A stretch of DNA of 64,000 nucleotides from Cohaesibacter haloalkalitolerans (GTDB lineage: Bacteria; Pseudomonadota; Alphaproteobacteria; Rhizobiales; Cohaesibacteraceae): NCBI RefSeq assembly GCF_003574655.1, contig NZ_QNUM01000003.1:186001-250000 (forward strand), read 5' to 3'. A model generated the notes under the pieces. That model had not been told where the DNA came from. It saw only the letters and a list, made by a program, of their open reading frames with translations, and ran no database searches. The position numbers and the translations under genes are program-made. Below are positions 1 to 64,000 of the stretch, piece after piece. Position 1 is the first letter of the stretch. The number at the start of each line of letters is the position of its first letter.

Positions 1-199
1 CTGGACCATCGTCAAATCCAACGACAAGAAACGGGCCCGCCTCAACTGCATGCAGCATTTTCTGGCTTCCCTGCCCTACCCCAACAAGGACCGCCACATT
101 GTTCACGGCCCCGACCCGCTGATCGTTGGAAGCTACGGCAAGGTGATTGGCAAGGATGACCATATTCTCGGCAGAAGCCTCACGCCGCTTGGAGAGTAG
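1..199 (+). CDS. ppk2: Polyphosphate kinase 2 (PPK2), C-terminal fragment
   Basis: Only the last 65 codons are inside the window; the reading frame opens at base 2 and stops with TAG at 197-199. The translated tail begins WTIVKSNDKKRARLNCMQHF and runs through LPYPNKD. The W-x-x-V-x-S-x-D-K-x-R-A-R-x-N pattern is typical of the C-terminal end of PPK2-family kinases, which move phosphate between polyphosphate and nucleotides. The catalytic Walker-type motifs lie upstream of the window and cannot be checked. The gene converges with the minus-strand pdh-lipA block, with a hairpin between them. Family assignment is fairly sure; subclass is unknown. Confidence 0.72.
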   Translation, partial: WTIVKSNDKKRARLNCMQHFLASLPYPNKDRHIVHGPDPLIVGSYGKVIGKDDHILGRSLTPLGE

Positions 200-243
200 C
201 GACACCATCAAGCCGAAGCCAGCACTCGGACCGACCAACAAAA

Positions 244-264
244 AAGGCCGCATCATGCGGCCTT
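244..264 (-). terminator. Intrinsic terminator of the lipA-ratA end of the pdh block
   Basis: The arms AAGGCCGC and GCGGCCTT flank a 5-base loop. On the minus strand the hairpin is followed by a run of six T (A run at 240-245 on the plus strand), directly after the stop of the COQ10-like gene. It may also slow plus-strand transcripts from ppk2. Confidence 0.75.
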
Positions 265-294
265 CGTGATTCCTGATGCACCCGCCAGCTTCTT

Positions 295-747
295 CTAGCC
301 ATAGACGGCATCAGCACGCTGTTCAAAGGCCGTCGAGAATTTCTTGAACGCCTTGTCGAACATCGCGCCCATCAGCCCGGAAAGCATCCGGTTGCGGAAC
401 TCATAGTCGATATAGAAAACCACGTTGCAACTGTCCGGCTCGCCCTCGATCGGCTCGAAGGTCCAGCGGTTTTCCATGTGCTTGAACGGACCATCCAGAT
501 ACTCGGCGACAATCTGGTTCTGATCTGGCAGCAAGGTCACCTTCGAGGTGAAGCTTTCGCTGATCATCTTGTAGGCGACCACCATGTCAGCCACCAGAAT
601 GCTCTGCCCGGCGCTATCCTTGCGGCCACGAACATGCAGTGCCTTGCATAGAGGAACAAACTCGGGATAACGCTCGACATCCGCAACCAGCCTGAACATC
701 TGATCTGCGGAATGCCTCACTTTATGGCGGGTCTCGAACTTGGGCAT
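295..747 (-). CDS. COQ10/RatA-like START-domain protein (ubiquinone-binding family)
   Basis: A 150-residue polyketide-cyclase/START-fold protein of the COQ10/RatA family. Members bind ubiquinone or other lipids and support respiratory function; a few are described as toxins acting on ribosomes. The signature F-R-L-V-A-D-V-E-R-Y-P-E-F-V-P-L-C lies near the N-terminus, and length matches the family. I chose the ATG at 747 (MPKFETRH...) over a TTG ten codons upstream, because family members begin M-P-x-F and the upstream start would overlap the lipA stop. It follows lipA by 19 bases and is the last gene before the terminator. The pairing lipA-COQ10-like is common in alphaproteobacteria as I remember it. 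Confidence 0.82.
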   Translation of the reverse strand: MPKFETRHKVRHSADQMFRLVADVERYPEFVPLCKALHVRGRKDSAGQSILVADMVVAYKMISESFTSKVTLLPDQNQIVAEYLDGPFKHMENRWTFEPIEGEPDSCNVVFYIDYEFRNRMLSGLMGAMFDKAFKKFSTAFEQRADAVYG

Positions 748-766
748 GAAGCGGGCCGGTCCTTGA

Positions 767-1750
767 TCAATGGCCAAGCTTGGCGCGACGGGCGGCCTTC
801 AGCTTCTCGAAATCTTCCCCGGCGTGATGGGATGAACGGGTTAGCGGATTGGCTGACACCATCAGGAAGCCCTTGGTGTAGGCAATCGTCTCATAACCCT
901 TGAATTCCTGCGGCGTGACGAACTTGATCACCGGATGATGCTTCTTGCTCGGCTGCAAATACTGCCCGATGGTCAGAAAATCGACATCGGCAACCCGCAG
1001 GTCATCCATCAGCTGAAGCACTTCGTTGCGCTCTTCCCCAAGGCCCACCATGATGCCGGACTTGGTGAACATGGACGGGTCCAGTTCCTTGACGCGCTGC
1101 AACAGGCGGATGGAATGGAAATAGCGAGCGCCCGGACGAACCTTGAGATAGTTCGACGGCACGGTTTCCAGATTGTGGTTGAAGACGTCCGGCCTGGCCT
1201 CGACGACGATCTCCAGCGCGCCTTCCTTGCGCAGGAAGTCGGGCGTCAGCACTTCGATGGTGGTTTCCGGCGATGCGGCCCGGATGGCACGGATCACGGC
1301 GGCAAAATGCCGCGCACCGCCATCGTCCAGATCATCGCGATCAACCGAGGTGATCACCACATGCTTCAGCCCCATCTGGGCGACGGCACGTCCGGTGTTT
1401 TCCGGCTCTTCCGGGTCAAGCGCGCCGGGCATGCCCGTTGCGACATTGCAGAAAGCACAGGCACGGGTGCAGATTTCACCCATGATCATGAAGCTGGCAT
1501 GCTTGTGCGACCAGCATTCGCCCATATTCGGACAACCGGCTTCCTCGCAAACCGTGACCAGCTTGTTGCCGCGCACGATGTCGAGGGTCTCCTTGTAGGC
1601 CTTGGAGCCCGGAGCCTTTACACGGATCCAGTCCGGTTTTCTCTGAATGGGATTGTCAGGCCGATGGGCCTTTTCAGGATGGCGAGGTCTGGCAAGAGCC
1701 TTGTCAGCGGCATCTGCCTTTACGGAAACGGTGTCAATGATGGTGACCAT
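767..1750 (-). CDS. lipA: Lipoyl synthase (radical SAM)
   Basis: LipA inserts two sulfurs into octanoyl groups on lipoyl domains, here presumably those of PdhB, PdhC and other 2-oxoacid dehydrogenases. The 327-residue protein carries both iron-sulfur motifs: the auxiliary cluster cysteines C68, C73 and C79 (C-x4-C-x5-C in [14 protein letters not shown]) and the radical-SAM cysteines C94, C98 and C101 (C-x3-C-x2-C in CTRACAFC). The C-terminal R-S-S-H-H-A motif supplies the conserved serine ligand. It lies downstream of the pdh genes in the same direction, so the cofactor-making enzyme is encoded next to its substrates. The ATG at 1750 gives normal length. Confidence 0.96.
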
Positions 1751-1821
1751 TCAGGAGCCTCGTCATTCCTGTTATTTCGGTTGATCAGCAATATCCAACC
1801 AGCAACAGGTGGTCAAGCCGG

Positions 1822-2064
1822 TCAGGATCGAACTTTTTGATAGACAAACAGCACGAGGATCGCGCCGAGTGTCGCAACGATCGTGGTATCCAGAAACATG
1901 CTGTGAACAAAGCGGATACCGAATCTGTCAGCGATAAATCCGCCGACAAATGCACCAATCAGCCCCACGATCAAATTTGTAAACAGACCATGGTCCGAAT
2001 TGGTCACTTTTTCAGCTATGAAGCCAGCGATGATGCCGACGATAATCCAAAGGAAAATACCCAT
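1822..2064 (-). CDS. Small GlsB/YeaQ/YmgE-type membrane protein
   Basis: An 80-residue, very hydrophobic, glycine-rich protein beginning MGIFLWIIVGIIAGFIAEKV, with three predicted membrane segments (about 3-21, 32-50 and 58-76) and no soluble domain. This is the transglycosylase-associated / GlsB-YeaQ-YmgE stress family; the biochemical role is not known. The ATG at 2064 has AGAGGA about 7 bases upstream and is preferred over a longer start at 2103. It sits between lpdA and lipA, interrupting an otherwise functional pdh-lipoate set. Confidence 0.85.
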   Translation of the reverse strand: MGIFLWIIVGIIAGFIAEKVTNSDHGLFTNLIVGLIGAFVGGFIADRFGIRFVHSMFLDTTIVATLGAILVLFVYQKVRS

Positions 2065-2157
2065 TTCACGTCCTCTTCTGAAAGCGATGCATAAGGATCT
2101 CAAATTCCGTCCTCTTTCATAGATAGAATGCGAAGACGGCCATTCAAGTTCCCGACA

Positions 2158-2185
2158 CAGAGGCAGACCGCCTGGTCTGCCTCTG
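2158..2185 (-). terminator. Strong 12-bp hairpin after lpdA
   Basis: A perfect 12-bp stem (2158-2169 with 2174-2185) closes a 4-base loop, 43 bases past the lpdA stop. There is no T run on the minus strand, so it could be a Rho-associated end, an RNA-stability element for the pdh mRNA, or a partial terminator separating lpdA from the GlsB-like gene. Confidence 0.4.
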
Positions 2186-2227
2186 CTACGCTCACCACGA
2201 AGCCTAAAAAGGGTATATATCAGAAAA

Positions 2228-3622
2228 TCACGTCTGGATCACACGACCATAGGCGTCGCGGACCGATTCCGGCATCATTTCCGACAGGGTCGGATGCGGG
2301 AAGATGGTTTCCATCAGCTCTTCTTCGGTCGTCTCCAGACCCATGGCAACAATGAAGCCCTGAATGAGCTCGGTCACTTCTGCGCCAATCATGTGTGCAC
2401 CGAGCAACTGGCCGGTCTTCTTGTCGAAGATGGTCTTGATCATGCCTTCCGGCTCGCCAAGTGCAATGGCCTTGCCGTTGGCGATGAACGGGAAACGGCC
2501 AACGCGGACGTCCAGCCCCTTTGCCTTGCAGGCCTGTTCGGTAAGACCAACAGAGGAAACCTGCGGATGGCAATAGGTGCAGCCCGGGATCTTGCTCTTG
2601 TCCATCGGATGCGGATGCAGACCGGCGATCTTTTCAACGCAGATCGTGCCTTCATGCTCAGCCTTGTGCGCCAGCATCGGAGGGCCGGCCACGTCGCCAA
2701 TCGCATAGATGCCTTCCACATTGGTACGGCCAAACTCGTCGATGACAATGCAGCCACGATCGGTTTTGATACCAAGCTTTTCAAGGCCGAGATTCTCGAT
2801 ATTGCCCTGAACGCCAACGGCAGAGATAATGCGATCGGCCTTGAAGACTTCGGTCTTGCCGCCCTTCTTCTCGATGGTCGCCTCGACGTTGTTGCCGCCC
2901 TTCTTGACGCTGGTCACCTTGGCTTCGGTCAGGATCTTGATACCCTGCTTTTCAAGGGACTTGCGTGCCATGGCGGAGATTTCATCATCTTCCACCGGCA
3001 GAATCTTCGGCATCATTTCAACGACGGTTACGTCAGCACCCATGGTGTTGAAGAAGCTGGCGAACTCGATACCGATCGCACCGGAGCCAACGACCAGCAG
3101 GCTCTTTGGCATGATGTCAGGCTTGAGGGCGTTGAAATAGGTCCAGATCAGCTGGCCATCCGGCTCAAGGCCGGGCAGAACGCGCGGACGGGCACCGGTT
3201 GCCAGAATGATGTGCTTGGCCTTGTAGGTGCCAGCGTCATCGCCGCTCACGGTAAGGGCGCCCTTGCCTTCCAGCACGGCGGTCCCCTTGATCACGGTGA
3301 CCTTGTTCTTCTTCATCAGGAAGCCAACGCCGCTGTTCAGCTGCTTGGAAACGCCACGGGAGCGCTCGACAACCTTCTGCAGGTCGAAGCTGACGTTATC
3401 AGCCGACAGACCGTAGTCCTTGGCATTCTTCATGAAGTGAAAGATTTCGGCGGAGCGGAGCAGCGCCTTGGTTGGAATGCAGCCCCAGTTGAGGCAGATG
3501 CCGCCCAGTTCGTTCTTCTCGACGATTGCCGTCTTGAGGCCGAGCTGGGAAGAGCGAATGGCAGTCACATAACCACCAGGTCCAGAGCCGACTACGATTA
3601 CGTCAAATTCAGTCTGTGCCAT
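2228..3622 (-). CDS. lpdA: Dihydrolipoyl dehydrogenase (E3)
   Basis: E3 reoxidises dihydrolipoamide with NAD+ in the 2-oxoacid dehydrogenase complexes. The 464-residue form starting at 3622 (MAQTEFDVIVVGSGPGGYV) has the FAD dinucleotide fold at the very N-terminus, the redox-active disulfide C43/C48 in GGICLNWGCIP, the second GxGxxG (VVGSGAIGIEF) for NAD, and the C-terminal H-P-H-P-T-L-S-E motif with the catalytic His-Glu pair. The longer start at 3697 adds 25 residues with no counterpart in the family. It is the fourth gene of the pdhA-pdhB-pdhC-lpdA block, 147 bases after pdhC. Confidence 0.96.
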   Translation of the reverse strand: MAQTEFDVIVVGSGPGGYVTAIRSSQLGLKTAIVEKNELGGICLNWGCIPTKALLRSAEIFHFMKNAKDYGLSADNVSFDLQKVVERSRGVSKQLNSGVGFLMKKNKVTVIKGTAVLEGKGALTVSGDDAGTYKAKHIILATGARPRVLPGLEPDGQLIWTYFNALKPDIMPKSLLVVGSGAIGIEFASFFNTMGADVTVVEMMPKILPVEDDEISAMARKSLEKQGIKILTEAKVTSVKKGGNNVEATIEKKGGKTEVFKADRIISAVGVQGNIENLGLEKLGIKTDRGCIVIDEFGRTNVEGIYAIGDVAGPPMLAHKAEHEGTICVEKIAGLHPHPMDKSKIPGCTYCHPQVSSVGLTEQACKAKGLDVRVGRFPFIANGKAIALGEPEGMIKTIFDKKTGQLLGAHMIGAEVTELIQGFIVAMGLETTEEELMETIFPHPTLSEMMPESVRDAYGRVIQT

Positions 3623-3670
3623 TTTGAAAATACCTCTCAATCGCCTCTTGATGTCCCGAAGGGCAACACC

Positions 3671-3692
3671 ATCCCGGTCAGGCGACCGGGAT
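3671..3692 (-). other. Hairpin between pdhC and lpdA
   Basis: The arms ATCCCGGTC and GACCGGGAT form a 9-bp stem with a 4-base loop. No T run follows on the minus strand. It may be an mRNA processing or stability element adjusting E3 relative to E2 expression; this role is inference. Confidence 0.4.
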
Positions 3693-3769
3693 TGCACAAT
3701 GGCAGGTGCGCCTCAGGACTGCCCGATCGCACAACTGGGCGCGACCGGACGTTCAAGAGGAAGTCGGAA

Positions 3770-5104
<1,335 letters not shown>

Positions 5105-5116
5105 TTTCTCTCTCCT

Positions 5117-6505
5117 TTAAGCGGTATAGGTGACAGCCTTGACGGCAGCAATCACCTCGGCAACGTTTGGCAGAGCCAGCTTTTCGAGGTTTGAAGCGTA
5201 AGGCATCGGAACGTCCTTGCCGCAAACGCGGGCAACCGGCGCATCCAGATAGTCAAAAGCCTGATCCATTACGCGGAAGGCAACTTCCGAAGCGGTGGAG
5301 GCCTGCGGCCAGCCTTCTTCAACCACCACGCAACGACCGGTCTTGATAACCGAGCGAATGATGGTTTCGGTGTCGAGCGGACGGATGGTGCGAAGGTCGA
5401 TGACTTCGGCCTCGATGCCTTCCTTGGCCAACTCTTCAGCTGCATGGAGAGAATGCTGCATGCCCATGCCGAAGGAAACGATGGTCACATCGCTACCCTT
5501 GCGGGCAATGCGTGCCTTGCCGAGCGGAACCGTGAAGTCTTCCACATCCGGAACATCGAAGCTGTGACCATAGAGAATTTCGTTCTCAAGGAAGACAACC
5601 GGGTTGTTGGTGCGGATGGCAGACTTGATCAGGCCCTTGTAGTCGGACGCCGTATAAGGATGCACAACGATCAGGCCAGGAATCTGGCTGTACCATGCGG
5701 TGTAATCCTGCGAGTGCTGGGCAGCCACGCGGGCAGCAGCACCGTTCGGACCGCGGAACACGATCGGGTTGTGGATCTGGCCGCCGGACATGTAAAGCGT
5801 CTTGGCGGAGGAGTTGATGATGTGGTCAATCGCCTGCATGGCGAAGTTGAAGGTCATGAACTCGACGATCGGGCGCAGACCGGCCATGGCAGCACCGGCA
5901 GCAAGACCGGTGAAACCGTGTTCGGTGATCGGGGTATCGATCACACGGCGTTCGCCGAACTCTTCCAGCATGCCCTGGGAGATCTTGTAGGCACCCTGAT
6001 ACTGGGCAACTTCTTCACCAATCAGGAAGACGTCATCGTCGCGGCGCATTTCCTCGGCCATACCGTCACGCAGTGCTTCGCGAACGGTCTGGGTTTTCAT
6101 CGGCGTGCCAGCAGGAATTTCCGGCTCGTCTTCAACATCAGGAACAGTCACCGGAGCGGCAGATTTCGGCTCGGCAGGAACGGAGGCCGGAGCAGCAGGT
6201 GCTTCAGCAGCCGGAGCCGGAGCGGCATCGGAGGAAACGCTGTCGAGAGCGGAAGCATCTTCGCCTTCTTCAAGGATCAGAGCGATCAGCTCGTTGACCT
6301 TGACGCCCTGTGCGCCTTCGGCAACAACGATCTTGCCGAGCGTGCCTTCGTCAACCGATTCAACTTCCATGGTGGCCTTGTCGGTCTCGATCTCTGCGAT
6401 CACGTCACCGATCTCGATCTTGTCACCTTCTTTTTTGACCCACTTGGCCAGATTGCCTTCTTCCATGGTCGGGGAGAGGGCCGGCATAAGAACTTTAATT
6501 GGCAT
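5117..6505 (-). CDS. pdhB: Pyruvate dehydrogenase E1 beta subunit with N-terminal lipoyl domain
   Basis: A 462-residue fusion: lipoyl domain at residues 1-80 with K43 in the same E-T-D-K-A-T-M-E-V context as PdhC, an Ala/Pro linker (about 90-130), then the transketolase-like E1-beta domain ([17 protein letters not shown] onward, with [13 protein letters not shown] and the [17 protein letters not shown] region). With PdhA it decarboxylates pyruvate using thiamine diphosphate. Ordinary E1-beta subunits are about 330 residues; the lipoyl fusion explains the extra length and is a known feature of alphaproteobacterial PdhB. It is 17 bases downstream of pdhA. Confidence 0.96.
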
Positions 6506-6522
6506 AAGTCTATCCCTTCACC

Positions 6523-7566
6523 TTAGAGCGGCATGTAAATATCGGTCCAGAGTTCGGATTCATCCGGCTCGGGGTTGGTCTGGGCGAAGTCGGCAGAATC
6601 GGACACGATTGCGCGGATGTCCTTGTCGATGGCCTTCAGCTCATCTTCACTGGCAAGACCGCCATCGATCAGACGCTGACGCACCTGCTCGATCGGATCA
6701 TGCTCGTTGCGCATCTTCTGCACTTCTTCCTTGGAACGATATTTCGCCGGGTCGGACATGGAATGTCCGCGATAGCGGTAGGTGATCATTTCGAGGATGT
6801 AAGGCCCCTTGCCTTCGCGAGCCCATTCAATGGCGCGTTCGGCAGCAGCCATCACAGCGCGCACGTCCATGCCATCAACCTGCTCGCCAGGGATGCCGAA
6901 AGAAATACCGCGCTGGGAAAGATCTGTGTTGGATGAAGAACGCTCAACCGAGGTTCCCATGCCATACTTGTTGTTCTCGATCACGTAGATCGCAGGCAGG
7001 TTCCAGAGCTTGGCCATGTTGAAGCTCTCGTAGACCTGACCCTGGTTGGATGCGCCGTCGCCCATGTAGATGAAGGAGACGTTGTCGTTGCCGCGATATT
7101 TGTTCGCGAAGGCAAGACCGGTACCGATGGATACCTGGGCTCCAACGATACCGTGGCCGCCGAAGAAGTTCTTCTCGCGGCTGAACATGTGCATCGAGCC
7201 GCCTTTACCCTTGGAATAACCGTCCTTGCGGCCCGTCAATTCGGCCATGACGCCCTTGGGGTCCATATCACAGGCCAGCATGTGACCGTGGTCACGGTAG
7301 GACGTGACAACCTGGTCACCTTCCTTTGCGGCCATCTGCATGCCGACAACCACAGCTTCCTGACCAATATAAAGGTGACAGAAGCCGCCGATCATGCCCA
7401 TGCCATAAAGCTGGCCGGCCTTCTCTTCAAAACGGCGGATCAGCAGCATTTCACGATATGCGTGAAGTTCCTGATCCTTATCAAATTCAACAATTGTGCG
7501 ATTTACCTGGGCACGGGATGTGCCCTTCGCCGCCTTTTTGGCGGTACCAGACGCGGATGCTGCCAT
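6523..7566 (-). CDS. pdhA: Pyruvate dehydrogenase E1 alpha subunit
   Basis: A 347-residue E1-alpha. The thiamine-diphosphate binding motif (GDG...NN) is present as MGDGASNQGQVYESFN followed by VIENN, and the phosphorylation-loop-like segment YRYRGHSMSDPAKYR is typical of the family. Residues 1-30 form a basic, Ala/Ser-rich N-terminal extension that is probably disordered. This is the first gene of the pdh block; 175 bases separate it from ftsB, and two palindromes in that gap are candidate control sites. Function as the entry point of the pyruvate dehydrogenase complex is secure. Confidence 0.96.
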   Translation of the reverse strand: MAASASGTAKKAAKGTSRAQVNRTIVEFDKDQELHAYREMLLIRRFEEKAGQLYGMGMIGGFCHLYIGQEAVVVGMQMAAKEGDQVVTSYRDHGHMLACDMDPKGVMAELTGRKDGYSKGKGGSMHMFSREKNFFGGHGIVGAQVSIGTGLAFANKYRGNDNVSFIYMGDGASNQGQVYESFNMAKLWNLPAIYVIENNKYGMGTSVERSSSNTDLSQRGISFGIPGEQVDGMDVRAVMAAAERAIEWAREGKGPYILEMITYRYRGHSMSDPAKYRSKEEVQKMRNEHDPIEQVRQRLIDGGLASEDELKAIDKDIRAIVSDSADFAQTNPEPDESELWTDIYMPL

Positions 7567-7620
7567 TGTGCTGCTCCCTAAAGCGTTTCCATGTAGTGTA
7601 AGATAATTTAGGGAGTTCTA

Positions 7621-7636
7621 ATCTGCAATTACAGAT
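7621..7636. promoter_or_regulatory. Palindrome ATCTG-N6-CAGAT ahead of pdhA
   Basis: A 16-base inverted repeat, ATCTGCAATTACAGAT, about 55 bases upstream of the pdhA start codon, in a short AT-rich gap. Its size and position suit a dimeric repressor (for example GntR-type), but no regulator is encoded nearby. Confidence 0.4.
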
Positions 7637-7697
7637 GCAAAGAGTAATCCACCGGCAAATTTCACATAAAACACTGAAAAAACACAAGAAAACAGAC

Positions 7698-7716
7698 TTA
7701 ACTGGAATGCAGTTAA
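7698..7716. promoter_or_regulatory. Palindrome TTAACTG-N5-CAGTTAA between ftsB and pdhA
   Basis: A perfect 7-bp inverted repeat with a 5-base centre, 132 bases upstream of pdhA and 26 bases past the ftsB stop. A run of eight A lies on its pdhA-distal side, so it does not have the T-run layout of an ftsB terminator. It could be an operator for the pdh promoter. Confidence 0.35.
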
Positions 7717-7741
7717 AAAAAATCCGTCACCCTAATTCAGG

Positions 7742-8053
7742 TTAATTATTGAAAATGACGATTTCGTTTGGATCGGCAACGTCGAGGTAGGCGCGAGCAC
7801 GCTCATCCATCATGTCCGGATCAAGAGTTCCCTGACGAAACAGGGCGATACGATGCTCGGCGGCTTCGCGCTGAAAGCGCAAATCCAGAAGATCCGCCTC
7901 CAGCACATCAGCCTGAACCTTCATTTCGGCAAGCGCATACACACCAAAACCGCCATGCAGCGTATGATACACGAAATAGGCTATGACTAACAGGAAAAAG
8001 AAGGGCAGCACCAACTGACGCAATACAGAATTTTTTCGTTGGCGAGTTGCCAT
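7742..8053 (-). CDS. ftsB: Septum formation initiator FtsB/DivIC family
   Basis: A 103-residue bitopic membrane protein: short basic N-terminus (MATRQRKNSVLRQ), one membrane segment (about 14-33, VLPFFFLLVIAYFVYHTL) and a coiled-coil stretch (about 40-75, rich in Glu, Ala, Leu and Arg) in the periplasm. That is the FtsB/DivIC layout; FtsB joins FtsL and FtsQ in the divisome. The ATG at 8053 was chosen because the longer start at 8209 adds 52 residues unlike the family. In many alphaproteobacteria this gene lies between eno and pdhA; here eno is about 5 kb away. Confidence 0.88.
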   Translation of the reverse strand: MATRQRKNSVLRQLVLPFFFLLVIAYFVYHTLHGGFGVYALAEMKVQADVLEADLLDLRFQREAAEHRIALFRQGTLDPDMMDERARAYLDVADPNEIVIFNN

Positions 8054-8458
8054 ACCGTACACCCTACTCACTCGGTTATCAGGCAGTACGCAAAACCCTC
8101 TCTGCCTGACACGATACCTATTTAGACCGCTTAGCGTTAACAAACGCTTTCCATACACGCCCGAAACAGAAAAATTGCAGATTTTTTTGGTATATAAAAA
8201 GTTAATCAATTCAGATAGTTAACCTTTGCTTTACAAAAATGGCAAGGCGGTGTCTGGATGTTTCAGAAAAACACAGAAATGAAGCTCTGAACAATTTTCG
8301 CTTAAGAACAAAGTCATTTGACCTTGATCATGGGATTTGCTCAGATCGGACGTAACAACTGCCTTGGCGACCTGGCGAGTGAAAATGAGCCTTCATGCCA
8401 CCCAATTCAGACGCCATTCCTTTCCGGTGATGAGCCGTTCAACTTTTGGAACCTAAAG
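8054..8458. other. Divergent intergenic region ftsB / ubiD
   Basis: About 405 bases with no convincing gene. The half next to ftsB is AT-rich and must carry the ftsB promoter (minus strand) and the ubiD promoter (plus strand); no -35/-10 pair stood out. An in-frame extension of ubiD to a TTG-type start at 8318 is open but lacks family similarity. Confidence 0.5.
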
Positions 8459-9961
8459 ATGCACATCCACAGCCGTCGCCTGCCGATCTTCAACGACCTG
8501 CGCGATTTCATCAAATATTGCGAGGAACAGGGCGAGCTGATCCGCATCTCCGAGCCAGTCAGCATGAAGCTTCAGGCAACCGAGCTGCAGCGTCGCGTCA
8601 TGATGAAAAATGGCCCTGCCCTACTTCTGGAGAAGCCGCTGAAGTCCGACGGCACCCCCAGCACAATGCCCGCGCTCATCAACCTGTTCGGAACGGTCAA
8701 GCGAGTCGCCTGGTCGCTGGGCTGCTCCGAGAGCGACCTGATTCCCTTTGGCGAGTTCCTCGCCTATCTGCGCCAGCCCCAACCACCGGAACGCTCAGAG
8801 ATCCTCTCAGCCATCGGCCCCCTTTTCAAGGCCGCCACCAGCCTCAGAGGCAAAATCCAGAGCCGCGCCCATTGTCAGGAAGTCATCCATACGGGAGACG
8901 CCATCAACCTTGATTCTTTGCCGATCCAGACCTGTTGGCCAGAGGAACCTGCCCCACTCATCACATGGCCCATTGTCATCACGCGACCTGCCGAAAGCGA
9001 GGAAATCAAGGGCTATAACTGGGGCGTCTACCGCATACAGCAGGCCTGCAAGACCACACTGATCATGCGCTGGCTGGAGAATCGCGGCGGAGCGGCCCAT
9101 TTCCGCCAATGGAAGGCAAAGGGCGAAGACATGCCCATTGCCATCGCCATCGGCAGCGACCCGGCCACCATCATGGGCGCCGTCACCCCCATTCCCGAGA
9201 CCCTCAGCGAAGCCCAGTTCTCAGGCCTGTTCCGTGGCAAGCCGACTCAGTTGGTGCGGGCAAAGACCCAGCCACTGCTCGTACCCGCCAACGCCGAGAT
9301 CGTCATCGAAGGCACCGTGTCAGCAACAGAGACCTTGCCCGAAGGCCCCTACGGCGACCACACCGGCTATTACAACGCCGTCGAGTCCTTCCCCAAGGTA
9401 ACAGTCACCGCCATCACCCACCGCAAGGCCCCCATCTATCTCTCCACCTACACCGGCCGGGCGCCGGATGAACCATCCGTCATCTCCGAAGCGCTAAACG
9501 ATGTCTTCATGCCGCTGGTGCGACAGGCCTTTCCGGAAGTTGTCGACTGCTGGCTGCCGCCGGAAACGGCATCCTACCGCGTTGCCGTCATTTCCATCAG
9601 GAAACGCTATGCCGGTCAGGCCCGCCGTGTCATGATGGGCATGTGGTCGATGTTGCCCCAGTTCAACATGACCAAGCTCATCATCATCGTCGATGCCCAC
9701 ATCAACGCGCGCAGCTGGGAGGACGTTATGTGGGCAGTGGCCACCAAGACCGACCCGGGTCGCGACCTCTTGCAGATCGGCAACACACCAATCGACTACC
9801 TCGATTTCGCCTCGCCCTTAGAAGGCCTCGGCGGCAAGCTGGGCATTGACGCGACCGACAAGATAGGCTCGGAAACCCAACGCGAGTGGGGGCGCGAGTT
9901 GAAGATGGACGAACAGACGGTCACAGAGGTGGACGACCTCGTCGCCAGGCTCAATTTGTAG
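8459..9961 (+). CDS. ubiD: UbiD-family decarboxylase
   Basis: A 500-residue UbiD-family (de)carboxylase, which uses prenylated FMN; the classical member decarboxylates 4-hydroxy-3-polyprenylbenzoate in ubiquinone synthesis. The N-terminus PIFNDLRDFIKYCEEQGEL and the segments GYNWGVYRIQ, YGDHTGYY (with the catalytic Glu just before, in E-G-P-Y-G-D-H-T-G) and the C-terminal T-D-P-G-R-D motif are characteristic. The ATG at 8459 gives the usual length near 500; a longer frame to 8318 adds 47 residues with no family match. The ubiX gene that makes the cofactor follows after 24 bases, so the two act together. Confidence 0.93.
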   Translation: MHIHSRRLPIFNDLRDFIKYCEEQGELIRISEPVSMKLQATELQRRVMMKNGPALLLEKPLKSDGTPSTMPALINLFGTVKRVAWSLGCSESDLIPFGEFLAYLRQPQPPERSEILSAIGPLFKAATSLRGKIQSRAHCQEVIHTGDAINLDSLPIQTCWPEEPAPLITWPIVITRPAESEEIKGYNWGVYRIQQACKTTLIMRWLENRGGAAHFRQWKAKGEDMPIAIAIGSDPATIMGAVTPIPETLSEAQFSGLFRGKPTQLVRAKTQPLLVPANAEIVIEGTVSATETLPEGPYGDHTGYYNAVESFPKVTVTAITHRKAPIYLSTYTGRAPDEPSVISEALNDVFMPLVRQAFPEVVDCWLPPETASYRVAVISIRKRYAGQARRVMMGMWSMLPQFNMTKLIIIVDAHINARSWEDVMWAVATKTDPGRDLLQIGNTPIDYLDFASPLEGLGGKLGIDATDKIGSETQREWGRELKMDEQTVTEVDDLVARLNL

Positions 9962-9985
9962 GCCAGAACAAGGAATTCAAGGCAC

Positions 9986-10573
9986 ATGCAGCCCAACAAG
10001 AAAATCGGCCTTGTGGTAACCGGCGCCTCCGGCTCGCTTCTCGGCCTTTTTGCCATGAAGCAGCTCAACGCCCTCAAGGACCAAGGCGCAGCAATTGAGA
10101 CCCATCTGATCATCACCGCTGGCGGCGACACCACCGCCCGGCTGGAGCTGACGGAAGATCAACGTCAGGAACTGGAAGCCGGGGCCGACCATTGCCACAA
10201 TGACCACGATCTGTCGGCTTCCATCGCCTCAGGCTCCAATCCGCTGGACGGTCTGCTGTTTGCCCCCTGCTCCATCCGCAGCCTTGCCGCCATCGCCTAT
10301 TGCCAGACGGACCGCCTATCGATCCGCGCTGCTGACGTGATGCTCAAGGAACGCCGCAAGCTGGTGCTCGCAGTACGCGAAACCCCGCTGCATCTGGGCC
10401 ACATACAGGCCATGGAACAGGTAACCCGCATGGGCGGCATCATCGCACCACCGGTACCGGCTTTCTACCTCAAACCGGCAAGTTTGGAAGAAATGATCGA
10501 ACAGAGCGCCACCCGCCTTCTCTCGCAATTCGACCTCGACGTTTCCCCCATTCTGCAGCGCTGGCGGGCCTGA
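9986..10573 (+). CDS. ubiX: Flavin prenyltransferase UbiX
   Basis: UbiX attaches a dimethylallyl group to FMN to make the prenyl-FMN cofactor of UbiD. The 195-residue protein has the N-terminal flavodoxin-like G-A-S-G motif (VVTGASGSLLG), the central P-C-S-I-R-S-L-A-A-I-A segment (usually P-C-S-M-x-T-L-A-x-I), and the L-K-E-R-R-K-L-V-L-A-V-R-E-T-P-L motif. It is 24 bases downstream of ubiD and probably co-transcribed. Confidence 0.95.
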   Translation: MQPNKKIGLVVTGASGSLLGLFAMKQLNALKDQGAAIETHLIITAGGDTTARLELTEDQRQELEAGADHCHNDHDLSASIASGSNPLDGLLFAPCSIRSLAAIAYCQTDRLSIRAADVMLKERRKLVLAVRETPLHLGHIQAMEQVTRMGGIIAPPVPAFYLKPASLEEMIEQSATRLLSQFDLDVSPILQRWRA

Positions 10574-10752
10574 ACCGCAAGAGCCAACCCAACCCCTTCC
10601 GGGTTCCGCCAGCCCTTTCGCCGACGTCCCGCCATGGGCAAAAACGCCAAATGTGCTGAAGAAAAGTACAAAGAGCCTGACAGAGCCCGACCCGTTGGCT
10701 AAGCTCCCATCAGGGAAAATCAGAGGCAACCAACGGGAACAGGGGTCACGGG

Positions 10753-11079
10753 ATGCTGCTATTGCGACTGTTCGGGGTAACACTGGTCGGCTTCTGGCGC
10801 CTGATCATCGGCATCATTTTTGGCACCATCCTCTACATCTACTGCTTCCTCTATCAGGAACAGATTTACACCGGGGTTCACGCCTTCTCCCGTGTTGCCA
10901 TCGACTGGATCGACCACCAGAGTTACGTCGTGGCCTATGCCAAATGGTTCGAACTGCTGAAGATTGACGACAAACTGTCCTTCGCGCTCTATGTGTTGTT
11001 TGGCCGTCTGGCATGGATGCTGATGGAGACCATCGCACGCCAGACCATCGCGCGGATTTCAGGCACAGCCAGATCCTGA
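10753..11079 (+). CDS. Small membrane protein of unknown function
   Basis: A 108-residue protein with one or two hydrophobic segments at the N-terminus (about residues 3-33, GFWRLIIGIIFGTILYIY) and an amphipathic remainder containing many aromatics. AGGGG stands about 10 bases before the ATG. I do not recognise the family. It follows ubiX by 179 bases in the same direction and could be co-transcribed. Base composition and the hydrophobic pattern favour a real gene, but no domain supports it. Confidence 0.55.
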   Translation: MLLLRLFGVTLVGFWRLIIGIIFGTILYIYCFLYQEQIYTGVHAFSRVAIDWIDHQSYVVAYAKWFELLKIDDKLSFALYVLFGRLAWMLMETIARQTIARISGTARS

Positions 11080-11631
11080 AATCCTACTGAAGTCCCCCGC
11101 CAGACCAGTCCGTTCAAGGCCAACCCCGACCTTCCAAGATCCACAATTCCCCTCCCGCGCATCCCTCAGCGGCGCCAGACAAAGCGCACGCCTTACCTTT
11201 CGCTCATCGCTTACTCGCATGAACAACAGTGTAACCTCACTGCCTTCATGCGATTCAACTGGCTGGAATTTCAATTTCCGCAATGATAACAACGGCTTCT
11301 ACATGTCGAATTATATTTCAACTCAAATGAAACAAGTCGTTTCATTTAATAAGTTATTATATTGACAATTGTTCGCAAACACAGACCTCCAGCCACCAAA
11401 AGCAATGTTTGATCAAACGATCAAAGACTGGCGCGACAAATTGTGATGAGCATTGCATCTTGCCATCGCACATCTTTCGCGCTAAACACAGCCTCGGTCG
11501 ACAGTTCACCAAGGCGTCACTGCTTCTCTGAAGAGCTAAACCTGTCACACTGCATGGACCCACACTTATCCCGTGCCATGTCGCAAGAGTGACCACGACT
11601 TACTGAATTCGGCACATGTCGAGGATAAGTC
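11080..11631. other. 552-base intergenic region with an AT-rich core
   Basis: No gene is supported here. Bases 11280-11370 are clearly AT-richer than the surroundings and contain a 9-bp inverted repeat (11325-11347) and a TTGACA at 11362-11367 without an obvious -10 box. The short frame on the minus strand at 11059-11292 is low in coding signal. Confidence 0.5.
11325..11347. promoter_or_regulatory. Inverted repeat AAATGAAAC-N5-GTTTCATTT
   Basis: Perfect 9-bp arms with a 5-base centre in the AT-rich core of the gap. It lies about 15 bases before a TTGACA hexamer, a layout suited to an operator. It could also be an RNA hairpin. Confidence 0.35.
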
Positions 11632-12189
11632 ATGACCAAATCATCGCTTCCGTTTCAGGTTGAAGATATCTCTCAGCTCGCCAAGTCCCTGAAGAAATCC
11701 GCAAGTCAGGGCGACATGCCGCCAAGCCATGTCGAATGGTTGAACATTCTGGCGCGCGCTGCTGGCTTCCGAAACTACCAGCATTTCAAGGCCAATCATG
11801 ACGCAGAAAAGCGCCTGACGACCACGCAAACCATCGAACCAATCGATCACGTCCTGATTGAGCACACCCTGCGCCATATTGACGAAGAGGCCCGGATGGT
11901 ACGCTGGCCCAGCCGCCCTGCCCAGAGAGACCTGTGCCTGTGGTGGCTATGGTCGTTGTTTCCCGCCAATGCGGCTCTCGCCGAGGCTGAGGTCAATGCC
12001 CTGCTCAAGGCACGCAACAGCTTTGAGGACCATGCCCTCCTGCGCAGAGCGTTGGTGGATGGCGGCTTTGTCACGCGCACACCGGACGGAACGGCCTATC
12101 GACGCAAAGAGATGCCGCCAACGGCCACGGCCCGGACGTTTCTGGCATTGATGAAGCAAAAGCGCACCCAGACCGCTCAGCAGCACTGA
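11632..12189 (+). CDS. DUF2087 domain protein
   Basis: A 185-residue protein. The N-terminal half (about 10-55, with the stretch DISQLAKSLKKSA and WLNILARAAGFRNYQHFKAN) resembles a short helical region found in several small alphaproteobacterial proteins. The C-terminal half (about 90-160, with MVRWPSRPAQRDLCLWWLWS, then A-E-V-N-A-L-L, then L-R-R-A-L-V-D-G-G-F-V and the G-T-A-Y-R-R end) matches the DUF2087 pattern, a winged-helix-like domain often found with ArsR/MarR-type regulators. A role in transcription is inference. No catalytic motif is visible. Confidence 0.75.
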   Translation: MTKSSLPFQVEDISQLAKSLKKSASQGDMPPSHVEWLNILARAAGFRNYQHFKANHDAEKRLTTTQTIEPIDHVLIEHTLRHIDEEARMVRWPSRPAQRDLCLWWLWSLFPANAALAEAEVNALLKARNSFEDHALLRRALVDGGFVTRTPDGTAYRRKEMPPTATARTFLALMKQKRTQTAQQH

Positions 12190-12297
12190 CCCATTCCTGA
12201 ACTATTCCGCAGCAGCCCGCGCCGTCATGCCCAGCCTTGTCTGGACAGGGAAGCATGGCGCTTGCGCCCGCTTGCCTATCGATTGAAAGCAGATCTC

Positions 12298-13194
12298 ATG
12301 ACCACCATCGAACCATTCATCATAACCCATCGCCAGATCATGCAGACAGACCTGGGGCCCATCGAATATGCCATCGAGGGAAGCCACACAGGACCAACCC
12401 TTTTGGCCATTCATGGCGGCATGGGCGGAGTCGATCAAGGCACCCTCCTCGCCAAAGCAGCCATAGCACCGGATCACCCCTTCACGACCATCGCCGTCTC
12501 CCGCCCGGGTTATCTCGGCACTCCCCTGCACAACAGGACAACGCCTGCAGAGCAGGCTGATCTCCTTGCTCTCCTCCTCGACCGACTGGACGTGAAGCGA
12601 GCGACCGTAGTGGCAATTTCGGCCGGAGGTCCGTCCGCAATCGAGTTCGCCGCGCGACATCCGGAGCGGTGTCAGGCCCTCATCCTCATTTCCTGTTGCA
12701 TGAAGGCACTGCCGGTCAACCGCTCAATCCTTGCGCGCCTTGCTCTCTTCAGGCTCGTGGCCCGATCGCACCTCTTCGTGAACTGGATGCGAAAAAAGGC
12801 GATGAATGACCAGGAGCGGATGGCGCGCAGATCGATTCCAGACCCCGAACTGTTACGGGCAACCATCAAGAACAGGGAGGCATGGCACCTGATGCAGGCC
12901 CTGCAATCAAGCCTGTTTCAGGAGATGGCCGCGAGACTGCCTGGCACCATCAATGACACAAGGCTATTTGCCCGAAGCAGACCCATCCCCTTTTCCGCCA
13001 TCCAATGCCCCACGCTGATCATTCACGGCAACAGGGATACCGTTGTTCCCTTCGACCATGCAGAGACGGCAGCGAAAAACATCGCCGGAGCAAGGCTAAT
13101 CACACAGGAAAATGCCGGGCACGTTGCCCTCTTCAGCCATCTTGAGAGAGTTCGTCGGTCCATCAATCAATTCATGACCGAGCTTGCGCCGTGA
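12298..13194 (+). CDS. Alpha/beta-fold hydrolase
   Basis: A 298-residue hydrolase with the oxyanion motif H-G-G (39-41), the nucleophile elbow A-I-S-A-G (S109; the first Gly of G-x-S-x-G is Ala), an acid in H-G-N-R-D-T-V-V-P and the catalytic His in E-N-A-G-H-V-A. The fold and triad are clear; the substrate is not. I chose the ATG at 12298 rather than a TTG at 12262. It follows the DUF2087 gene by 108 bases in the same direction. No signal peptide is present, so the protein is probably cytoplasmic. Confidence 0.85.
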   Translation: MTTIEPFIITHRQIMQTDLGPIEYAIEGSHTGPTLLAIHGGMGGVDQGTLLAKAAIAPDHPFTTIAVSRPGYLGTPLHNRTTPAEQADLLALLLDRLDVKRATVVAISAGGPSAIEFAARHPERCQALILISCCMKALPVNRSILARLALFRLVARSHLFVNWMRKKAMNDQERMARRSIPDPELLRATIKNREAWHLMQALQSSLFQEMAARLPGTINDTRLFARSRPIPFSAIQCPTLIIHGNRDTVVPFDHAETAAKNIAGARLITQENAGHVALFSHLERVRRSINQFMTELAP

Positions 13195-13257
13195 CTAACG
13201 GGGCAGCATGCAAGGCCGGAGAAAACAAGCCCTCCCCGGCACCTCTTGCCAGAGCCG

Positions 13258-13608
13258 TTATTCGGCGGGCGCATTCTGCCTGCCGACCGGCAGGAAAACC
13301 GAAGCATTGATCAACTGCCGAACAACCGAAAACCAGTAGAAGAAATAGGCGATACCCAGAGTGATAATTGTAAGCAAAAACCAGATCACCGCATGGCCAA
13401 TAACCTGCCCGATATTGAAATCGACATGGACGCGGGCAAGTTTGACACCCTGACGGTCAACCAGATAGGTCTGGTTCAGCGGCGCCTTGGCCAGATAATA
13501 GGGCGCAAGAAAAGCCGCAAACCCGAAAGTGATGATGCTCAGAAAAATCCAGAGCACGATATGCCCCAGCGCCTCAACCAACTGAAACTCGCATTTGAAA
13601 CCGCTCAT
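13258..13608 (-). CDS. Small membrane protein, DUF6693-like
   Basis: A 116-residue protein with two similar halves, each holding a membrane segment: EALGHIVLWIFLSIITFGFA (about 10-32) and IGQVIGHAVIWFLLTIITLGIAYFFYW (about 66-92). The repeated G-H-x-V/I-x-W-F/I-x-L-x-x-I-T-x-G motif is what I remember of the DUF6693 family; the role is unknown. The ATG at 13608 has GGGTGGG about 8 bases upstream. It converges with the hydrolase gene. Confidence 0.72.
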   Translation of the reverse strand: MSGFKCEFQLVEALGHIVLWIFLSIITFGFAAFLAPYYLAKAPLNQTYLVDRQGVKLARVHVDFNIGQVIGHAVIWFLLTIITLGIAYFFYWFSVVRQLINASVFLPVGRQNAPAE

Positions 13609-13774
13609 GGTCCGTCCCACCCCTTTATTGAAAAGTCACTATCAAACAAAATCAATCAATGCGAACAGACCGTTCCGTCCTGTCCCCGCCATAAATTAAA
13701 CCCTGCCGCACACAAAAACACAACCTAGGGTAAATACCAATTCACAACATCCAACCTATTGCAAAACAAAGAAA

Positions 13775-13803
13775 AACCGGCGCACCGCCATGGTGCGCCG
13801 GTT
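13775..13803 (-). terminator. eno: Intrinsic terminator of eno
   Basis: An 11-bp stem (13775-13785 with 13793-13803) with a 7-base loop. On the minus strand it is followed by a T run (A run 13772-13776 on the plus strand). It lies 45 bases past the eno stop. Confidence 0.85.
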
Positions 13804-13848
13804 TTATAAATTCTTGAGATGAACCGTATGATTCAACCTCTGACGGTC

Positions 13849-15603
<1,755 letters not shown>

Positions 15604-16587
15604 GTGACTGACTTGATAATTACCAACGGCGATCAGGCCGCGGACCTGCTCAAACAGGCCGGGATCGGCGATATGGTCCTGCCCTGGCGCGATGTGTTGC
15701 ACGAAGGGCCGGTGCCCGATGCGGACGACATGCTGTTTGCCAAGATCCGCGCGGCAACGCTGGCCGACGGCCATGTCATGACCAGCGCGCAGATTCAGAA
15801 GGGGATGACCGCGCGGCTGGAGCTGATGCGCAATCATCAGCAGTTCGACCGCATCGCGCTCTGGTTCGAGCATGACCTTTATGATCAACTGCAGATCCTG
15901 CAGGTCCTCGACATGCTGAGCCGCTTCAATCGAATCAACAATGTGACGATCGTTCAGTCTCCGGCCTATCTGGGGATGCAACCGGTCGACAAGCTGGCTC
16001 GGATCGCCGAGTTATCGCTGCCGGTGCTGGATCGCATGTTCGCCTTTGCCTCGCGCACTTGGAAGGCCTATGTCTCCGGCAGCCCCGAAGCCATCAACGA
16101 AATCCGTAAAGACCCCATTCCGGGCTTTCCCTTCATGGGTCAGGCCCTGTTGCGCCTGTTGCAGGAGCTGCCCGGCCCGGATGGTCTCTCACGCACCGAG
16201 CGCCAGATCCTCTATCGTCTCAACCGCGGCGTGAACCGCCCCGGCATGCTGTTTGCTCAGGTACTCAACATGGAAGAAGCCGCGTTCCTTGGAGACTGGA
16301 GCTTCTTCAGGATCCTTTCCAGCCTGCAATTCTGTCCGCGCCCGGTCCTCACGGGCCTGCCGCAGAACTTCAAGCCGCGCATTTTCAAGGACGGAGACCA
16401 GCGCAAGGAATTCATCACCTCACAGCTGCACGTCACCGACTTCGGCAAGCGGCTGCTGGATGGCAAGGCAGACTACATCGCCGAGAACGGCCTGCATCGC
16501 TGGTGGGGCGGAACAGAACTGACCACGGCCAACCACTGGCGCTGGGATGATGAAAGCGGCACCCTCACCCACCACCGGGCCTCCTGA
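15604..16587 (+). CDS. DUF1835 domain protein
   Basis: A 327-residue protein whose N-terminal third (LIITNGDQAADLLKQAGI followed by LPWRDVLHEGPVP) is the DUF1835 signature; the acidic G-D, W-R-D and E-G-P residues are conserved. The middle holds IALWFEHDLYDQLQILQVL, also typical (W-x-G-x-D/H). The C-terminal part (about 210-327) resembles the helical region that usually accompanies DUF1835. Function is unknown; phosphoesterase-like or nucleotide-binding roles are speculation. The GTG at 15604, with AGAGGTG 5 bases upstream, is preferred over a TTG at 15580. Confidence 0.85.
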   Translation: MTDLIITNGDQAADLLKQAGIGDMVLPWRDVLHEGPVPDADDMLFAKIRAATLADGHVMTSAQIQKGMTARLELMRNHQQFDRIALWFEHDLYDQLQILQVLDMLSRFNRINNVTIVQSPAYLGMQPVDKLARIAELSLPVLDRMFAFASRTWKAYVSGSPEAINEIRKDPIPGFPFMGQALLRLLQELPGPDGLSRTERQILYRLNRGVNRPGMLFAQVLNMEEAAFLGDWSFFRILSSLQFCPRPVLTGLPQNFKPRIFKDGDQRKEFITSQLHVTDFGKRLLDGKADYIAENGLHRWWGGTELTTANHWRWDDESGTLTHHRAS

Positions 16588-16611
16588 GCCAACAGTTGCA
16601 GCAGACAATGA

Positions 16612-16644
16612 AAAAGGCGCCTGGGCGAAAGCCCGGCGCCTTTT
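16612..16644. terminator. Bidirectional intrinsic terminator
   Basis: Outer arms AAAAGGCGCC and GGCGCCTTTT, with an inner GGGC-GAAA-GCCC stem capped by a GNRA tetraloop. It has an A run on one side and a T run on the other and lies between two convergent genes (DUF1835 gene and a small membrane protein gene). Confidence 0.88.
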
Positions 16645-16668
16645 CCTCACCACCGTTCTGGACGGCTG

Positions 16669-16848
16669 TCACCCTCTGGTGACGAATACAAGACTGACAA
16701 GAGAAGAAAATGTCAGGAACAACGCGACCGAAATGATCGCTGCATAGCCCCATGTGGCAATTGCAAATCCCCAGACAGCCAGCAGCAGGATGATGCCGAA
16801 CAACAGGATGTTGCTCAATTTCGTATCTGAAGACTTTACGTCAGCCAT
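16669..16848 (-). CDS. Small two-helix membrane protein
   Basis: A 59-residue protein beginning MADVKSSDTKLSN, followed by two hydrophobic segments (about 13-32 and 36-55). GGAGGG lies 4-9 bases before the ATG at 16848, a strong ribosome binding site, which decides the start over a longer frame to 16911. No family is recognised. The strong binding site and the shared terminator support a real gene. Confidence 0.7.
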   Translation of the reverse strand: MADVKSSDTKLSNILLFGIILLLAVWGFAIATWGYAAIISVALFLTFSSLVSLVFVTRG

Positions 16849-17030
16849 GACTTCCCTCCGTTCAAATTCCCTGGCGCTCCGCCCCATGTCGGGCAGCCGC
16901 TTTTTGTTCACGAGGGGGTATATATGAAATTTTACTTACAAGTCCAGTGACGAAACCATAATTGCGGCAATTTGACACAGATCAAATACCTACACATTCA
17001 GTCACCCGTGAACACGCCCTTCCGGACGCA

Positions 17031-17058
17031 AAGAGCCGGAGCATCCGCCCCGGCTCTT
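17031..17058 (-). terminator. kdsA: Hairpin after kdsA
   Basis: The arms AAGAGCCGG and CCGGCTCTT form a 9-bp stem with a 10-base loop, 58 bases past the kdsA stop. No T run follows, so termination strength is uncertain. Confidence 0.5.
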
Positions 17059-17115
17059 CTCAAACCCTACGCTTCGAATGACTCAGACCAGGCATCGACC
17101 CACTGCCAAACCAAA

Positions 17116-17964
17116 TCATGCCTTGGCGATGGCGTCGAATTTCTGAAGCTGCGCCAGAAGGGCTTCCAGTTCCCTGATCGGCACCATGTTCGGCCCATCG
17201 CTGGGCGCCTTGTCCGGATCTTCGTGGGTCTCGATGAACACACCGGCAACCCCAACGGCCACGGCAGCTCTGGCCAGAACCGGCACGAATTCGCGCTGAC
17301 CGCCCGAAGTTTCGCCCTGTCCGCCCGGCTGCTGCACCGAATGGGTGGCGTCGAAAATGACCGGAGCGCCGGTCTGGGCCATGATCGGCAGACCGCGCAT
17401 GTCTGATACCAGCGTGTTATAGCCAAAGGACGCGCCGCGCTCGGTCAGCATGACATTGGGATTGCCGCTCTCCACAATCTTGGCCGCAACATTCTTCATG
17501 TCCCACGGTGCCAGGAACTGACCTTTCTTGACATTGATGATCGCGCCAGTCTTGGCAGCCGCGATCAACAAATCAGTCTGGCGGCACAGAAACGCCGGAA
17601 TCTGCAGGATGTCGGCAACTTCCGCCACGCCCGCGCATTGTTCAGGCTCGTGAATGTCGGTCACGATCGGGAGACCGTATTTCTCCTTGATCTCGGCAAA
17701 AATCGGCAGTGCCTTGTCAAGACCGATACCGCGAGCCGACTTGAGGCTGGTGCGGTTCGCCTTGTCGAAGGACGACTTGTAGACAATCCCGATGTTGAGA
17801 TTGTCGGAAATCTCCTTGAGTGCGGCTGCCATTTCCAGAGCATGATCCCGGCTTTCCATCTGGCACGGACCGGCCATGATGGACAGTGGCAGATGATTGC
17901 CAAATTGAACAGAGCCTGCTGATACGACACGATTTGGTATGGTCATCGTCAATTTCTCACTCAT
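17116..17964 (-). CDS. kdsA: 3-deoxy-8-phosphooctulonate (KDO-8-P) synthase
   Basis: KdsA condenses phosphoenolpyruvate and arabinose 5-phosphate to KDO-8-phosphate for the inner core of lipopolysaccharide, linking it to the lipid A genes at 49-54 kb. The 282-residue protein shows AGPCQMESRDHALEMA, the YKSSFDKANRTS loop, TDIHEPEQC, LCRQTD, and D-A-T-H-S-V-Q-Q-P-G, all family motifs. The start at 17964 gives normal length. It follows a VOC-family gene by 12 bases in the order pyrG, VOC, kdsA. Confidence 0.96.
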   Translation of the reverse strand: MSEKLTMTIPNRVVSAGSVQFGNHLPLSIMAGPCQMESRDHALEMAAALKEISDNLNIGIVYKSSFDKANRTSLKSARGIGLDKALPIFAEIKEKYGLPIVTDIHEPEQCAGVAEVADILQIPAFLCRQTDLLIAAAKTGAIINVKKGQFLAPWDMKNVAAKIVESGNPNVMLTERGASFGYNTLVSDMRGLPIMAQTGAPVIFDATHSVQQPGGQGETSGGQREFVPVLARAAVAVGVAGVFIETHEDPDKAPSDGPNMVPIRELEALLAQLQKFDAIAKA

Positions 17965-17976
17965 TATGAAGAACGG

Positions 17977-18852
17977 TTATTCGGACGCCTGACAAAAGAT
18001 CAGGCCAACACCGGCCACGGCTTCCGCCTGCAGGATCACCTCGCCGTTGTGAACGGTATAGGAGAGCCCGGCGTCATCAAGAATGCTGCGGGTGCGATCA
18101 AGATCCACCGCGATCCGCAGGGCAAGGATTCCTCCCTCCTCCGGCATATCATGGGGAATGTCCAGATTGAAGAATGCCTTTATCGCAGATGGCGTCAACA
18201 CTTCAAGATCGCATCCATCCACCTCTATCACCACCCCGGCACTGGTGGAGCGCATGACGCGCTGACCACTGAAACCGCCAAGGAACTCATGGTGGTCAGA
18301 GGGATTATGCGCGACAAAAAGCACCGAGTTCAGATGGCGCGCACCGTTACGATGCGCCTGATAGTTGGCTTTCCAGAACAGTTCAGGGCTGTGCTTGTGC
18401 TGACAGACGAAAAAGCCGGTTTCGACCATCAGTGGGTCTTGCACGAACCCCAGCGCAAAGCCGACTTCCACGAGGCTACCGTCCGGCATCTCTGCCTTGC
18501 GCCCAAAATCAAATGGCGCAAAGGTGCGCAACCCCAGCGTCTGGAACGCCTCAAGGTCCGCAGCCCGGTCACCAGACCGAAGCACCAGCATCGACGCCCC
18601 CTGACGCTTTTCCAAAAATCCCATGTTGAAACGGGGAAAGGAAAAATCGCCAGCCGCCACCTGTGGCATCAGGCGCGCGTCTTCAACGGCCAGCAACTCC
18701 AGAAAGCTGTCGTCCAGTTGGACCAGTGCGTTCTTTGTTCCGAAAGGATGATGCGCAGTTGGCGTGACTGTGAAACCCAGGCTCTCATAAAGCGCCCGTG
18801 CAGCATCCAGATCAGCAACTGCCAATACGATATGATCCACGCCGCGCAGCAT
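17977..18852 (-). CDS. VOC-family (glyoxalase-like) protein
   Basis: A 291-residue protein that starts with MLRGVDHIVLAVADLDAARALYESLGF, a clear vicinal-oxygen-chelate (glyoxalase/bleomycin resistance/dioxygenase) domain entry with a metal-binding His at residue 7. The second half (about 150-290) appears to be another VOC-like module (ARHLNSVLFVAHNPSDHHEFL). This resembles the 'glyoxalase-like domain' proteins that lie between pyrG and kdsA in related genomes as I recall. Substrate unknown. It is probably co-transcribed with kdsA, with which it is separated by 12 bases. Confidence 0.85.
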   Translation of the reverse strand: MLRGVDHIVLAVADLDAARALYESLGFTVTPTAHHPFGTKNALVQLDDSFLELLAVEDARLMPQVAAGDFSFPRFNMGFLEKRQGASMLVLRSGDRAADLEAFQTLGLRTFAPFDFGRKAEMPDGSLVEVGFALGFVQDPLMVETGFFVCQHKHSPELFWKANYQAHRNGARHLNSVLFVAHNPSDHHEFLGGFSGQRVMRSTSAGVVIEVDGCDLEVLTPSAIKAFFNLDIPHDMPEEGGILALRIAVDLDRTRSILDDAGLSYTVHNGEVILQAEAVAGVGLIFCQASE

Positions 18853-18899
18853 GGCCAGTCCTCCCCGGAAGCATGTCTGTTTTCTTGATCATGGAAAAG

Positions 18900-18931
18900 A
18901 CAAGGCGCGAACCGAACCGCTCGCGCCTTGT
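18900..18931 (-). terminator. pyrG: Intrinsic terminator of pyrG
   Basis: An 11-bp stem (ACAAGGCGCGA with TCGCGCCTTGT) and a 10-base loop, 9 bases after the pyrG stop; CTTTTCC follows on the minus strand. It separates pyrG from the VOC-kdsA pair. Confidence 0.75.
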
Positions 18932-18939
18932 TGTTTGTG

Positions 18940-20571
18940 TCAGACCAGACGGCTCTGCTCGACCGCCGCCGCAATAAAGGACTTGAACAGCGGGTGCGGA
19001 GCAAACGGGCGAGACTTCAGCTCAGGATGATACTGAACGCCAATGAACCATGGATGAGTATCAATCTCGACAGTCTCAGGCAGGACGCCATCAGGAGACA
19101 GACCTGCAAAATTAAGACCGCAGGCTTCCAGCTGTTCCTTGTAGTCGATGTTGACTTCATACCTGTGGCGATGGCGCTCATGAATGACGCGCTCGCCGTA
19201 GATCTCGGCAATCTTGGAGCCTTCTGCCAGATGAGCTTCGTAGGAACCAAGACGCATGGTACCGCCAAGATCGCCATCTTGAGACCGAATCTCTTTGGCG
19301 TTCCCCTTGCTCCACTCAGTCATCAGGCCGACAAGATGGTGCCCTTCTGTCGTAAATTCAGAGGAAGTTGCATCCTTGATGCCAGCCAGATTGCGGGCCG
19401 CTTCAATCACCGCCATCTGCATGCCAAAACAGATGCCGAAATACGGAATCTTGTTCTCGCGCGCATATTTGGCAGCAGCGATCTTGCCTTCCGACCCGCG
19501 CTCACCAAAGCCGCCGGGCACCAGAATGCCGTGCACGCCCTCAAGGCGCACAGTCGGATCACTGCCTTCCTCGAAGATATCGGATTCGATCCAGTCGATC
19601 TTGACCTTGACCTTGTTGGCAATGCCACCATGGGTCAGGGCTTCCATCAGCGACTTGTAGGCATCGAGCAGAGAGGTGTATTTGCCCACCACTGCAATGG
19701 TGACTTCCCCTTCCGGATTGTTGATCCGGTCGAGAATGTTCTTCCAGACTTCAAAGTTCGGCTTCGGAGCGCCATCGATACCGAAGGCGGCCAGAACTTC
19801 GCGGTCAAGCCCCTGCTCATGATAGGACAGCGGCACTTCATAGATGTTCTTGACATCGAGTGCCTGAATGACTGCTTCCGGCCGCACGTTGCAGAACAGC
19901 GACAGCTTGCGACGCTCCGATTCCGGAACCGGACGGTCACAGCGCACCATCAGGATGTTTGGCTGAATGCCGATCGACCGCAATTCCTTGACCGAGTGCT
20001 GGGTCGGCTTGGTCTTGAGCTCGCCTGCGCTCGGAATGTAAGGCAGAAGCGTCAGATGGATATAGATCGCCTGCCCGCGAGGCAGTTCGTTGCCCAGCTG
20101 GCGAATGGCTTCGAAGAAAGGCGTTGCCTCGATGTCGCCCACAGTGCCGCCGATTTCGCACAGAACGAAATCATAGTCTTCGTTGCCATCCAGAATGAAG
20201 GCCTTGATCTCATCGGTCACATGAGGAATGACCTGCACGGTCCCGCCGAGATAGTCGCCGCGGCGTTCCTTGGTGATGATGTTCTGATAGATCTGCCCGG
20301 TCGTGATGTTGTCCTTCTTGTTGGAAGGACGACCGGTGAACCGTTCGTAATGCCCCAGATCCAGGTCCGTTTCCGCACCATCATCGGTAACGAAGCACTC
20401 CCCATGCTGATAGGGAGACATCGTGCCGGGATCGACATTGAGATAGGGATCGAGTTTGCGCAGCCTAACTGAATAGCCGCGCGCCTGTAGAGCCGCCCCA
20501 AGAGCCGCAGACGCAAGCCCTTTGCCGAGCGAGGACACCACACCGCCAGTAATGAAAATATATCGCGCCAT
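18940..20571 (-). CDS. pyrG: CTP synthase
   Basis: PyrG aminates UTP to CTP with glutamine and ATP. The 543-residue protein starts with [19 protein letters not shown], the synthetase P-loop, and ends with a class I glutamine amidotransferase domain: nucleophile Cys in F-G-I-C-F-G-M-Q and the His/Glu pair in [16 protein letters not shown], which binds the nucleotide, is also visible. Length is standard. It lies 298 bases downstream of secG. Confidence 0.97.
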
Positions 20572-20791
20572 GGAACTTTAAGTTACTTCCCTTTGTATCG
20601 ATTCGCCAAGCAAATCGTCTCGGTTCCAACAACTAAAGCAGCGCTCACCCGAGAGGATCAGGCAAGCATCACTTCCTGTCTTTTTGGTACATCCCTGCCC
20701 ATAAAAATGGATCGAAACACAAGGATATACCTGAGGTTCGGGCTTTCGCCCACTATTTCATGATCGGCGCGTTTACGCCACACATAAAAGA

Positions 20792-20824
20792 AACCGGCCC
20801 TCGCATAATCGGCAAGGGCCGGTT
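20792..20824 (-). terminator. secG: Intrinsic terminator of secG
   Basis: Arms AACCGGCCCT and AGGGCCGGTT with a 13-base loop, 46 bases past the secG stop. The minus strand continues with TTTCTTTTATG, a T-rich tail. Confidence 0.75.
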
Positions 20825-20869
20825 GAAATCGCAGAACAATTACCGGAGGGAGGTCGGGCCTCCTCGGAA

Positions 20870-21265
20870 TTACTGTGAGGTCGGCACCTGAGGACCACTT
20901 GGCGCCTTGCCAGTGGTGCTTTCCTTGATCTTGTTGAGTTCGTCCAGAACGCCACCACTCGGAGCGCCTTCCGTACCGGAAGCCGGAGCTGTCTGGTTCT
21001 GTTCGACAACAGGAACCTGATCCAGAACGTCAGACGGCTTGGTCTTCATGCCAGCCAGAATGGTCAGCCCCAGAGAGGTGATGAAGAAACCAGTTGCCAG
21101 AATAGCCGTGGTCCGGGTCAAAAGGTTGGCTGCACCGCGACCGGACATAAAGCCGCCGCCGCCACCACCGATTCCCAGTGCGCCGCCTTCCGAGCGCTGC
21201 AACAGCACTACGATAACAAGCGCGCCAACTAGCAGCAGGTGAATGACAATTAATACTGATTCCAT
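20870..21265 (-). CDS. secG: Preprotein translocase subunit SecG
   Basis: A 131-residue protein beginning MESVLIVIHLLLVGALVIVVLLQRSEGG, the standard SecG first membrane helix and cytoplasmic loop (L-Q-R-S-E-G-G-x-L-G), then a Gly-rich loop, a second membrane helix (about 50-72, LTRTTAILATGFFITSLGL), and a Pro/Ser/Ala-rich tail. SecG supports SecYE in protein export. The ATG at 21265 is chosen over 21331. The order secG-pyrG, with tpiA on the other side, is common in this group. Confidence 0.93.
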   Translation of the reverse strand: MESVLIVIHLLLVGALVIVVLLQRSEGGALGIGGGGGGFMSGRGAANLLTRTTAILATGFFITSLGLTILAGMKTKPSDVLDQVPVVEQNQTAPASGTEGAPSGGVLDELNKIKESTTGKAPSGPQVPTSQ

Positions 21266-21500
21266 CGTCTGGGCCGTCTCTAAAACAGTCAATCGGGCCC
21301 AAAGGTCAGAGGCCCGATACACAAGGTTCATATAATCTGCGTCGTCTTCTACAACAAGACTTCCCGCAATTCCAGTGCCAACGGCACTTTTTTCCTTGGC
21401 TCATGTCACCATTTGGGAACAAGACTCACAAAGAACAAGCCCCGAAGCGCTTTGCCAAGCAAACTTCGAGGCCGGAATGTCCGCCAGTCAGGGCGAAAGC

Positions 21501-22247
21501 CTATTTGTAGGCAGCAATGATGCCGAGGAAATCGGCAGCCTTCAGGCTGGCACCACCAACAAGGGCACCATCAACGTTGGCAACTGCCATCAGTTCCTTG
21601 GCGTTGCTCGGTTTTACGGAGCCACCATAGAGCAGACGCATGTTGGCGCCTTCTGCACCGAATGCCTTGACCAGCTCGTCGCGCATGAATTTGTGCACTT
21701 CAGCAACGTCGTCAGCAGTTGGCGTAAGGCCAGTGCCGATAGCCCAGACCGGTTCGTAGGCGATCACGGTGTTGGCAGCGGTTGCCCCGGCAGGAATGGA
21801 ACCTTCCAGCTGGAAGCCCACGACATTGAGGGTTTCGCCGGATTTGCGTTCGGCTTCGGTTTCACCAACGCAGATGATGGCAACCAGGTTCTGCTCCCAG
21901 GCAGCCTTTGCCTTGGCATTGACGACTTCGTTGGTTTCGCCATGGTCGGCGCGACGCTCGGAGTGGCCAACGATAACGGCGGAAGCGCCTGCATCAGCCA
22001 GCATCTGGGCAGAGATATCGCCGGTGTGTGCGCCGGAAACATTGAAATGGCAATCCTGAGCACCGATAGCAACTGCGCTGCCAGCAGCCTTTTCAGCGAA
22101 AGCGGCAACAAGCGTGGTCGGCGGACAGATCATCGTTTCCACCTGCGCAGCCAGATCAAAGCCTTCGATCAGTGCGTCCAGCTCAACAGCGGAGGCTTTC
22201 AGCCCGTTCATCTTCCAGTTACCGGCCACAAGCGGTTTGATGCTCAT
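21501..22247 (-). CDS. tpiA: Triosephosphate isomerase
   Basis: TpiA interconverts dihydroxyacetone phosphate and glyceraldehyde 3-phosphate. The 248-residue protein contains all catalytic landmarks: Lys in A-G-N-W-K-M-N-G, His in G-H-S-E-R-R, Glu in [11 protein letters not shown], and the phosphate-binding L-Y-G-G-S-V-K and V-G-G-A-S-L. AAGGAG is 8 bases before the ATG. Divergent from ppiD. Confidence 0.97.
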
Positions 22248-22649
22248 ATGTCTGCTCCTTCCAATATTTCAGATATCGGCAATAGAATGTGTTCCGTCGA
22301 ATATGTCAATGATCGATACCAAGATCGCCCATGGCGATATTCAACTTTAGCATTAAAGGTCATACCTTGCCCGTTTGAAAAATGCACGACACCGCAGCAA
22401 AGGTTGATCAGTTACCCCCTATTTTCCGGCCTTTTGCCCGGACAATCCCGCCAGTTGGCAATCTTTTTGCGTACAAATCAGTCTCCATCCCCATTTCCGC
22501 CTCCTTTTCTGGACTGATTGGGTTGCGGCAACGGATCGAGCTTTCTATGATCCGGCAAATATTTTGGAAAGGCGGATGCAGACGCAAAAGACGTTTCAAA
22601 GGCGCGCTTTATCAGGTCTGGTCCGTGGGAAAGAAGGACACACCATCCC
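22248..22649. other. Divergent intergenic region tpiA / ppiD
   Basis: About 400 bases with no supported gene; both promoters must lie here. No clear operator or hairpin was seen. AAGGA lies about 11 bases before the ppiD start. Confidence 0.5.
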
Positions 22650-24530
22650 ATGATGGAATTTATGCGTTCGATGGCTTCGGGATTCATTGCAAAGATCCTG
22701 ATGCTGCTTCTGGTTTTGAGTTTTGCGATCTGGGGCATAGCCGACGTGTTCGGGCGATTTGGTCAAAGCGCCATTGCCACCGTTGGAGACACCGAGATCG
22801 ACGCCCGTGATTTTCAGAGCGAACTGCTGCTTGAAGTGAACAGCCTGTCGAGCCGGCTGGGTCAGCGCCTTACGGCCGCACAGACCCAGGCCTTTGGCGT
22901 GCCCAACCAGGTTCTCGGACGCATGATCAACGAAGCAACACTCAATGATCTGGCAAGCACCTTCAACATGGGGCTGTCGTCAACCGAGCTGGCCAAGAGG
23001 ATTGCCGAGGAACCGGCCTTCCAGACGGCAGGCAAGTTCAACCGCAACCAGATGGCTCTGGTGCTGCGCAATGCCGGTACCACCGAAGACCGCTATGTCA
23101 CCAACCGCGAAGAGCTGGAAGTCCGTCGCCAGCTGGCGCAGGGGCTGACCGGCAATTCGGCCATTTCCAACACCGCCCTGAAAATCTTCAACGACTTCAG
23201 CTTCGAAAAACGCGACATCCGCTACCTTGCCCTCAAGGAAGCCGGTCTTGACACCATCGAGGATCCGTCTGACGAGGCTCTGAAGACCTATTATGAAGAC
23301 AACAAGGTGGCCTTCCGTGCACCAGAATACCGCTCCTTTGTCGTTCTGAAACTGGAACCGGGCGACATCATGGACCCGTCTGCGGTTACCGATGAAGACG
23401 CCAAGACCTACTATGAAAGCGTCTCCAACCGTTTCGTGCAGCCGGAAAAACGCCAGATGCAGCAGATTCTGTTCGGTTCCAAGGAAGACGCAGATGCAGC
23501 TCTTGCCAAGATCAAGGCTGGCGCCAGTTTTGACGACATCATGGCGGAACGCAACCTGACCGAATCCGACGTCGACTTCGGGCTGATGGCCAAGGCCGAT
23601 ATCGCCGACCCGGCGGCTGCCGACGCCATCTTCTCGCTCGATGAAGGCGCTGTCTCGGACGTTGTCGAGGGCCAGTTCGGCTTCCTTCTGCTGCGCAACG
23701 TCAAGACCGTACCGACCCAGACTTCTCCGTTCGAGGATGTCAAGGATCAGCTCAAGGCCGAAATCGCTGGCGATCGGGCCAACGGCGAAGTGATGAGCGT
23801 CTATGACAATGTCGAAGACATGCGTGCCGGTGGGTCGACGCTTGAAGAGATCTCCCAGAAGCTCAACCTGAAGCTACGCACGGTTACGCCGATTTCCAAG
23901 GCTGGCGAGCTGGAAGATGGCAACAAGGTAACGGACCTGCCTGAGCAGGAAAAACTGCTGACCTCGGTCTTTGACACGGATGTCGACTACGAAGCCGACC
24001 CGATCGACATCGGCAACACCGGTTTTGCCTGGTTCCGCGTGACCAACATCGTCGCCAGCCGCGACCGCGACCTTGATGAAGTCAAGGACGACGTCGTCAA
24101 GGCCTGGAAGGAAAACGAGCGGACCGACCGCAATGCTGTGCTCGCCGGTGACATCCTCAAGGAACTCAAGGCTGGCAAGACCCTCGACGACGTCGCCACG
24201 GAACGCGGTCTGACCATCGCCACGGCAACCGATGTCACCCGTCAGGTGCACAAGGACCTGCCCGCTTCTGCTGTTGATCAGGCCTTTGCTGGCCCGCTCA
24301 ATCACATGGCAACCGCCGTTGATGGTGAAACCCAGTATGTTCTGGAAGTGGTCAAGGTCACCGCCCCCGAGTTCAATCCGGATGCGCTGGAACTTGAATC
24401 GGTCAAGGCGCGTCTCAATGAAAACGCCAGCACGGACCTGCTCTCCCAGCTGAGTGCAGCCATCCTGAGCAAACTCGGCTATACGGTGAACGAGGCCATG
24501 CTCAATCAGGTCGTCAGCGCCGCCCGCTAG
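22650..24530 (+). CDS. ppiD: Periplasmic peptidyl-prolyl isomerase PpiD (SurA N-terminal / parvulin)
   Basis: A 626-residue inner-membrane-anchored chaperone. Residues 1-12 are cytoplasmic, 13-34 (FIAKILMLLLVLSFAIWGIADV) form the membrane anchor, followed by a SurA-type N-terminal helical domain and a parvulin-like domain at about 245-350 (QMQQILFGSKEDADAALAKI and then F-G-L-M-A, with V-V-E-G-Q-F-G-F-L-L-L-R). A second, less conserved parvulin-like region follows. It helps newly exported proteins fold at the Sec exit. A second ATG one codon in is equally possible as start. It leads the ppiD-trpD-trpC-moaC-moeA run. Confidence 0.92.
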   Translation: MMEFMRSMASGFIAKILMLLLVLSFAIWGIADVFGRFGQSAIATVGDTEIDARDFQSELLLEVNSLSSRLGQRLTAAQTQAFGVPNQVLGRMINEATLNDLASTFNMGLSSTELAKRIAEEPAFQTAGKFNRNQMALVLRNAGTTEDRYVTNREELEVRRQLAQGLTGNSAISNTALKIFNDFSFEKRDIRYLALKEAGLDTIEDPSDEALKTYYEDNKVAFRAPEYRSFVVLKLEPGDIMDPSAVTDEDAKTYYESVSNRFVQPEKRQMQQILFGSKEDADAALAKIKAGASFDDIMAERNLTESDVDFGLMAKADIADPAAADAIFSLDEGAVSDVVEGQFGFLLLRNVKTVPTQTSPFEDVKDQLKAEIAGDRANGEVMSVYDNVEDMRAGGSTLEEISQKLNLKLRTVTPISKAGELEDGNKVTDLPEQEKLLTSVFDTDVDYEADPIDIGNTGFAWFRVTNIVASRDRDLDEVKDDVVKAWKENERTDRNAVLAGDILKELKAGKTLDDVATERGLTIATATDVTRQVHKDLPASAVDQAFAGPLNHMATAVDGETQYVLEVVKVTAPEFNPDALELESVKARLNENASTDLLSQLSAAILSKLGYTVNEAMLNQVVSAAR

Positions 24531-24697
24531 AGGTGGCCGACGCAATATTTGTCCGGGGCGTCTTTACAAAGAGGTCGAAAAATCGCCCATTGCGATGCCC
24601 CGGATACGTCATCTGTGATCATCAGAGACGTGCAATCCAATTCAGTCGACCCAGCCAATCTCCGACCGGGCCGTAAGATACAGTCGGGAGCAATCCA

Positions 24698-25720
24698 ATG
24701 GAAGAAATGAAACCCCTTCTCGCGAAGGTGGCTGACGGCAAGTGTCTCAGCCAGCAGGAGGCAGCGGATGCCTTTGACATCATCCTGAGCGGAGAAGCCT
24801 CTCCGGCGCAAATGGCCGCCCTGTTGATGGGCCTGCGCCTGCGTGGCGAAACGGTTGAGGAAATCACCGGGGCCGTATCGAAAATGCGCGAAAAGATGCT
24901 GCGCGTTGACGCCCCCGAGGACGTTGTCGACATTGTGGGAACCGGTGGCACCGGCACCAAGAAATACAACATCTCCTCCTGCTCGGCTGTTGTCATGGCG
25001 GCGGGCGGTGTCAAGGTTGCCAAGCACGGCAACCGGGCTGTCTCGTCCCTCTCCGGCTCTGGCGATGTGCTCTCGACCCTTGGCGTCAACCTCCAGCAGG
25101 ATAGTGCTGGCGTGACCCGTTGCATCGAGGAAGCTGGCATCGGCTTCATGTTCGCCCCCAACCATCACACCGCCATGCGCTTTGTCGGCCCGACCCGCGT
25201 CGAGCTGGGCATCCGCACCATCTTCAACCTGATCGGCCCGCTTTCCAACCCGGCTGGCGCAACCCGTCAGGTGCTTGGTGTCTATGATCCCAAGTGGCTG
25301 GTGCCATTTGCCGAAACACTGCGCAATCTCGATGGCAAGTTCATCTGGGCGGTGTATGGCGCCGGCGGCCTTGACGAGATTTCAACACTGGGCGAAACTC
25401 AGGTGGCCCAGCTCAAGGATGGCGAGATCACCGAATTCACCCTTGTCCCCGAGGACTATGGCATCAAGCGCGTGACCATCGAGGACGTGCGTGGCGGCGA
25501 CTGCCAACACAATGCCAAGGCCCTCACCGCTGTTCTTGAAGGCGAAAAGGGCGCATACCGGGACATTGTCCTGATGAACGCTGCCGCTGGCCTTCTGTTG
25601 GGCGATAAGGTATCCGACTACAAGGAAGGTATCGCCCTCGCCGCTGAGCTTATTGATAGTGGCAAGGCGCTTGCGACCCTTAACAAACTGGTCGAGGTCT
25701 CCAATCGCGCCGCCGATTGA
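24698..25720 (+). CDS. trpD: Anthranilate phosphoribosyltransferase
   Basis: TrpD joins anthranilate to PRPP in tryptophan synthesis. The 340-residue protein has the PRPP-binding G-T-G-G-T-G ([17 protein letters not shown]), K-H-G-N-R-A-V-S-S, and [19 protein letters not shown]. Length is normal. No trpE or trpG is nearby, so the early pathway is encoded elsewhere. trpC follows after 17 bases. Confidence 0.96.
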
Positions 25721-25737
25721 AGCAGGAGGACCCCCTG

Positions 25738-26535
25738 ATGGCAGACATTCTCAAAAAGATCGAAGCCTACAAGCGCGAGGAAATCGCCGCCGCAAAGCTT
25801 CACACGACCGTTGCAGATCTCAAGGCGCGCATCGCCGATCAGGCTCCCATGCGCGGCTTCTACAATGCGTTGAAGGCCAAGGTGGACGATGGCCATTATG
25901 GCCTCATTGCCGAGGTCAAGAAGGCAAGCCCGTCCAAGGGGCTCATCCGCGCCGATTTCGATCCGCCCAAGCTGGCCAAGGCCTATGAGGAAGGTGGCGC
26001 GGCCTGCCTGTCAGTTCTGACCGACAGCCCTTCGTTTCAGGGCCACCCGGATTTTCTCATTGCCGCGCGCAATGCGGTGTCGCTGCCCGTCTTGCGCAAG
26101 GACTTCCTGTTCGAGCCCTATCAGGTCTATGAGGCCCGGGCATGGGGGGCAGACTGCATTCTCATCATCATGGCTGCGATTACCGACGACGAAGCCAAGG
26201 CACTGGAAGAGACCGCCCTTGAGCTTGGCCTTGATGTCCTCGTCGAAGTGCACAACAGGGAAGAGCTGGAGCGGGCCCTTACCCATCTTACCTCGCCTCT
26301 GATCGGCATCAACAACCGCAACCTCAAGACCTTCGAGACAACCTTGCAGACTTCGATTGATCTGGCCCCTCTGGTGCCGGACGACAAGCTGCTGGTTGGC
26401 GAAAGCGGACTGTTCACGCCGCGGGATCTGGCCCTTCTGGCAGCAGAAGCCAACATCCACGCCTTCCTGATCGGCGAAAGCCTGATGCGTCAGGAGGATG
26501 TGACCGCCGCGACCCGGAACCTTCTGGCGCTCTAG
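25738..26535 (+). CDS. trpC: Indole-3-glycerol phosphate synthase
   Basis: TrpC closes the indole ring in tryptophan synthesis. The 265-residue (beta/alpha)8 barrel contains the conserved [26 protein letters not shown] (catalytic Lys), [14 protein letters not shown] and G-E-S-G motifs. The ATG at 25738 with AGGAGG a few bases upstream is preferred over 25717, which would overlap the trpD stop. Confidence 0.96.
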
Positions 26536-26581
26536 AAGCCGGAAGGCCATCATCTGTTTCCCAATTTTCAGAGAGAAAGAA

Positions 26582-27076
26582 ATGAGCGACACCAAACTGA
26601 CCCATCTGGACGAAACCGGTGCCGCCAATATGGTGGACGTATCCGACAAGGCACCGACCGTGCGCGTTGCCGTGGCAACCGCCAAAGTGATCATGAAGCC
26701 TGAAACGCTGGCCCTGATCCTTGGCGGCAAGTCAAAGAAAGGCGATGTTCTGGCAACCGCCCGCATCGCCGGGATCATGGCCGCCAAACGGACCCACGAG
26801 CTGATTCCCCTTTGCCACCCGCTGGCCCTTTCCAAGGTGTCGATCGACATCGATGCCGACCACGCCCTGCCCGGCCTTGTGGTCACGGCCATGGCCAAAC
26901 TGACCGGACAGACCGGTGTCGAGATGGAAGCACTCACTGCGGCGTCTGTCGCCAGCCTCACGGTCTATGACATGGCCAAGGCCGTCGACAAGGGCATGAT
27001 CATCAGCGACGTCCGCCTCCTGGAAAAGATGGGCGGCAAGTCGGGCCATTGGCAGGCCGACAAGTCCGATACATAG
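26582..27076 (+). CDS. moaC: Cyclic pyranopterin monophosphate synthase
   Basis: MoaC acts after MoaA in molybdenum cofactor synthesis. The 164-residue protein has [15 protein letters not shown] near the start, the K-x-x-K pair in [18 protein letters not shown] and the [12 protein letters not shown] motif with the catalytic acid. AGAGAAAG precedes the ATG. moeA starts 11 bases downstream. Confidence 0.96.
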
Positions 27077-27087
27077 GAAACCCATCA

Positions 27088-28290
27088 ATGTCTCTTCTGA
27101 AAGTGGAAGACGCACTGGCGCAGCTGCTCGCCGACGTCTCACCGACCGAAACAGAAAATGTTTCCCTGCACAATGCCACCGGTCGTGTGCTCGCCGTGGA
27201 CCTCAAGGCACAGCGGACCCAACCGCCCTTCAACGCATCTGCCATGGATGGCTACGCCATCCGGGCCGACAACATCCGCGAGCTGCCCACCAAGTTGCAG
27301 ATCGTGGGGGAAGTGCCCGCTGGCTACGTCTTCCCGGACATAGTGCACAACTGGGAAGCCGTCAGGATCTTCACCGGTGCTCCGGTGCCTGAAGGCGCCG
27401 ACGCTGTTGTCATGCAGGAAAAGACCGAACGCGACGGCGCCTTCGTCTCCATCTTGCAGCAGGTTCCGAAGGGCAACAACATTCGCCCCGCCGGTCAGGA
27501 CTTCAAGGAAGGCGAGGTTCTTCTCAAGCGCGGCACGGAGCTGACCTATCGTCATCTGGCGCTCGCGGCATCGATGAACCATGCCGTCGTGCCGGTCTAC
27601 CGGCGTCCGGTGATCGCGATCCTCTCCACTGGTGACGAGCTCGTCCTGCCCGGCGACAAGCCATCTGATGGCCAGATCATCGCGTCCAACAATTTCGCCA
27701 TCGCCTCCTTCGCCCAGACCATCGGCGCCGATGTTCTGGACCTCGGCATTGCCCGCGACGACATGACGGAAATTTCGACAACCATCGAGAAGGCCGTCGC
27801 CGCAAGGGTCGACTGTCTGGTGACAATCGGCGGTGTTTCGGTTGGTGATCATGATCTGGTTCAGGACGCCCTGAAAACGGCTGGCATGGATCTCACCTTC
27901 TGGCGCATCGCCATGCGTCCGGGCAAGCCTTTGCTTGCTGGCAATCTCGGGGCCACCCGCGTGTTGGGCCTTCCCGGCAACCCGGTTTCCTCGATGAGCT
28001 GCGCCATCCTGTTCCTGCAGCCGATGATCCGCAAGATGCTTGGCAAGGAAGGCCCCTACCGGATTGATCCGGCCATTTGTGCCAGCCCACTGCCCGCGAA
28101 TGACTATCGACAGAGCTACATGCGTGCACGCCTTGGCAAGGATGCCGAGGGTCGTGCCGTTGCTTCGCTGTTCTCCGATCAGGACAGCTCCAAGCTGGCA
28201 AGCTTTGCCGAGGCCGATTGCCTGATCGTCCGCCCGCCAGACGCTCCGGCGAGCAAGGCAGGCGCACCCTGCCAGATCCTCATTCTTTAA
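27088..28290 (+). CDS. moeA: Molybdopterin molybdenumtransferase MoeA
   Basis: MoeA inserts molybdenum into molybdopterin-AMP. The 400-residue protein shows F-N-A-S-A-M-D-G-Y-A-I, I-F-T-G-A-P-V-P-E-G-A-D-A-V-V, I-L-S-T-G-D-E-L-V, the T-I-G-G-V-S-V-G-D-H-D motif, and L-P-G-N-P-V-S-S, all typical of the family. The ATG at 27088 is chosen over 27049, which would extend into moaC. It ends the ppiD-trpDC-moaC-moeA run at a strong terminator. Confidence 0.96.
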   Translation: MSLLKVEDALAQLLADVSPTETENVSLHNATGRVLAVDLKAQRTQPPFNASAMDGYAIRADNIRELPTKLQIVGEVPAGYVFPDIVHNWEAVRIFTGAPVPEGADAVVMQEKTERDGAFVSILQQVPKGNNIRPAGQDFKEGEVLLKRGTELTYRHLALAASMNHAVVPVYRRPVIAILSTGDELVLPGDKPSDGQIIASNNFAIASFAQTIGADVLDLGIARDDMTEISTTIEKAVAARVDCLVTIGGVSVGDHDLVQDALKTAGMDLTFWRIAMRPGKPLLAGNLGATRVLGLPGNPVSSMSCAILFLQPMIRKMLGKEGPYRIDPAICASPLPANDYRQSYMRARLGKDAEGRAVASLFSDQDSSKLASFAEADCLIVRPPDAPASKAGAPCQILIL

Positions 28291-28293
28291 TCA

Positions 28294-28327
28294 AAAAGGC
28301 CGGTCTCCTTCAGGAAGCCGGCCTTTT
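28294..28327. terminator. Bidirectional intrinsic terminator moeA / fpr
   Basis: Perfect 10-bp arms AAAAGGCCGG and CCGGCCTTTT, loop 14 bases, immediately after the moeA stop and 26 bases from the fpr stop. A and T runs on both sides make it work in both directions. Confidence 0.88.
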
Positions 28328-28352
28328 CTTCAAACTCAGTTATGGCTGCCGG

Positions 28353-29189
28353 TCAGTCGACAAAGGCACGTTCGACCACATAGCTCGCCGGGCGGGCATT
28401 GGAGCCTTCCACCAGACCGAACTTTTCCAGCATGTCCTTGGTGTCGTTCAACATCGCCATGGAGCCGCAGATCATGGCACGGTCAACTTCCGGATCTATC
28501 GGCGGAACACCAAGATCCTTGAACAGCTTGCCCGATTCCATCAGATCGGTGATACGCCCCATGCGAGGGAACTCCTGACGGGTGACCGAGGTGTAATGAA
28601 TGAGGCGACCCTTGGCGAACTCACCCACCAGCGGATCGTTGTTGCACAGCTCCACCAGCTCTTCGCCATATTTCAGCTCGTCAATCTCGCGGCAGGTGTG
28701 CGTCAGGATGACCTGATCGAACTTCTCATAGGTCTCGGGATCGCGAATAAGCGAGGCAAATGGGGCAAGCCCGGTGCCGGTCGAGAACATATAGACCCGC
28801 TTGCCCGGAATGAGCGCATCATTGACCAGCGTCCCTGTCGGCTTCTTGCGCATCAACACCGTGTCGCCCACCTTGATCTTCTGCAGATGCTCCGTCAGCG
28901 GTCCATCCGGCACCTTGATCGAGTAGAACTCGACTTCCTCGTCCCATGACGGGCTGGCAACCGAATAGGCGCGGAACACAGGCCGCTCCGCATTCGGAAG
29001 GCCGATCATGACGAATTCGCCGGAACGGAACCGGAAACTGGCGGGACGCGTGATTCTGAACTTGAACAGACGATCCGTATAGTGATGCACATGCGTGACT
29101 GTTTCTGCGAACACATTTGCCGGAATCGGAAAAGCCGATTTACTGGCGGCACTGGCGCTTGCGTGAGAGACCTCATCGGACTGCGTCAT
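28353..29189 (-). CDS. fpr: Ferredoxin--NADP+ reductase
   Basis: A 278-residue flavoenzyme transferring electrons between NADPH and ferredoxin/flavodoxin. It has R-x-Y-S-V-A-S (FRAYSVASPSWDEEVEFYS) for FAD, G-T-G-L-A-P-F-A-S-L-I for NADPH, and M-I-C-G-S-M-A-M, then a C-terminal VVERAFVD close to the usual V-E-K-A-F-V-D/E. AAGGAG lies about 8 bases before the ATG at 29189. It points away from the curli island across a 1-kb gap. Confidence 0.93.
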   Translation of the reverse strand: MTQSDEVSHASASAASKSAFPIPANVFAETVTHVHHYTDRLFKFRITRPASFRFRSGEFVMIGLPNAERPVFRAYSVASPSWDEEVEFYSIKVPDGPLTEHLQKIKVGDTVLMRKKPTGTLVNDALIPGKRVYMFSTGTGLAPFASLIRDPETYEKFDQVILTHTCREIDELKYGEELVELCNNDPLVGEFAKGRLIHYTSVTRQEFPRMGRITDLMESGKLFKDLGVPPIDPEVDRAMICGSMAMLNDTKDMLEKFGLVEGSNARPASYVVERAFVD

Positions 29190-29661
29190 TGCTTACTCCT
29201 TCAAGTTAATTCGAACCACACCCGCCGGGGGAGCGGAAAAGACCATGTCAGCACCATGGCCATTGCATCAAGACGCCTAACGCGCACCATTTCAAAGGTT
29301 GAACGGCAATTATCTGCCTGTTCGGGAAAGCACCAGACCAGACAGAACGGCTGGCGGTTTCGCGGCTATACTAACTACTATTTTTCGGCCCCGTCACCAT
29401 GTCACAAGCAAAAATCCCGCAACCTTTCATATTTTTAACAAACCGCAGACCCGGCCATCGCCAACACAGTCATGACAAGCCGGAGCCTCGTTTCCCGTCG
29501 CTTGTTAAAAGCAGTCGAGACGAATTTCAAGACAATTCCAGAAACCGGAAACGACTACAAAGTGGAGGCGTGACCGCAAAAAGGGCATCAGGATCAGCAA
29601 AGAGGCGGCAAAAACGTTAATTTCCACCGGAAGCAGACGAAATTGGATTCAATTTTTAATA

Positions 29662-29677
29662 GTTGCAATAACGCAAC
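29662..29677. promoter_or_regulatory. Palindrome GTTGC-N6-GCAAC
   Basis: A 16-base inverted repeat, GTTGCAATAACGCAAC, about 400 bases upstream of the csgF promoter. The half-site GTTGC matches the elements near all three curli promoters. Confidence 0.35.
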
Positions 29678-30030
29678 ACACCGAGACTTTGCCAGCCTTG
29701 CTTTTTGGCTCCAATGCGTTCAAATCGCAGAAATACTGAACAAATATCTTCATATATTTCAATTAGTAAAGGGATCGCGGCACCGTTGGCCTCTAGAAAT
29801 GCCGCCACGAAGTCTCCCCGGCATTGCAACCGTACAACTCGGTTTCCGCAAGCTTCGGCCATCCTGAACGCGCGCATGTCACCGAGGGCTCCATCCCGCA
29901 AGGGCCGCAATCCTCCAAGCCACGCCATGGTTCCGCACCCGCGCCTCATTCCGCTTTCTTCAATGATTCCTGAGAATTACAAAGACTCTGAAAAGGATGA
30001 CACGCCATTCTGCTTGCGCCTTTCCGCCAA

Positions 30031-30076
30031 ATTGCAACCAACATATATTTATAGTTGCATTGTTGACTATTGCAAT
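30031..30076 (+). repeat. Three TTGCA elements at the csgF promoter
   Basis: ATTGCAAC (30031-30038), GTTGCATT (30054-30061) and ATTGCAAT (30069-30076). The first two are in opposite orientation, and the third lies in the spacer of the promoter, so a bound regulator would directly affect RNA polymerase. The same core recurs ahead of the first two large curlin genes. Confidence 0.45.
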
Positions 30077-30091
30077 TCATTTAGATACAAA
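30063..30091 (+). promoter_or_regulatory. Sigma-70-type promoter of csgF-csgG
   Basis: TTGACT (30063-30068), 17-base spacer, TACAAA (30086-30091). Both boxes are near consensus and the spacing is optimal. It implies a leader of about 115 bases before the csgF start. Confidence 0.6.
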
Positions 30092-30209
30092 CCATGAGAT
30101 TGTGATTTTTATTATACATCACTTCTGGTTGTTCCCAGAATGCTGGCACCTCGAAGGACTTACGTTAGGCCATCCAGGATCGCCAGGCCTTGGCTCAGGA
30201 GACATTGAA

Positions 30210-30656
30210 TTGAGAAAAGTGATTACTGTAGTCGGCCTGCTCCTTGCAGCAAGCAGCGCCCACGCATCAGAGCTTGTCTATACGCCGGTCAATCCGACGT
30301 TCGGCGGCAGTCCGTACAACTCGTCTCATCTGCTCTCCATCGCGAGCGCCCAGAGGTCAGCAACGGCAAGCGACGCAAACAAATCCAGCTCCAGCGGAGG
30401 AACCGACAGCGGCACCACCGACAATACCGCAGCCGATCTGTTTGTCAGCCAGCTGCAGAGCCGCCTGCTTTCCGCTCTCGCCAGCCAGGTTACAGAAGCC
30501 ATCTTTGGGGACGACCCGCAGGAAAACGGCACCATCACTTTTGGGGACACGGAAATCACCTTCAACCAGACGACAGATTCCATATCTCTCGTGATCACAG
30601 ACTTCACCGATGGAACAGTGACCCATATCGAAGTTCCGCAGTTGGTTACAAACTAG
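30210..30656 (+). CDS. csgF: Curli assembly/attachment protein CsgF
   Basis: CsgF caps the CsgG pore and links nucleation of curli fibres to the secretion site. After a signal peptide (LRKVITVVGLLLAASSAHA, cleavage expected after A-H-A) the mature protein begins SELVYTPVNPTFGGSPYNSSHLL, the conserved N-terminal segment that inserts in CsgG (F/V-x-P-x-N-P-x-F-G-G-x-P-x-N). A Ser/Thr/Gly-rich linker (about 50-68) leads to a C-terminal domain. The start is TTG at 30210, decided by AGGAGA at 30197-30202, 7 bases away; the ATG at 29997 would put 71 odd residues before the signal peptide. 148 residues against about 138 in E. coli. Confidence 0.9.
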   Translation: MRKVITVVGLLLAASSAHASELVYTPVNPTFGGSPYNSSHLLSIASAQRSATASDANKSSSSGGTDSGTTDNTAADLFVSQLQSRLLSALASQVTEAIFGDDPQENGTITFGDTEITFNQTTDSISLVITDFTDGTVTHIEVPQLVTN

Positions 30657-30671
30657 CCTCTGGTTTTGAAA

Positions 30672-31736
30672 ATGAATGATACTCTCCGAATCCGGTCTGG
30701 AACGAAACATGTTGTCGGCAAACGCTTCGCAGCCCCTGTTCTTCTCGTCATGGTCACCCTTGCGGGCTGTGCCACCAACAAATCCCTGATGACGGAAGCC
30801 CCGCGGGTCGCCGAAGTCAGTGAAGTCAACCTGCGGCTGAGGAACATCCCAGCTCCCAAGCAGCGCATTCCCGTCGCCGTCTATGATTTCAAGGACGAAA
30901 CCGGGCAATACCGCGAAGCCGCAAACTACCAGCAGCTGTCGCGCGTGGTCACACAGGGTGGCGTCGCCATCCTGATCAAGGCTTTGCAGGACGCAGGCAA
31001 TCGTCGCTGGTTTACCGTCATGGAACGCAACAAGCTGGCCGACCTGCTCAAGGAACGCCAGATCATCACCGAGATGCGCCGGCTTTACCGTGGCGAGGAA
31101 AAGGTGAACGCCAGTGTCCTGCCGCCACTCAAGCATGCCGCAATCATCATTGAAGGCGGTATCATCGGCTACAACCACAATGTCCAGACAGGTGGCCTTG
31201 GTGCGTCCTATCTCGGCATTACCGGCGACAGCGACTATTCCAAGGATGAAATCACGGTTTCGCTGAGGGCCATCTCCACAAAGACCGGCGAAGTCCTGAC
31301 CACCGTAACCGCCCGCAAGACTGTTGTCTCGGTCGGGCTGCAAGCTTCGGTGTTCCGCTACGTCAAGCTTGACGAGTTGCTGCAGGCAGAAGGCGGCTTT
31401 ACCAGCAACGAGCCGAGCCAGATCGCCCTTGAGGCCGCGGTCGAAAAGGCCGTTGAAGCCCTGATCGTTGAAGGCGTCGAACTCGATATCTGGCAATTCA
31501 AGGATCCCGGAAATGGCACGTCCTATGTCGAGACCCTGAAATCTGAACAGTATAAGGATACAAAGGACGCGACGTCCCCGGCCATGCTGCCACCGGAGAC
31601 CAAAAATGCCACCGCCATTTCAACAACAGTTCCGAGAATTGTGATCAGCCAGAAGCCGCAACCAACGCAGCCCGTTCGACAAACAACAAGAAGGCTTCCT
31701 CCACCATACTCAAATAATGAAGAACCACTTGGCTGA
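30672..31736 (+). CDS. csgG: Curli secretion channel lipoprotein CsgG
   Basis: CsgG forms the nonameric outer-membrane pore that exports curlin subunits. The 354-residue protein has a lipoprotein signal with lipobox L-A-G-C (lipidated Cys at about residue 33 from the ATG at 30672), then the CsgG core: IPVAVYDFKDETGQYR, V-V-T-Q-G-G, W-F-T-V-M-E-R, A-I-I-I-E-G-G-I-I-G-Y-N-x-N-x-x-x-G-G, G-A-S-Y-L-G-I and V-S-V-G-L-Q-A-S-V-F-R-Y-V. The C-terminal 70 residues (Pro/Thr/Gln-rich) are an extension beyond the E. coli protein (about 277). It starts 15 bases after csgF. Confidence 0.94.
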   Translation: MNDTLRIRSGTKHVVGKRFAAPVLLVMVTLAGCATNKSLMTEAPRVAEVSEVNLRLRNIPAPKQRIPVAVYDFKDETGQYREAANYQQLSRVVTQGGVAILIKALQDAGNRRWFTVMERNKLADLLKERQIITEMRRLYRGEEKVNASVLPPLKHAAIIIEGGIIGYNHNVQTGGLGASYLGITGDSDYSKDEITVSLRAISTKTGEVLTTVTARKTVVSVGLQASVFRYVKLDELLQAEGGFTSNEPSQIALEAAVEKAVEALIVEGVELDIWQFKDPGNGTSYVETLKSEQYKDTKDATSPAMLPPETKNATAISTTVPRIVISQKPQPTQPVRQTTRRLPPPYSNNEEPLG

Positions 31737-31772
31737 GTGAATTTATAATTTTTTAGTTGTATTAGGTTGAAT

Positions 31773-31805
31773 AGGCCGAGGAAGTATTTATTCCTCGGCC
31801 TTTTT
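31773..31805 (+). terminator. Strong intrinsic terminator after csgG
   Basis: An 11-bp stem (AGGCCGAGGAA with TTCCTCGGCCT), 7-base loop and TTTTT. It ends the csgF-csgG transcript and makes the downstream curlin genes a separate unit. Confidence 0.9.
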
Positions 31806-31887
31806 ATTTCAAGACTTCCATTAACCACCTAATTTTACCAACAAATTCGAAAGTAATTACAGTTTTAATAAATTGTTTTCTTCCATA

Positions 31888-31916
31888 TTGACTTTCAAAG
31901 TTAAGGAGAGGTAAAT
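31888..31916 (+). promoter_or_regulatory. Putative promoter of the first large curlin gene
   Basis: TTGACT (31888-31893), 17 bases, GTAAAT (31911-31916; TAAATG with an 18-base spacer). The same layout, TTGACA-N17-GTAAAA, stands ahead of the second curlin gene. Confidence 0.5.
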
Positions 31917-31918
31917 GA

Positions 31919-31955
31919 GTTGCATTGCCGCTTTTTAATAATCATTGGTTGTATC
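31919..31955 (+). repeat. Paired GTTGCATT / GTTGTATC, period 29
   Basis: GTTGCATT at 31919-31926 and GTTGTATC at 31948-31955, starts 29 bases apart, directly downstream of the putative -10 box. Spacing equals that of the pair ahead of the second curlin gene (33572 and 33601). Confidence 0.5.
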
Positions 31956-32045
31956 TTTCATCGGCATGAGGGGTGCAAAAAGGGGGGATCTCCCCGGGTG
32001 GTGGCATCAATTTTTTAACAAAGAAATTCATATGGGAGACAACAA

Positions 32046-33434
32046 ATGACCAAAACCCGTTTGGTACTCATGGCAGCGGTTGCCACTGCTGCTATCTCTG
32101 CAGGCCATGCCTACGCAGCAAGCAACGAAGCCAAGGTTGATCAGAGCGGGAACCAGAACTCGGCCTCGATCATTCAGGACGAAGCAGACAACAACAGGGC
32201 TTATGTCAAGCAGATCAATGATACCGACAGCAATTCAAACACGCTGACAATCGAACAGAAATCCGCGTGGAGCTTTGCTGCGGGCGTCGTTCAGGATGCC
32301 TCGACCGGCACCGGTAGCAACACCGCGGACATTCTGCAGCAGGGCCGCACCGCCAACAACATCCGCGGCCTTACCCAGACAGTGACCGACGCCGGCTCGA
32401 ACACGGCCAGCATCACCGAAACCGGCTATAACAACTCCATCCGCTCGGTCAGCCAGACCAACACGGGAGCATCGGATAACACCATTTCCATCGACCTCGT
32501 GGGCAGCCGCAACGGCTACACCAACTCCCAGGCAACCGGCAGCGTGGTTTGGTCGGCCCTTTCCGGCTATGCAGCCGCCACAACGGCTTCCAATGGCGTC
32601 GTCTCGCAGGATGGCACTGACAACGACATCACCCTGTCCATCACCGGTGACGACAACCTGTTCGGCGTTTCCCAGAAAGGCACCAACAGCCTTTCCGCCC
32701 TGTCCATCGTCGGTGACACCAACCAGCTTGGCGTCTATCAGGAATCCACCGCCGCTGGCCCCAACAGCCTGACCATCGCCGCCATCAATGGTGACGACAA
32801 CAACATCGGTGCCTATCAGTACGGCGCCAACACCGGCACCATCAATCTGGACACCACCAGCAACCGCAACATGGTCCTGTTGCATCAGTCTGGCGACAAC
32901 ACCGGCACCGTCTCCATCAGCAATGGCAGCGACAACAGCATCTCACTGGTGCAGGACGGCACCAACAGCGCCGACATTGCCGTCGCCCGCAGCTTCAACG
33001 AAATCTATGCCACCCAGATCGGCACCAACCTTCTGGATGCAGATGTAGAAGGCAACTTCAACAACTTCACCATCAACCAGACAACGCCAAATGGCACGCT
33101 GATCGGTGCGCAGAACGAGTTGACCCTCTCGGTTTATGGCAATTCCAACGGTCTGCGCAGCTGGCGCGGGAATGTGGCCCATGATGTCGGCCTGACGGCA
33201 GGCACCCTCACCCAGACCGGCCTCGACAACACCGCAACCGTTTCTGTCGGTTCGTCCAGCAGCTTCAGCGCCAACAACGTTCTGGCTCTTGCCCAGATCG
33301 GCGACAGCAACAGCATCGCCATCGACATCTCGGCGGGCAACGCCAACCAGGTAGCCATCTCCCAGACCGGCGACAGCAACAGCTCGTCCGTCACACAGGT
33401 CGGTTCCGACAACGTCGTTGGCATCAGCCAGTAA
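32046..33434 (+). CDS. Large curlin-repeat amyloid subunit 1
   Basis: A 462-residue secreted protein built almost wholly of imperfect curlin repeats (pattern Q-x-G-x-x-N alternating with I-x-G-D-x-N). Signal peptide 1-24 (MTKTRLVLMAAVATAAISAG, cleavage near A-Y-A). The mature N-terminus lacks the Gly-rich export segment of E. coli CsgA. A first interruption lies at about 153-187; residues 199-268 (ITGDDNLFGVSQ to TGTINL) are co-linear with the next two paralogues; a second interruption at 360-390 precedes the last 67 residues, ending Q-V-G-S-D-N-V-V-G-I-S-Q. A strong GGAGA lies 6 bases before the ATG. About three times the length of E. coli CsgA. Function as a curli-type subunit is inferred from the repeats and csgFG. 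Confidence 0.88.
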   Translation: MTKTRLVLMAAVATAAISAGHAYAASNEAKVDQSGNQNSASIIQDEADNNRAYVKQINDTDSNSNTLTIEQKSAWSFAAGVVQDASTGTGSNTADILQQGRTANNIRGLTQTVTDAGSNTASITETGYNNSIRSVSQTNTGASDNTISIDLVGSRNGYTNSQATGSVVWSALSGYAAATTASNGVVSQDGTDNDITLSITGDDNLFGVSQKGTNSLSALSIVGDTNQLGVYQESTAAGPNSLTIAAINGDDNNIGAYQYGANTGTINLDTTSNRNMVLLHQSGDNTGTVSISNGSDNSISLVQDGTNSADIAVARSFNEIYATQIGTNLLDADVEGNFNNFTINQTTPNGTLIGAQNELTLSVYGNSNGLRSWRGNVAHDVGLTAGTLTQTGLDNTATVSVGSSSSFSANNVLALAQIGDSNSIAIDISAGNANQVAISQTGDSNSSSVTQVGSDNVVGISQ

Positions 33435-33462
33435 GCGGCCACAGGGCATACTCTTCAAGCCA

Positions 33463-33490
33463 GGGTTGGGCGGCATCTCTCCGCCCACCC
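33463..33490 (+). other. Hairpin downstream of curlin gene 1
   Basis: GGGTTGGGCGG pairs with CCGCCCACCC (one bulged base) around a 7-base loop, 29 bases past the stop. No T run. The arm sequence GTTGGGCGGCAT recurs in the hairpin after curlin gene 2, so it is an inherited element, perhaps protecting the mRNA 3' end. Confidence 0.5.
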
Positions 33491-33542
33491 TTAACCGCAC
33501 CAACCAGAACCAAAGGACAGGTGGCACCCCCCTCACCTCAGG

Positions 33543-33571
33543 TTGACAATTATGGTGAACATAAAGTAAAA
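33543..33571 (+). promoter_or_regulatory. Putative promoter of the second large curlin gene
   Basis: Consensus TTGACA (33543-33548), 17 bases, GTAAAA (33566-33571; TAAAAA with 18). It matches the arrangement ahead of curlin gene 1. Confidence 0.55.
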
Positions 33572-33608
33572 ATTGCATTATTAAACATATAAAATCTTAG
33601 GTTGCATT
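33572..33608 (+). repeat. Paired ATTGCATT / GTTGCATT, period 29
   Basis: ATTGCATT (33572-33579) and GTTGCATT (33601-33608) start exactly 29 bases apart, just past the putative -10 box, in an AT-rich stretch. Same spacing as the pair at 31919/31948. Confidence 0.5.
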
Positions 33609-33686
33609 TGATTCCCTGACCTCGCGCGACGGACAAGGCCTGAAGCCGGGGCGATACACGGGCGAACATCATTTTGGAGACAACAA

Positions 33687-35225
33687 ATGACTAAAATTCG
33701 TTTGGCACTCATGGCTGCCGTTGCATCAGGTGTTATCGGCGTTGGCTATGCCTATGCCGCAGGGGGCAACGAGGCGGCGATCCGTCAGGAAGGCCAGAGC
33801 AACACTGCCAGGATCAACCAGAGCGCAGGACAGAGTAACCAGTTCAACAGCACTGGAGCGGGCGATACCAGCGCCGCCCTTCAAATGGGCAATGGTAACA
33901 GCATTGATGTCCTGCAGCAGGGCACGGGCAACCAGGCAGGTCTCATTGCAAACCGCTTCAATCAGCTGGACGAAATCATTCATCGCCTTGATGGCAGCGC
34001 AACGCTCAATCGCGCAGCTTGGGGTGTACCAGCTGAAGACTTCGACAGCGACGCCACCTCCGGCATTGCCCAGATCGGCGACAACAACGCATTCACGGCT
34101 GTTCAGCAAGTCGGTGGCAATGTCATCGGCGGCGTTGTTCAGCTTGCCGTCCGCCCGTCTGGCTCCCAGAAGAACACCCTTGAGATCACCCAGCAGGGCG
34201 GTTCGGGCAACGAGGTGTCGCAGGTGATGCAGGCAACCTCCTACAACAAGCAGAATTATGCCTCCATCACGCAGACCGGCTCCAACAACAAGATTGCTGC
34301 CATCAACCAGATCGGCGTCAATGTTGCAGGTGCGACCACTGCGGTGAACAGCATCATTGCCAATATCAGCGGCACGGATAACGGCACCAGCGCCCTCACC
34401 GGCTATGCCCTCTCTTCAGGTGCAACGACCAGCGAACTGAACCAGTTCGGGGCTGACAACTCGATTTCCCTCAACATCACCGGAGCCAGCAACAACAACG
34501 CCTTTGGCGTCAGCCAGACCAACTATGGTGGCGGTCGCAACACTCTGCAGGCGCTGACGATCACGGGCGACGACAACCAGCTCGGCGTTTCACAGGATGC
34601 TGATGGGGTGTCTGGCAATCACAACCAGTTGACCATCAGCTCGATCATTGGCAATGGCAACAACATCGGCGTCTCCCAGTTGGGTAGCAACCTTGGCACC
34701 ATCGACCTGAAAACCAACTCCGACAACAACCAGATCGGTCTGTCCCAAACCGGAACCAATCTGGCATCTGTTACCATTTTCTCCGGTGACGGCAACAATT
34801 TCGATCTGACGCAGGAAGACTTCAACCAGCTGACGATCAATGCGACCGGCAGCTTCAACCTGCTGAAAACGTCCCAGTCAGGCTCGGCTGCGGGCAGCGA
34901 CAATATTCTCAACGCCACCATTTACGGCAGCAACAACAACAGCACTGGCTTTGACCTTGCCGGTGTCGCCGGGGCCACCGGTCTTGTCGCCGGGGAACTG
35001 ATCCAGACCGGCTATGGCAACACGGCCACGATCGATGTTGGGTCTTCGACGATGGAAAGCAACAACAACTCCTTCGCGCTCACTCAAAGCGGCAACAGCA
35101 ACAAGGCCTTCATCAGCATCTCTGAAGGCAGTGACAACCAGGTTGCCCTGCTGCAGAGCGGCAATAGCAACTATTCCAGCATCACACAGGTCGGGTCATC
35201 CAACGTTGTTGGCGTAACCCAATAG
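33687..35225 (+). CDS. Large curlin-repeat amyloid subunit 2
   Basis: A 512-residue paralogue of subunit 1. Signal peptide 1-25 (MTKIRLALMAAVASGVIGVG then YAYA), nearly the same as in subunits 1 and 3. Curlin repeats fill the mature protein; residues 264-341 (ITGASNNNAFGVSQ, ITGDDNQLGVSQ, IIGNGNNIGVSQLGSNLGTIDL) align in order with subunits 1 and 3. A non-repeat interruption at 409-440 is followed by 67 residues ending Q-V-G-S-S-N-V-V-G-V-T-Q. The region 83-125 is a further less regular insertion. TTGGAGACAACAA precedes the ATG. Same direction and family as its neighbours, separated from each large paralogue by 252 bases. Confidence 0.88.
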   Translation: MTKIRLALMAAVASGVIGVGYAYAAGGNEAAIRQEGQSNTARINQSAGQSNQFNSTGAGDTSAALQMGNGNSIDVLQQGTGNQAGLIANRFNQLDEIIHRLDGSATLNRAAWGVPAEDFDSDATSGIAQIGDNNAFTAVQQVGGNVIGGVVQLAVRPSGSQKNTLEITQQGGSGNEVSQVMQATSYNKQNYASITQTGSNNKIAAINQIGVNVAGATTAVNSIIANISGTDNGTSALTGYALSSGATTSELNQFGADNSISLNITGASNNNAFGVSQTNYGGGRNTLQALTITGDDNQLGVSQDADGVSGNHNQLTISSIIGNGNNIGVSQLGSNLGTIDLKTNSDNNQIGLSQTGTNLASVTIFSGDGNNFDLTQEDFNQLTINATGSFNLLKTSQSGSAAGSDNILNATIYGSNNNSTGFDLAGVAGATGLVAGELIQTGYGNTATIDVGSSTMESNNNSFALTQSGNSNKAFISISEGSDNQVALLQSGNSNYSSITQVGSSNVVGVTQ

Positions 35226-35248
35226 GCGTGATGTCAATTCCTTGAAAC

Positions 35249-35276
35249 ATGGTTGGGCGGCATGCCGCCCAACCAT
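35249..35276 (+). other. Perfect 12-bp hairpin downstream of curlin gene 2
   Basis: ATGGTTGGGCGG pairs exactly with CCGCCCAACCAT around CATG, 23 bases past the stop. No T run. Related in sequence and place to the hairpin after curlin gene 1. Confidence 0.6.
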
Positions 35277-35477
35277 TCCTTTACCTCGAGGTCGCGGGTC
35301 CAGAGCGGAAAGTGGCAGACCGGCCGCTCCAGCTCAGGAAAAAATCGGCATCAGATCGGGGCAAAGTTTCATTTTTACGTTTCATTTCAAAGCACTCAAA
35401 CACTGCACACGTCATAAACGCAGATCGGGCAAGGCCCAGACGCATGCAAGTCATGAGTAGAGTATTGGAGACATCAA

Positions 35478-37259
35478 ATGACTAGAATTCGTTTGGCACT
35501 GATGGCAACCGCAGCAACCAGCGCAATCGCCATGGCAGGTCTGGCCTACGCGGCGAACAATGAGGCATTCATTACACAGCAGGGCACCAACAACAGCGCG
35601 TCAGTGGATCAGACCAACACCGGCGGGACAGCCGACCGCAACAAGCTTGGCAGCGCCAGCGACACTGTGCTCCAGAACGGCTCCTCCAACAGCCTTGACG
35701 TGACCCAGAGCGGTAGCGACAACGCCATCGGCCTTCTCGGCGACGGCGTCGACCAGACTGGCGCAAACAATGGCTTTGAGGCGTTACAGGCCACCGACGG
35801 CAACATCATTGGCTCGGTCCAGCAGATTGAGAACACCGCCGCAGGTGCCGATGGCGCCAACTATCTGCGCATCAAGCAGCAGGTCGGCAACGCCAACATC
35901 GTTGGCTCCGTTCGGCAGGAAACCACCGCAGATGGTGAAAACCGGGCCATCCTTCGCCAGGACGGCGCAGGGAACCGGATCAAATCCGTATCCCAGACCA
36001 ACAACGGCAATGGCACCAACAATCTGGTCGTCAAGATCGAGGGCAATGGCAATGGCACGTCCGACACTTTGACCAACTACGCTGCAATCAATGGCGTCAA
36101 TGGCAGTGAAATCATCCAGTCTGGCAGCGATAACGAGATCAAGCTCTATATCACCGGCGACGACAACCAGTTCGGCGCAACCCAGACCAATCTGTCTGGC
36201 GGCACCAACAGCATCAACACCCTGAATGTGGAAGGGGATCGCAACGAATTGGGCGTTTCCCAGATTGCCCATTCGGCCACCGATGCCAACACGCTGACCA
36301 TCCAGAAGATCGTCGGCGACGACAACAACGTCGGCGTCAGCCAGCAGGGTTGGGGTTTCAATACCGGTAGCATTGATCTGGGCGACAGCAGCGATAACAA
36401 CTGGGCCTATCTGAGCCAGCGAAACGGTGCAGACGCTGACATCACTGTTGAGGATGGCGACTTCAACCGCATCCGCATTTTCCAAATCGGGGCCAGCACC
36501 ACCAACCACTCGGCAACCATCTCAATTGACTCCAGTGATGTGACCGGCGTGAACAACGAAGCCTACATCAATCAGAGAGGCAATGGCCACACAGCAACGA
36601 CAACCATCGTTGGCGACAGAAACTACAGTCTTGTCTATCAGGAAAACGGCTACAGCAACACGGGTGTGAACAGCATTACTGGAGATGTAAACGAGGTCTA
36701 TATCAAACAGATCAATGGCAGTCATGATGACGACGCCAGTGTCTCGGTGACAGGTGATCGCAATACTGTGAATTCACGGCAAACCACCAGCAACAACGAC
36801 GTCCTCACCGTGGACATCACTGGCCAGAACAACACCATCAGCTCTACTCAGAACACGACATCTGGCAGTTCAGCCGAATTCGCAATCCTTGGCGATGCCA
36901 ACTCGTTTGATGCAACCCAGATGCTTGGTGCTGGCAACGGCCTGACAACCACAATCTACGGCAATGACAACGGCATGGGCACCTGGTCCGTCGGTGGCGC
37001 GGCTGCGTCACTGCTGCTTGATAGCGGCTATCTGAGCCAGTCCGGTTCCGGCAACACTCTGGCGCTGGCCATTGGTGACAGCGGGTTCAACAGCTCCAGC
37101 AACCTTGTGGCCACGATGCAGAATGGCGATGACAACATGATCAACATTTCGATCACTGCAGGTGACAGCAACGAAGTGGCGATCAGTCAGCATGGCAACG
37201 CCAACAGCTCTCAGGTTGCTCAAATCGGCTCGATGAACATCGTGGGCATCAGTCAGTAA
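35478..37259 (+). CDS. Large curlin-repeat amyloid subunit 3
   Basis: The longest of the set, 593 residues. Signal peptide 1-26 (MTRIRLALMATAATSAIAMA then GLAYA). Residues 225-301 (ITGDDNQFGATQ, GDRNELGVSQ, VGDDNNVGVSQQ, TGSIDL) are co-linear with subunits 1 and 2; about 340-480 holds extra repeats absent from the other two, accounting for the length. A non-repeat interruption at 491-521 is followed by 67 residues ending Q-I-G-S-M-N-I-V-G-I-S-Q. TTGGAGACATCAA precedes the ATG. Unlike genes 1 and 2 the upstream gap shows no TTGACA promoter, so it may depend on read-through. Confidence 0.88.
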   Translation: MTRIRLALMATAATSAIAMAGLAYAANNEAFITQQGTNNSASVDQTNTGGTADRNKLGSASDTVLQNGSSNSLDVTQSGSDNAIGLLGDGVDQTGANNGFEALQATDGNIIGSVQQIENTAAGADGANYLRIKQQVGNANIVGSVRQETTADGENRAILRQDGAGNRIKSVSQTNNGNGTNNLVVKIEGNGNGTSDTLTNYAAINGVNGSEIIQSGSDNEIKLYITGDDNQFGATQTNLSGGTNSINTLNVEGDRNELGVSQIAHSATDANTLTIQKIVGDDNNVGVSQQGWGFNTGSIDLGDSSDNNWAYLSQRNGADADITVEDGDFNRIRIFQIGASTTNHSATISIDSSDVTGVNNEAYINQRGNGHTATTTIVGDRNYSLVYQENGYSNTGVNSITGDVNEVYIKQINGSHDDDASVSVTGDRNTVNSRQTTSNNDVLTVDITGQNNTISSTQNTTSGSSAEFAILGDANSFDATQMLGAGNGLTTTIYGNDNGMGTWSVGGAAASLLLDSGYLSQSGSGNTLALAIGDSGFNSSSNLVATMQNGDDNMINISITAGDSNEVAISQHGNANSSQVAQIGSMNIVGISQ

Positions 37260-37353
37260 CGGCCCAGGAATAGCAACAACAGGGTGGACGATCCACGCCC
37301 ATCCTGCATTTCACGGGCGTTGATGCCCGATCCCCATGTGGAGTGATAGATCC

Positions 37354-38907
37354 ATGAAAAAGACCCGTCATCTTGTGCAGAATGCAGCGCTCAGCCTCGC
37401 CATGGCAACATGCGCGACGGCGGCTTTGGCTGATGAAAACGAAGTCTATCTCGGACAGACCGGTGTTACCAACGTCATCGACATCAACCAGCTTGGCGAT
37501 GCCAACAAGATTGGTGCTGATGACAGGCAGATTTTCATTTCCCAGCAGGGCATCAGCAACGAGATGACGATTTCCCAGACGGGATACAGCAACCAGGCAG
37601 GGGCGCGGGCGTCCTCCGGTAGCCTCGGCCTACAGGGGCTCTACCAGACCGGTGCCCTGAATAGCCTCGATATCACGCAGGAAAACGACAACGCCATCGG
37701 CATCAACCAGATTGGCGCCATCTCTCAGGTGTCACCCGATACTTATGCCTCGGCACGCAGCAATAGCCTCACCATCATTCAGAGCCACAACGCCCTTGAT
37801 GGCACAGATGGCTCAGGCGATGGTCAAGGTAATCACTTCATCGGCGAGATCCAGCAGATTCAGACAGCCACCGCCCTGTCCCCTAACGTTGCCACGATCC
37901 GGCAATATGACGGCGGAAACAATAGTGATGATGGCAACAGCATCAATCGGCTGGTTCAGGAGGGCAGCGCAAACCGCGTCGATATCACACAACAATATCG
38001 CGGCAATGCCATAGACACCTTCCTGCAATACGGGCTTTCCAACGAAGCTTCCATCCTGCAACGGGCGGGCATGGACAACCTGATCTCCAGCTTCAACCAG
38101 ATCGGCAGCAGCAACAGGACTGCGGTCACCATGACCGGCTCTCGCAACCTTTTGCTTTCCCTCATCCAGAACAACGATCTCGTCAGCGTGGCGGGCAACC
38201 TTGCCACCGTTCAGCTTGGCGGGGATGACAACGGCGGCGACGGGTTCGGTGGCCTTGGACAATTCACCCACGCCATCACCAAACAGCTGGCCGTCGCGCA
38301 GGCGGAAATCAAGCAGCTCGGTGATGACAACACGCTCAACTTCGTGACTTCGGGTGTCTCTTCGATGACGGTGTTCGGCTTCGTGCAGGATGGCGACGGC
38401 AACTGGCTGAGCGGCACCACCGACGGAACGGAGAACGAGGTGGCAGCGTTGCAGATCGGCGACGGCAACCGGCTGAACTTTTCCCAGAGCGGAGACCGCA
38501 ACGCCCTGTCCGTCTCCTATCGCGGCAAGGACAATGAACTGAACGCCGTACAGACCGGCAATGACAACACCATGTCAATCGCCTTTGACGGCAGCGTCAG
38601 CCCCCTCACCCGCAGCGATCAGAATAATGACACGGCTCTGGGCGGGTTCACGGATGTTGTGCTCGGCGCTGCAGGCACCCTGACACCCGGTCAGGCCATT
38701 CAGACAGGCAACCTCAATGTCGCCTTCGTGCAGATCAGCGAAGGCAGTTTCAACAAATTCGCCTTTTCCCAGTCTGGTGATCAGAACGTCATCGACGGTG
38801 CAATCCATGGCTCGTCCAACCAGTCTGCTGTCATCCAGACCGGTGGCGACAACTACGCTTACTACCGCCAGTCGGGCAATTACAACCAGCTCATCATCCT
38901 GCAGTAG
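37354..38907 (+). CDS. Large curlin-repeat protein 4 (divergent)
   Basis: A 517-residue secreted curlin-repeat protein with a different signal peptide (MKKTRHLVQNAALSLAMATC then ATAALA, cleavage near residue 26). Repeats follow Q-x-G-x-x-N throughout. It does not share the ordered middle block of subunits 1-3, so it is an older paralogue. A non-repeat interruption at about 410-445 (containing a D-Q-N-N-D segment and L-T-P-G-Q-A-I-Q-T-G) is followed by 62 residues ending N-Y-N-Q-L-I-I-L-Q. The ATG at 37354 is chosen over 37336 because GGAG then lies 10 bases away and the signal peptide starts with K-K. It follows subunit 3 by 94 bases. Confidence 0.85.
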   Translation: MKKTRHLVQNAALSLAMATCATAALADENEVYLGQTGVTNVIDINQLGDANKIGADDRQIFISQQGISNEMTISQTGYSNQAGARASSGSLGLQGLYQTGALNSLDITQENDNAIGINQIGAISQVSPDTYASARSNSLTIIQSHNALDGTDGSGDGQGNHFIGEIQQIQTATALSPNVATIRQYDGGNNSDDGNSINRLVQEGSANRVDITQQYRGNAIDTFLQYGLSNEASILQRAGMDNLISSFNQIGSSNRTAVTMTGSRNLLLSLIQNNDLVSVAGNLATVQLGGDDNGGDGFGGLGQFTHAITKQLAVAQAEIKQLGDDNTLNFVTSGVSSMTVFGFVQDGDGNWLSGTTDGTENEVAALQIGDGNRLNFSQSGDRNALSVSYRGKDNELNAVQTGNDNTMSIAFDGSVSPLTRSDQNNDTALGGFTDVVLGAAGTLTPGQAIQTGNLNVAFVQISEGSFNKFAFSQSGDQNVIDGAIHGSSNQSAVIQTGGDNYAYYRQSGNYNQLIILQ

Positions 38908-39068
38908 AAACAGGTTGTGCTATTGAATTTTTCTACCACAGGATTTAAGATAAGATTCACTCTGTCATCAAGAAAAGACTCAATCGCAACGCTTAAGAGG
39001 TTCACATAAGAGCTCATTAAAGATTTCCCTGATCTACTGGCTTCAGTTGAAAGCAAAGGAACAGGGAT

Positions 39069-39578
39069 ATGCAAAAACAACTGACGGCTTTGGCAACAAT
39101 TCTCCTCTTGAGCGGGGCCACACAGGCATATGCGGAGACGAATGTAATCGAATTACTTGATGACGCAAATCTGGATGGAAATGTCATTGAGATGAACATC
39201 ACCGGCGACAACAACAGCCTGAGCCTCACTCAGGACTTTGCTTTGGGCGCCTGGGGCGAAAATCTGATGGACATCACCATCGAAGGAAACAACAACGGCG
39301 GCGCAAATGGTTCCATCTTTTCGGGCGTGGCGCTCAAAAGTGGATTGCAGCCGGGAGAATTGATCCAGGAAGGGTTCGACAACAGCATGATTGTGAATGT
39401 CAGCGGCAACAGCAATCTGTTCTCCTTCCTGCAAAATGGAGCGCACAACTCGCTTCAGGCCTCAATCGAGGGCACGGGTAATCAGGCCGCCGTGCAGCAA
39501 TATGGACAGAATAACCACGTGAGCTTCAGCCAGATGGGCAGCAACAACAGCATCAACATCTCGCAAAGATCATTCTAG
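39069..39578 (+). CDS. Short curlin-repeat protein, CsgB-like
   Basis: A 169-residue secreted protein with signal peptide 1-22 (MQKQLTALATILLLSGATQA, cleavage after A-Y-A). It has about five curlin-type repeats and the same interruption seen in the large proteins (69-100, ending G-E-L-I-Q-E-G-F-D-N), followed by 64 residues ending I-N-I-S-Q-R-S-F. Length is close to E. coli CsgB (151), and the basic residue near the end recalls the CsgB C-terminus, so a nucleator role is likely but inferred. AAAGGAACAGGG precedes the ATG. Confidence 0.78.
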   Translation: MQKQLTALATILLLSGATQAYAETNVIELLDDANLDGNVIEMNITGDNNSLSLTQDFALGAWGENLMDITIEGNNNGGANGSIFSGVALKSGLQPGELIQEGFDNSMIVNVSGNSNLFSFLQNGAHNSLQASIEGTGNQAAVQQYGQNNHVSFSQMGSNNSINISQRSF

Positions 39579-39613
39579 GGTCATTCTGTGCCAATGAATG
39601 AGGAGACTGGCAC

Positions 39614-40342
39614 ATGAACAAAGCCTTCTATTTGGGCGCTCTCGCACTATCCCTTGCGGGGTTCCCGCTTTCAACCGCTCTGGCCGGTGATGAAAACACC
39701 CTGATCCTGCTTCAGGAGGGTGCCGGAAACACCATTTCCATCGATCAGAAGACAGCAATCGGCAGTCAGATCGGTGGGGTGAATTTCATCGAGAAGCCGG
39801 CGCTTGAGAATTCCGAATTCGAGGTGCTCGATCTTTCGAACCCTCTAAATCTCAATGAAGCAACCAACCATCCGATCTTGCAGTTGGGCGACAACAACAG
39901 CGCCAACATCACGATCGAGGGGCAGGATGACGTGGTCTACCTGCAGCAGAACAGTCAGGGACAGGCACCGGGCAACAATGCCGATATCTATGTCAACTCC
40001 GGAGCTGGTGCACCTTCCTTTGCGGCAGTCGTGCAGACCGGCGCTGGCAACAATGCCGAGGTCAGCATTGACGGCAGCCTTTCCAACGGCACAATCCTGC
40101 AAAACGGATCGGACAACAACGGCACCATCACTGTGGACGGCAACAATGTCACCGCGGCCTTGACGCAGGTCGGCTCCAACAATGACAGTCAGCTGGTAGC
40201 ACAGGGCAATGCAACATCTGCCACCGGGGTCGACGGTGCAAACGTGACCTATACGCTCTATGCCAATGGCGTCACGACCACTCAGCCGGTCACCGTGTCG
40301 ACAAACGGCGCGTCCGTCAGCATTACGCAAGTCCAGTTCTGA
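39614..40342 (+). CDS. Curlin-like protein with distinct C-terminal domain
   Basis: A 242-residue secreted protein: signal peptide 1-24 (cleavage after A-L-A), a few curlin-type units (L-L-Q-E-G-A-G-N, L-Q-L-G-D-N-N-S-A-N, V-Q-T-G-A-G-N-N, L-Q-N-G-S-D-N-N, L-T-Q-V-G-S-N-N-D), an irregular segment at about 48-85, and a C-terminal 35-residue part rich in Thr and Val (TYTLYANGVTTTQPVTVSTN) that is not a curlin repeat. It may be a fibre-associated or minor subunit. It starts 35 bases after the CsgB-like gene with GGAGA upstream of the ATG. Confidence 0.78.
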   Translation: MNKAFYLGALALSLAGFPLSTALAGDENTLILLQEGAGNTISIDQKTAIGSQIGGVNFIEKPALENSEFEVLDLSNPLNLNEATNHPILQLGDNNSANITIEGQDDVVYLQQNSQGQAPGNNADIYVNSGAGAPSFAAVVQTGAGNNAEVSIDGSLSNGTILQNGSDNNGTITVDGNNVTAALTQVGSNNDSQLVAQGNATSATGVDGANVTYTLYANGVTTTQPVTVSTNGASVSITQVQF

Positions 40343-40354
40343 TCCTTCCAACGC

Positions 40355-40382
40355 CCAACCCTGCCTTCGGGCAGGGATTGGG
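40355..40382 (+). other. UUCG-capped hairpin ahead of csgH
   Basis: CCCTGCC-TTCG-GGCAGGG with an outer CCAA/TTGG extension (one bulged A), ending 5 bases before the annotated csgH ATG. UUCG tetraloops are very stable. It may limit translation of csgH or protect the upstream mRNA. Confidence 0.5.
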
Positions 40383-40387
40383 GGAGC

Positions 40388-40855
40388 ATGGCCTTGCGAC
40401 ATCCCGTTTCACAAAAGACAATTCCAACCGGCCATGGCCGGAGACTTGGCCCGGCCATGCGTCTGTCGCTGTTGCTTGGCCTTGCCGTCACCCCGAGCAT
40501 GGGAACGCCAACCATGGCCGCCGACCAAAAAGCAGAGCCCAGACTTGTCTTTGAGACCAATGGCGATCAGCTCACCATTTCAGGCGTTCTGCATCCCGCG
40601 GCCCCCGGCGACTATGTTGCCAAACTCGAAGTCATCAAATCGGGGCCGAACGGCAAGGCAACCACCAGGCAGAGCAACAGGATAATGGTCAACGGCGACA
40701 AGACCTATCCATCAAGCAAGGTCTCCTTGCGCCTGTCGACGGGCGACCATGTCACCGCCCGGCTCGACCTCTTTTCCAATGACAAGCTCCTTCAGAGCAC
40801 CCATCGAGAATTTGATTTCGGCACCTCGGCGCCGGAGGACAAAAACCATTTGTGA
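40388..40855 (+). CDS. csgH: Curli amyloid inhibitor/chaperone CsgH
   Basis: CsgH is an alphaproteobacterial periplasmic protein with an immunoglobulin-like beta-sandwich that prevents early curlin aggregation. The mature part (ADQKAEPRLVFETNGDQLTI onward) shows alternating strands, S-G-P-N-G-K, S-N-R-I-M-V and a final R-E-F-D-F-G pattern, about 105 residues, consistent with CsgH. Start uncertain: ATG at 40388 gives 155 residues with a long N-region before the hydrophobic signal core; ATG at 40457 (MRLSLLLGLAVTPSMG) gives a normal signal peptide and 132 residues. Ribosome binding sites do not decide it. Product assignment rests on context plus length and pattern. Confidence 0.75.
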   Translation: MALRHPVSQKTIPTGHGRRLGPAMRLSLLLGLAVTPSMGTPTMAADQKAEPRLVFETNGDQLTISGVLHPAAPGDYVAKLEVIKSGPNGKATTRQSNRIMVNGDKTYPSSKVSLRLSTGDHVTARLDLFSNDKLLQSTHREFDFGTSAPEDKNHL

Positions 40856-40878
40856 TCCATTTCGTATCGGTGAAATCA

Positions 40879-41604
40879 ATGATCAGGCTAACCGCAGTTT
40901 TCGCATCCACTCTCCTCTGGCTGGGCTGTCTTGCACAGACCCCGGCTCTGGCTCAAACCCCAAGTGCCGTGGCAAAAGCCTTCGCTGGACGCTGGATCAC
41001 CTATGACCGGAATTTCTCCGATCAGAAGAGCTGCATCTTCGAGTTCTCCAGCGAGTTGAAAGACGACATTTTCCCGATTGCCAAGACCGGTTGCACCGGC
41101 GCCCTTGCCGCCATCGCAGGCTGGCGGATCCAGAACAATCAGCTGGTCTTTGTCACTGCGGACAAGAGTGCCATCGCTCTGGTCGGCGGCAATCAGGAAC
41201 GGATGAGCGGTTCCATCCTGCAAAGCAAGCTGCCGATCATCTTCGAGCGTCTGGAAGTGGCTGAAAAGATCGAGCAGGCCCGCAAGTCCATCGAATGTTC
41301 CTACATCGGTTACAGCCAGACCTGCGCGTCACCACAAGACTTCACCCCGCCACCGGCAACCATCGGCTCGCCGTCTCCCATCCAGATTCTCGTAAACCTC
41401 AACGCACGCGCCGAACCGCGCAATAGTGCCGCCATCAAGGGCGTACTGAAGCCAAATGCCTGCGTCAGCGCCGAAGTTTGCACCGTCGCCTCCGATGGCC
41501 TGTGGTGCAAGGTGAAAACGGAAAACGGCAACGCCTGGGTCAAGAAGCAGACCGTCCGTCAGCAACGGTGGCCCATCATCACCTTCAAGAACGGCTGCGT
41601 CTGA
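40879..41604 (+). CDS. Inh/AprI-like domain plus SH3 domain periplasmic protein
   Basis: A 241-residue protein with signal peptide (cleavage expected after A-L-A, residue 25). Residues 33-115 (AFAGRW ... CIFEF ... GCTGALAAIAGW ... SAIALVGG ... MSGSI) match the beta-barrel pattern of AprI/Inh/Omp19-type metalloprotease inhibitors, with C52 and C72 at the usual disulfide places. Residues 168-225 (LNARAEPRNSAAIKGVLKPN ... GLWCKVK ... AWVKK) are a bacterial SH3 domain. Nine cysteines suggest several disulfides. A GTG at 40852 overlapping the csgH stop (GTGA) is an alternative start. It ends the curli unit, so a role in protecting curlins or binding peptidoglycan is likely but inferred. Confidence 0.75.
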   Translation: MIRLTAVFASTLLWLGCLAQTPALAQTPSAVAKAFAGRWITYDRNFSDQKSCIFEFSSELKDDIFPIAKTGCTGALAAIAGWRIQNNQLVFVTADKSAIALVGGNQERMSGSILQSKLPIIFERLEVAEKIEQARKSIECSYIGYSQTCASPQDFTPPPATIGSPSPIQILVNLNARAEPRNSAAIKGVLKPNACVSAEVCTVASDGLWCKVKTENGNAWVKKQTVRQQRWPIITFKNGCV

Positions 41605-41635
41605 CCTGCTGTCCTGCGCGATAGCAAGTCTTGAG

Positions 41636-41669
41636 GCCACCAACGGCTCCGGGCTGCTGGTGGCATTTT
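41636..41669 (+). terminator. Probable terminator of the curli unit
   Basis: GCCACCA pairs with TGGTGGC around a 15-base loop that can itself pair partly, followed by ATTTTC, 31 bases past the last gene of the island. Confidence 0.6.
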
Positions 41670-42091
41670 CATGTCTGTGATTGAGGATCATGAAGACCAG
41701 AATCAAAGCGTGAAAGATGAATCCAGACAGGTTAGAACCGAGCCAACCTCGCCCATCACCATCAAAACCTGAAGAGACTGGTACTGAATGCCCCACTCCA
41801 GCGGCGAGCGCCCGATGGACATTTGACGGCTATCGGAAAGCGCATCCTCGATTTCACAGCCAGCAAGACATGATCGCAGCCACCTCCTGACGGCTTTGCC
41901 ATCGATCAGAAAAAGCATGTCTACTCATAAAGTTATAAGCAGGTCCTCACAGATATGTCGATGCATTCGAGTTGGCATTTGCTCAAACGCTACAGACAAT
42001 GACGCGCTTCAAGCGAGCCGTCCTTCCGGCACCCGTCAAAGCCCAAAAGTCTTTGCTCGACAACAGCATATCAGACATATTCCCGCTTGCA

Positions 42092-42106
42092 GAACACAGC
42101 AAGAAC
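42092..42106. promoter_or_regulatory. SOS box (LexA operator)
   Basis: GAACACAGCAAGAAC, an exact GAAC-N7-GAAC direct repeat, the LexA operator form of alphaproteobacteria. It lies 76 bases before the lexA ATG, consistent with autoregulation. Confidence 0.85.
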
Positions 42107-42182
42107 ATGTATAGTTTGTTCGTGATTTGTGCCACAGATGTTTCGCTCAGGCGAACAAAACACGCGGGAATTGGAGAGGGAA

Positions 42183-42896
42183 ATGCTCACACGCAAACAG
42201 CATGAACTGCTGATGTTTATTCACGAACGCATCAAGGAATCAGGCGTTCCCCCTTCCTTTGACGAAATGAAAGACGCCCTTGACCTGCGTTCCAAGTCCG
42301 GCATTCATCGCCTGATCACTGCATTGGAAGAGCGCGGATTTATTCGCCGGTTGCCCAACCGTGCCCGTGCGCTGGAAGTGCTCAAACTGCCCGAATCCCT
42401 GAAACCCACCCTTGGCAGTCCGTCTCGTGGCTTCTCTCCAAGCGTTGTAGAAGGCGGACTTGGCAAAGCTCGCCGAGATGAACCTGCCGCCCCCGAGACA
42501 GCAGAGGAAGGAACCGGCATTTCAGTCCCGGTCATGGGCCGCATCGCCGCAGGTGTTCCCATTTCTGCCATCCAGCACCAATCACACACGATTTCCGTTC
42601 CCGCCGAAATGCTGCGCGGTGGTGAACATTTTGCCCTTGAGGTGCGTGGTGACTCGATGATCGAGGCTGGCATTCTCGATGGCGACACGGTCGTCATCAA
42701 GAAATCCGACGATGCGGTTTCCGGTGATATCGTCGTCGCCCTTGTGGACGATGAGGAAGCGACTCTCAAGCGCATTCGCAAGAAAGGGGCTTCCATCGCT
42801 CTGGAAGCTGCCAACCCGGCTTATGAGACCCGTATTTTCGGGCCAGACCGTGTCCGCGTTCAGGGCAAGCTCGTTGGGCTGATGCGCCAGTATTAG
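42183..42896 (+). CDS. lexA: LexA repressor
   Basis: LexA represses SOS genes and self-cleaves when RecA is activated. The 237-residue protein begins [20 protein letters not shown] with a winged helix (to about 65), has a variable linker, then the S24 peptidase domain: cleavage site A123-G124 in G-R-I-A-A-G-V-P, nucleophile S158 (G-D-S-M-I) and Lys K196 (A-T-L-K-R-I). All three are intact. The ATG at 42183 with GAGAGGGAA upstream is preferred over 42129. In relatives I recall it directly after moeA; here the curli island separates them. Confidence 0.96.
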
Positions 42897-43187
42897 GAGC
42901 ATCCCGGCCGGTTGAGCCATCCGCTTGACCGGCTTGCCTCTGCCAACGGGCCGCCACTGTCTGGCTTTTCTGGCAGGCTCTTCTGGCTGGCTTTCCTGAC
43001 AGGTCCTGGCAACGACCTGACGTCGGATAAAGCCTCTGGAAAGTCATGCGAAGATACCAACTAGCACGGATCGGGTGCTTGTCATCTGGCTATGGAGTAA
43101 AGCACAGGCTGCCAGAAGTATCGGTCGATCTGTGCTTTAAAGTGCAATTTCAGAGGTCTGAGAGGTCTTGCCATCTAGCAGAAGCGC

Positions 43188-45623
43188 TCAGGATTGCGGC
43201 ATCCATGGCCGCTTTCCCTGCGGCAGAACCGCCGTTTCCTTCAGCGTCCAGCGCGGCCTGCCGCCGTTGTCAAGCACATCGGCACTCTGCCCATATTTCA
43301 GCCCACATGGACCACCTCCGGTCGCTTCCTTGCAAGAAACCGTGTCTCCGCTGTCGACTGCCTTGAATGAGAGGAAGCGAGCCCCCGCTTTAGCCAATTC
43401 GGCTTCGCCAAGGATCAGCGCCGGACCAATGCAGCTTTGCGGGATCGGCAATTGCGACACGATGATATCGCGCCGCAGGCATTCTTCAGCAAAAGCATCC
43501 GGCTTCTTGACAATCGCCAGCGACAAAGACGTTCTGTCGCCCCTTACCGTGTAGAGAGACGGAACAAGGCAGGCTTCCTTGTCACAGGCAGAGACTTCGG
43601 CGACAGATGTGCGGTCTCCCAGAGCCCGGGTGTCGCCGTCGGCCCGCAAAAGCGCATTGAAATCCAGTGTCATCCTGCGCCCGCCGGTCAATTGCCATGC
43701 GCCGTTTGCATCACGACTGGCGATACGCGTCCCGCCCTCGGATATCCATACATCAGGCATCGGGCTATACCACCAGAGCGCCAAGGCGAGCAGCATGGGC
43801 ATGACAGCCAGCGCCGAGAGCAGGCGTCGGTGGATGGTATAGACAGCCAGCCCCAGCACCGCCAGCGGCAGAAAGTTTCCGCCCGCCTTGATGACCAAAT
43901 AGTCCGCAGATGACCAGCGCGAGGTCATCTCGGCAATCGCAATCACCCAATCAAGCCCCCACTCGACCAGCTTCAGCGGCCAGGACTGCAGCCCGAATGG
44001 CGTCAGCAACACGGTGACCAATCCCATGGGCATCACCAGCAGGCTGACCAGCGGCATTGCCAGCAGATTGGTCACCAGACCATACGGCGCCATTTGCTGA
44101 AAATGAGCAACGGAGAAAGGCAACACTGCAATGCTTGCGATAAGCGACGTCAGTCCAATCCCGGAGATCCATCTCCCGGCAGTCAAGATCCCCTCCGTCA
44201 TCGCCCCACGCGCCGCGCCAGAGCCATGATCCGCATCCACGCGGCGATATCGAAATCGGGTCAGTCGATCATAGGAGGCTATGAGCGCAGCCGTCGCTGC
44301 AAACGACATCTGCATACCCGCTTCGACAACACCATAAGGCTGCATGATAATCAGCAGGATCAGGACCAGAGCCAGATTTTGCATGGTCATCGCGGGGCGT
44401 TTTGCCAATATCGCGACAAGGAAAATAGCCGTCATGCAGAACGCCCGGATGGTCGCAACTGACGCCCCGGACAGCACCAGATAGGCCACAGCACTGAGCA
44501 GAGCCGCCCCCGCCGCCCACTGCTTGATCGGATAGCGCAGCGACAGGAACGGCCACAAGGCCAGAAAGCCACGAACACCCCAGAAGACTGTCATGGTGAC
44601 CAGCGCCATATGTAGCCCTGAGATGGCAAGAATATGCGCAAGCCCGCTGCGCCGGAGCGCCGTTTCCACATCGTCAGAGAGAAAGTCCCGCTTGCCAACG
44701 GCCAGCGCTGCCGCAAGACCACCCGCCTTGCCGTCAACCCTGTCGGTGATATAGCTGGCAACCCGCTGCCTTGTGCGTTCGATCCCGTCTTTCAGCATCA
44801 GGCCAAAGGAAGCCAGTGCGCCTTCCTGCTTTTCCGGCAATCGCGTGATGGAACGGCCAAGATAGCCCTGCCCGCCAATCGCCCTTGCCCAGAGATAGCG
44901 GCCATAGTCAAACCCGCCCGGATAGGCAGGCTGTTGCAACGGCGTCACCTGCACCACCATCTTCAGCCGCTCTCCGACCCGATAGGTCTTGCCCATGGCC
45001 CGCCGAACGAGCAATAGCTTGCGCGGAGTCTCTTCAGCTTTGAGCTTGTTGATCGCCTCCACGGCAATGGTCCAGCGCTCCTGCGGCCGTTCTGCCGTGC
45101 CGCGCTGCTCAACCCGCTCCAGACGGCCAGTAACTTCGCCGGAAAAGCTCTGCGCCAGCACCGGTGTGGTGGCAAACTGCCCATGCCCACAGGCCGCGCA
45201 CAACCCGACAACGACAGACGTGGCCAACAGCAAAGGAAATGTCACCACGCCCCTGCGCGCGCGGATGAAAGCCCAGACACAAAGCCCGATTGCCACTGCA
45301 AGCAACACCGGAAAGCTTGGCTCATCCGGCAAGGCATAATAGGCCGCCGCGCCAAACCCCATGAACACGCCCACCCAGAGAAAGCGGGCATTCTGATCGA
45401 CACAGTCTTCCTGCCAGTTGCGCGCCAAGAGCTGCCAGAAGGCTTCCAGACGAAACATCAGGCGCCGCGCCAGCGCAGGACGACCAGTCAGGCCCTGCCA
45501 GTCATATCCAACGCCAGTACCAGCTTCCCCTCCATCCTCCTCAGGGGTGTCATTGGGGCGCGGAGCAAGGGGCCAGACCGTTTCGGCGGCTTCCTCTGGC
45601 TGATGGAAGGGGCTTTGCGCCAT
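43188..45623 (-). CDS. comEC: ComEC/Rec2-family competence membrane protein
   Basis: An 811-residue polytopic membrane protein. After an N-terminal soluble stretch and two membrane helices comes a DUF4131-like soluble domain (about 155-260), then the competence domain with many helices (about 290-560, containing L-A-I-S-G-L-H-M-A-L). The C-terminal 200 residues contain no H-x-H-x-D-H metallo-beta-lactamase motif, unlike Bacillus ComEC; many proteobacterial family members have a reduced C-terminus. ComEC forms the inner-membrane DNA uptake channel. It converges with lexA and is divergent from gltX, the neighbours expected in Rhizobiales. Confidence 0.92.
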   Translation of the reverse strand: MAQSPFHQPEEAAETVWPLAPRPNDTPEEDGGEAGTGVGYDWQGLTGRPALARRLMFRLEAFWQLLARNWQEDCVDQNARFLWVGVFMGFGAAAYYALPDEPSFPVLLAVAIGLCVWAFIRARRGVVTFPLLLATSVVVGLCAACGHGQFATTPVLAQSFSGEVTGRLERVEQRGTAERPQERWTIAVEAINKLKAEETPRKLLLVRRAMGKTYRVGERLKMVVQVTPLQQPAYPGGFDYGRYLWARAIGGQGYLGRSITRLPEKQEGALASFGLMLKDGIERTRQRVASYITDRVDGKAGGLAAALAVGKRDFLSDDVETALRRSGLAHILAISGLHMALVTMTVFWGVRGFLALWPFLSLRYPIKQWAAGAALLSAVAYLVLSGASVATIRAFCMTAIFLVAILAKRPAMTMQNLALVLILLIIMQPYGVVEAGMQMSFAATAALIASYDRLTRFRYRRVDADHGSGAARGAMTEGILTAGRWISGIGLTSLIASIAVLPFSVAHFQQMAPYGLVTNLLAMPLVSLLVMPMGLVTVLLTPFGLQSWPLKLVEWGLDWVIAIAEMTSRWSSADYLVIKAGGNFLPLAVLGLAVYTIHRRLLSALAVMPMLLALALWWYSPMPDVWISEGGTRIASRDANGAWQLTGGRRMTLDFNALLRADGDTRALGDRTSVAEVSACDKEACLVPSLYTVRGDRTSLSLAIVKKPDAFAEECLRRDIIVSQLPIPQSCIGPALILGEAELAKAGARFLSFKAVDSGDTVSCKEATGGGPCGLKYGQSADVLDNGGRPRWTLKETAVLPQGKRPWMPQS

Positions 45624-45826
45624 ATTTCGTCCTTATGCACCCTTTTTTCGACACTCTGACAGCCCTGAGGTCTTTCGCCACAGGCGCAAGCTGTGCTAGA
45701 TCCTTCACAACTTCGATCGCCGGTTCATGAAGCAGTGTGCAGTGCGAGGCTCTCAAGAGTTTTCCCGCACAACCTGCCTCAACTGCTGGTCTACTATATC
45801 CCGAACAACAGGTTACTGATAGCATT

Positions 45827-47248
45827 ATGTGTTCCCAGGTTGTAACGCGCTTCGCTCCATCCCCGACAGGCTTTCTTCACATCGGCGGGGCCCGCACCGC
45901 TCTCTTCAACTGGCTCTATGCCAAGGCCAACGGCGGCAAGATGTTGCTCCGCATCGAAGATACTGACCGCGAACGTTCCACCGATGCCGCCATTGACGCG
46001 ATTATCGCTGGCATGGAGTGGATGGGCCTGAGCTATGACGGCGACCCCATCTCGCAATATTCACGTGTTGAACGCCACCGGGAAGTTGTCGAGCAGATGC
46101 TTGAGAAGGGCATGGCCTATCGCTGCTACTGCTCTCCTGAAGAGCTGACCGAAATGCGCGAGAAGGCCCGCGCCGAGAAGCGCCCGCCGCGCTATGATGG
46201 CACCTGGCGCGATCGTGCCCCGTCCGAAGCACCGGCAGGCGTCGCTCCGGCCATTCGCCTCAAGGCTCCACAGGAAGGCTTCACGGTGATCGAGGATCAG
46301 GTTCAGGGTACTGTCAAGTTCCCCAACAAGGACCTTGATGACATGATCATCATGCGCTCGGATGGCAACCCGACCTACAACCTTGCCGTGGTTGTCGATG
46401 ACCATGACATGGGCGTCACCCACATCATGCGCGGCGACGACCACCTGACCAACGCAGCCCGCCAGAAGCTCGTCTATCAGGCCATGGGCTGGGATGTTCC
46501 CGTTATGGCGCATATTCCGCTGATCCATGGACCGGATGGCGCAAAGCTGTCCAAGCGTCACGGTGCTCTTGGCGTTGAAGCCTATCGCGACATGGGGTAT
46601 CTGCCGGTGGCCATGCGCAACTATCTCGTTCGTCTGGGCTGGGCCCACGGCGACGACGAAGTCATGACGACCGAACAGATGGTCGAATGGTTCAGCTTCG
46701 AAGGCATGAACAAGGCCGCATCGCGTTTCGACTTCAAAAAGCTCGAAAACCTCAATGGCATTCACATGCGTCATGCCGATGACGCCGACCTCTATACCCA
46801 GCTCATCGCCCTGCTGCCTCATCTGGAAGACGGGCAGGCCATGCTGGACAAGATCGATGATGCCAAAGAGGCCCAGATCATGCTGGCCATGCCGAGCGTC
46901 AAGGAACGCGCCAAGACGCTGCTCGAACTCAAGGACGGTCTGGCCTTCCTGTTCGACACCCGGCCGCTGGAGATGGAAGAGAAGGCAGCCAAGCAGCTGA
47001 CCGACGAGTCCCGCGCCATGCTGAAGGAGCTTTTGCCGCGTCTTGAGGCCCTTGGCGAATGGACCTTGGAGAGCACGGACGCCGAGGTGAGAGCCTTTGC
47101 CGAAGAGAAGGATCTCAAGCTTGGAAAGGTCGCCCAGCCGCTGCGCGCTGCCATGACCGGTCGTGCCACGTCTCCGGGCATCTTCGACGTTCTGATTATT
47201 TTGGGCAAAGATGAATCGATCGCCCGCCTTAAGGATCAGGCCCAATAG
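45827..47248 (+). CDS. gltX: Glutamyl-tRNA synthetase
   Basis: A class I tRNA synthetase charging tRNA-Glu (and possibly tRNA-Gln). The 473-residue protein begins [20 protein letters not shown], with the HIGH-type motif H-I-G-G at 18-21, and the KMSKS-type motif as K-L-S-K-R ([10 protein letters not shown]). R-I-E-D-T-D-x-x-R is present. A C-terminal helical anticodon-binding region completes normal length. The ATG at 45827 is chosen; the frame to 45737 adds 30 unrelated residues. Confidence 0.96.
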
Positions 47249-47281
47249 GGTTTTTACACAGCCTTTTTAGAAAAACTACAC

Positions 47282-47308
47282 AAAAGCCGACCAATAGGTC
47301 GGCTTTTT
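47282..47308 (+). terminator. gltX: Intrinsic terminator of gltX
   Basis: An 11-bp stem AAAAGCCGACC / GGTCGGCTTTT with a 4-base loop and T run, 33 bases past the gltX stop. Confidence 0.9.
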
Positions 47309-47416
47309 GCGTATCCTGAGTATGAATGACAAGATTTCAGGGCAAATGCGCAACAAACAAAAAGATGAATCCCTACTTGCCAATTTCCAGCAGAATAAGC
47401 ATAGTCTTATCGCGAT

Positions 47417-47434
47417 AATTGTTTCAACAATTAC
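47417..47434. promoter_or_regulatory. Palindrome TAATTGTT-TC-AACAATTA upstream of gltA
   Basis: Perfect 8-bp arms with a 2-base centre, 232 bases upstream of the gltA ATG. The compact symmetric form suits a protein-binding site better than an RNA hairpin (loop too small). Confidence 0.45.
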
Positions 47435-47665
47435 GAATGTCATGAGACTGAAGCGCTCATACTTTTGTAGGATAAGACACTGAAAGTCCTATATATTTCA
47501 CAGTCCGACACCTATATTCAGTCCTAAGGCTGCTTGCTACCGAGCAAAAAATCAGATACCGAAAGCGCAATTCCTACGTTGTCGCGGAAAGTTTCTCGTA
47601 CCCACGCACGAAGCTCAACCGCCATAAACAACAGCAAATAGTTTTCAAAATTTGGGAGTATCCGA

Positions 47666-48955
47666 ATGAGTGATAAAAAAGCAACTTTGACTGTTGGTGA
47701 CCAGTCCTGGGAGTTCCCCATCAAAAGCGGATCTATCGGGCCAGACGTTATCGACATCGGGTCCCTCTACAAAGAAACTGGAATGTTCACCTACGACCCA
47801 GGCTTCACCTCGACGGCATCATGTGAGTCAGAAATCACTTACATCGATGGCGAAAAGGGCGTTCTGCTGTATCGTGGCTACCCGATCGAACAGTTGGCCG
47901 AACATGGTGACTTTCTTGAAACCTGCTACTTGCTGCTTTATGGCCACCTGCCGACTCCTGAAGAGAAGAAAGACTTCGACACCCGTGTGACGCGCCACAC
48001 CATGGTGCACGAGCAGATGAGCAAGTTCTACACTGGCTATCGTCGAGACTCCCACCCGATGGCTGTGATGGTCGGTATCGTCGGCGCGCTGTCTGCCTTC
48101 TATCATGACTCCACGGACATTGCCGATCCGCATCAGCGCATGGTCGCATCCCTTCGCATGATCGCCAAGATGCCAACCATGGCAGCCATGGCCTACAAAT
48201 ACTCCATCGGCCAGCCGTTTGTGTATCCGCGCAACGACCTCAGCTATGCAGCAAACTTCCTGCACATGTGCTTCTCCGTTCCGGCAGAACCATATGAAGT
48301 GAACCCTGTGCTGGCACGCGCCATGGACCGTATCTTCATTCTGCATGCGGACCACGAGCAGAACGCCTCGACCTCGACGGTTCGTCTTGCCGGTTCTTCG
48401 GGCGCCAACCCGTTCGGCTGTATCGCTGCGGGCATCGCCTGCCTCTGGGGCCCGGCCCACGGTGGCGCCAACGAAGCTGCCCTCAACATGCTCCATCAGA
48501 TCGGAACTGTTGACCGCGTGGCCGAGTTCGTTGCCAAGGCAAAAGACAAGAATGATCCGTTCCGCCTGATGGGCTTTGGCCATCGCGTCTACAAGAACTA
48601 TGACCCGCGCGCGCGCATCATGCAGCAGACCTGCCATGAAGTGCTCAATGAACTGGGCCATGGCGATGATCCGACCTTGCAGGTCGCAATGGAACTGGAA
48701 AAGATCGCTCTTAGCGATGAGTATTTCATCGAGAAGAAACTCTATCCGAACATCGACTTCTATTCCGGCATCACCCTGCGTGCTCTGGGCTTCCCGGCAG
48801 AGATGTTCACCGTGCTGTTCGCTGTGGCTCGTTCCGTGGGCTGGATTGCCCAGTGGAAAGAGATGGTGGAAGATCCGTCCCAGCGCATCGGTCGCCCACG
48901 TCAGCTCTTTGCTGGCGCCCCATTGCGCGACTATGTCGAGATGGACGACCGCTAA
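47666..48955 (+). CDS. gltA: Citrate synthase
   Basis: A 429-residue type II (hexameric, Gram-negative type) citrate synthase: oxaloacetate plus acetyl-CoA to citrate. Motifs: [25 protein letters not shown] with the catalytic His, [23 protein letters not shown], and D-F-Y-S-G-I with the catalytic Asp. The ATG has GGGAG upstream. Preceded by a 358-base AT-rich leader after the gltX terminator. Confidence 0.97.
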
Positions 48956-48987
48956 GCGCGGCTTGTCTGACAGCACCACGAATGCAG

Positions 48988-49014
48988 AAAGGCTCCCTTC
49001 CGGGAGCCTTTTTT
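48988..49014 (+). terminator. gltA: Intrinsic terminator of gltA
   Basis: Arms AAAGGCTCCC and GGGAGCCTTT around TTCC, followed by a T run, 32 bases past the stop. It lies between convergent gltA and lpxB. Confidence 0.9.
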
Positions 49015-49068
49015 CGTAGGGCATATCAAAATATTGAGCAATCCAAGACCCCGTGGCAGCAAAGCGCC

Positions 49069-50220
49069 TCAACTAGGCAGGAAATCCCGCACGATGCGGG
49101 CAACCCGCTCGCTAGGGGTTTCATCAGGCAGCGTCATCTTCTCATCAAGCTCTTCAAGAGCGGTGACCTGCGCGGCACGGGCCGGGCTTGCCTCCAGCAA
49201 CGGCAACAGATTGTCTGCCAGTGTCCGGGCGTTGGCCTCATCATCGAGAAATTCGGGGATTGCATTCCGCCCCAGCACAAGATTGGTCAGCACAATCGAA
49301 TGGGCCGTCAGCAGCCATTTGAACTGACGAACAATCCAGTCGACCTTGTAGGCCACAACCATCGGAATACCCGAAAGCCCCAGCTCCAGTGTGACAGTCC
49401 CCGAAGCCGCCAATGCGGCATGGGCCTTGCGAAAAGCGGCAAACTTGGCGCCTTCCCCGACCACGACTTCCGGCTGGACGGCCCAACTCTTCAGCCCCTC
49501 ATCAATCAGCCCTCTGAGATGGCTGACCGCAGGCAGAATGACACGCAAGTTTGGGTGGCGCTCCCTTGCCAGTCGTATGACTTCGCCAAACTCGACCAGC
49601 AAACGCGACACTTCGCTCCGGCGCGACCCCGGCAGCACCAGAAGAACCGGGGCGTCCAGCCCCCCGCGTTCACCGGCCTGCGGTCGCAGCACGTCAAGAC
49701 GCTCGATAAGCGGATGGCCGACATAGGTGCAGGGAGGTCCCATAAGGCGTTTGTGCGCCTCAACCTCGAAGGGCAGCAGCGCCAGCACATGATCGACGTA
49801 GCGCGCCATCTTGCGGGCACGACCGGGGCGCCAGGCCCACACACTGGGCGAGACATAATCGATGATCGGCAAATCCGGACGCCGCTTGCGAACGCGCTTG
49901 GCCACGGCATGGGTAAATTCCGGACTGTCAATGATCAGAAGGAGATCCGGATTCCTGGCAATCACGTCCTCCACCACCTCCATTCCCCGCCGATGCAGGG
50001 AAGGATATTGACGGATAATATTGATGATCCCCATCACCGCGATCTCGGAGAGCGGGAAGAGCGTCGACAGCCCCTCTTCCTGCATGCGCTCCCCGGCCAG
50101 CCCGGCAAAGCGAACCCGACCGCCCAACAATGCCTTGATGGCTTTGACAGCACGCGCTCCGAGCTGATCGCCGGAGTCCTCGCCAATAACGATATAGATC
50201 AGCGGACCCTTGTCGTCCAT
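49069..50220 (-). CDS. lpxB: Lipid-A-disaccharide synthase
   Basis: LpxB joins UDP-2,3-diacylglucosamine with lipid X to form the lipid A disaccharide. The 383-residue peripheral membrane glycosyltransferase shows I-G-E-D-S-G-D-Q-L-G-A, D-S-P-E-F, I-D-Y-V-S-P-S-V-W-A-W-R, V-G-H-P-L, L-L-V-L-P-G-S-R-R-S-E-V and S-G-T-V-T-L-E. It is the last gene of the lpxD-fabZ-lpxA-lpxI-lpxB run, 90 bases after lpxI. Confidence 0.95.
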   Translation of the reverse strand: MDDKGPLIYIVIGEDSGDQLGARAVKAIKALLGGRVRFAGLAGERMQEEGLSTLFPLSEIAVMGIINIIRQYPSLHRRGMEVVEDVIARNPDLLLIIDSPEFTHAVAKRVRKRRPDLPIIDYVSPSVWAWRPGRARKMARYVDHVLALLPFEVEAHKRLMGPPCTYVGHPLIERLDVLRPQAGERGGLDAPVLLVLPGSRRSEVSRLLVEFGEVIRLARERHPNLRVILPAVSHLRGLIDEGLKSWAVQPEVVVGEGAKFAAFRKAHAALAASGTVTLELGLSGIPMVVAYKVDWIVRQFKWLLTAHSIVLTNLVLGRNAIPEFLDDEANARTLADNLLPLLEASPARAAQVTALEELDEKMTLPDETPSERVARIVRDFLPS

Positions 50221-50310
50221 TCGGCTTCTCCTCAGCCCCGGAACCGCGAAGGAGACCTCTCCCGACCGCGGACATCAGATGCATATAGACACCAGACAAT
50301 CACAACCTTA

Positions 50311-51180
50311 TTACAGTGCGACCTCTTCAAGCTTTCTGGCTTGCAGAAACAAGCCAGCCTCTTTCGCCATGGCGAGGCTCTGCTGGCGATTGGCGCAAAG
50401 GACCTCGCCCTCTGCGCAAATAATACCGGCGAGACCTGCTCTATTGGCATTTTCGATGGTGCGAGGGCCAATCGTTGGCATGTCAAAGCGAAGGTCCTGC
50501 CCCGGTCTGGCGCGCTTGAGCAGCAGCCCCTGTTTGCCATAGGACCAGCGCGCTCGCTTTTCCTCGCGGATACGGCAGACCCGTTCAAGCATCTGGTCGG
50601 TTCCCTCCGGCCCTTCCAGAGCCACAATGCGCCCGGCGGCAACAACCACCCCCTGCCCGGCGTCCAGCGCCCCAATGATGCCTGCAGCCCGCGCAGCGAG
50701 CGCGATATCATCCTCATTGGCCTCAGCCAGCGTCGCCCCGACCGACAGGTCAGGCCCGACGACCAGCCGCGAAGCAACTTCTGGCACCGACACCAGCCGG
50801 ACCCCACGCTTTTCCATGTACCGGGCCACACCCTGAAGCACACCCTCGTCGCCCCCGGCGGCCATGATCTTGAGGATGGCAGGCAATGCCTTCACCGCCC
50901 CGAAATCAAGCCGAATGCTGCGAAAATCCGGGCGTGCGCGAATGGACCCGATGCAGAGAAGCTCGGCAATGGCCATTTGTTCGATTGTCTTGAAAAGAAG
51001 GCCGATCTCACCCCACTTCAGCCAGAGATGCGGATGCGCCTCGATGCGGGCATCCGCCTCACCAACAATGCCGAACAGGAAATAGTCGCGCCCTGATTCT
51101 TTGAGGGCGTTGACAACCTCGAAGGGAAGGTCCTGTCCGCCAGCGATGATACCCACCGGCCCATCACCGGAAACAGCCAT
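50311..51180 (-). CDS. lpxI: UDP-2,3-diacylglucosamine pyrophosphatase LpxI
   Basis: LpxI hydrolyses UDP-2,3-diacylglucosamine to lipid X in most alphaproteobacteria, in place of LpxH. The 289-residue protein starts GPVGIIAGGQDLPFEV, contains L-L-F-K-T-I-E-Q-M, the conserved D-F-R-S-I-R and G-x-x-E-G-T-D (A-L-E-G-P-E-G-T-D-Q-M-L) and D-M-P-T-I-G-P-R-T-I-E. Three bases separate it from lpxA, so the pair is co-translated or nearly so. Confidence 0.94.
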   Translation of the reverse strand: MAVSGDGPVGIIAGGQDLPFEVVNALKESGRDYFLFGIVGEADARIEAHPHLWLKWGEIGLLFKTIEQMAIAELLCIGSIRARPDFRSIRLDFGAVKALPAILKIMAAGGDEGVLQGVARYMEKRGVRLVSVPEVASRLVVGPDLSVGATLAEANEDDIALAARAAGIIGALDAGQGVVVAAGRIVALEGPEGTDQMLERVCRIREEKRARWSYGKQGLLLKRARPGQDLRFDMPTIGPRTIENANRAGLAGIICAEGEVLCANRQQSLAMAKEAGLFLQARKLEEVAL

Positions 51181-51183
51181 GGA

Positions 51184-51981
51184 TCAGTCCTTGTTGCTGC
51201 GTGGTGTGCAGAGAGACTTCTTGGTATCCTTGCGGATGAAATTGACGATCTTCATGACATTCTCGTCGTCCGCATAGGCCTCAGCCACCTGATCAACCCG
51301 CTCCACCAACGTGCCTTCTTCTGTAAACAGCATCTGATAGGCATGGCGCAGATTGTGAATGGTCTCGCGACTGAACCCGCGACGCTTGAGGCCAACAAGG
51401 TTGAGGCCGCCAAGATGGGCACGGTTGCCGATGACGGAGCCAAACGGAATCACGTCATTCTCAACGCCAGACATGCCGCCAACAAAGGCATGCTCGCCCA
51501 CACGGGCAAACTGGATCACCGCCGAAAGACCGGCAACGATGGCATAGTCGCCAATTTCACAATGCCCTGCAATGGTGGCATGGTTTACCAGAATAACGTG
51601 GTCACCGATCATGCAGTCATGAGCGATATGCGCACCGACCATGAGATGGCAATGGTTGCCAACCTTTGTCAGCCCGCCGCCGCCCTTGGTGCCCGGATTG
51701 ATGGTCACATATTCACGGATATTGACATTGTCGCCAATCACGCAGCCGACGTCCTCACCCTCGAACTTCAGGTCCTGGGGAATGGTGCCGACGGAGGCAA
51801 ACGGGAAAATCTCGACATTCTTGCCAATTGTCGTGTTGCCTTCGATCACAACGTGGGAATGGACCTTGCCACCCTCGCCGATGGTCACATGCTCACCGAT
51901 TATGCTGTAAGGACCAACCTCGATGTCATCGGCAAGCTGAGCCCCATCAGCGACAATTGCTGTTGGATGAATATTGGCCAT
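51184..51981 (-). CDS. lpxA: UDP-N-acetylglucosamine acyltransferase
   Basis: LpxA adds the first 3-hydroxyacyl chain in lipid A synthesis. The 265-residue left-handed beta-helix protein has repeated hexapeptides (I-A-D-G-A-Q-L, V-G-P-Y-S-I-I-G-E-H-V, and so on) and the catalytic His in G-A-H-I-A-H-D-C. The C-terminal helical part is of normal length. Its ATG overlaps the fabZ stop by one base (TAATG), which indicates translational coupling. Confidence 0.96.
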   Translation of the reverse strand: MANIHPTAIVADGAQLADDIEVGPYSIIGEHVTIGEGGKVHSHVVIEGNTTIGKNVEIFPFASVGTIPQDLKFEGEDVGCVIGDNVNIREYVTINPGTKGGGGLTKVGNHCHLMVGAHIAHDCMIGDHVILVNHATIAGHCEIGDYAIVAGLSAVIQFARVGEHAFVGGMSGVENDVIPFGSVIGNRAHLGGLNLVGLKRRGFSRETIHNLRHAYQMLFTEEGTLVERVDQVAEAYADDENVMKIVNFIRKDTKKSLCTPRSNKD

Positions 51982-52448
51982 TACTTCTGCTCGTTCCCGA
52001 TCAGCATTGCACTCACTTCGGCTTCGGCAACCTTCGCGCCGTCGACTTTCGCCTCGCAGGCAAATTTCCAGATATTGGCGCGGTTCTTCACCTTTTGAAC
52101 GTGAATGTGAACCACATCACCCGGCACGACCGGCTTGCGGAACTTGGCCTTTTCAATGGTCATGAAATAGACGAGGCTGGGCGTACCCATGTCTTCGCGG
52201 CTGTTGACGCACAGAGCGCCAGCAGTCTGCGCCATGGCTTCAATGAGCAGAACCCCGGGCATGACGGGCTGAATCGGGAAGTGCCCCTGAAAATGCGGCT
52301 CGTTGATCGTGACATTCTTGATGCCGATGCAGCTGTCGTCACCATCCATCTCAATGATCCGGTCGATCATCAGAAACGGATAGCGATGCGGCAACAGCTC
52401 AAGAACGCGCATGATATCTGCACTATCAAGGGTTTGTTTCTCGCTCAT
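51981..52448 (-). CDS. fabZ: 3-hydroxyacyl-ACP dehydratase FabZ
   Basis: FabZ dehydrates 3-hydroxyacyl-ACP, competing with LpxA and LpxD for the same substrate, which explains its place between them. The 155-residue hot-dog protein has the active-site motif H-F-x-G-H-F-P-x-x-P-V-M-P-G-V-L-x-I-E-A-M-A-Q and the [12 protein letters not shown] start. Normal length. lpxA follows with a one-base overlap. Confidence 0.96.
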
Positions 52449-52571
52449 GATGTATTTCCCTTCAACACCTGTCGGGGTCTTTTGCCCAGTATGAAAGACC
52501 CCTTGTTGAGCTCTGCAGCCGGACCGCCGCCAAGCGGGAAATCTCCGACGAGCTCGTTTTAATTGTTAGCT

Positions 52572-53612
52572 TTAGCTGTTTTTCTCCGCAAGTCGGCTCA
52601 AGGCCGTCATTTCGCGGAACCACTGTTTCACTGGCTTTGCAGGAACGCCACCATAACGGCCACCGGCAGGAACGTCATCCTTGACGACGCTGACAGCGGC
52701 AATTTGCGCGCCCATTCCAATGGTAATATGACCAGCAACGCCAGTTTGTCCACCAATCGCGACGAAATCTTCCAGTTTCGACGACCCCGACAGACCAACC
52801 TGGGAAACCAGAACGCAGTGACGACCAATTTCAACATTGTGGCCAATCTGAACCTGGTTATCAATTTTTGTGCCTTCGCCGATGATGGTATCGCGGTTTG
52901 CACCGCGATCGATCGTGCTATTGGCACCGATTTCAACCCGGTCCTGAATGATCACCCGGCCGATCTGTGGCACTTTCTGATGCCCCGTCGCGCTCATCGA
53001 GAACCCGAATCCGTCCTGCCCGCTGCACACACCGGGATGAATGATCACACTGTCGCCAACCAGCGTATGCTGCAGCACGCAGTTGGCTCCAATATGACAC
53101 TTGCGACCGACACGGACGCCCTGCCCGATCACGGCACCAGCCCCGATGGTCGTACCCGCACCAATTTCAGCATTGGCACCGATGCTGGCACCCGGCTCGA
53201 CGCACACACCCGCCTCGATCCGTGCCGACGGGTGAATGTGAGCCGCCTGTGAAATTCCGCCGTTGGTCTCAAAATAGGCCATGGGAACAGCAGCTTCCGG
53301 ATAGAAGGCAGCGGAAACATCGGAGAATGCCCGATAGGGATTCTTGGATTCCAGCACAATGACCCCTTCCGGCACACGCTCCACATAACGCTTGGCGCAG
53401 ATCACGACGCTCGCCTGCGTCTTTTCCAACTGCCCCACATATTTGGGATTGTCGAGGAACGTGATGTGTCCTTCAGCCGCGGTATCGATCGGAGCGACGT
53501 CGGTGACCAGCAGATCACCCTGAGCACCTTCCGGCAGCTCGGCACCGATCAACTCGGCAACAGCAGCCAGCGTAAGAGATTCAACTTTGGAGAAAAAAGC
53601 AGCGTCGGTCAT
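52572..53612 (-). CDS. lpxD: UDP-3-O-acylglucosamine N-acyltransferase
   Basis: LpxD adds the second acyl chain. The 346-residue protein has the N-terminal uridine-binding domain (1-100, I-T-F-L-D-N-P-K-Y), a left-handed beta-helix of hexapeptide repeats (V-C-V-E-P-G-A-S-I-G-A-N-A-E-I) and catalytic H-N-V-E-I-G-R-H-C region plus G-x-D-G-F-G. The C-terminus W-F-R-E-M-T-A-L-S-R-L is typical. A terminator lies between bamA and this gene, so its own promoter is expected in the 66-base gap or further up. Confidence 0.95.
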   Translation of the reverse strand: MTDAAFFSKVESLTLAAVAELIGAELPEGAQGDLLVTDVAPIDTAAEGHITFLDNPKYVGQLEKTQASVVICAKRYVERVPEGVIVLESKNPYRAFSDVSAAFYPEAAVPMAYFETNGGISQAAHIHPSARIEAGVCVEPGASIGANAEIGAGTTIGAGAVIGQGVRVGRKCHIGANCVLQHTLVGDSVIIHPGVCSGQDGFGFSMSATGHQKVPQIGRVIIQDRVEIGANSTIDRGANRDTIIGEGTKIDNQVQIGHNVEIGRHCVLVSQVGLSGSSKLEDFVAIGGQTGVAGHITIGMGAQIAAVSVVKDDVPAGGRYGGVPAKPVKQWFREMTALSRLAEKNS

Positions 53613-53625
53613 GATAGCCTTAAAA

Positions 53626-53657
53626 AAAAGCCGCCGCCCAAAAGAGCAGCGGCTTTT
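53626..53657 (-). terminator. bamA: Intrinsic terminator of bamA, upstream of lpxD
   Basis: AAAAGCCGC pairs with GCGGCTTTT around a 14-base loop; on the minus strand eight T follow (A run 53622-53629). It sits in the 66-base gap between bamA and lpxD. Confidence 0.8.
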
Positions 53658-53678
53658 TACCTATGTGTTTGTCAGGTC

Positions 53679-56000
53679 TTAGAACGAGGTCGCAGCGCCG
53701 AAGCGAATGATCTGCGTCTCGTCATAGCTTTCCTTGGTCAGAGCGTGACCATAGTCAAGGCGCAGTCTGCCAAACGGGCTGGCCCAGATGATACCAGCAC
53801 CAATGGAAGACCGGATGCTATGGGAGTCATAGAAGGAACCGGCAGCGTCGGATCCAAACAGAGTACCGGCATCCGCGAAGACAGCGCCACTCAAGCCCAC
53901 GCTTTCAAGATATGGCAACGGGAACTGCAATTCGGCAGTTGCGTTGAAGTAGGTCTTGCCGCCCAAAGCCTCACCAGAGGTGATGTCACGCGGGCCAAAG
54001 CCGTAAGATGCGAAGCCGCGAATGGTCTCGCCACCCTGACTGAAGGCATCCAGCAGACGAACATCGTCACCACCGACACCCTGAATATGACCAGCCCCAA
54101 CACGCAGCATGCCAACCATGCTCCAAGCCGGATACAGCTCGTGATAGTAATAGGCATCAACCGTGGACTTGATGAAGCGAACGTCGCCACCAAGACCGGC
54201 GAATTCCTGGCTGAACTTGCCATAGATACCACTGGTCGGGTTGCTCATGCTGTCCAGCGAGTTGTAGACAAGCGCATAACCGACGGCGGATTTGATCGTT
54301 GATCCTTCGTCCTGCGCCTGCTCGATCCCGGGAGCGGCAGTCGGCAAGCCATATTTGGTGTAGTTGGAAATCTCTTTCTGTTCAATCGTGTAGTACGGGT
54401 TGAAGGAGATCTCTTCCGTGATCGGCAGACCAAACCGGATAGTACCACCATCACGTTTGTAGTCATAATCGCGGTAGTCGTTGTCTTCATAAACCGAGTG
54501 GAACAGATCGAACCCGGCAGCAAGACGACGGCCCATGAAGTAAGGCTCGGTGAAGGACAGCGTGTAGGACTGCTTGGTAGCACCACCAGAGGCGGAAACC
54601 TTCAGATACTGCCCGCGGCCCATGAAGTTCCGCTCGGAAACGGAAACGTCGGCAATGAAGCCATCGGCGGTAGAATAACCACCACCAATCGTAACAGAAC
54701 CGGTACCCTTTTCCTTCACATCGACGTTCAGTACGACGCGGTCAGGAGAAGACCCCTGAGACGTGCTGATATCGATCTTGTCGAAGAACCCGAGAGCGTC
54801 CAGACGGCGTTTCGCACGATCCAGCAGAACACGGTTGAAGGCATCGCCTTCAGCCATATCGAACTCGCGACGAATGACATAGTCACGGGTACGGGTGTTG
54901 CCACGGATATTGATGCGTTCAACATAGGCACGGTTGCCTTCATCAACCTGATAGACCAGATTGATGACCTTGTTTTCATAGTCGCGGTCAGCGCGTGGCG
55001 TGACGCGTGCGAAGGCATAACCGGATTTGGAAATCTCGATGGTCATGTCTTCGAGCGACTTGGAAACCGCGTCGACACTGTAAACATCGCCGGCACTGGT
55101 ATGAACCTGGCTGCGCAGCGTTTCGCCATCCACTTCGGGAACAGCGCTATCCACCTCGACATCACCGATGCGATACTGCTCGCCTTCGTCAACCGTGATG
55201 GTAACAAAGAACTTGTTACGTTCGCGATCAAGATCAGCAACGGATGAAACAACGCGGAAGTCGGCGTAACCATGATTGAGATAGAACTGACGAAGGCGCT
55301 CTTCATCGGCGGCCAGACGGTCGGCATCATACACATCGTTAGTGAAGAGCCAGCTCAACCAGCCGGTTTCCTTGGTCTTCAGAACGTTCTGCAGGCGATT
55401 GTCGCCGAAGGCCTTGTTGCCGAGAATGGCAATCTTGGCAACAGCAGTCTTCGCACCTTCAGTGATTTCAAACACGAGGTCGGCACGGTTGCGGCCAAGG
55501 TCGATGATCTTCGGCTCTACGCGAGCACCGAAACGACCGGCACGCCGGTAGGCTTCAAGAATGCGCTGCACATCTGTCTGAATGCGGTTTTCGCTGAGGA
55601 TACCACGACTCTTGGAGGTAACCACCGTATTGAGGTCGGCATCCTTGATACGCTTGTTGCCTTCGAACGAAATGCGGTTGATAACCGCGTTTTCCTGCAC
55701 ATTGACAATCAGGGAAGACCCGCTCAACCGGATATCGACATCCTTGAACAGGCCCGTCTGATAGAGTGCCTTGAGTGACTCATCGATGTCGTAAGCGCTG
55801 GACCGCTGCCCCGCCTTCACAACAACGTAGGAACGGATCGTGTCATCAGACACCCGAGCGTTGCCGCGCACCACGACCTGACTGACCGTTTGCGCGAAGG
55901 CCGGACTGATTGCAAAAATATCTACAGGACCGAGCTGCGCGCCTGCACACATAACGGTGGCCAGTGCCGCTTTCCACGCGATGGTCTTAACTTTTTTCAT
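53679..56000 (-). CDS. bamA: Outer membrane protein assembly factor BamA
   Basis: BamA inserts beta-barrel proteins in the outer membrane. The 773-residue protein has a signal peptide (to about 36, cleavage after A-F-A), five POTRA domains (about 40-430) and a C-terminal 16-strand barrel with the V-R-G-F/I-R-G-F region (G-G-E-T-I-R-G-F-A-S-Y-G-F-G-P-R) and a terminal Phe (A-A-T-S-F). The ATG at 56000 (MKKVKTIA) is chosen over a GTG at 56012. Neighbours rseP upstream and lpxD downstream are the normal context. Confidence 0.95.
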   Translation of the reverse strand: MKKVKTIAWKAALATVMCAGAQLGPVDIFAISPAFAQTVSQVVVRGNARVSDDTIRSYVVVKAGQRSSAYDIDESLKALYQTGLFKDVDIRLSGSSLIVNVQENAVINRISFEGNKRIKDADLNTVVTSKSRGILSENRIQTDVQRILEAYRRAGRFGARVEPKIIDLGRNRADLVFEITEGAKTAVAKIAILGNKAFGDNRLQNVLKTKETGWLSWLFTNDVYDADRLAADEERLRQFYLNHGYADFRVVSSVADLDRERNKFFVTITVDEGEQYRIGDVEVDSAVPEVDGETLRSQVHTSAGDVYSVDAVSKSLEDMTIEISKSGYAFARVTPRADRDYENKVINLVYQVDEGNRAYVERINIRGNTRTRDYVIRREFDMAEGDAFNRVLLDRAKRRLDALGFFDKIDISTSQGSSPDRVVLNVDVKEKGTGSVTIGGGYSTADGFIADVSVSERNFMGRGQYLKVSASGGATKQSYTLSFTEPYFMGRRLAAGFDLFHSVYEDNDYRDYDYKRDGGTIRFGLPITEEISFNPYYTIEQKEISNYTKYGLPTAAPGIEQAQDEGSTIKSAVGYALVYNSLDSMSNPTSGIYGKFSQEFAGLGGDVRFIKSTVDAYYYHELYPAWSMVGMLRVGAGHIQGVGGDDVRLLDAFSQGGETIRGFASYGFGPRDITSGEALGGKTYFNATAELQFPLPYLESVGLSGAVFADAGTLFGSDAAGSFYDSHSIRSSIGAGIIWASPFGRLRLDYGHALTKESYDETQIIRFGAATSF

Positions 56001-56222
56001 CAGCCCCAACACTCTTTTTCTAAATCATCAAATCGAATGGGATACATATACGACCCACGAATTGGAATCTATATGCCTAAAAAGGTTTTACCTTGAATCG
56101 TAAAAGGATCAACCCCCCGAAGGCACCTAACTACAACAAAGACGACGTTCCGTTGCCCATAAGCCACAAATTTCTGCAGAAATCACTATAATAATTTCTG
56201 CGGAGAAAAACCACTTGCATTC

Positions 56223-57371
56223 CTAGTCCGACATAAAAATGTGTGTGATATCATTGAATGTAGCAAAGATCATGAGCGAGAAAACCAGCGCCAGACCAAT
56301 CCGGAAGCCCACTTCCTGACTTTTGGCCGATAGTGGCTTTCCACGAATTCCCTCCAATGCATAGAACACCAGATGACCGCCATCCAGCATCGGAATCGGA
56401 AACAGATTGAGCAGCCCGATACTCACTGAAAGAATGGCTGCAAGATTGACCAGGGCGACGATACCCAGCGTCGCCACCTGCCCGGAAACCTGCGCAACAC
56501 GAATGGGGCCACCCAACTGATCGGCGTCTTCCTTGCCGACAAAAATCCGCCCGACATAGCCCAGCGTCCGCTCAACGATGGCATAGGTCTCGGTCACCCC
56601 GCCCCAAGCCGCTTCAAGCGGACCATATTGCTTGCGCACGACATCCTCAGGCCGAGCCGCGTGCCGGATCCCCAGAACACCGATTTTCTGCTTGTTGCCA
56701 AACTGGTCGGTGACTTCGGTCCGACGCGGTGTTGTCATCAGCGTGATTTCCTGACCATTACGATCAACAACAACAGCCAGCGCATCACCGGAACTCAACG
56801 CAACAATGCCCTGAACATCAGCAAAGGACTTGATGGCCTGCCCATCGACAGACAGCATGATGTCTCCAACCTCAAAGCCTGCTTCGGCAGCAGCACTGTC
56901 CGGCGCGATGGCATCCACCCGTGCAGGCGTCATCGGCTTGCCATAGAGGAACAGCAACATGCCGAAAATCACAATCGAAAGCAGGAAGTTGGCAAAAGGC
57001 CCAGCAGCCACGATCGCGGCGCGCGCCCAGAGAGATTTTGAATGCAGGGAACCTTCCCGATCATCTTTGCCAAGACTGTTCAAGGCCTCCTGATCGGGCA
57101 CACTGGCGGCGTTTTCATCGCCTAAGAACTTGACATAGCCGCCAAGGGGAACAGCAGAAACCTTCCAGCGCGTTCCATGCTTGTCATAGAAGCCAAACAG
57201 CTCCTTGCCGAAGCCGATCGAGAACTCGCTGATGGTCACGCCGCACCATCGTCCCACCATGAAGTGGCCAAGCTCATGAAAGAACACAACAATCATGAGA
57301 ACAAACAGCGCAGGAATGACATAGCCAAGCAAACCGGAACCGGCAGAAAAAATGCTCTGTAGGAATTCCAT
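56223..57371 (-). CDS. rseP: Site-2 zinc metalloprotease RseP
   Basis: An intramembrane protease that clears signal peptides and cleaves anti-sigma factors. The 382-residue protein has four membrane segments, the zinc motif H-E-L-G-H (H32, E33, H36) in the first, a periplasmic PDZ domain (about 130-220, with V-D-A-I-A-P-D-S-A-A-A-E-A-G-F), and the P-M-L-D-G-G-H motif (third zinc ligand) near the C-terminus. Normal order is dxr-rseP-bamA; here an extra hydrolase gene lies between dxr and rseP. Confidence 0.95.
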   Translation of the reverse strand: MEFLQSIFSAGSGLLGYVIPALFVLMIVVFFHELGHFMVGRWCGVTISEFSIGFGKELFGFYDKHGTRWKVSAVPLGGYVKFLGDENAASVPDQEALNSLGKDDREGSLHSKSLWARAAIVAAGPFANFLLSIVIFGMLLFLYGKPMTPARVDAIAPDSAAAEAGFEVGDIMLSVDGQAIKSFADVQGIVALSSGDALAVVVDRNGQEITLMTTPRRTEVTDQFGNKQKIGVLGIRHAARPEDVVRKQYGPLEAAWGGVTETYAIVERTLGYVGRIFVGKEDADQLGGPIRVAQVSGQVATLGIVALVNLAAILSVSIGLLNLFPIPMLDGGHLVFYALEGIRGKPLSAKSQEVGFRIGLALVFSLMIFATFNDITHIFMSD

Positions 57372-57545
57372 TCAAATCTCCAAATTTCCTTGGCGTGAGA
57401 ATACCGCCCATCCTCTAAAGAAGGCTTAAATAGGGTCAAAATATGGAGAGATCAACCGCGACAGACGAAGCAATGGCTCTCAACAGCCAAAAGGCGGACG
57501 CACCGTCGGGCGCGTCCACGCGAAAATGAGGCAGCAACGGCCGGC

Positions 57546-58442
57546 TCAGCGTTCCAGCATTGCCAAGAAGTCACCCGCAGCCTTCAGTGCGTTGTAGCTG
57601 GTGTCGTGATATTTGCTGTAATGAATGAAGCCATGCGGCGCGCCCTCGAAGGTAGCATAGTAATGGCGAACGCCCGCTTCCATCAGCTTGCCTGCAAGCC
57701 AGCGACTGTCGTCGGCAAGGCAATCGCATTCCGCCTCGCAGATCAGAACCGGCGGCAAGTCCGTCATGTCCTCATCGCCAAGATCGGCATATTTCGGATC
57801 GACCCCGTCGGGCAAATAAAAATCCCACAGGGCGTGCATCCAATCGGTGGAAAGACCATTGCTGCCATCGCCATAGGCCTTGTGTGACCGCGTATCATAA
57901 AGCCGTCTGTAGCAGCCGTAATACAGCAGCAGAGCGGAAACGACAGCCGGACTGTTCTCGTCCCTGAGGCGCAGCGCGGCAGCCAGCGCCAGATTGGCCC
58001 CGGCGCTATCGCCACCAAGCACGATCTCGCATTGCTCCTCGGCCGCAATCTTCTCGATCTTTTCACACACCATGTTGATCGCAGCCGGATGTGGATCCTC
58101 TGGCGCAAACGGGTAGGTCAACCCGAAAACCTCCCGCTCGGCCAGCACAGCCATATCGGCAATGGCGCTGGCGTGGGTGATAAGGTTGCAGTTCCGCCAG
58201 CCGCCGCCGTGAATGTAGAGAATAAGCTTGCGTGGCCCTGCCTTGATGGTCTTGGGCGTAAAACGACGCCCGAAATCCGTGTCCACAATGGAGATCTGGT
58301 CGTCATGCCGCCCAACCAGACCGCGCCGAGCGTCTGTGTATTTCTTACGCACTTCGTCAACCGATTCCGTGCTGCCCGGAGCCGGAAAATAGGAAAACTG
58401 CGCAGCATAGTCGAGAAGAAGCTTGTCCACCTTGCCTTGCAT
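57546..58442 (-). CDS. Alpha/beta hydrolase fold-3 (hormone-sensitive-lipase-like)
   Basis: A 298-residue esterase/lipase-type protein with the oxyanion motif H-G-G-G-W (78-82), nucleophile G-D-S-A-G (S146), an acid in the P-P-V-L-I-C-E-A-E-C-D region, and catalytic His in G-A-P-H-G-F-I-H-Y. These mark the HSL (bacterial lipase group IV) family. Substrate unknown. No signal peptide. It lies between dxr and rseP, with gaps of 118 and 174 bases, and looks like an addition to a conserved cluster. Confidence 0.88.
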   Translation of the reverse strand: MQGKVDKLLLDYAAQFSYFPAPGSTESVDEVRKKYTDARRGLVGRHDDQISIVDTDFGRRFTPKTIKAGPRKLILYIHGGGWRNCNLITHASAIADMAVLAEREVFGLTYPFAPEDPHPAAINMVCEKIEKIAAEEQCEIVLGGDSAGANLALAAALRLRDENSPAVVSALLLYYGCYRRLYDTRSHKAYGDGSNGLSTDWMHALWDFYLPDGVDPKYADLGDEDMTDLPPVLICEAECDCLADDSRWLAGKLMEAGVRHYYATFEGAPHGFIHYSKYHDTSYNALKAAGDFLAMLER

Positions 58443-58560
58443 GGCAATACCTCCGTTTGCAGCATCCCGACCGGAAGCGAGACACCTGACACTGGTTTAT
58501 CAAAATCAGACCGCACTCACCGTCAGTGTCAAGGCACCAACTGGCAGCGGACGGGAAACA

Positions 58561-59778
58561 CTAGCTCTCAGCTCTCAGCAACTGGCTGGCCACGTCGCGC
58601 GCCGCCTTGTCGAGCGCCAGAACATCCGCCACATCATTAGCAGCACACACCTCGCCACGGCGCAAGAATTCGGCCATGACCTTCTCGACCAGAACCGCGA
58701 TGCCGCCAAAGGACATTCCGCCCGCGAGGAAGGACGCAACGGCAATTTCGTTGGCCGCATTGAGAATATTGGGCAGACTGCCCCCCACTTCCAGTGCATT
58801 CCTTGCCAATTGCATGCATGGGAAGCGCTCATAATCGGGCGCTTCGAAGGTAAATTTACCAATATCAATAAGAGAGATGCGGTCCGTATCAGCCGGAGCC
58901 CGATGCGGCCAGGCAAGACAATGGGCAACCGGGATGCGCATGTCCGGTGCGCCAAGCTGGGCAAGCAGCGAGCCGTCACTATAGGCCACCATGCCGTGAA
59001 TGATCTGCTGCGGGTGCACCACCACCGACAATTGCTCCGACGGCAAACCATAGAGATGGTGCGCCTCGATCAGCTCAAGCCCCTTGTTCATCATCGAGGC
59101 GCTGTCGATGGTGATCTTGTTGCCCATGGAAAAATTCGGATGGTTTAGCGCCTCGATAATGGAAGCGTTGGCGATCGCCTCTTTGTCCCAGGTGCGAAAC
59201 GGCCCGCCCGATGCGGTGAGGACTACTTCGAGAATTTCGCTGGCATTGTCCCGCTCATAGACTTGGAACACGGCGCTATGTTCGGAATCCACCGGCAGGA
59301 TCGGCTTGCCGAGACGCTTGGCTTCGGCCATCACCAGATCACCCGCACAGACCAGCGCTTCCTTGTTGGCCAGAGCCACCTGATTGCCCGCCTTCAGCGC
59401 CGCCAGCGTGGGGCAAATTCCGGCCGCCCCGACGATGGCACCGATCACGATATCTGCCGGGCGGGAGGCCGCGTCTTCAACCGCGCTCTGACCGGCCCCA
59501 ACCTCGATGTCATGTCCGGCGAGCGCGTCTTTCAGCGCACCATAGCAGCTCTCGTCGGCGACCACCGCAAAGCGGGCCTTGGAGGCAATCGCCGCTTTCG
59601 CCAGCTTGGAAACGTTGCGATTGGCCGTCAGCGCATCAACCCGGTAGCGCTCGGGCGAGCCGGTGATGATATCGAGCGCGGAGTCTCCAACCGATCCACT
59701 CGCTCCCAAAACGGAAATTGATTTCTGTGCCCCCGAATAGGTCGGCGCGGGAGTGTCAGAGGATGAAGACTTTGGCAT
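58561..59778 (-). CDS. dxr: 1-deoxy-D-xylulose 5-phosphate reductoisomerase
   Basis: Dxr makes MEP in the non-mevalonate isoprenoid pathway; its products feed UppS downstream in this cluster and UbiX/ubiquinone. The 405-residue protein has the NADPH motif V-L-G-A-S-G-S-V-G, A-L-A-N-K-E-A-L-V, P-V-D-S-E-H-S-A-V-F-Q and I-D-S-A-S-M-M-N-K-G-L-E. The first 20 residues are a Ser/Pro-rich extension. Gene order cdsA then dxr is standard. Confidence 0.95.
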   Translation of the reverse strand: MPKSSSSDTPAPTYSGAQKSISVLGASGSVGDSALDIITGSPERYRVDALTANRNVSKLAKAAIASKARFAVVADESCYGALKDALAGHDIEVGAGQSAVEDAASRPADIVIGAIVGAAGICPTLAALKAGNQVALANKEALVCAGDLVMAEAKRLGKPILPVDSEHSAVFQVYERDNASEILEVVLTASGGPFRTWDKEAIANASIIEALNHPNFSMGNKITIDSASMMNKGLELIEAHHLYGLPSEQLSVVVHPQQIIHGMVAYSDGSLLAQLGAPDMRIPVAHCLAWPHRAPADTDRISLIDIGKFTFEAPDYERFPCMQLARNALEVGGSLPNILNAANEIAVASFLAGGMSFGGIAVLVEKVMAEFLRRGEVCAANDVADVLALDKAARDVASQLLRAES

Positions 59779-59847
59779 AAGCTACTCATTAGAATTCGAA
59801 TGATCGACCGGAAGGCGACATTGGTCTTGCGACGGCAGGATCTCGGC

Positions 59848-60711
59848 CTACTGGATCAGAAAGCCTGTGGCCACGGAATGGATATCCGCAAAGGCAAATC
59901 CGATGACGGCAGCAGCCACAACAGCGAAAAGCAGACCGTCGACGCGATCCATCACACCGCCATGACCCGGGATGAGAGAACCGGAATCCTTGACGCCAAA
60001 CATACGCTTCATTTGTGACTCCGCAAGGTCTCCCACCTGAGAGAGCACAGAAAGTCCACCGAGCATTGCAACCATCGTCACGCTTGGCTGGAGCCCCAGA
60101 ATGATGGCGACGGTGACGGAAAATCCGGTGCCCAGAACTAGCCCGCCAAGCGAGCCGGACCAGGTTTTCTTGGGTGAAACCCGACGCCACAGCTTGGGGC
60201 CGCCAACAAATTTGCCGACGAAATAGGCCGACACATCCGTTCCCCAGACGAGGGCAAACAGGATCAGAATCGCGGAGAAACCATGGGTCGCATCCTGCCG
60301 CAGCAGCAGCATTGCCGCGCCAAACAGTCCAGCGTAAAGAATCCCCCCAGCACACCAGCGGGCCGCAGCATAGGAGCAACGAGCAATCAACAGATACCCG
60401 GCCCCGAACACCGGAATGGCAAGCCCGGCCTGCCAGTCTCCGAAATAGAAACAGAACAGCGAGCCGAGCACCGAAATATAGCCGGTCATGGCAGGCGTGC
60501 CTGTCGGCGCCTCCCCGACCATAGCAACCCATTCCCGATAGATCAGAACGGTAACCGCACCGAAAAACAGCGCATAGACCAATCCGCCCCACCAGGTCAC
60601 AGCAAAAGCGGCGACCGCGAGCACGACACCGGACACAATCCTCAAGGCCAGATCGGACCAAAGGGACTTCACTTGTGCCTTTTCTTCCGTATCACTCACG
60701 GGTTTCTTCAA
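59848..60711 (-). CDS. cdsA: Phosphatidate cytidylyltransferase
   Basis: CdsA makes CDP-diacylglycerol for phospholipids. The 287-residue polytopic protein carries the C-terminal family signature S-Q-M-K-R-M-F-G-V-K-D-S-G-S-L-I-P-G-H-G-G-x-M-D-R-x-D. Several membrane segments precede it. The alternative open frame in the same place on the same strand (59789-60661) is a shadow without this signature. Confidence 0.95.
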   Translation of the reverse strand: MKKPVSDTEEKAQVKSLWSDLALRIVSGVVLAVAAFAVTWWGGLVYALFFGAVTVLIYREWVAMVGEAPTGTPAMTGYISVLGSLFCFYFGDWQAGLAIPVFGAGYLLIARCSYAAARWCAGGILYAGLFGAAMLLLRQDATHGFSAILILFALVWGTDVSAYFVGKFVGGPKLWRRVSPKKTWSGSLGGLVLGTGFSVTVAIILGLQPSVTMVAMLGGLSVLSQVGDLAESQMKRMFGVKDSGSLIPGHGGVMDRVDGLLFAVVAAAVIGFAFADIHSVATGFLIQ

Positions 60712-60798
60712 AGAGTCCAGAACAGAGTCTCCTGTAATTTCCCGCCAGCCGGTCAGCCAGCAGGCGACACCATATCGCCGATCAAATGACAGGGGCGA

Positions 60799-61590
60799 CT
60801 AGCCCCCGGAAGCAACAGCGCTCTGCTCCATTTCCGGCTCATCGGTCGTCAGGCCACCAAAGCGGCGATTGCGTCGGCCATATTCCGCCAGCGCCAGCTC
60901 AAGCTGACGCCGATCAAAATCTGGCCAAAAGCAATCGACAAAGATGAATTCCGAATAGGCCGCCTGCCACAAGAGGAAGTTGCTAAGTCGCTGCTCCCCG
61001 CTCGTCCGGACGATCACGTCAGGATCGGGAATGCCTGCGGTATAAAGTGATTGCGAGACCAGAGCCTCGGAGATCTGATCCGCAGTCATCTGCCCCATCT
61101 CGACCTGTCTGGCCAGATGGCGCACCATATCGGTGATTTCCTGACGGGCCCCGTAGTTGAATGCGATCATCAGATTGAGACCGCTGTTGTTTGCCGTCAG
61201 ACTCTCGGCCTTGTCCAGCAGAGCGATGATATCGTCATCGAGCCCGGCACGGCTGCCAATCACCCGCACGCGCACATTCTGTTTGTGCAGCGTTGCCAGA
61301 TCCTTGTTGATGAAAAGCTTGAGCAGACCCAGCAGGTCGCGGATTTCCGAGGGGGGACGGGACCAGTTCTCCGAACTGAAGGCAAACAGCGTCAGATAGG
61401 AGATGCCCAGCTCAATCGAATTGGAAACGATTTCACGAACGGCAACTACCCCCTGCCGATGCCCGTGCGTACGGGTCAGCTTGCGCGCCTTGGCCCAACG
61501 CCCGTTTCCGTCCATGATGACAGCCAGATGCCGAGGTATGACCATAGTCCCGGTAACGGAAGTGTCAGCGAAACGCACCTGCCCTGCCAT
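60799..61590 (-). CDS. uppS: Undecaprenyl diphosphate synthase
   Basis: UppS builds the C55 lipid carrier for peptidoglycan and LPS. The 263-residue cis-prenyltransferase has H-L-A-V-I-M-D-G-N-G-R-W-A, L-T-L-F-A-F-S-S-E-N-W-x-R-P, and R-T-S-G-E-Q-R-L-S-N-F-L-L-W-Q. It has an N-terminal extension of about 15 residues before the core. AGGGG lies upstream of the ATG. Confidence 0.95.
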   Translation of the reverse strand: MAGQVRFADTSVTGTMVIPRHLAVIMDGNGRWAKARKLTRTHGHRQGVVAVREIVSNSIELGISYLTLFAFSSENWSRPPSEIRDLLGLLKLFINKDLATLHKQNVRVRVIGSRAGLDDDIIALLDKAESLTANNSGLNLMIAFNYGARQEITDMVRHLARQVEMGQMTADQISEALVSQSLYTAGIPDPDVIVRTSGEQRLSNFLLWQAAYSEFIFVDCFWPDFDRRQLELALAEYGRRNRRFGGLTTDEPEMEQSAVASGG

Positions 61591-61784
61591 AAATTTCTAT
61601 CCCCTAGGTTCCTCAACGGCCCGACGCAACACCTCAAGGATGTAGAATGGCCGGGCCGAATTCTAGCTTCAAATATGCATCCAGACCATCGGAATGCACG
61701 CAATGGGCACCCCGAAGCAGACCGAAACGCTTGACCCACCCCCACTTCCGGCTGGCCGTCGCCTCGATCCGGGCCTTGAAGGCT

Positions 61785-62345
61785 CTAGACCTGCATGATC
61801 TCGGCTTCTTTTGTCGCCAGAAGATTGTCAACCTCGGCCACATATTTGTTGGTCAGTTCCTGAATCTCGTCATTGTAGAGACGGGCATCGTCTTCACTCA
61901 TGCCGTCTTTCTCGGCCTTCTTGCACAGGTCCATGCCATCGCGGCGAATGTGACGGACAGACACCTTGGTGTTCTCGGCATAAGAATGCGCAATCTTGAC
62001 CATTTCCTGACGGCGCTCTTCGTTAAGCTCGGGAATCGGCAGACGCAGCAACTGACCGTCGGTCACCGGGTTGATGCCGATGTTGGATTCACGAATCGCC
62101 TTTTCAACGGCACCAACCATGCCCTTGTCCCAAACCTGAATCGAAAGCATGCGCGGCTCCGGAACGGATACGGTGCCAACCTGGTTGATTGGCATGGTCT
62201 GCCCATAGGCCGATACCGTGATCGGGTCCAGAAGTGCGATGGATGCACGCCCGGTTCTCAAACCGGACAGATCTGATTTGAGAACAGACAGAGCCCCCTT
62301 CATTCGGCGTTCAAGGTCATCAAGATCCAGTTCTTCGGCAGACAT
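61785..62345 (-). CDS. frr: Ribosome recycling factor
   Basis: RRF, with EF-G, splits the post-termination ribosome. The 186-residue protein has the L-x-x-L-R-T-G-R-A-S motif, [14 protein letters not shown], and the C-terminal helical arm with [10 protein letters not shown]. Normal length. It follows pyrH by 178 bases. Confidence 0.96.
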
Positions 62346-62523
62346 GGTAAAGCCTCTTGTTTTCTAAGTCGGTTTTCATTCCGGGTTTTTAGTTTGCTCA
62401 TGCCCCTCGATGTGAGCTCCCCTGAGCAGTTTCCCCCTGACGTGACATGCGGAACGGCTAGCAGTGCCCTCTCGCAGATCCGGTTTGGAGACCGGGCATC
62501 CAGCAGCAAAGCGCTGCAGAGCC

Positions 62524-63240
62524 CTAGCCCGAAACCACGGTTGCACGCCCCCTGCCCTGCAAAACGTCCAGCAGGCAGTTGGGTTCATGCAATGAATAAA
62601 CAATTATCGGGATATTCGCCTCTTGAGCAAGCGCAATCGCAGCAGCGTCCATAACCTTGAGCCCTTGCTTGAGGACTTCGGTGTAAGTAATCGTATCATA
62701 ACGCACAGCTGTTGGATCTTTACGCGGATCTGCGGAGTAGACGCCATCGACCTGCGTGCCTTTCAGCACGGCATCGCATTGCATCTCGGCCGCACGCAGG
62801 GCTGCGCCCGAATCCGTTGTCACGAACGGATTGCCCGTTCCTGCGGCAAAAAGAACCACCTTGCCCTCGGCCAGATAAGCCTTGGCTGCGCGCTGTGTGA
62901 ACTGCTCGCAGATTTCGTCCATGGCAATCGCCGACATGGCAACAACGGGAACATCAATATCCTCAAGCGCATTGGCCATGGCGAGAACATTCATCACGGT
63001 TGCCAGCATGCCCATGTGGTCGCCGCGCACCCGATCTCCGCCCTTGGCAGCAACCGAAACACCGCGGAAGATGTTGCCGCCGCCGATAACAACGCCAACC
63101 TCGACCCCGAGCGCCCGCACATCGGCTATTTCCCGGGCAACACGCGCCACCATCTTCTGGTCAATTCCGAACCCCTGCTCTCCCATCAAGGCTTCGCCAG
63201 ACACCTTCAGCAGAACCCGCTTGTATTTCAAATTACCCAT
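62524..63240 (-). CDS. pyrH: UMP kinase
   Basis: PyrH phosphorylates UMP to UDP. The 238-residue protein begins MGNLKYKRVLLKVSGEALMG, has V-V-I-G-G-G-N-I-F-R-G, A-A-G-T-G-N-P-F-V-T-T-D-S and the terminal region. The ATG at 63240, with GAGGTGG 9 bases upstream, is chosen over the ORF start at 63369, which adds 43 residues not seen in the family. It sits between tsf and frr as in nearly all bacteria. Confidence 0.96.
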   Translation of the reverse strand: MGNLKYKRVLLKVSGEALMGEQGFGIDQKMVARVAREIADVRALGVEVGVVIGGGNIFRGVSVAAKGGDRVRGDHMGMLATVMNVLAMANALEDIDVPVVAMSAIAMDEICEQFTQRAAKAYLAEGKVVLFAAGTGNPFVTTDSGAALRAAEMQCDAVLKGTQVDGVYSADPRKDPTAVRYDTITYTEVLKQGLKVMDAAAIALAQEANIPIIVYSLHEPNCLLDVLQGRGRATVVSG

Positions 63241-63454
63241 ACTGTCAGCCACCTCGAGCATTGCGACCCGACCGCGCATCGGCCACAAAACGGTCCTGCA
63301 GATGGCGCGGGTCAGGAATTGTCCGGCGAACAGAAAGAGGGCCGGAAGAAAAGCTGTCTCTGCATACACGAAGGGCGCTGGTTCGTCATCCCCAACGCCC
63401 TTCGAATTTCGCTTTTTTCACGCCCGTTGCAGCACAATAGGCAAAGAAAGTCGA

Positions 63455-64000
63455 TTATTTGCCAGCAGCAGCAGCAACTTCAGCTGCAAAGTCTTCTTCT
63501 TTCTTCTCAATGCCTTCGCCAAGAGCGAAGCGAGCGAAAGAGACAAGCTTGATTGGTGCGCCAACTTCCTTCTCGGCATTCTTGATTGCCTGCTCAACGG
63601 TGTTTTCGCCGTCGATAACGAAGGTCTGTTTCAGCAGAACGACTTCTTCGAAGAACTTGCGCATACGGCCTTCAACCATCTTTTCGATGATGTTTTCAGG
63701 TTTGCCGGATTCGCGAGCCTGTTCGGAGAACACAGCCTTTTCGCGCTCGATCGCAGAAGGATCAACTTCCTCGGTGGTAGCAGCGAGCGGGTTGGTTGCA
63801 GCAATGTGCATGGCGATCTGTTTGCCCAGAGCGTCGAGCTTCTCTGCATCGCCTTCAGATTCCAGAGCAACCAGAACGCCCAGACGGCCGAGGCCAGGAG
63901 CAGTAGCGGAGTGCATGTAGGAAGCAACAACGCCCTTGTTCACGCTCAGCACCTTGCCGCGACGCAGGTTCATGTTTTCACCAATAGTTGCGACAGCATT
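63455..64000 (-). CDS. tsf: Elongation factor Ts, C-terminal part
   Basis: EF-Ts recycles EF-Tu. Only the last 181 residues or so are inside the window; the frame continues across the right edge (N-A-V-A-T-I-G-E-N before MNLRRG). The visible part contains the core with [10 protein letters not shown] and the C-terminal module ([14 protein letters not shown]). The UBA-like N-terminal domain and start codon lie outside. rpsB is expected further right. Confidence 0.95.

Follow-up and report, generated by a model that had tools for sequence, protein, structure and literature searches.

Does a block of ten genes in a marine bacterium of the genus Cohaesibacter, six of them encoding curlin-repeat proteins and four of these giants, form a curli system, and how would so many subunits be used? 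Among functional amyloids, curli serve as a model, studied mostly in E. coli, which uses one major subunit. We analyzed a 64,000-nucleotide stretch (the window) of a genome assigned to Cohaesibacter, in which an earlier note had described a ten-gene plus-strand curli island. An open reading frame check of the window recovered all ten frames in the same places, spanning 30210 to 41604 on the plus strand. Profile searches matched them to the families named: CsgF and CsgG, the curlin repeat in six proteins, CsgH in a CsgH-like protein, and Inh plus SH3 in the last one.

csgF, 30210..30656, plus strand: TTG start after AGGAG; Pfam CsgF, E value 6.6e-33; phmmer match to solved CsgF 6l7a, E value 1.4e-5.
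csgG, 30666..31736, plus strand: curli secretion channel of the outer membrane, carrying a lipobox-like LAGC; Pfam CsgG, E value 1.5e-57; phmmer match to solved CsgG 3x2r, E value 1.6e-49.
cur1, 32046..33434, plus strand: giant curlin, 462 residues; Pfam Curlin_rpt, E value 4.3e-15.
cur2, 33687..35225, plus strand: giant curlin, 512 residues; Pfam Curlin_rpt, E value 1.2e-13.
cur3, 35478..37259, plus strand: giant curlin, 593 residues; Pfam Curlin_rpt, E value 1e-11; profile match to curli structure 8c50, E value 8e-16.
cur4, 37336..38907, plus strand: constant giant curlin, 518 to 523 residues (start 37336 or 37351); Pfam Curlin_rpt, E value 8.9e-11; profile match to 8c50, E value 6.3e-20.
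cur5, 39069..39578, plus strand: CsgB-sized curlin, 169 residues; Curlin_rpt, E value 9.9e-6.
cur6, 39614..40342, plus strand: 242-residue curlin with a conserved C-terminal module (alignment of 14 members); Curlin_rpt, E value 3.9e-6.
csgH-like, 40388..40855, plus strand: NCBIfam NF041112, 45.5 bits (cut-off 35); Pfam CsgH, 16.8 (cut-off 27).
Inh-SH3b, 40852..41604, plus strand: start GTG 40852 (overlapping the csgH stop) or ATG 40879.

The Pfam matches bear out the csgF and csgG assignments. With its start set at TTG 30210, CsgF covers positions 2 to 132 of the 132-position Pfam model, so that the N-terminal CsgG-binding region is included, and its NPxFGGxPxN motif aligns to CsgF 6l7a by phmmer. 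We rejected a Cohaesibacter-specific CsgG constriction: the loop is unlike that of E. coli but occurs in 25/25 readable rows (12 from the genus and 13 from other genera; the rows exclude L037 and the window, whose loop is readable in the phmmer alignment to 3x2r). A profile search for CsgE gave no match in the whole genome, with a positive E. coli control. Because csgE has been reported missing in Alphaproteobacteria (PMC3521004), its absence here does not exclude curli.

Among the HMM families proposed for this island, Curlin_rpt, CsgF, and CsgG matched in Pfam and CsgH matched in NCBIfam, while Pfam CsgH stayed below its cut-off; the csgH gene of the earlier note is supported as CsgH-like. 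The definition of CsgH includes two cysteines distant in sequence (PMC4838910). The window protein has no cysteines, and a far-apart pair was found in 0/14 Cohaesibacter members versus 3/5 CsgH members of other genera, which is why we use the name CsgH-like. One Cohaesibacter member (L032) has two cysteines, nine residues apart, in its presumed signal region.

The curlin repeat (PF07012) scored above the Pfam cut-off in all six curlins, which agrees with the description of four giants (462, 512, 593, and about 518 residues), a CsgB-sized curlin, and a curlin with a distinct C terminus. All eight curlin-repeat matches in the genome lie inside the island. The QxGxxN motif occurs 6, 11, 11, 17, 4, and 6 times in cur1 to cur6, compared with means of 0.2 to 0.7 and maxima of 3 to 5 in 2,000 shuffles per curlin. 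At about 23 residues per repeat, we estimate from length that the four giants have about 19 to 25 repeats each. The N termini of cur1 to cur6 are signal-like, as judged by eye.

The large proteins had been expected to be beta-solenoids, and the AlphaFold model of cur3, the one giant modeled, is an all-beta long solenoid (pLDDT 78.3, pTM 0.81), with 58% strand and 46 strands (double-length ones counted twice) at a median spacing of 12 residues. However, no curli structure was among its structural matches in the fold comparison, in which the model resembles beta-helix enzymes and adhesins. This resemblance would suit single solenoids that form a surface coat or an adhesin instead of an amyloid fiber, which we consider very improbable, since CsgF, CsgG, and the CsgH-like protein share the island, the proteins match the curlin profile and 8c50, and, in PMC10192328, all 2,686 AlphaFold curlin models are solenoids and fibers of two curlins were examined by cryo-EM.

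A syntenic cassette is present in 14/18 Cohaesibacter genomes, and the same 14 carry CsgF and Inh-SH3b. Gene order is identical in the window and in the 13/13 CsgF-bearing relatives' loci fetched, with one to four variable giants (cur1-3-like), the constant giant cur4, the constant cur6 with its distinct C terminus, and Inh-SH3b last; cur5 was not found in two of the 13 (L029 and L037). The dN/dS values versus the L028 locus were 0.035 for csgG, 0.040 for inh, 0.044 for cur6, 0.056 for cur4, 0.071 for csgF, 0.089 for cur1, 0.149 for cur2, 0.178 for cur5, 0.294 for csgH, and 0.347 for cur3. All curlin subunits are under purifying selection.

The last 60 residues of cur1-3-like paralogues are 56% alike versus 45% for the middle (18 within-genome pairs, pooled), a figure raised by the pair of two L028 cur1 copies, whose ends are identical. 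These two copies are mosaic, with one stretch identical in 398/400 alignment columns and blocks upstream at 64 to 83% (columns 100 to 799). Shared N-terminal docking ends among the paralogues were set aside: the first 24 residues are 47% alike versus 45% for the middle, and the cleavage-site rule misplaced the cut for pairs with L028_1b. A cur6-like protein also occurs outside the genus, in Aureimonas sp. AU20 (32.7% over 98%; one match, in plasmid records), so a cur6-like protein is not restricted to Cohaesibacter.

The earlier note had treated the genes as one block. They do share a strand throughout, but the spacers hold the following elements.

Promoter-like element before csgF, 30063..30091, plus strand: TTGACT, 17 nucleotides, TACAAA; TTGAC[AT] kept in 14/14 loci; presumed promoter.
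Terminator-like hairpin after csgG, 31773..31801, plus strand: 11 pairs, 7 of them GC, then TTTTATTTCA.
Promoter-like element before cur1, 31888..31953, plus strand: TTGACT, 17 nucleotides, GTAAAT; two TTG[CT]A boxes at +32 and +61; 14/14 loci.
Stem-loop after cur1, 33463..33490, plus strand: best 50-nucleotide hairpin in the spacer, -22.8 kcal/mol, without shuffle control.
Second copy of the promoter-like element, before cur2, 33543..33571, plus strand: TTGACA, 17 nucleotides, GTAAAA, then two TTGCA boxes; also in L025 and L028.
Stem-loop after cur2, 35249..35276, plus strand: best 50-nucleotide hairpin in the spacer, -25.1 kcal/mol, without shuffle control.

Because csgG is followed by the terminator-like hairpin and then, ahead of the curlin genes, by a promoter-like element that is conserved, csgFG and the curlin genes would form at least two transcription units. 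The terminator-like scan gave 19 such sites overall versus 13.1 expected; after csgG, a T run is present in the 14-locus alignment and a hairpin in most loci, by eye. For the element before cur1 and its boxes, GTTG[CT]A was counted 39 times versus a shuffle mean of 2.4. No Rfam match reached gathering scores.

The giants might be alternative rather than co-polymerized subunits, with separate promoters and hairpins timing fiber composition and the paralogues forming a recombination-shuffled reservoir. The element copy before cur2, the stem-loops 3' of giants, the varying number of cur1-3-like genes, and the mosaic L028 copies are consistent with such a use. Yet both units are preceded by the same motif, which points to joint control, purifying selection acts on every subunit tested, and cur4 and cur6 are present in the window and in 13/13 relatives' loci; we regard alternative use as possible but doubtful and favor a multi-subunit fiber, or heteropolymer, as the putative product.

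The Inh-SH3b protein of the window falls below the Pfam cut-offs (Inh, 18.2 of 25; SH3_3, 24.8 of 27). Across the family, Inh matches 13/13 members and SH3_3 matches 12/13 at E values up to 0.1, and the fold comparison agrees with Inh and SH3 domains, with the Inh barrel recovered in the model. These matches support the Inh-SH3 assignment of the earlier note and predict the fusion of an inhibitor-like barrel with a domain resembling wall-binding ones. Full-length Inh-SH3b was found in 14/397 genomes of the order, all 14 being Cohaesibacter with the island; in the class sample, its own genome was the sole match (1/385), and genome G090 gave one partial match, on the SH3 side. Near eight non-genus curli loci, 0/10 hand-picked neighboring frames matched Inh or SH3 in Pfam. 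Among the papers listed by a literature search, none contained the phrase "protease inhibitor inh". We rejected self-protection against the cell's own serralysin, as Peptidase_M10_C, the sole protease family searched, had no match in the genome.

The Inh-SH3b gene could instead be a positional hitchhiker outside the curli machine whose true target is an unrelated protease. I38/Inh inhibitors are presumed, in PMC9486555, to protect against secreted metalloproteases; the genome carries two other Inh proteins, each above the Pfam cut-off, and the place of this gene at the end of the island might reflect linkage by chance. We nevertheless find a hitchhiker unlikely: the gene occurs in 14/14 CsgF-bearing and 0/4 CsgF-less genus genomes (counts from relatives that are not independent, one of the four being 64% complete), it is about as constrained as csgG, it shares 4 bases with csgH if the GTG start is used, and the one protease family searched is unmatched.

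Based on the family matches, the matches to solved CsgG, CsgF, and 8c50, the common gene order, the dN/dS values, the promoter-like elements, and the cur3 model, we read this locus as a complete curli (type VIII secretion) island that Cohaesibacter has apparently kept vertically, that belongs with the alphaproteobacterial systems bearing csgH but no CsgE, and that likely works as proposed below, with a probability of roughly 0.75. Gene content, order, conservation, selection, the fold classes of two proteins, and the conserved promoter-like elements come from the analysis itself. From them we infer expression, export, fiber composition, and all division of labor among the subunits.

The six curlins would enter the periplasm by their signal-like N termini, where the CsgH-like protein would prevent their polymerization. 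Unfolded curlins would exit via CsgG, gated by CsgF, and at the surface would fold to beta-solenoids that stack end to end. Most of the fiber may consist of the variable giants cur1 to cur3, and cur4, cur5, and cur6, with their other ends and constant or nearly constant presence, may serve as connector, CsgB-like nucleator, and surface anchor or cap. Inh-SH3b would be a dedicated accessory, probably periplasmic, guarding or holding the long unfolded subunits during export. A more specific arrangement, which we think quite unlikely, is an ordered amyloid block copolymer with cur6 at the cell, a cur5 and cur4 nucleator/connector set fixing start and register, and one to four exchangeable giants giving shaft length and surface; an envelope-bound Inh-SH3b guardian, as a new curli component, would replace CsgE-type periplasmic handling of very long chains that are still unfolded.

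One genus naturally conserves a set of as many as six or seven different subunits, with one to four interchangeable giants beside constant partners, and this set makes heteropolymer assembly, nucleation, and length testable by single-gene deletions. If Inh-SH3b were needed for fibers, it would be a curli accessory absent from the literature found and a hint of how unfolded chains of such great length endure in the periplasm when CsgE is absent.

Subunit size and number, which the earlier note had implied were novel, are not. CsgA homologues of up to 529 residues and 22 repeats, in up to six copies, were in print in 2012 (PMC3521004), and a 2023 paper (PMC10192328) reports curlins of up to 62 repeats and up to 30 copies per genome. 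A curlin-like frame of at least 450 residues is present in 8/17 other curli loci fetched from the same order, one such frame having 1,306 residues. Because of these published sizes and copies and the 1,306-residue frame, giant curlins are ordinary in this order. CsgE loss as a cause of giant size was also set aside: a 15-repeat curlin comes from Pontibacter (PMC10192328), and in Bacteroidetes csgC and csgD alone are named as missing (PMC3521004). The island is a real and conserved curli variant, and systems of this kind are already known. A literature search found nothing on curli in Cohaesibacter, and what is new here, judged from sequence, is the syntenic cassette with variable and constant curlins and a terminal Inh-SH3b gene.

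Like the alphaproteobacterial curli operons of Dueholm et al. 2012 (PMC3521004), the island has csgF, csgG, a csgH-like gene, several csgA/B homologues, no csgE, and long many-repeat subunits. Unlike them, it has four giants (two to five across the genus), a terminal Inh-SH3b gene, a CsgH-like protein without the cysteine pair, and probably at least two transcription units. It shares the CsgG channel, CsgF, and curlin repeats with E. coli csgBAC/csgDEFG, but the genome is without CsgE, a CsgH-like protein replaces CsgC, there is no csgD among the ten island genes, and there are six subunits instead of two, four of them three to four times longer. Compared with I38/Inh inhibitors and Omp19 (PMC9486555), Inh-SH3b carries an added SH3b domain, its protease inhibition is putative, and it lacks the long disordered N terminus that carries the activity of Omp19. 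The estimated 19 to 25 repeats of the giants lie near the secondary maximum around 22 given by Sleutel et al. 2023 (PMC10192328); unlike the many-repeat curlins described there, several such subunits occur together, and the order in which constant and variable members follow each other is conserved.

Reading-frame analysis of the window placed ten frames on the plus strand, which Pfam and NCBIfam profiles named as CsgF, CsgG, six curlin-repeat proteins (cur1 to cur6, the first four being the giants), a CsgH-like protein and an Inh+SH3 protein (inh). The stretches discussed by position are:

30210 to 41604, plus strand: the curli island, csgF to inh
31773 to 31801: terminator-like hairpin with a T run, after csgG
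31901 to 31915: TTAA-N7-TAAA sequence
37336 to 38907, plus strand: cur4, the constant giant
40852 to 41604, plus strand: inh, the tenth and last gene

All six curlins exceeded the curated curlin cut-off. The QxGxxN motif occurs 6, 11, 11, 17, 4 and 6 times in cur1 to cur6, compared with shuffle means of 0.2 to 0.7 and shuffle maxima of 3 to 5, and each of the eight curlin-repeat matches in the 5.0-Mb genome lies inside the island. The profiles and motif counts bear out the earlier note, which had assigned these protein families to one strand. The NCBIfam E. coli-type equivalog cut-offs for CsgA, CsgB, CsgF and CsgG were not reached, as expected for distant homologues, and CsgE had no match anywhere in the genome in a search whose E. 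coli control was positive.

The same note had spoken of one block, which holds for the strand but not for transcription. The sequence points to at least two, and perhaps three, transcription units, because the hairpin follows csgG, conserved promoter-like elements precede csgF and the first curlin, and a copy of the element stands before cur2 in the window and at the relatives' loci L025 and L028. Terminator-like sites of this kind numbered 19 over both strands, with 13.1 expected. TTGACT-17-GTAAAT (ATAAAT in two) precedes the first curlin in 14 of 14 loci; in every case TTG[CT]A boxes follow, positioned relative to the first hexamer at +31/32 and +59 to +61, and a TTGAC[AT] element lies upstream of csgF in all 14. 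Ahead of the first curlin there are 39 GTTG[CT]A sites (dinucleotide-shuffle mean, 2.4; maximum, 11 in 200 shuffles), and ahead of csgF there are 13, spread over 10 of the 14 loci (versus 1.6), although these loci are relatives and the element and motif counts are not independent. Since a general scan for sigma-70 promoters gave 5 sites where 5.7 were expected by chance, the promoter argument is drawn from conservation. The units are probably under common control. The TTAA-N7-TAAA sequence, which differs by one letter from the CtrA consensus, overlaps the second hexamer of the promoter-like element and may be a chance match in an AT-rich promoter. The best 50-nt hairpins in 14 spacers after giants range from -14.9 to -29.7 kcal/mol, values without a shuffle control.

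The window belongs to Cohaesibacter (Alphaproteobacteria, Hyphomicrobiales), a genus named for cells sticking together. Within this genus 18 genomes, including the window's, were compared, and 14 of them carry CsgF. The genes stand in one order at all 13 relatives' loci: csgF and csgG, then between one and four giants of the cur1 to cur3 type, then cur4, cur5, cur6, csgH and inh; no cur5 was found at L029 or L037. Identity to the window across the genus is 52 to 97% for cur4 and 43 to 98% for cur6. Searching named genomes with the tenth protein gave matches in Cohaesibacter marisflavi and C. celericrescens. At two loci a gene is either broken or affected by sequencing error: cur2 lies in two frames (L034:10604-12225) and csgG in two overlapping pieces (L037:12297-13360). 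Four relatives have curlin-repeat matches outside the island (G009:C18:29392-31113, G002:C1:192946-194559, G016:C1:23317 and G006:C1:4789789).

Upstream, moeA-like and FNR-like frames flank 8 of the 13 loci, and downstream a lexA-like frame is found at 6 and a comEC-like frame at 5, names that come from our own reading of the frames. L025 and L028 share both flanks, and L036 shares neither. Because the flanking DNA is partly shared, the site fits an old, vertically inherited location that was rearranged later. At L046:20-5068 in G111, a genome that is assigned to another family and has 7% contamination, csgF and csgG lie together with one giant and an orthologue of cur4 (47% identical). Either the cassette is more widely spread or these genes are a contaminant; the contig stops at this point, so the comparison covers these four genes and not csgH or inh.

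Against L028, dN/dS was 0.035 for csgG, 0.040 for inh, 0.044 for cur6, 0.056 for cur4, 0.071 for csgF, 0.089 for cur1, 0.149 for cur2, 0.178 for cur5, 0.294 for csgH and 0.347 for cur3. Values against L025 were broadly similar (csgG, 0.055; inh, 0.051; cur4, 0.055; cur5, 0.046; cur6, 0.083; csgH, 0.308; cur3, 0.407). The more distant L026 was given no weight because dS was at least 1.46 in every gene and the inh value was not computable. By these ratios every subunit is maintained, and constraint on the tenth protein is about as strong as on the secretion channel, CsgG. Over one 400-column stretch of their alignment, two cur1 copies in L028 agree at 398 columns, and in the blocks upstream they are 64 to 83% identical, a mosaic that is a sign of recombination between subunits.

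In these two close comparisons the csgH ratio is six- to eightfold the csgG value. The window protein matches the curated NCBIfam CsgH model, but the two cysteines far apart in sequence that define CsgH in PMC4838910 are absent from all 14 Cohaesibacter members, and we therefore call it CsgH-like. Three of five CsgH members of other genera have the pair. The cur6 C-terminal module, YTxxxNG...P...TNGASVSITQ, is conserved in 14 of 14 aligned members. cur6 is not confined to the genus: a plasmid-borne Aureimonas protein aligns with 98% of it, and the cur6 profile matches, over some part of its length, curlins at several other Hyphomicrobiales loci. In cur4, GDDNGGDG(F/M)GGxGQF is invariant in 15 of 15 proteins, seems to break the regular succession of repeats, and resembles an acidic metal-binding loop.

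Our best reading is that the island is a working curli system. CsgG and CsgF would export unfolded curlin chains, the CsgH-like protein would delay nucleation, the giants would polymerise end to end, and cur4 to cur6 would have non-redundant roles. Several curlins may form a true heteropolymer, with cur6 as a putative anchor and the Inh-SH3b protein as a putative guardian.

Across the order, 9 of 31 CsgF-bearing genomes (L038, L039 and L050 to L056) have a short CsgF of 87 to 117 residues, whose match to the 132-position profile stops after about 50 positions, the CsgG-binding part. In L056 the short csgF adjoins a 1306-residue curlin-like frame with 48 QxG..[NQ] motifs (L056:4964-8884). Genes close to the curli loci in other genera include one of the IalB family and two for SLT transglycosylases (L050:7078-7737, L042:11179-12111 and L055:7329-8222). 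Among the 17 CsgF-bearing loci fetched from outside the genus, three of them on contigs under 7 kb, eight have a curlin-like frame of 450 residues or more (largest, 1306), and no fetched stretch contains more than two giants of this size. Dueholm 2012 (PMC3521004) describes CsgA homologues as long as 529 residues (22 repeats), as many as six csgA/B homologues, and Alphaproteobacteria in which csgH is present and csgC, csgD and csgE are missing. Judged by that paper and the 17 loci, the size and number of subunits in the Cohaesibacter island are within the known kind, and what is new is that constant and variable subunits follow a fixed order and that an Inh-SH3b gene is present.
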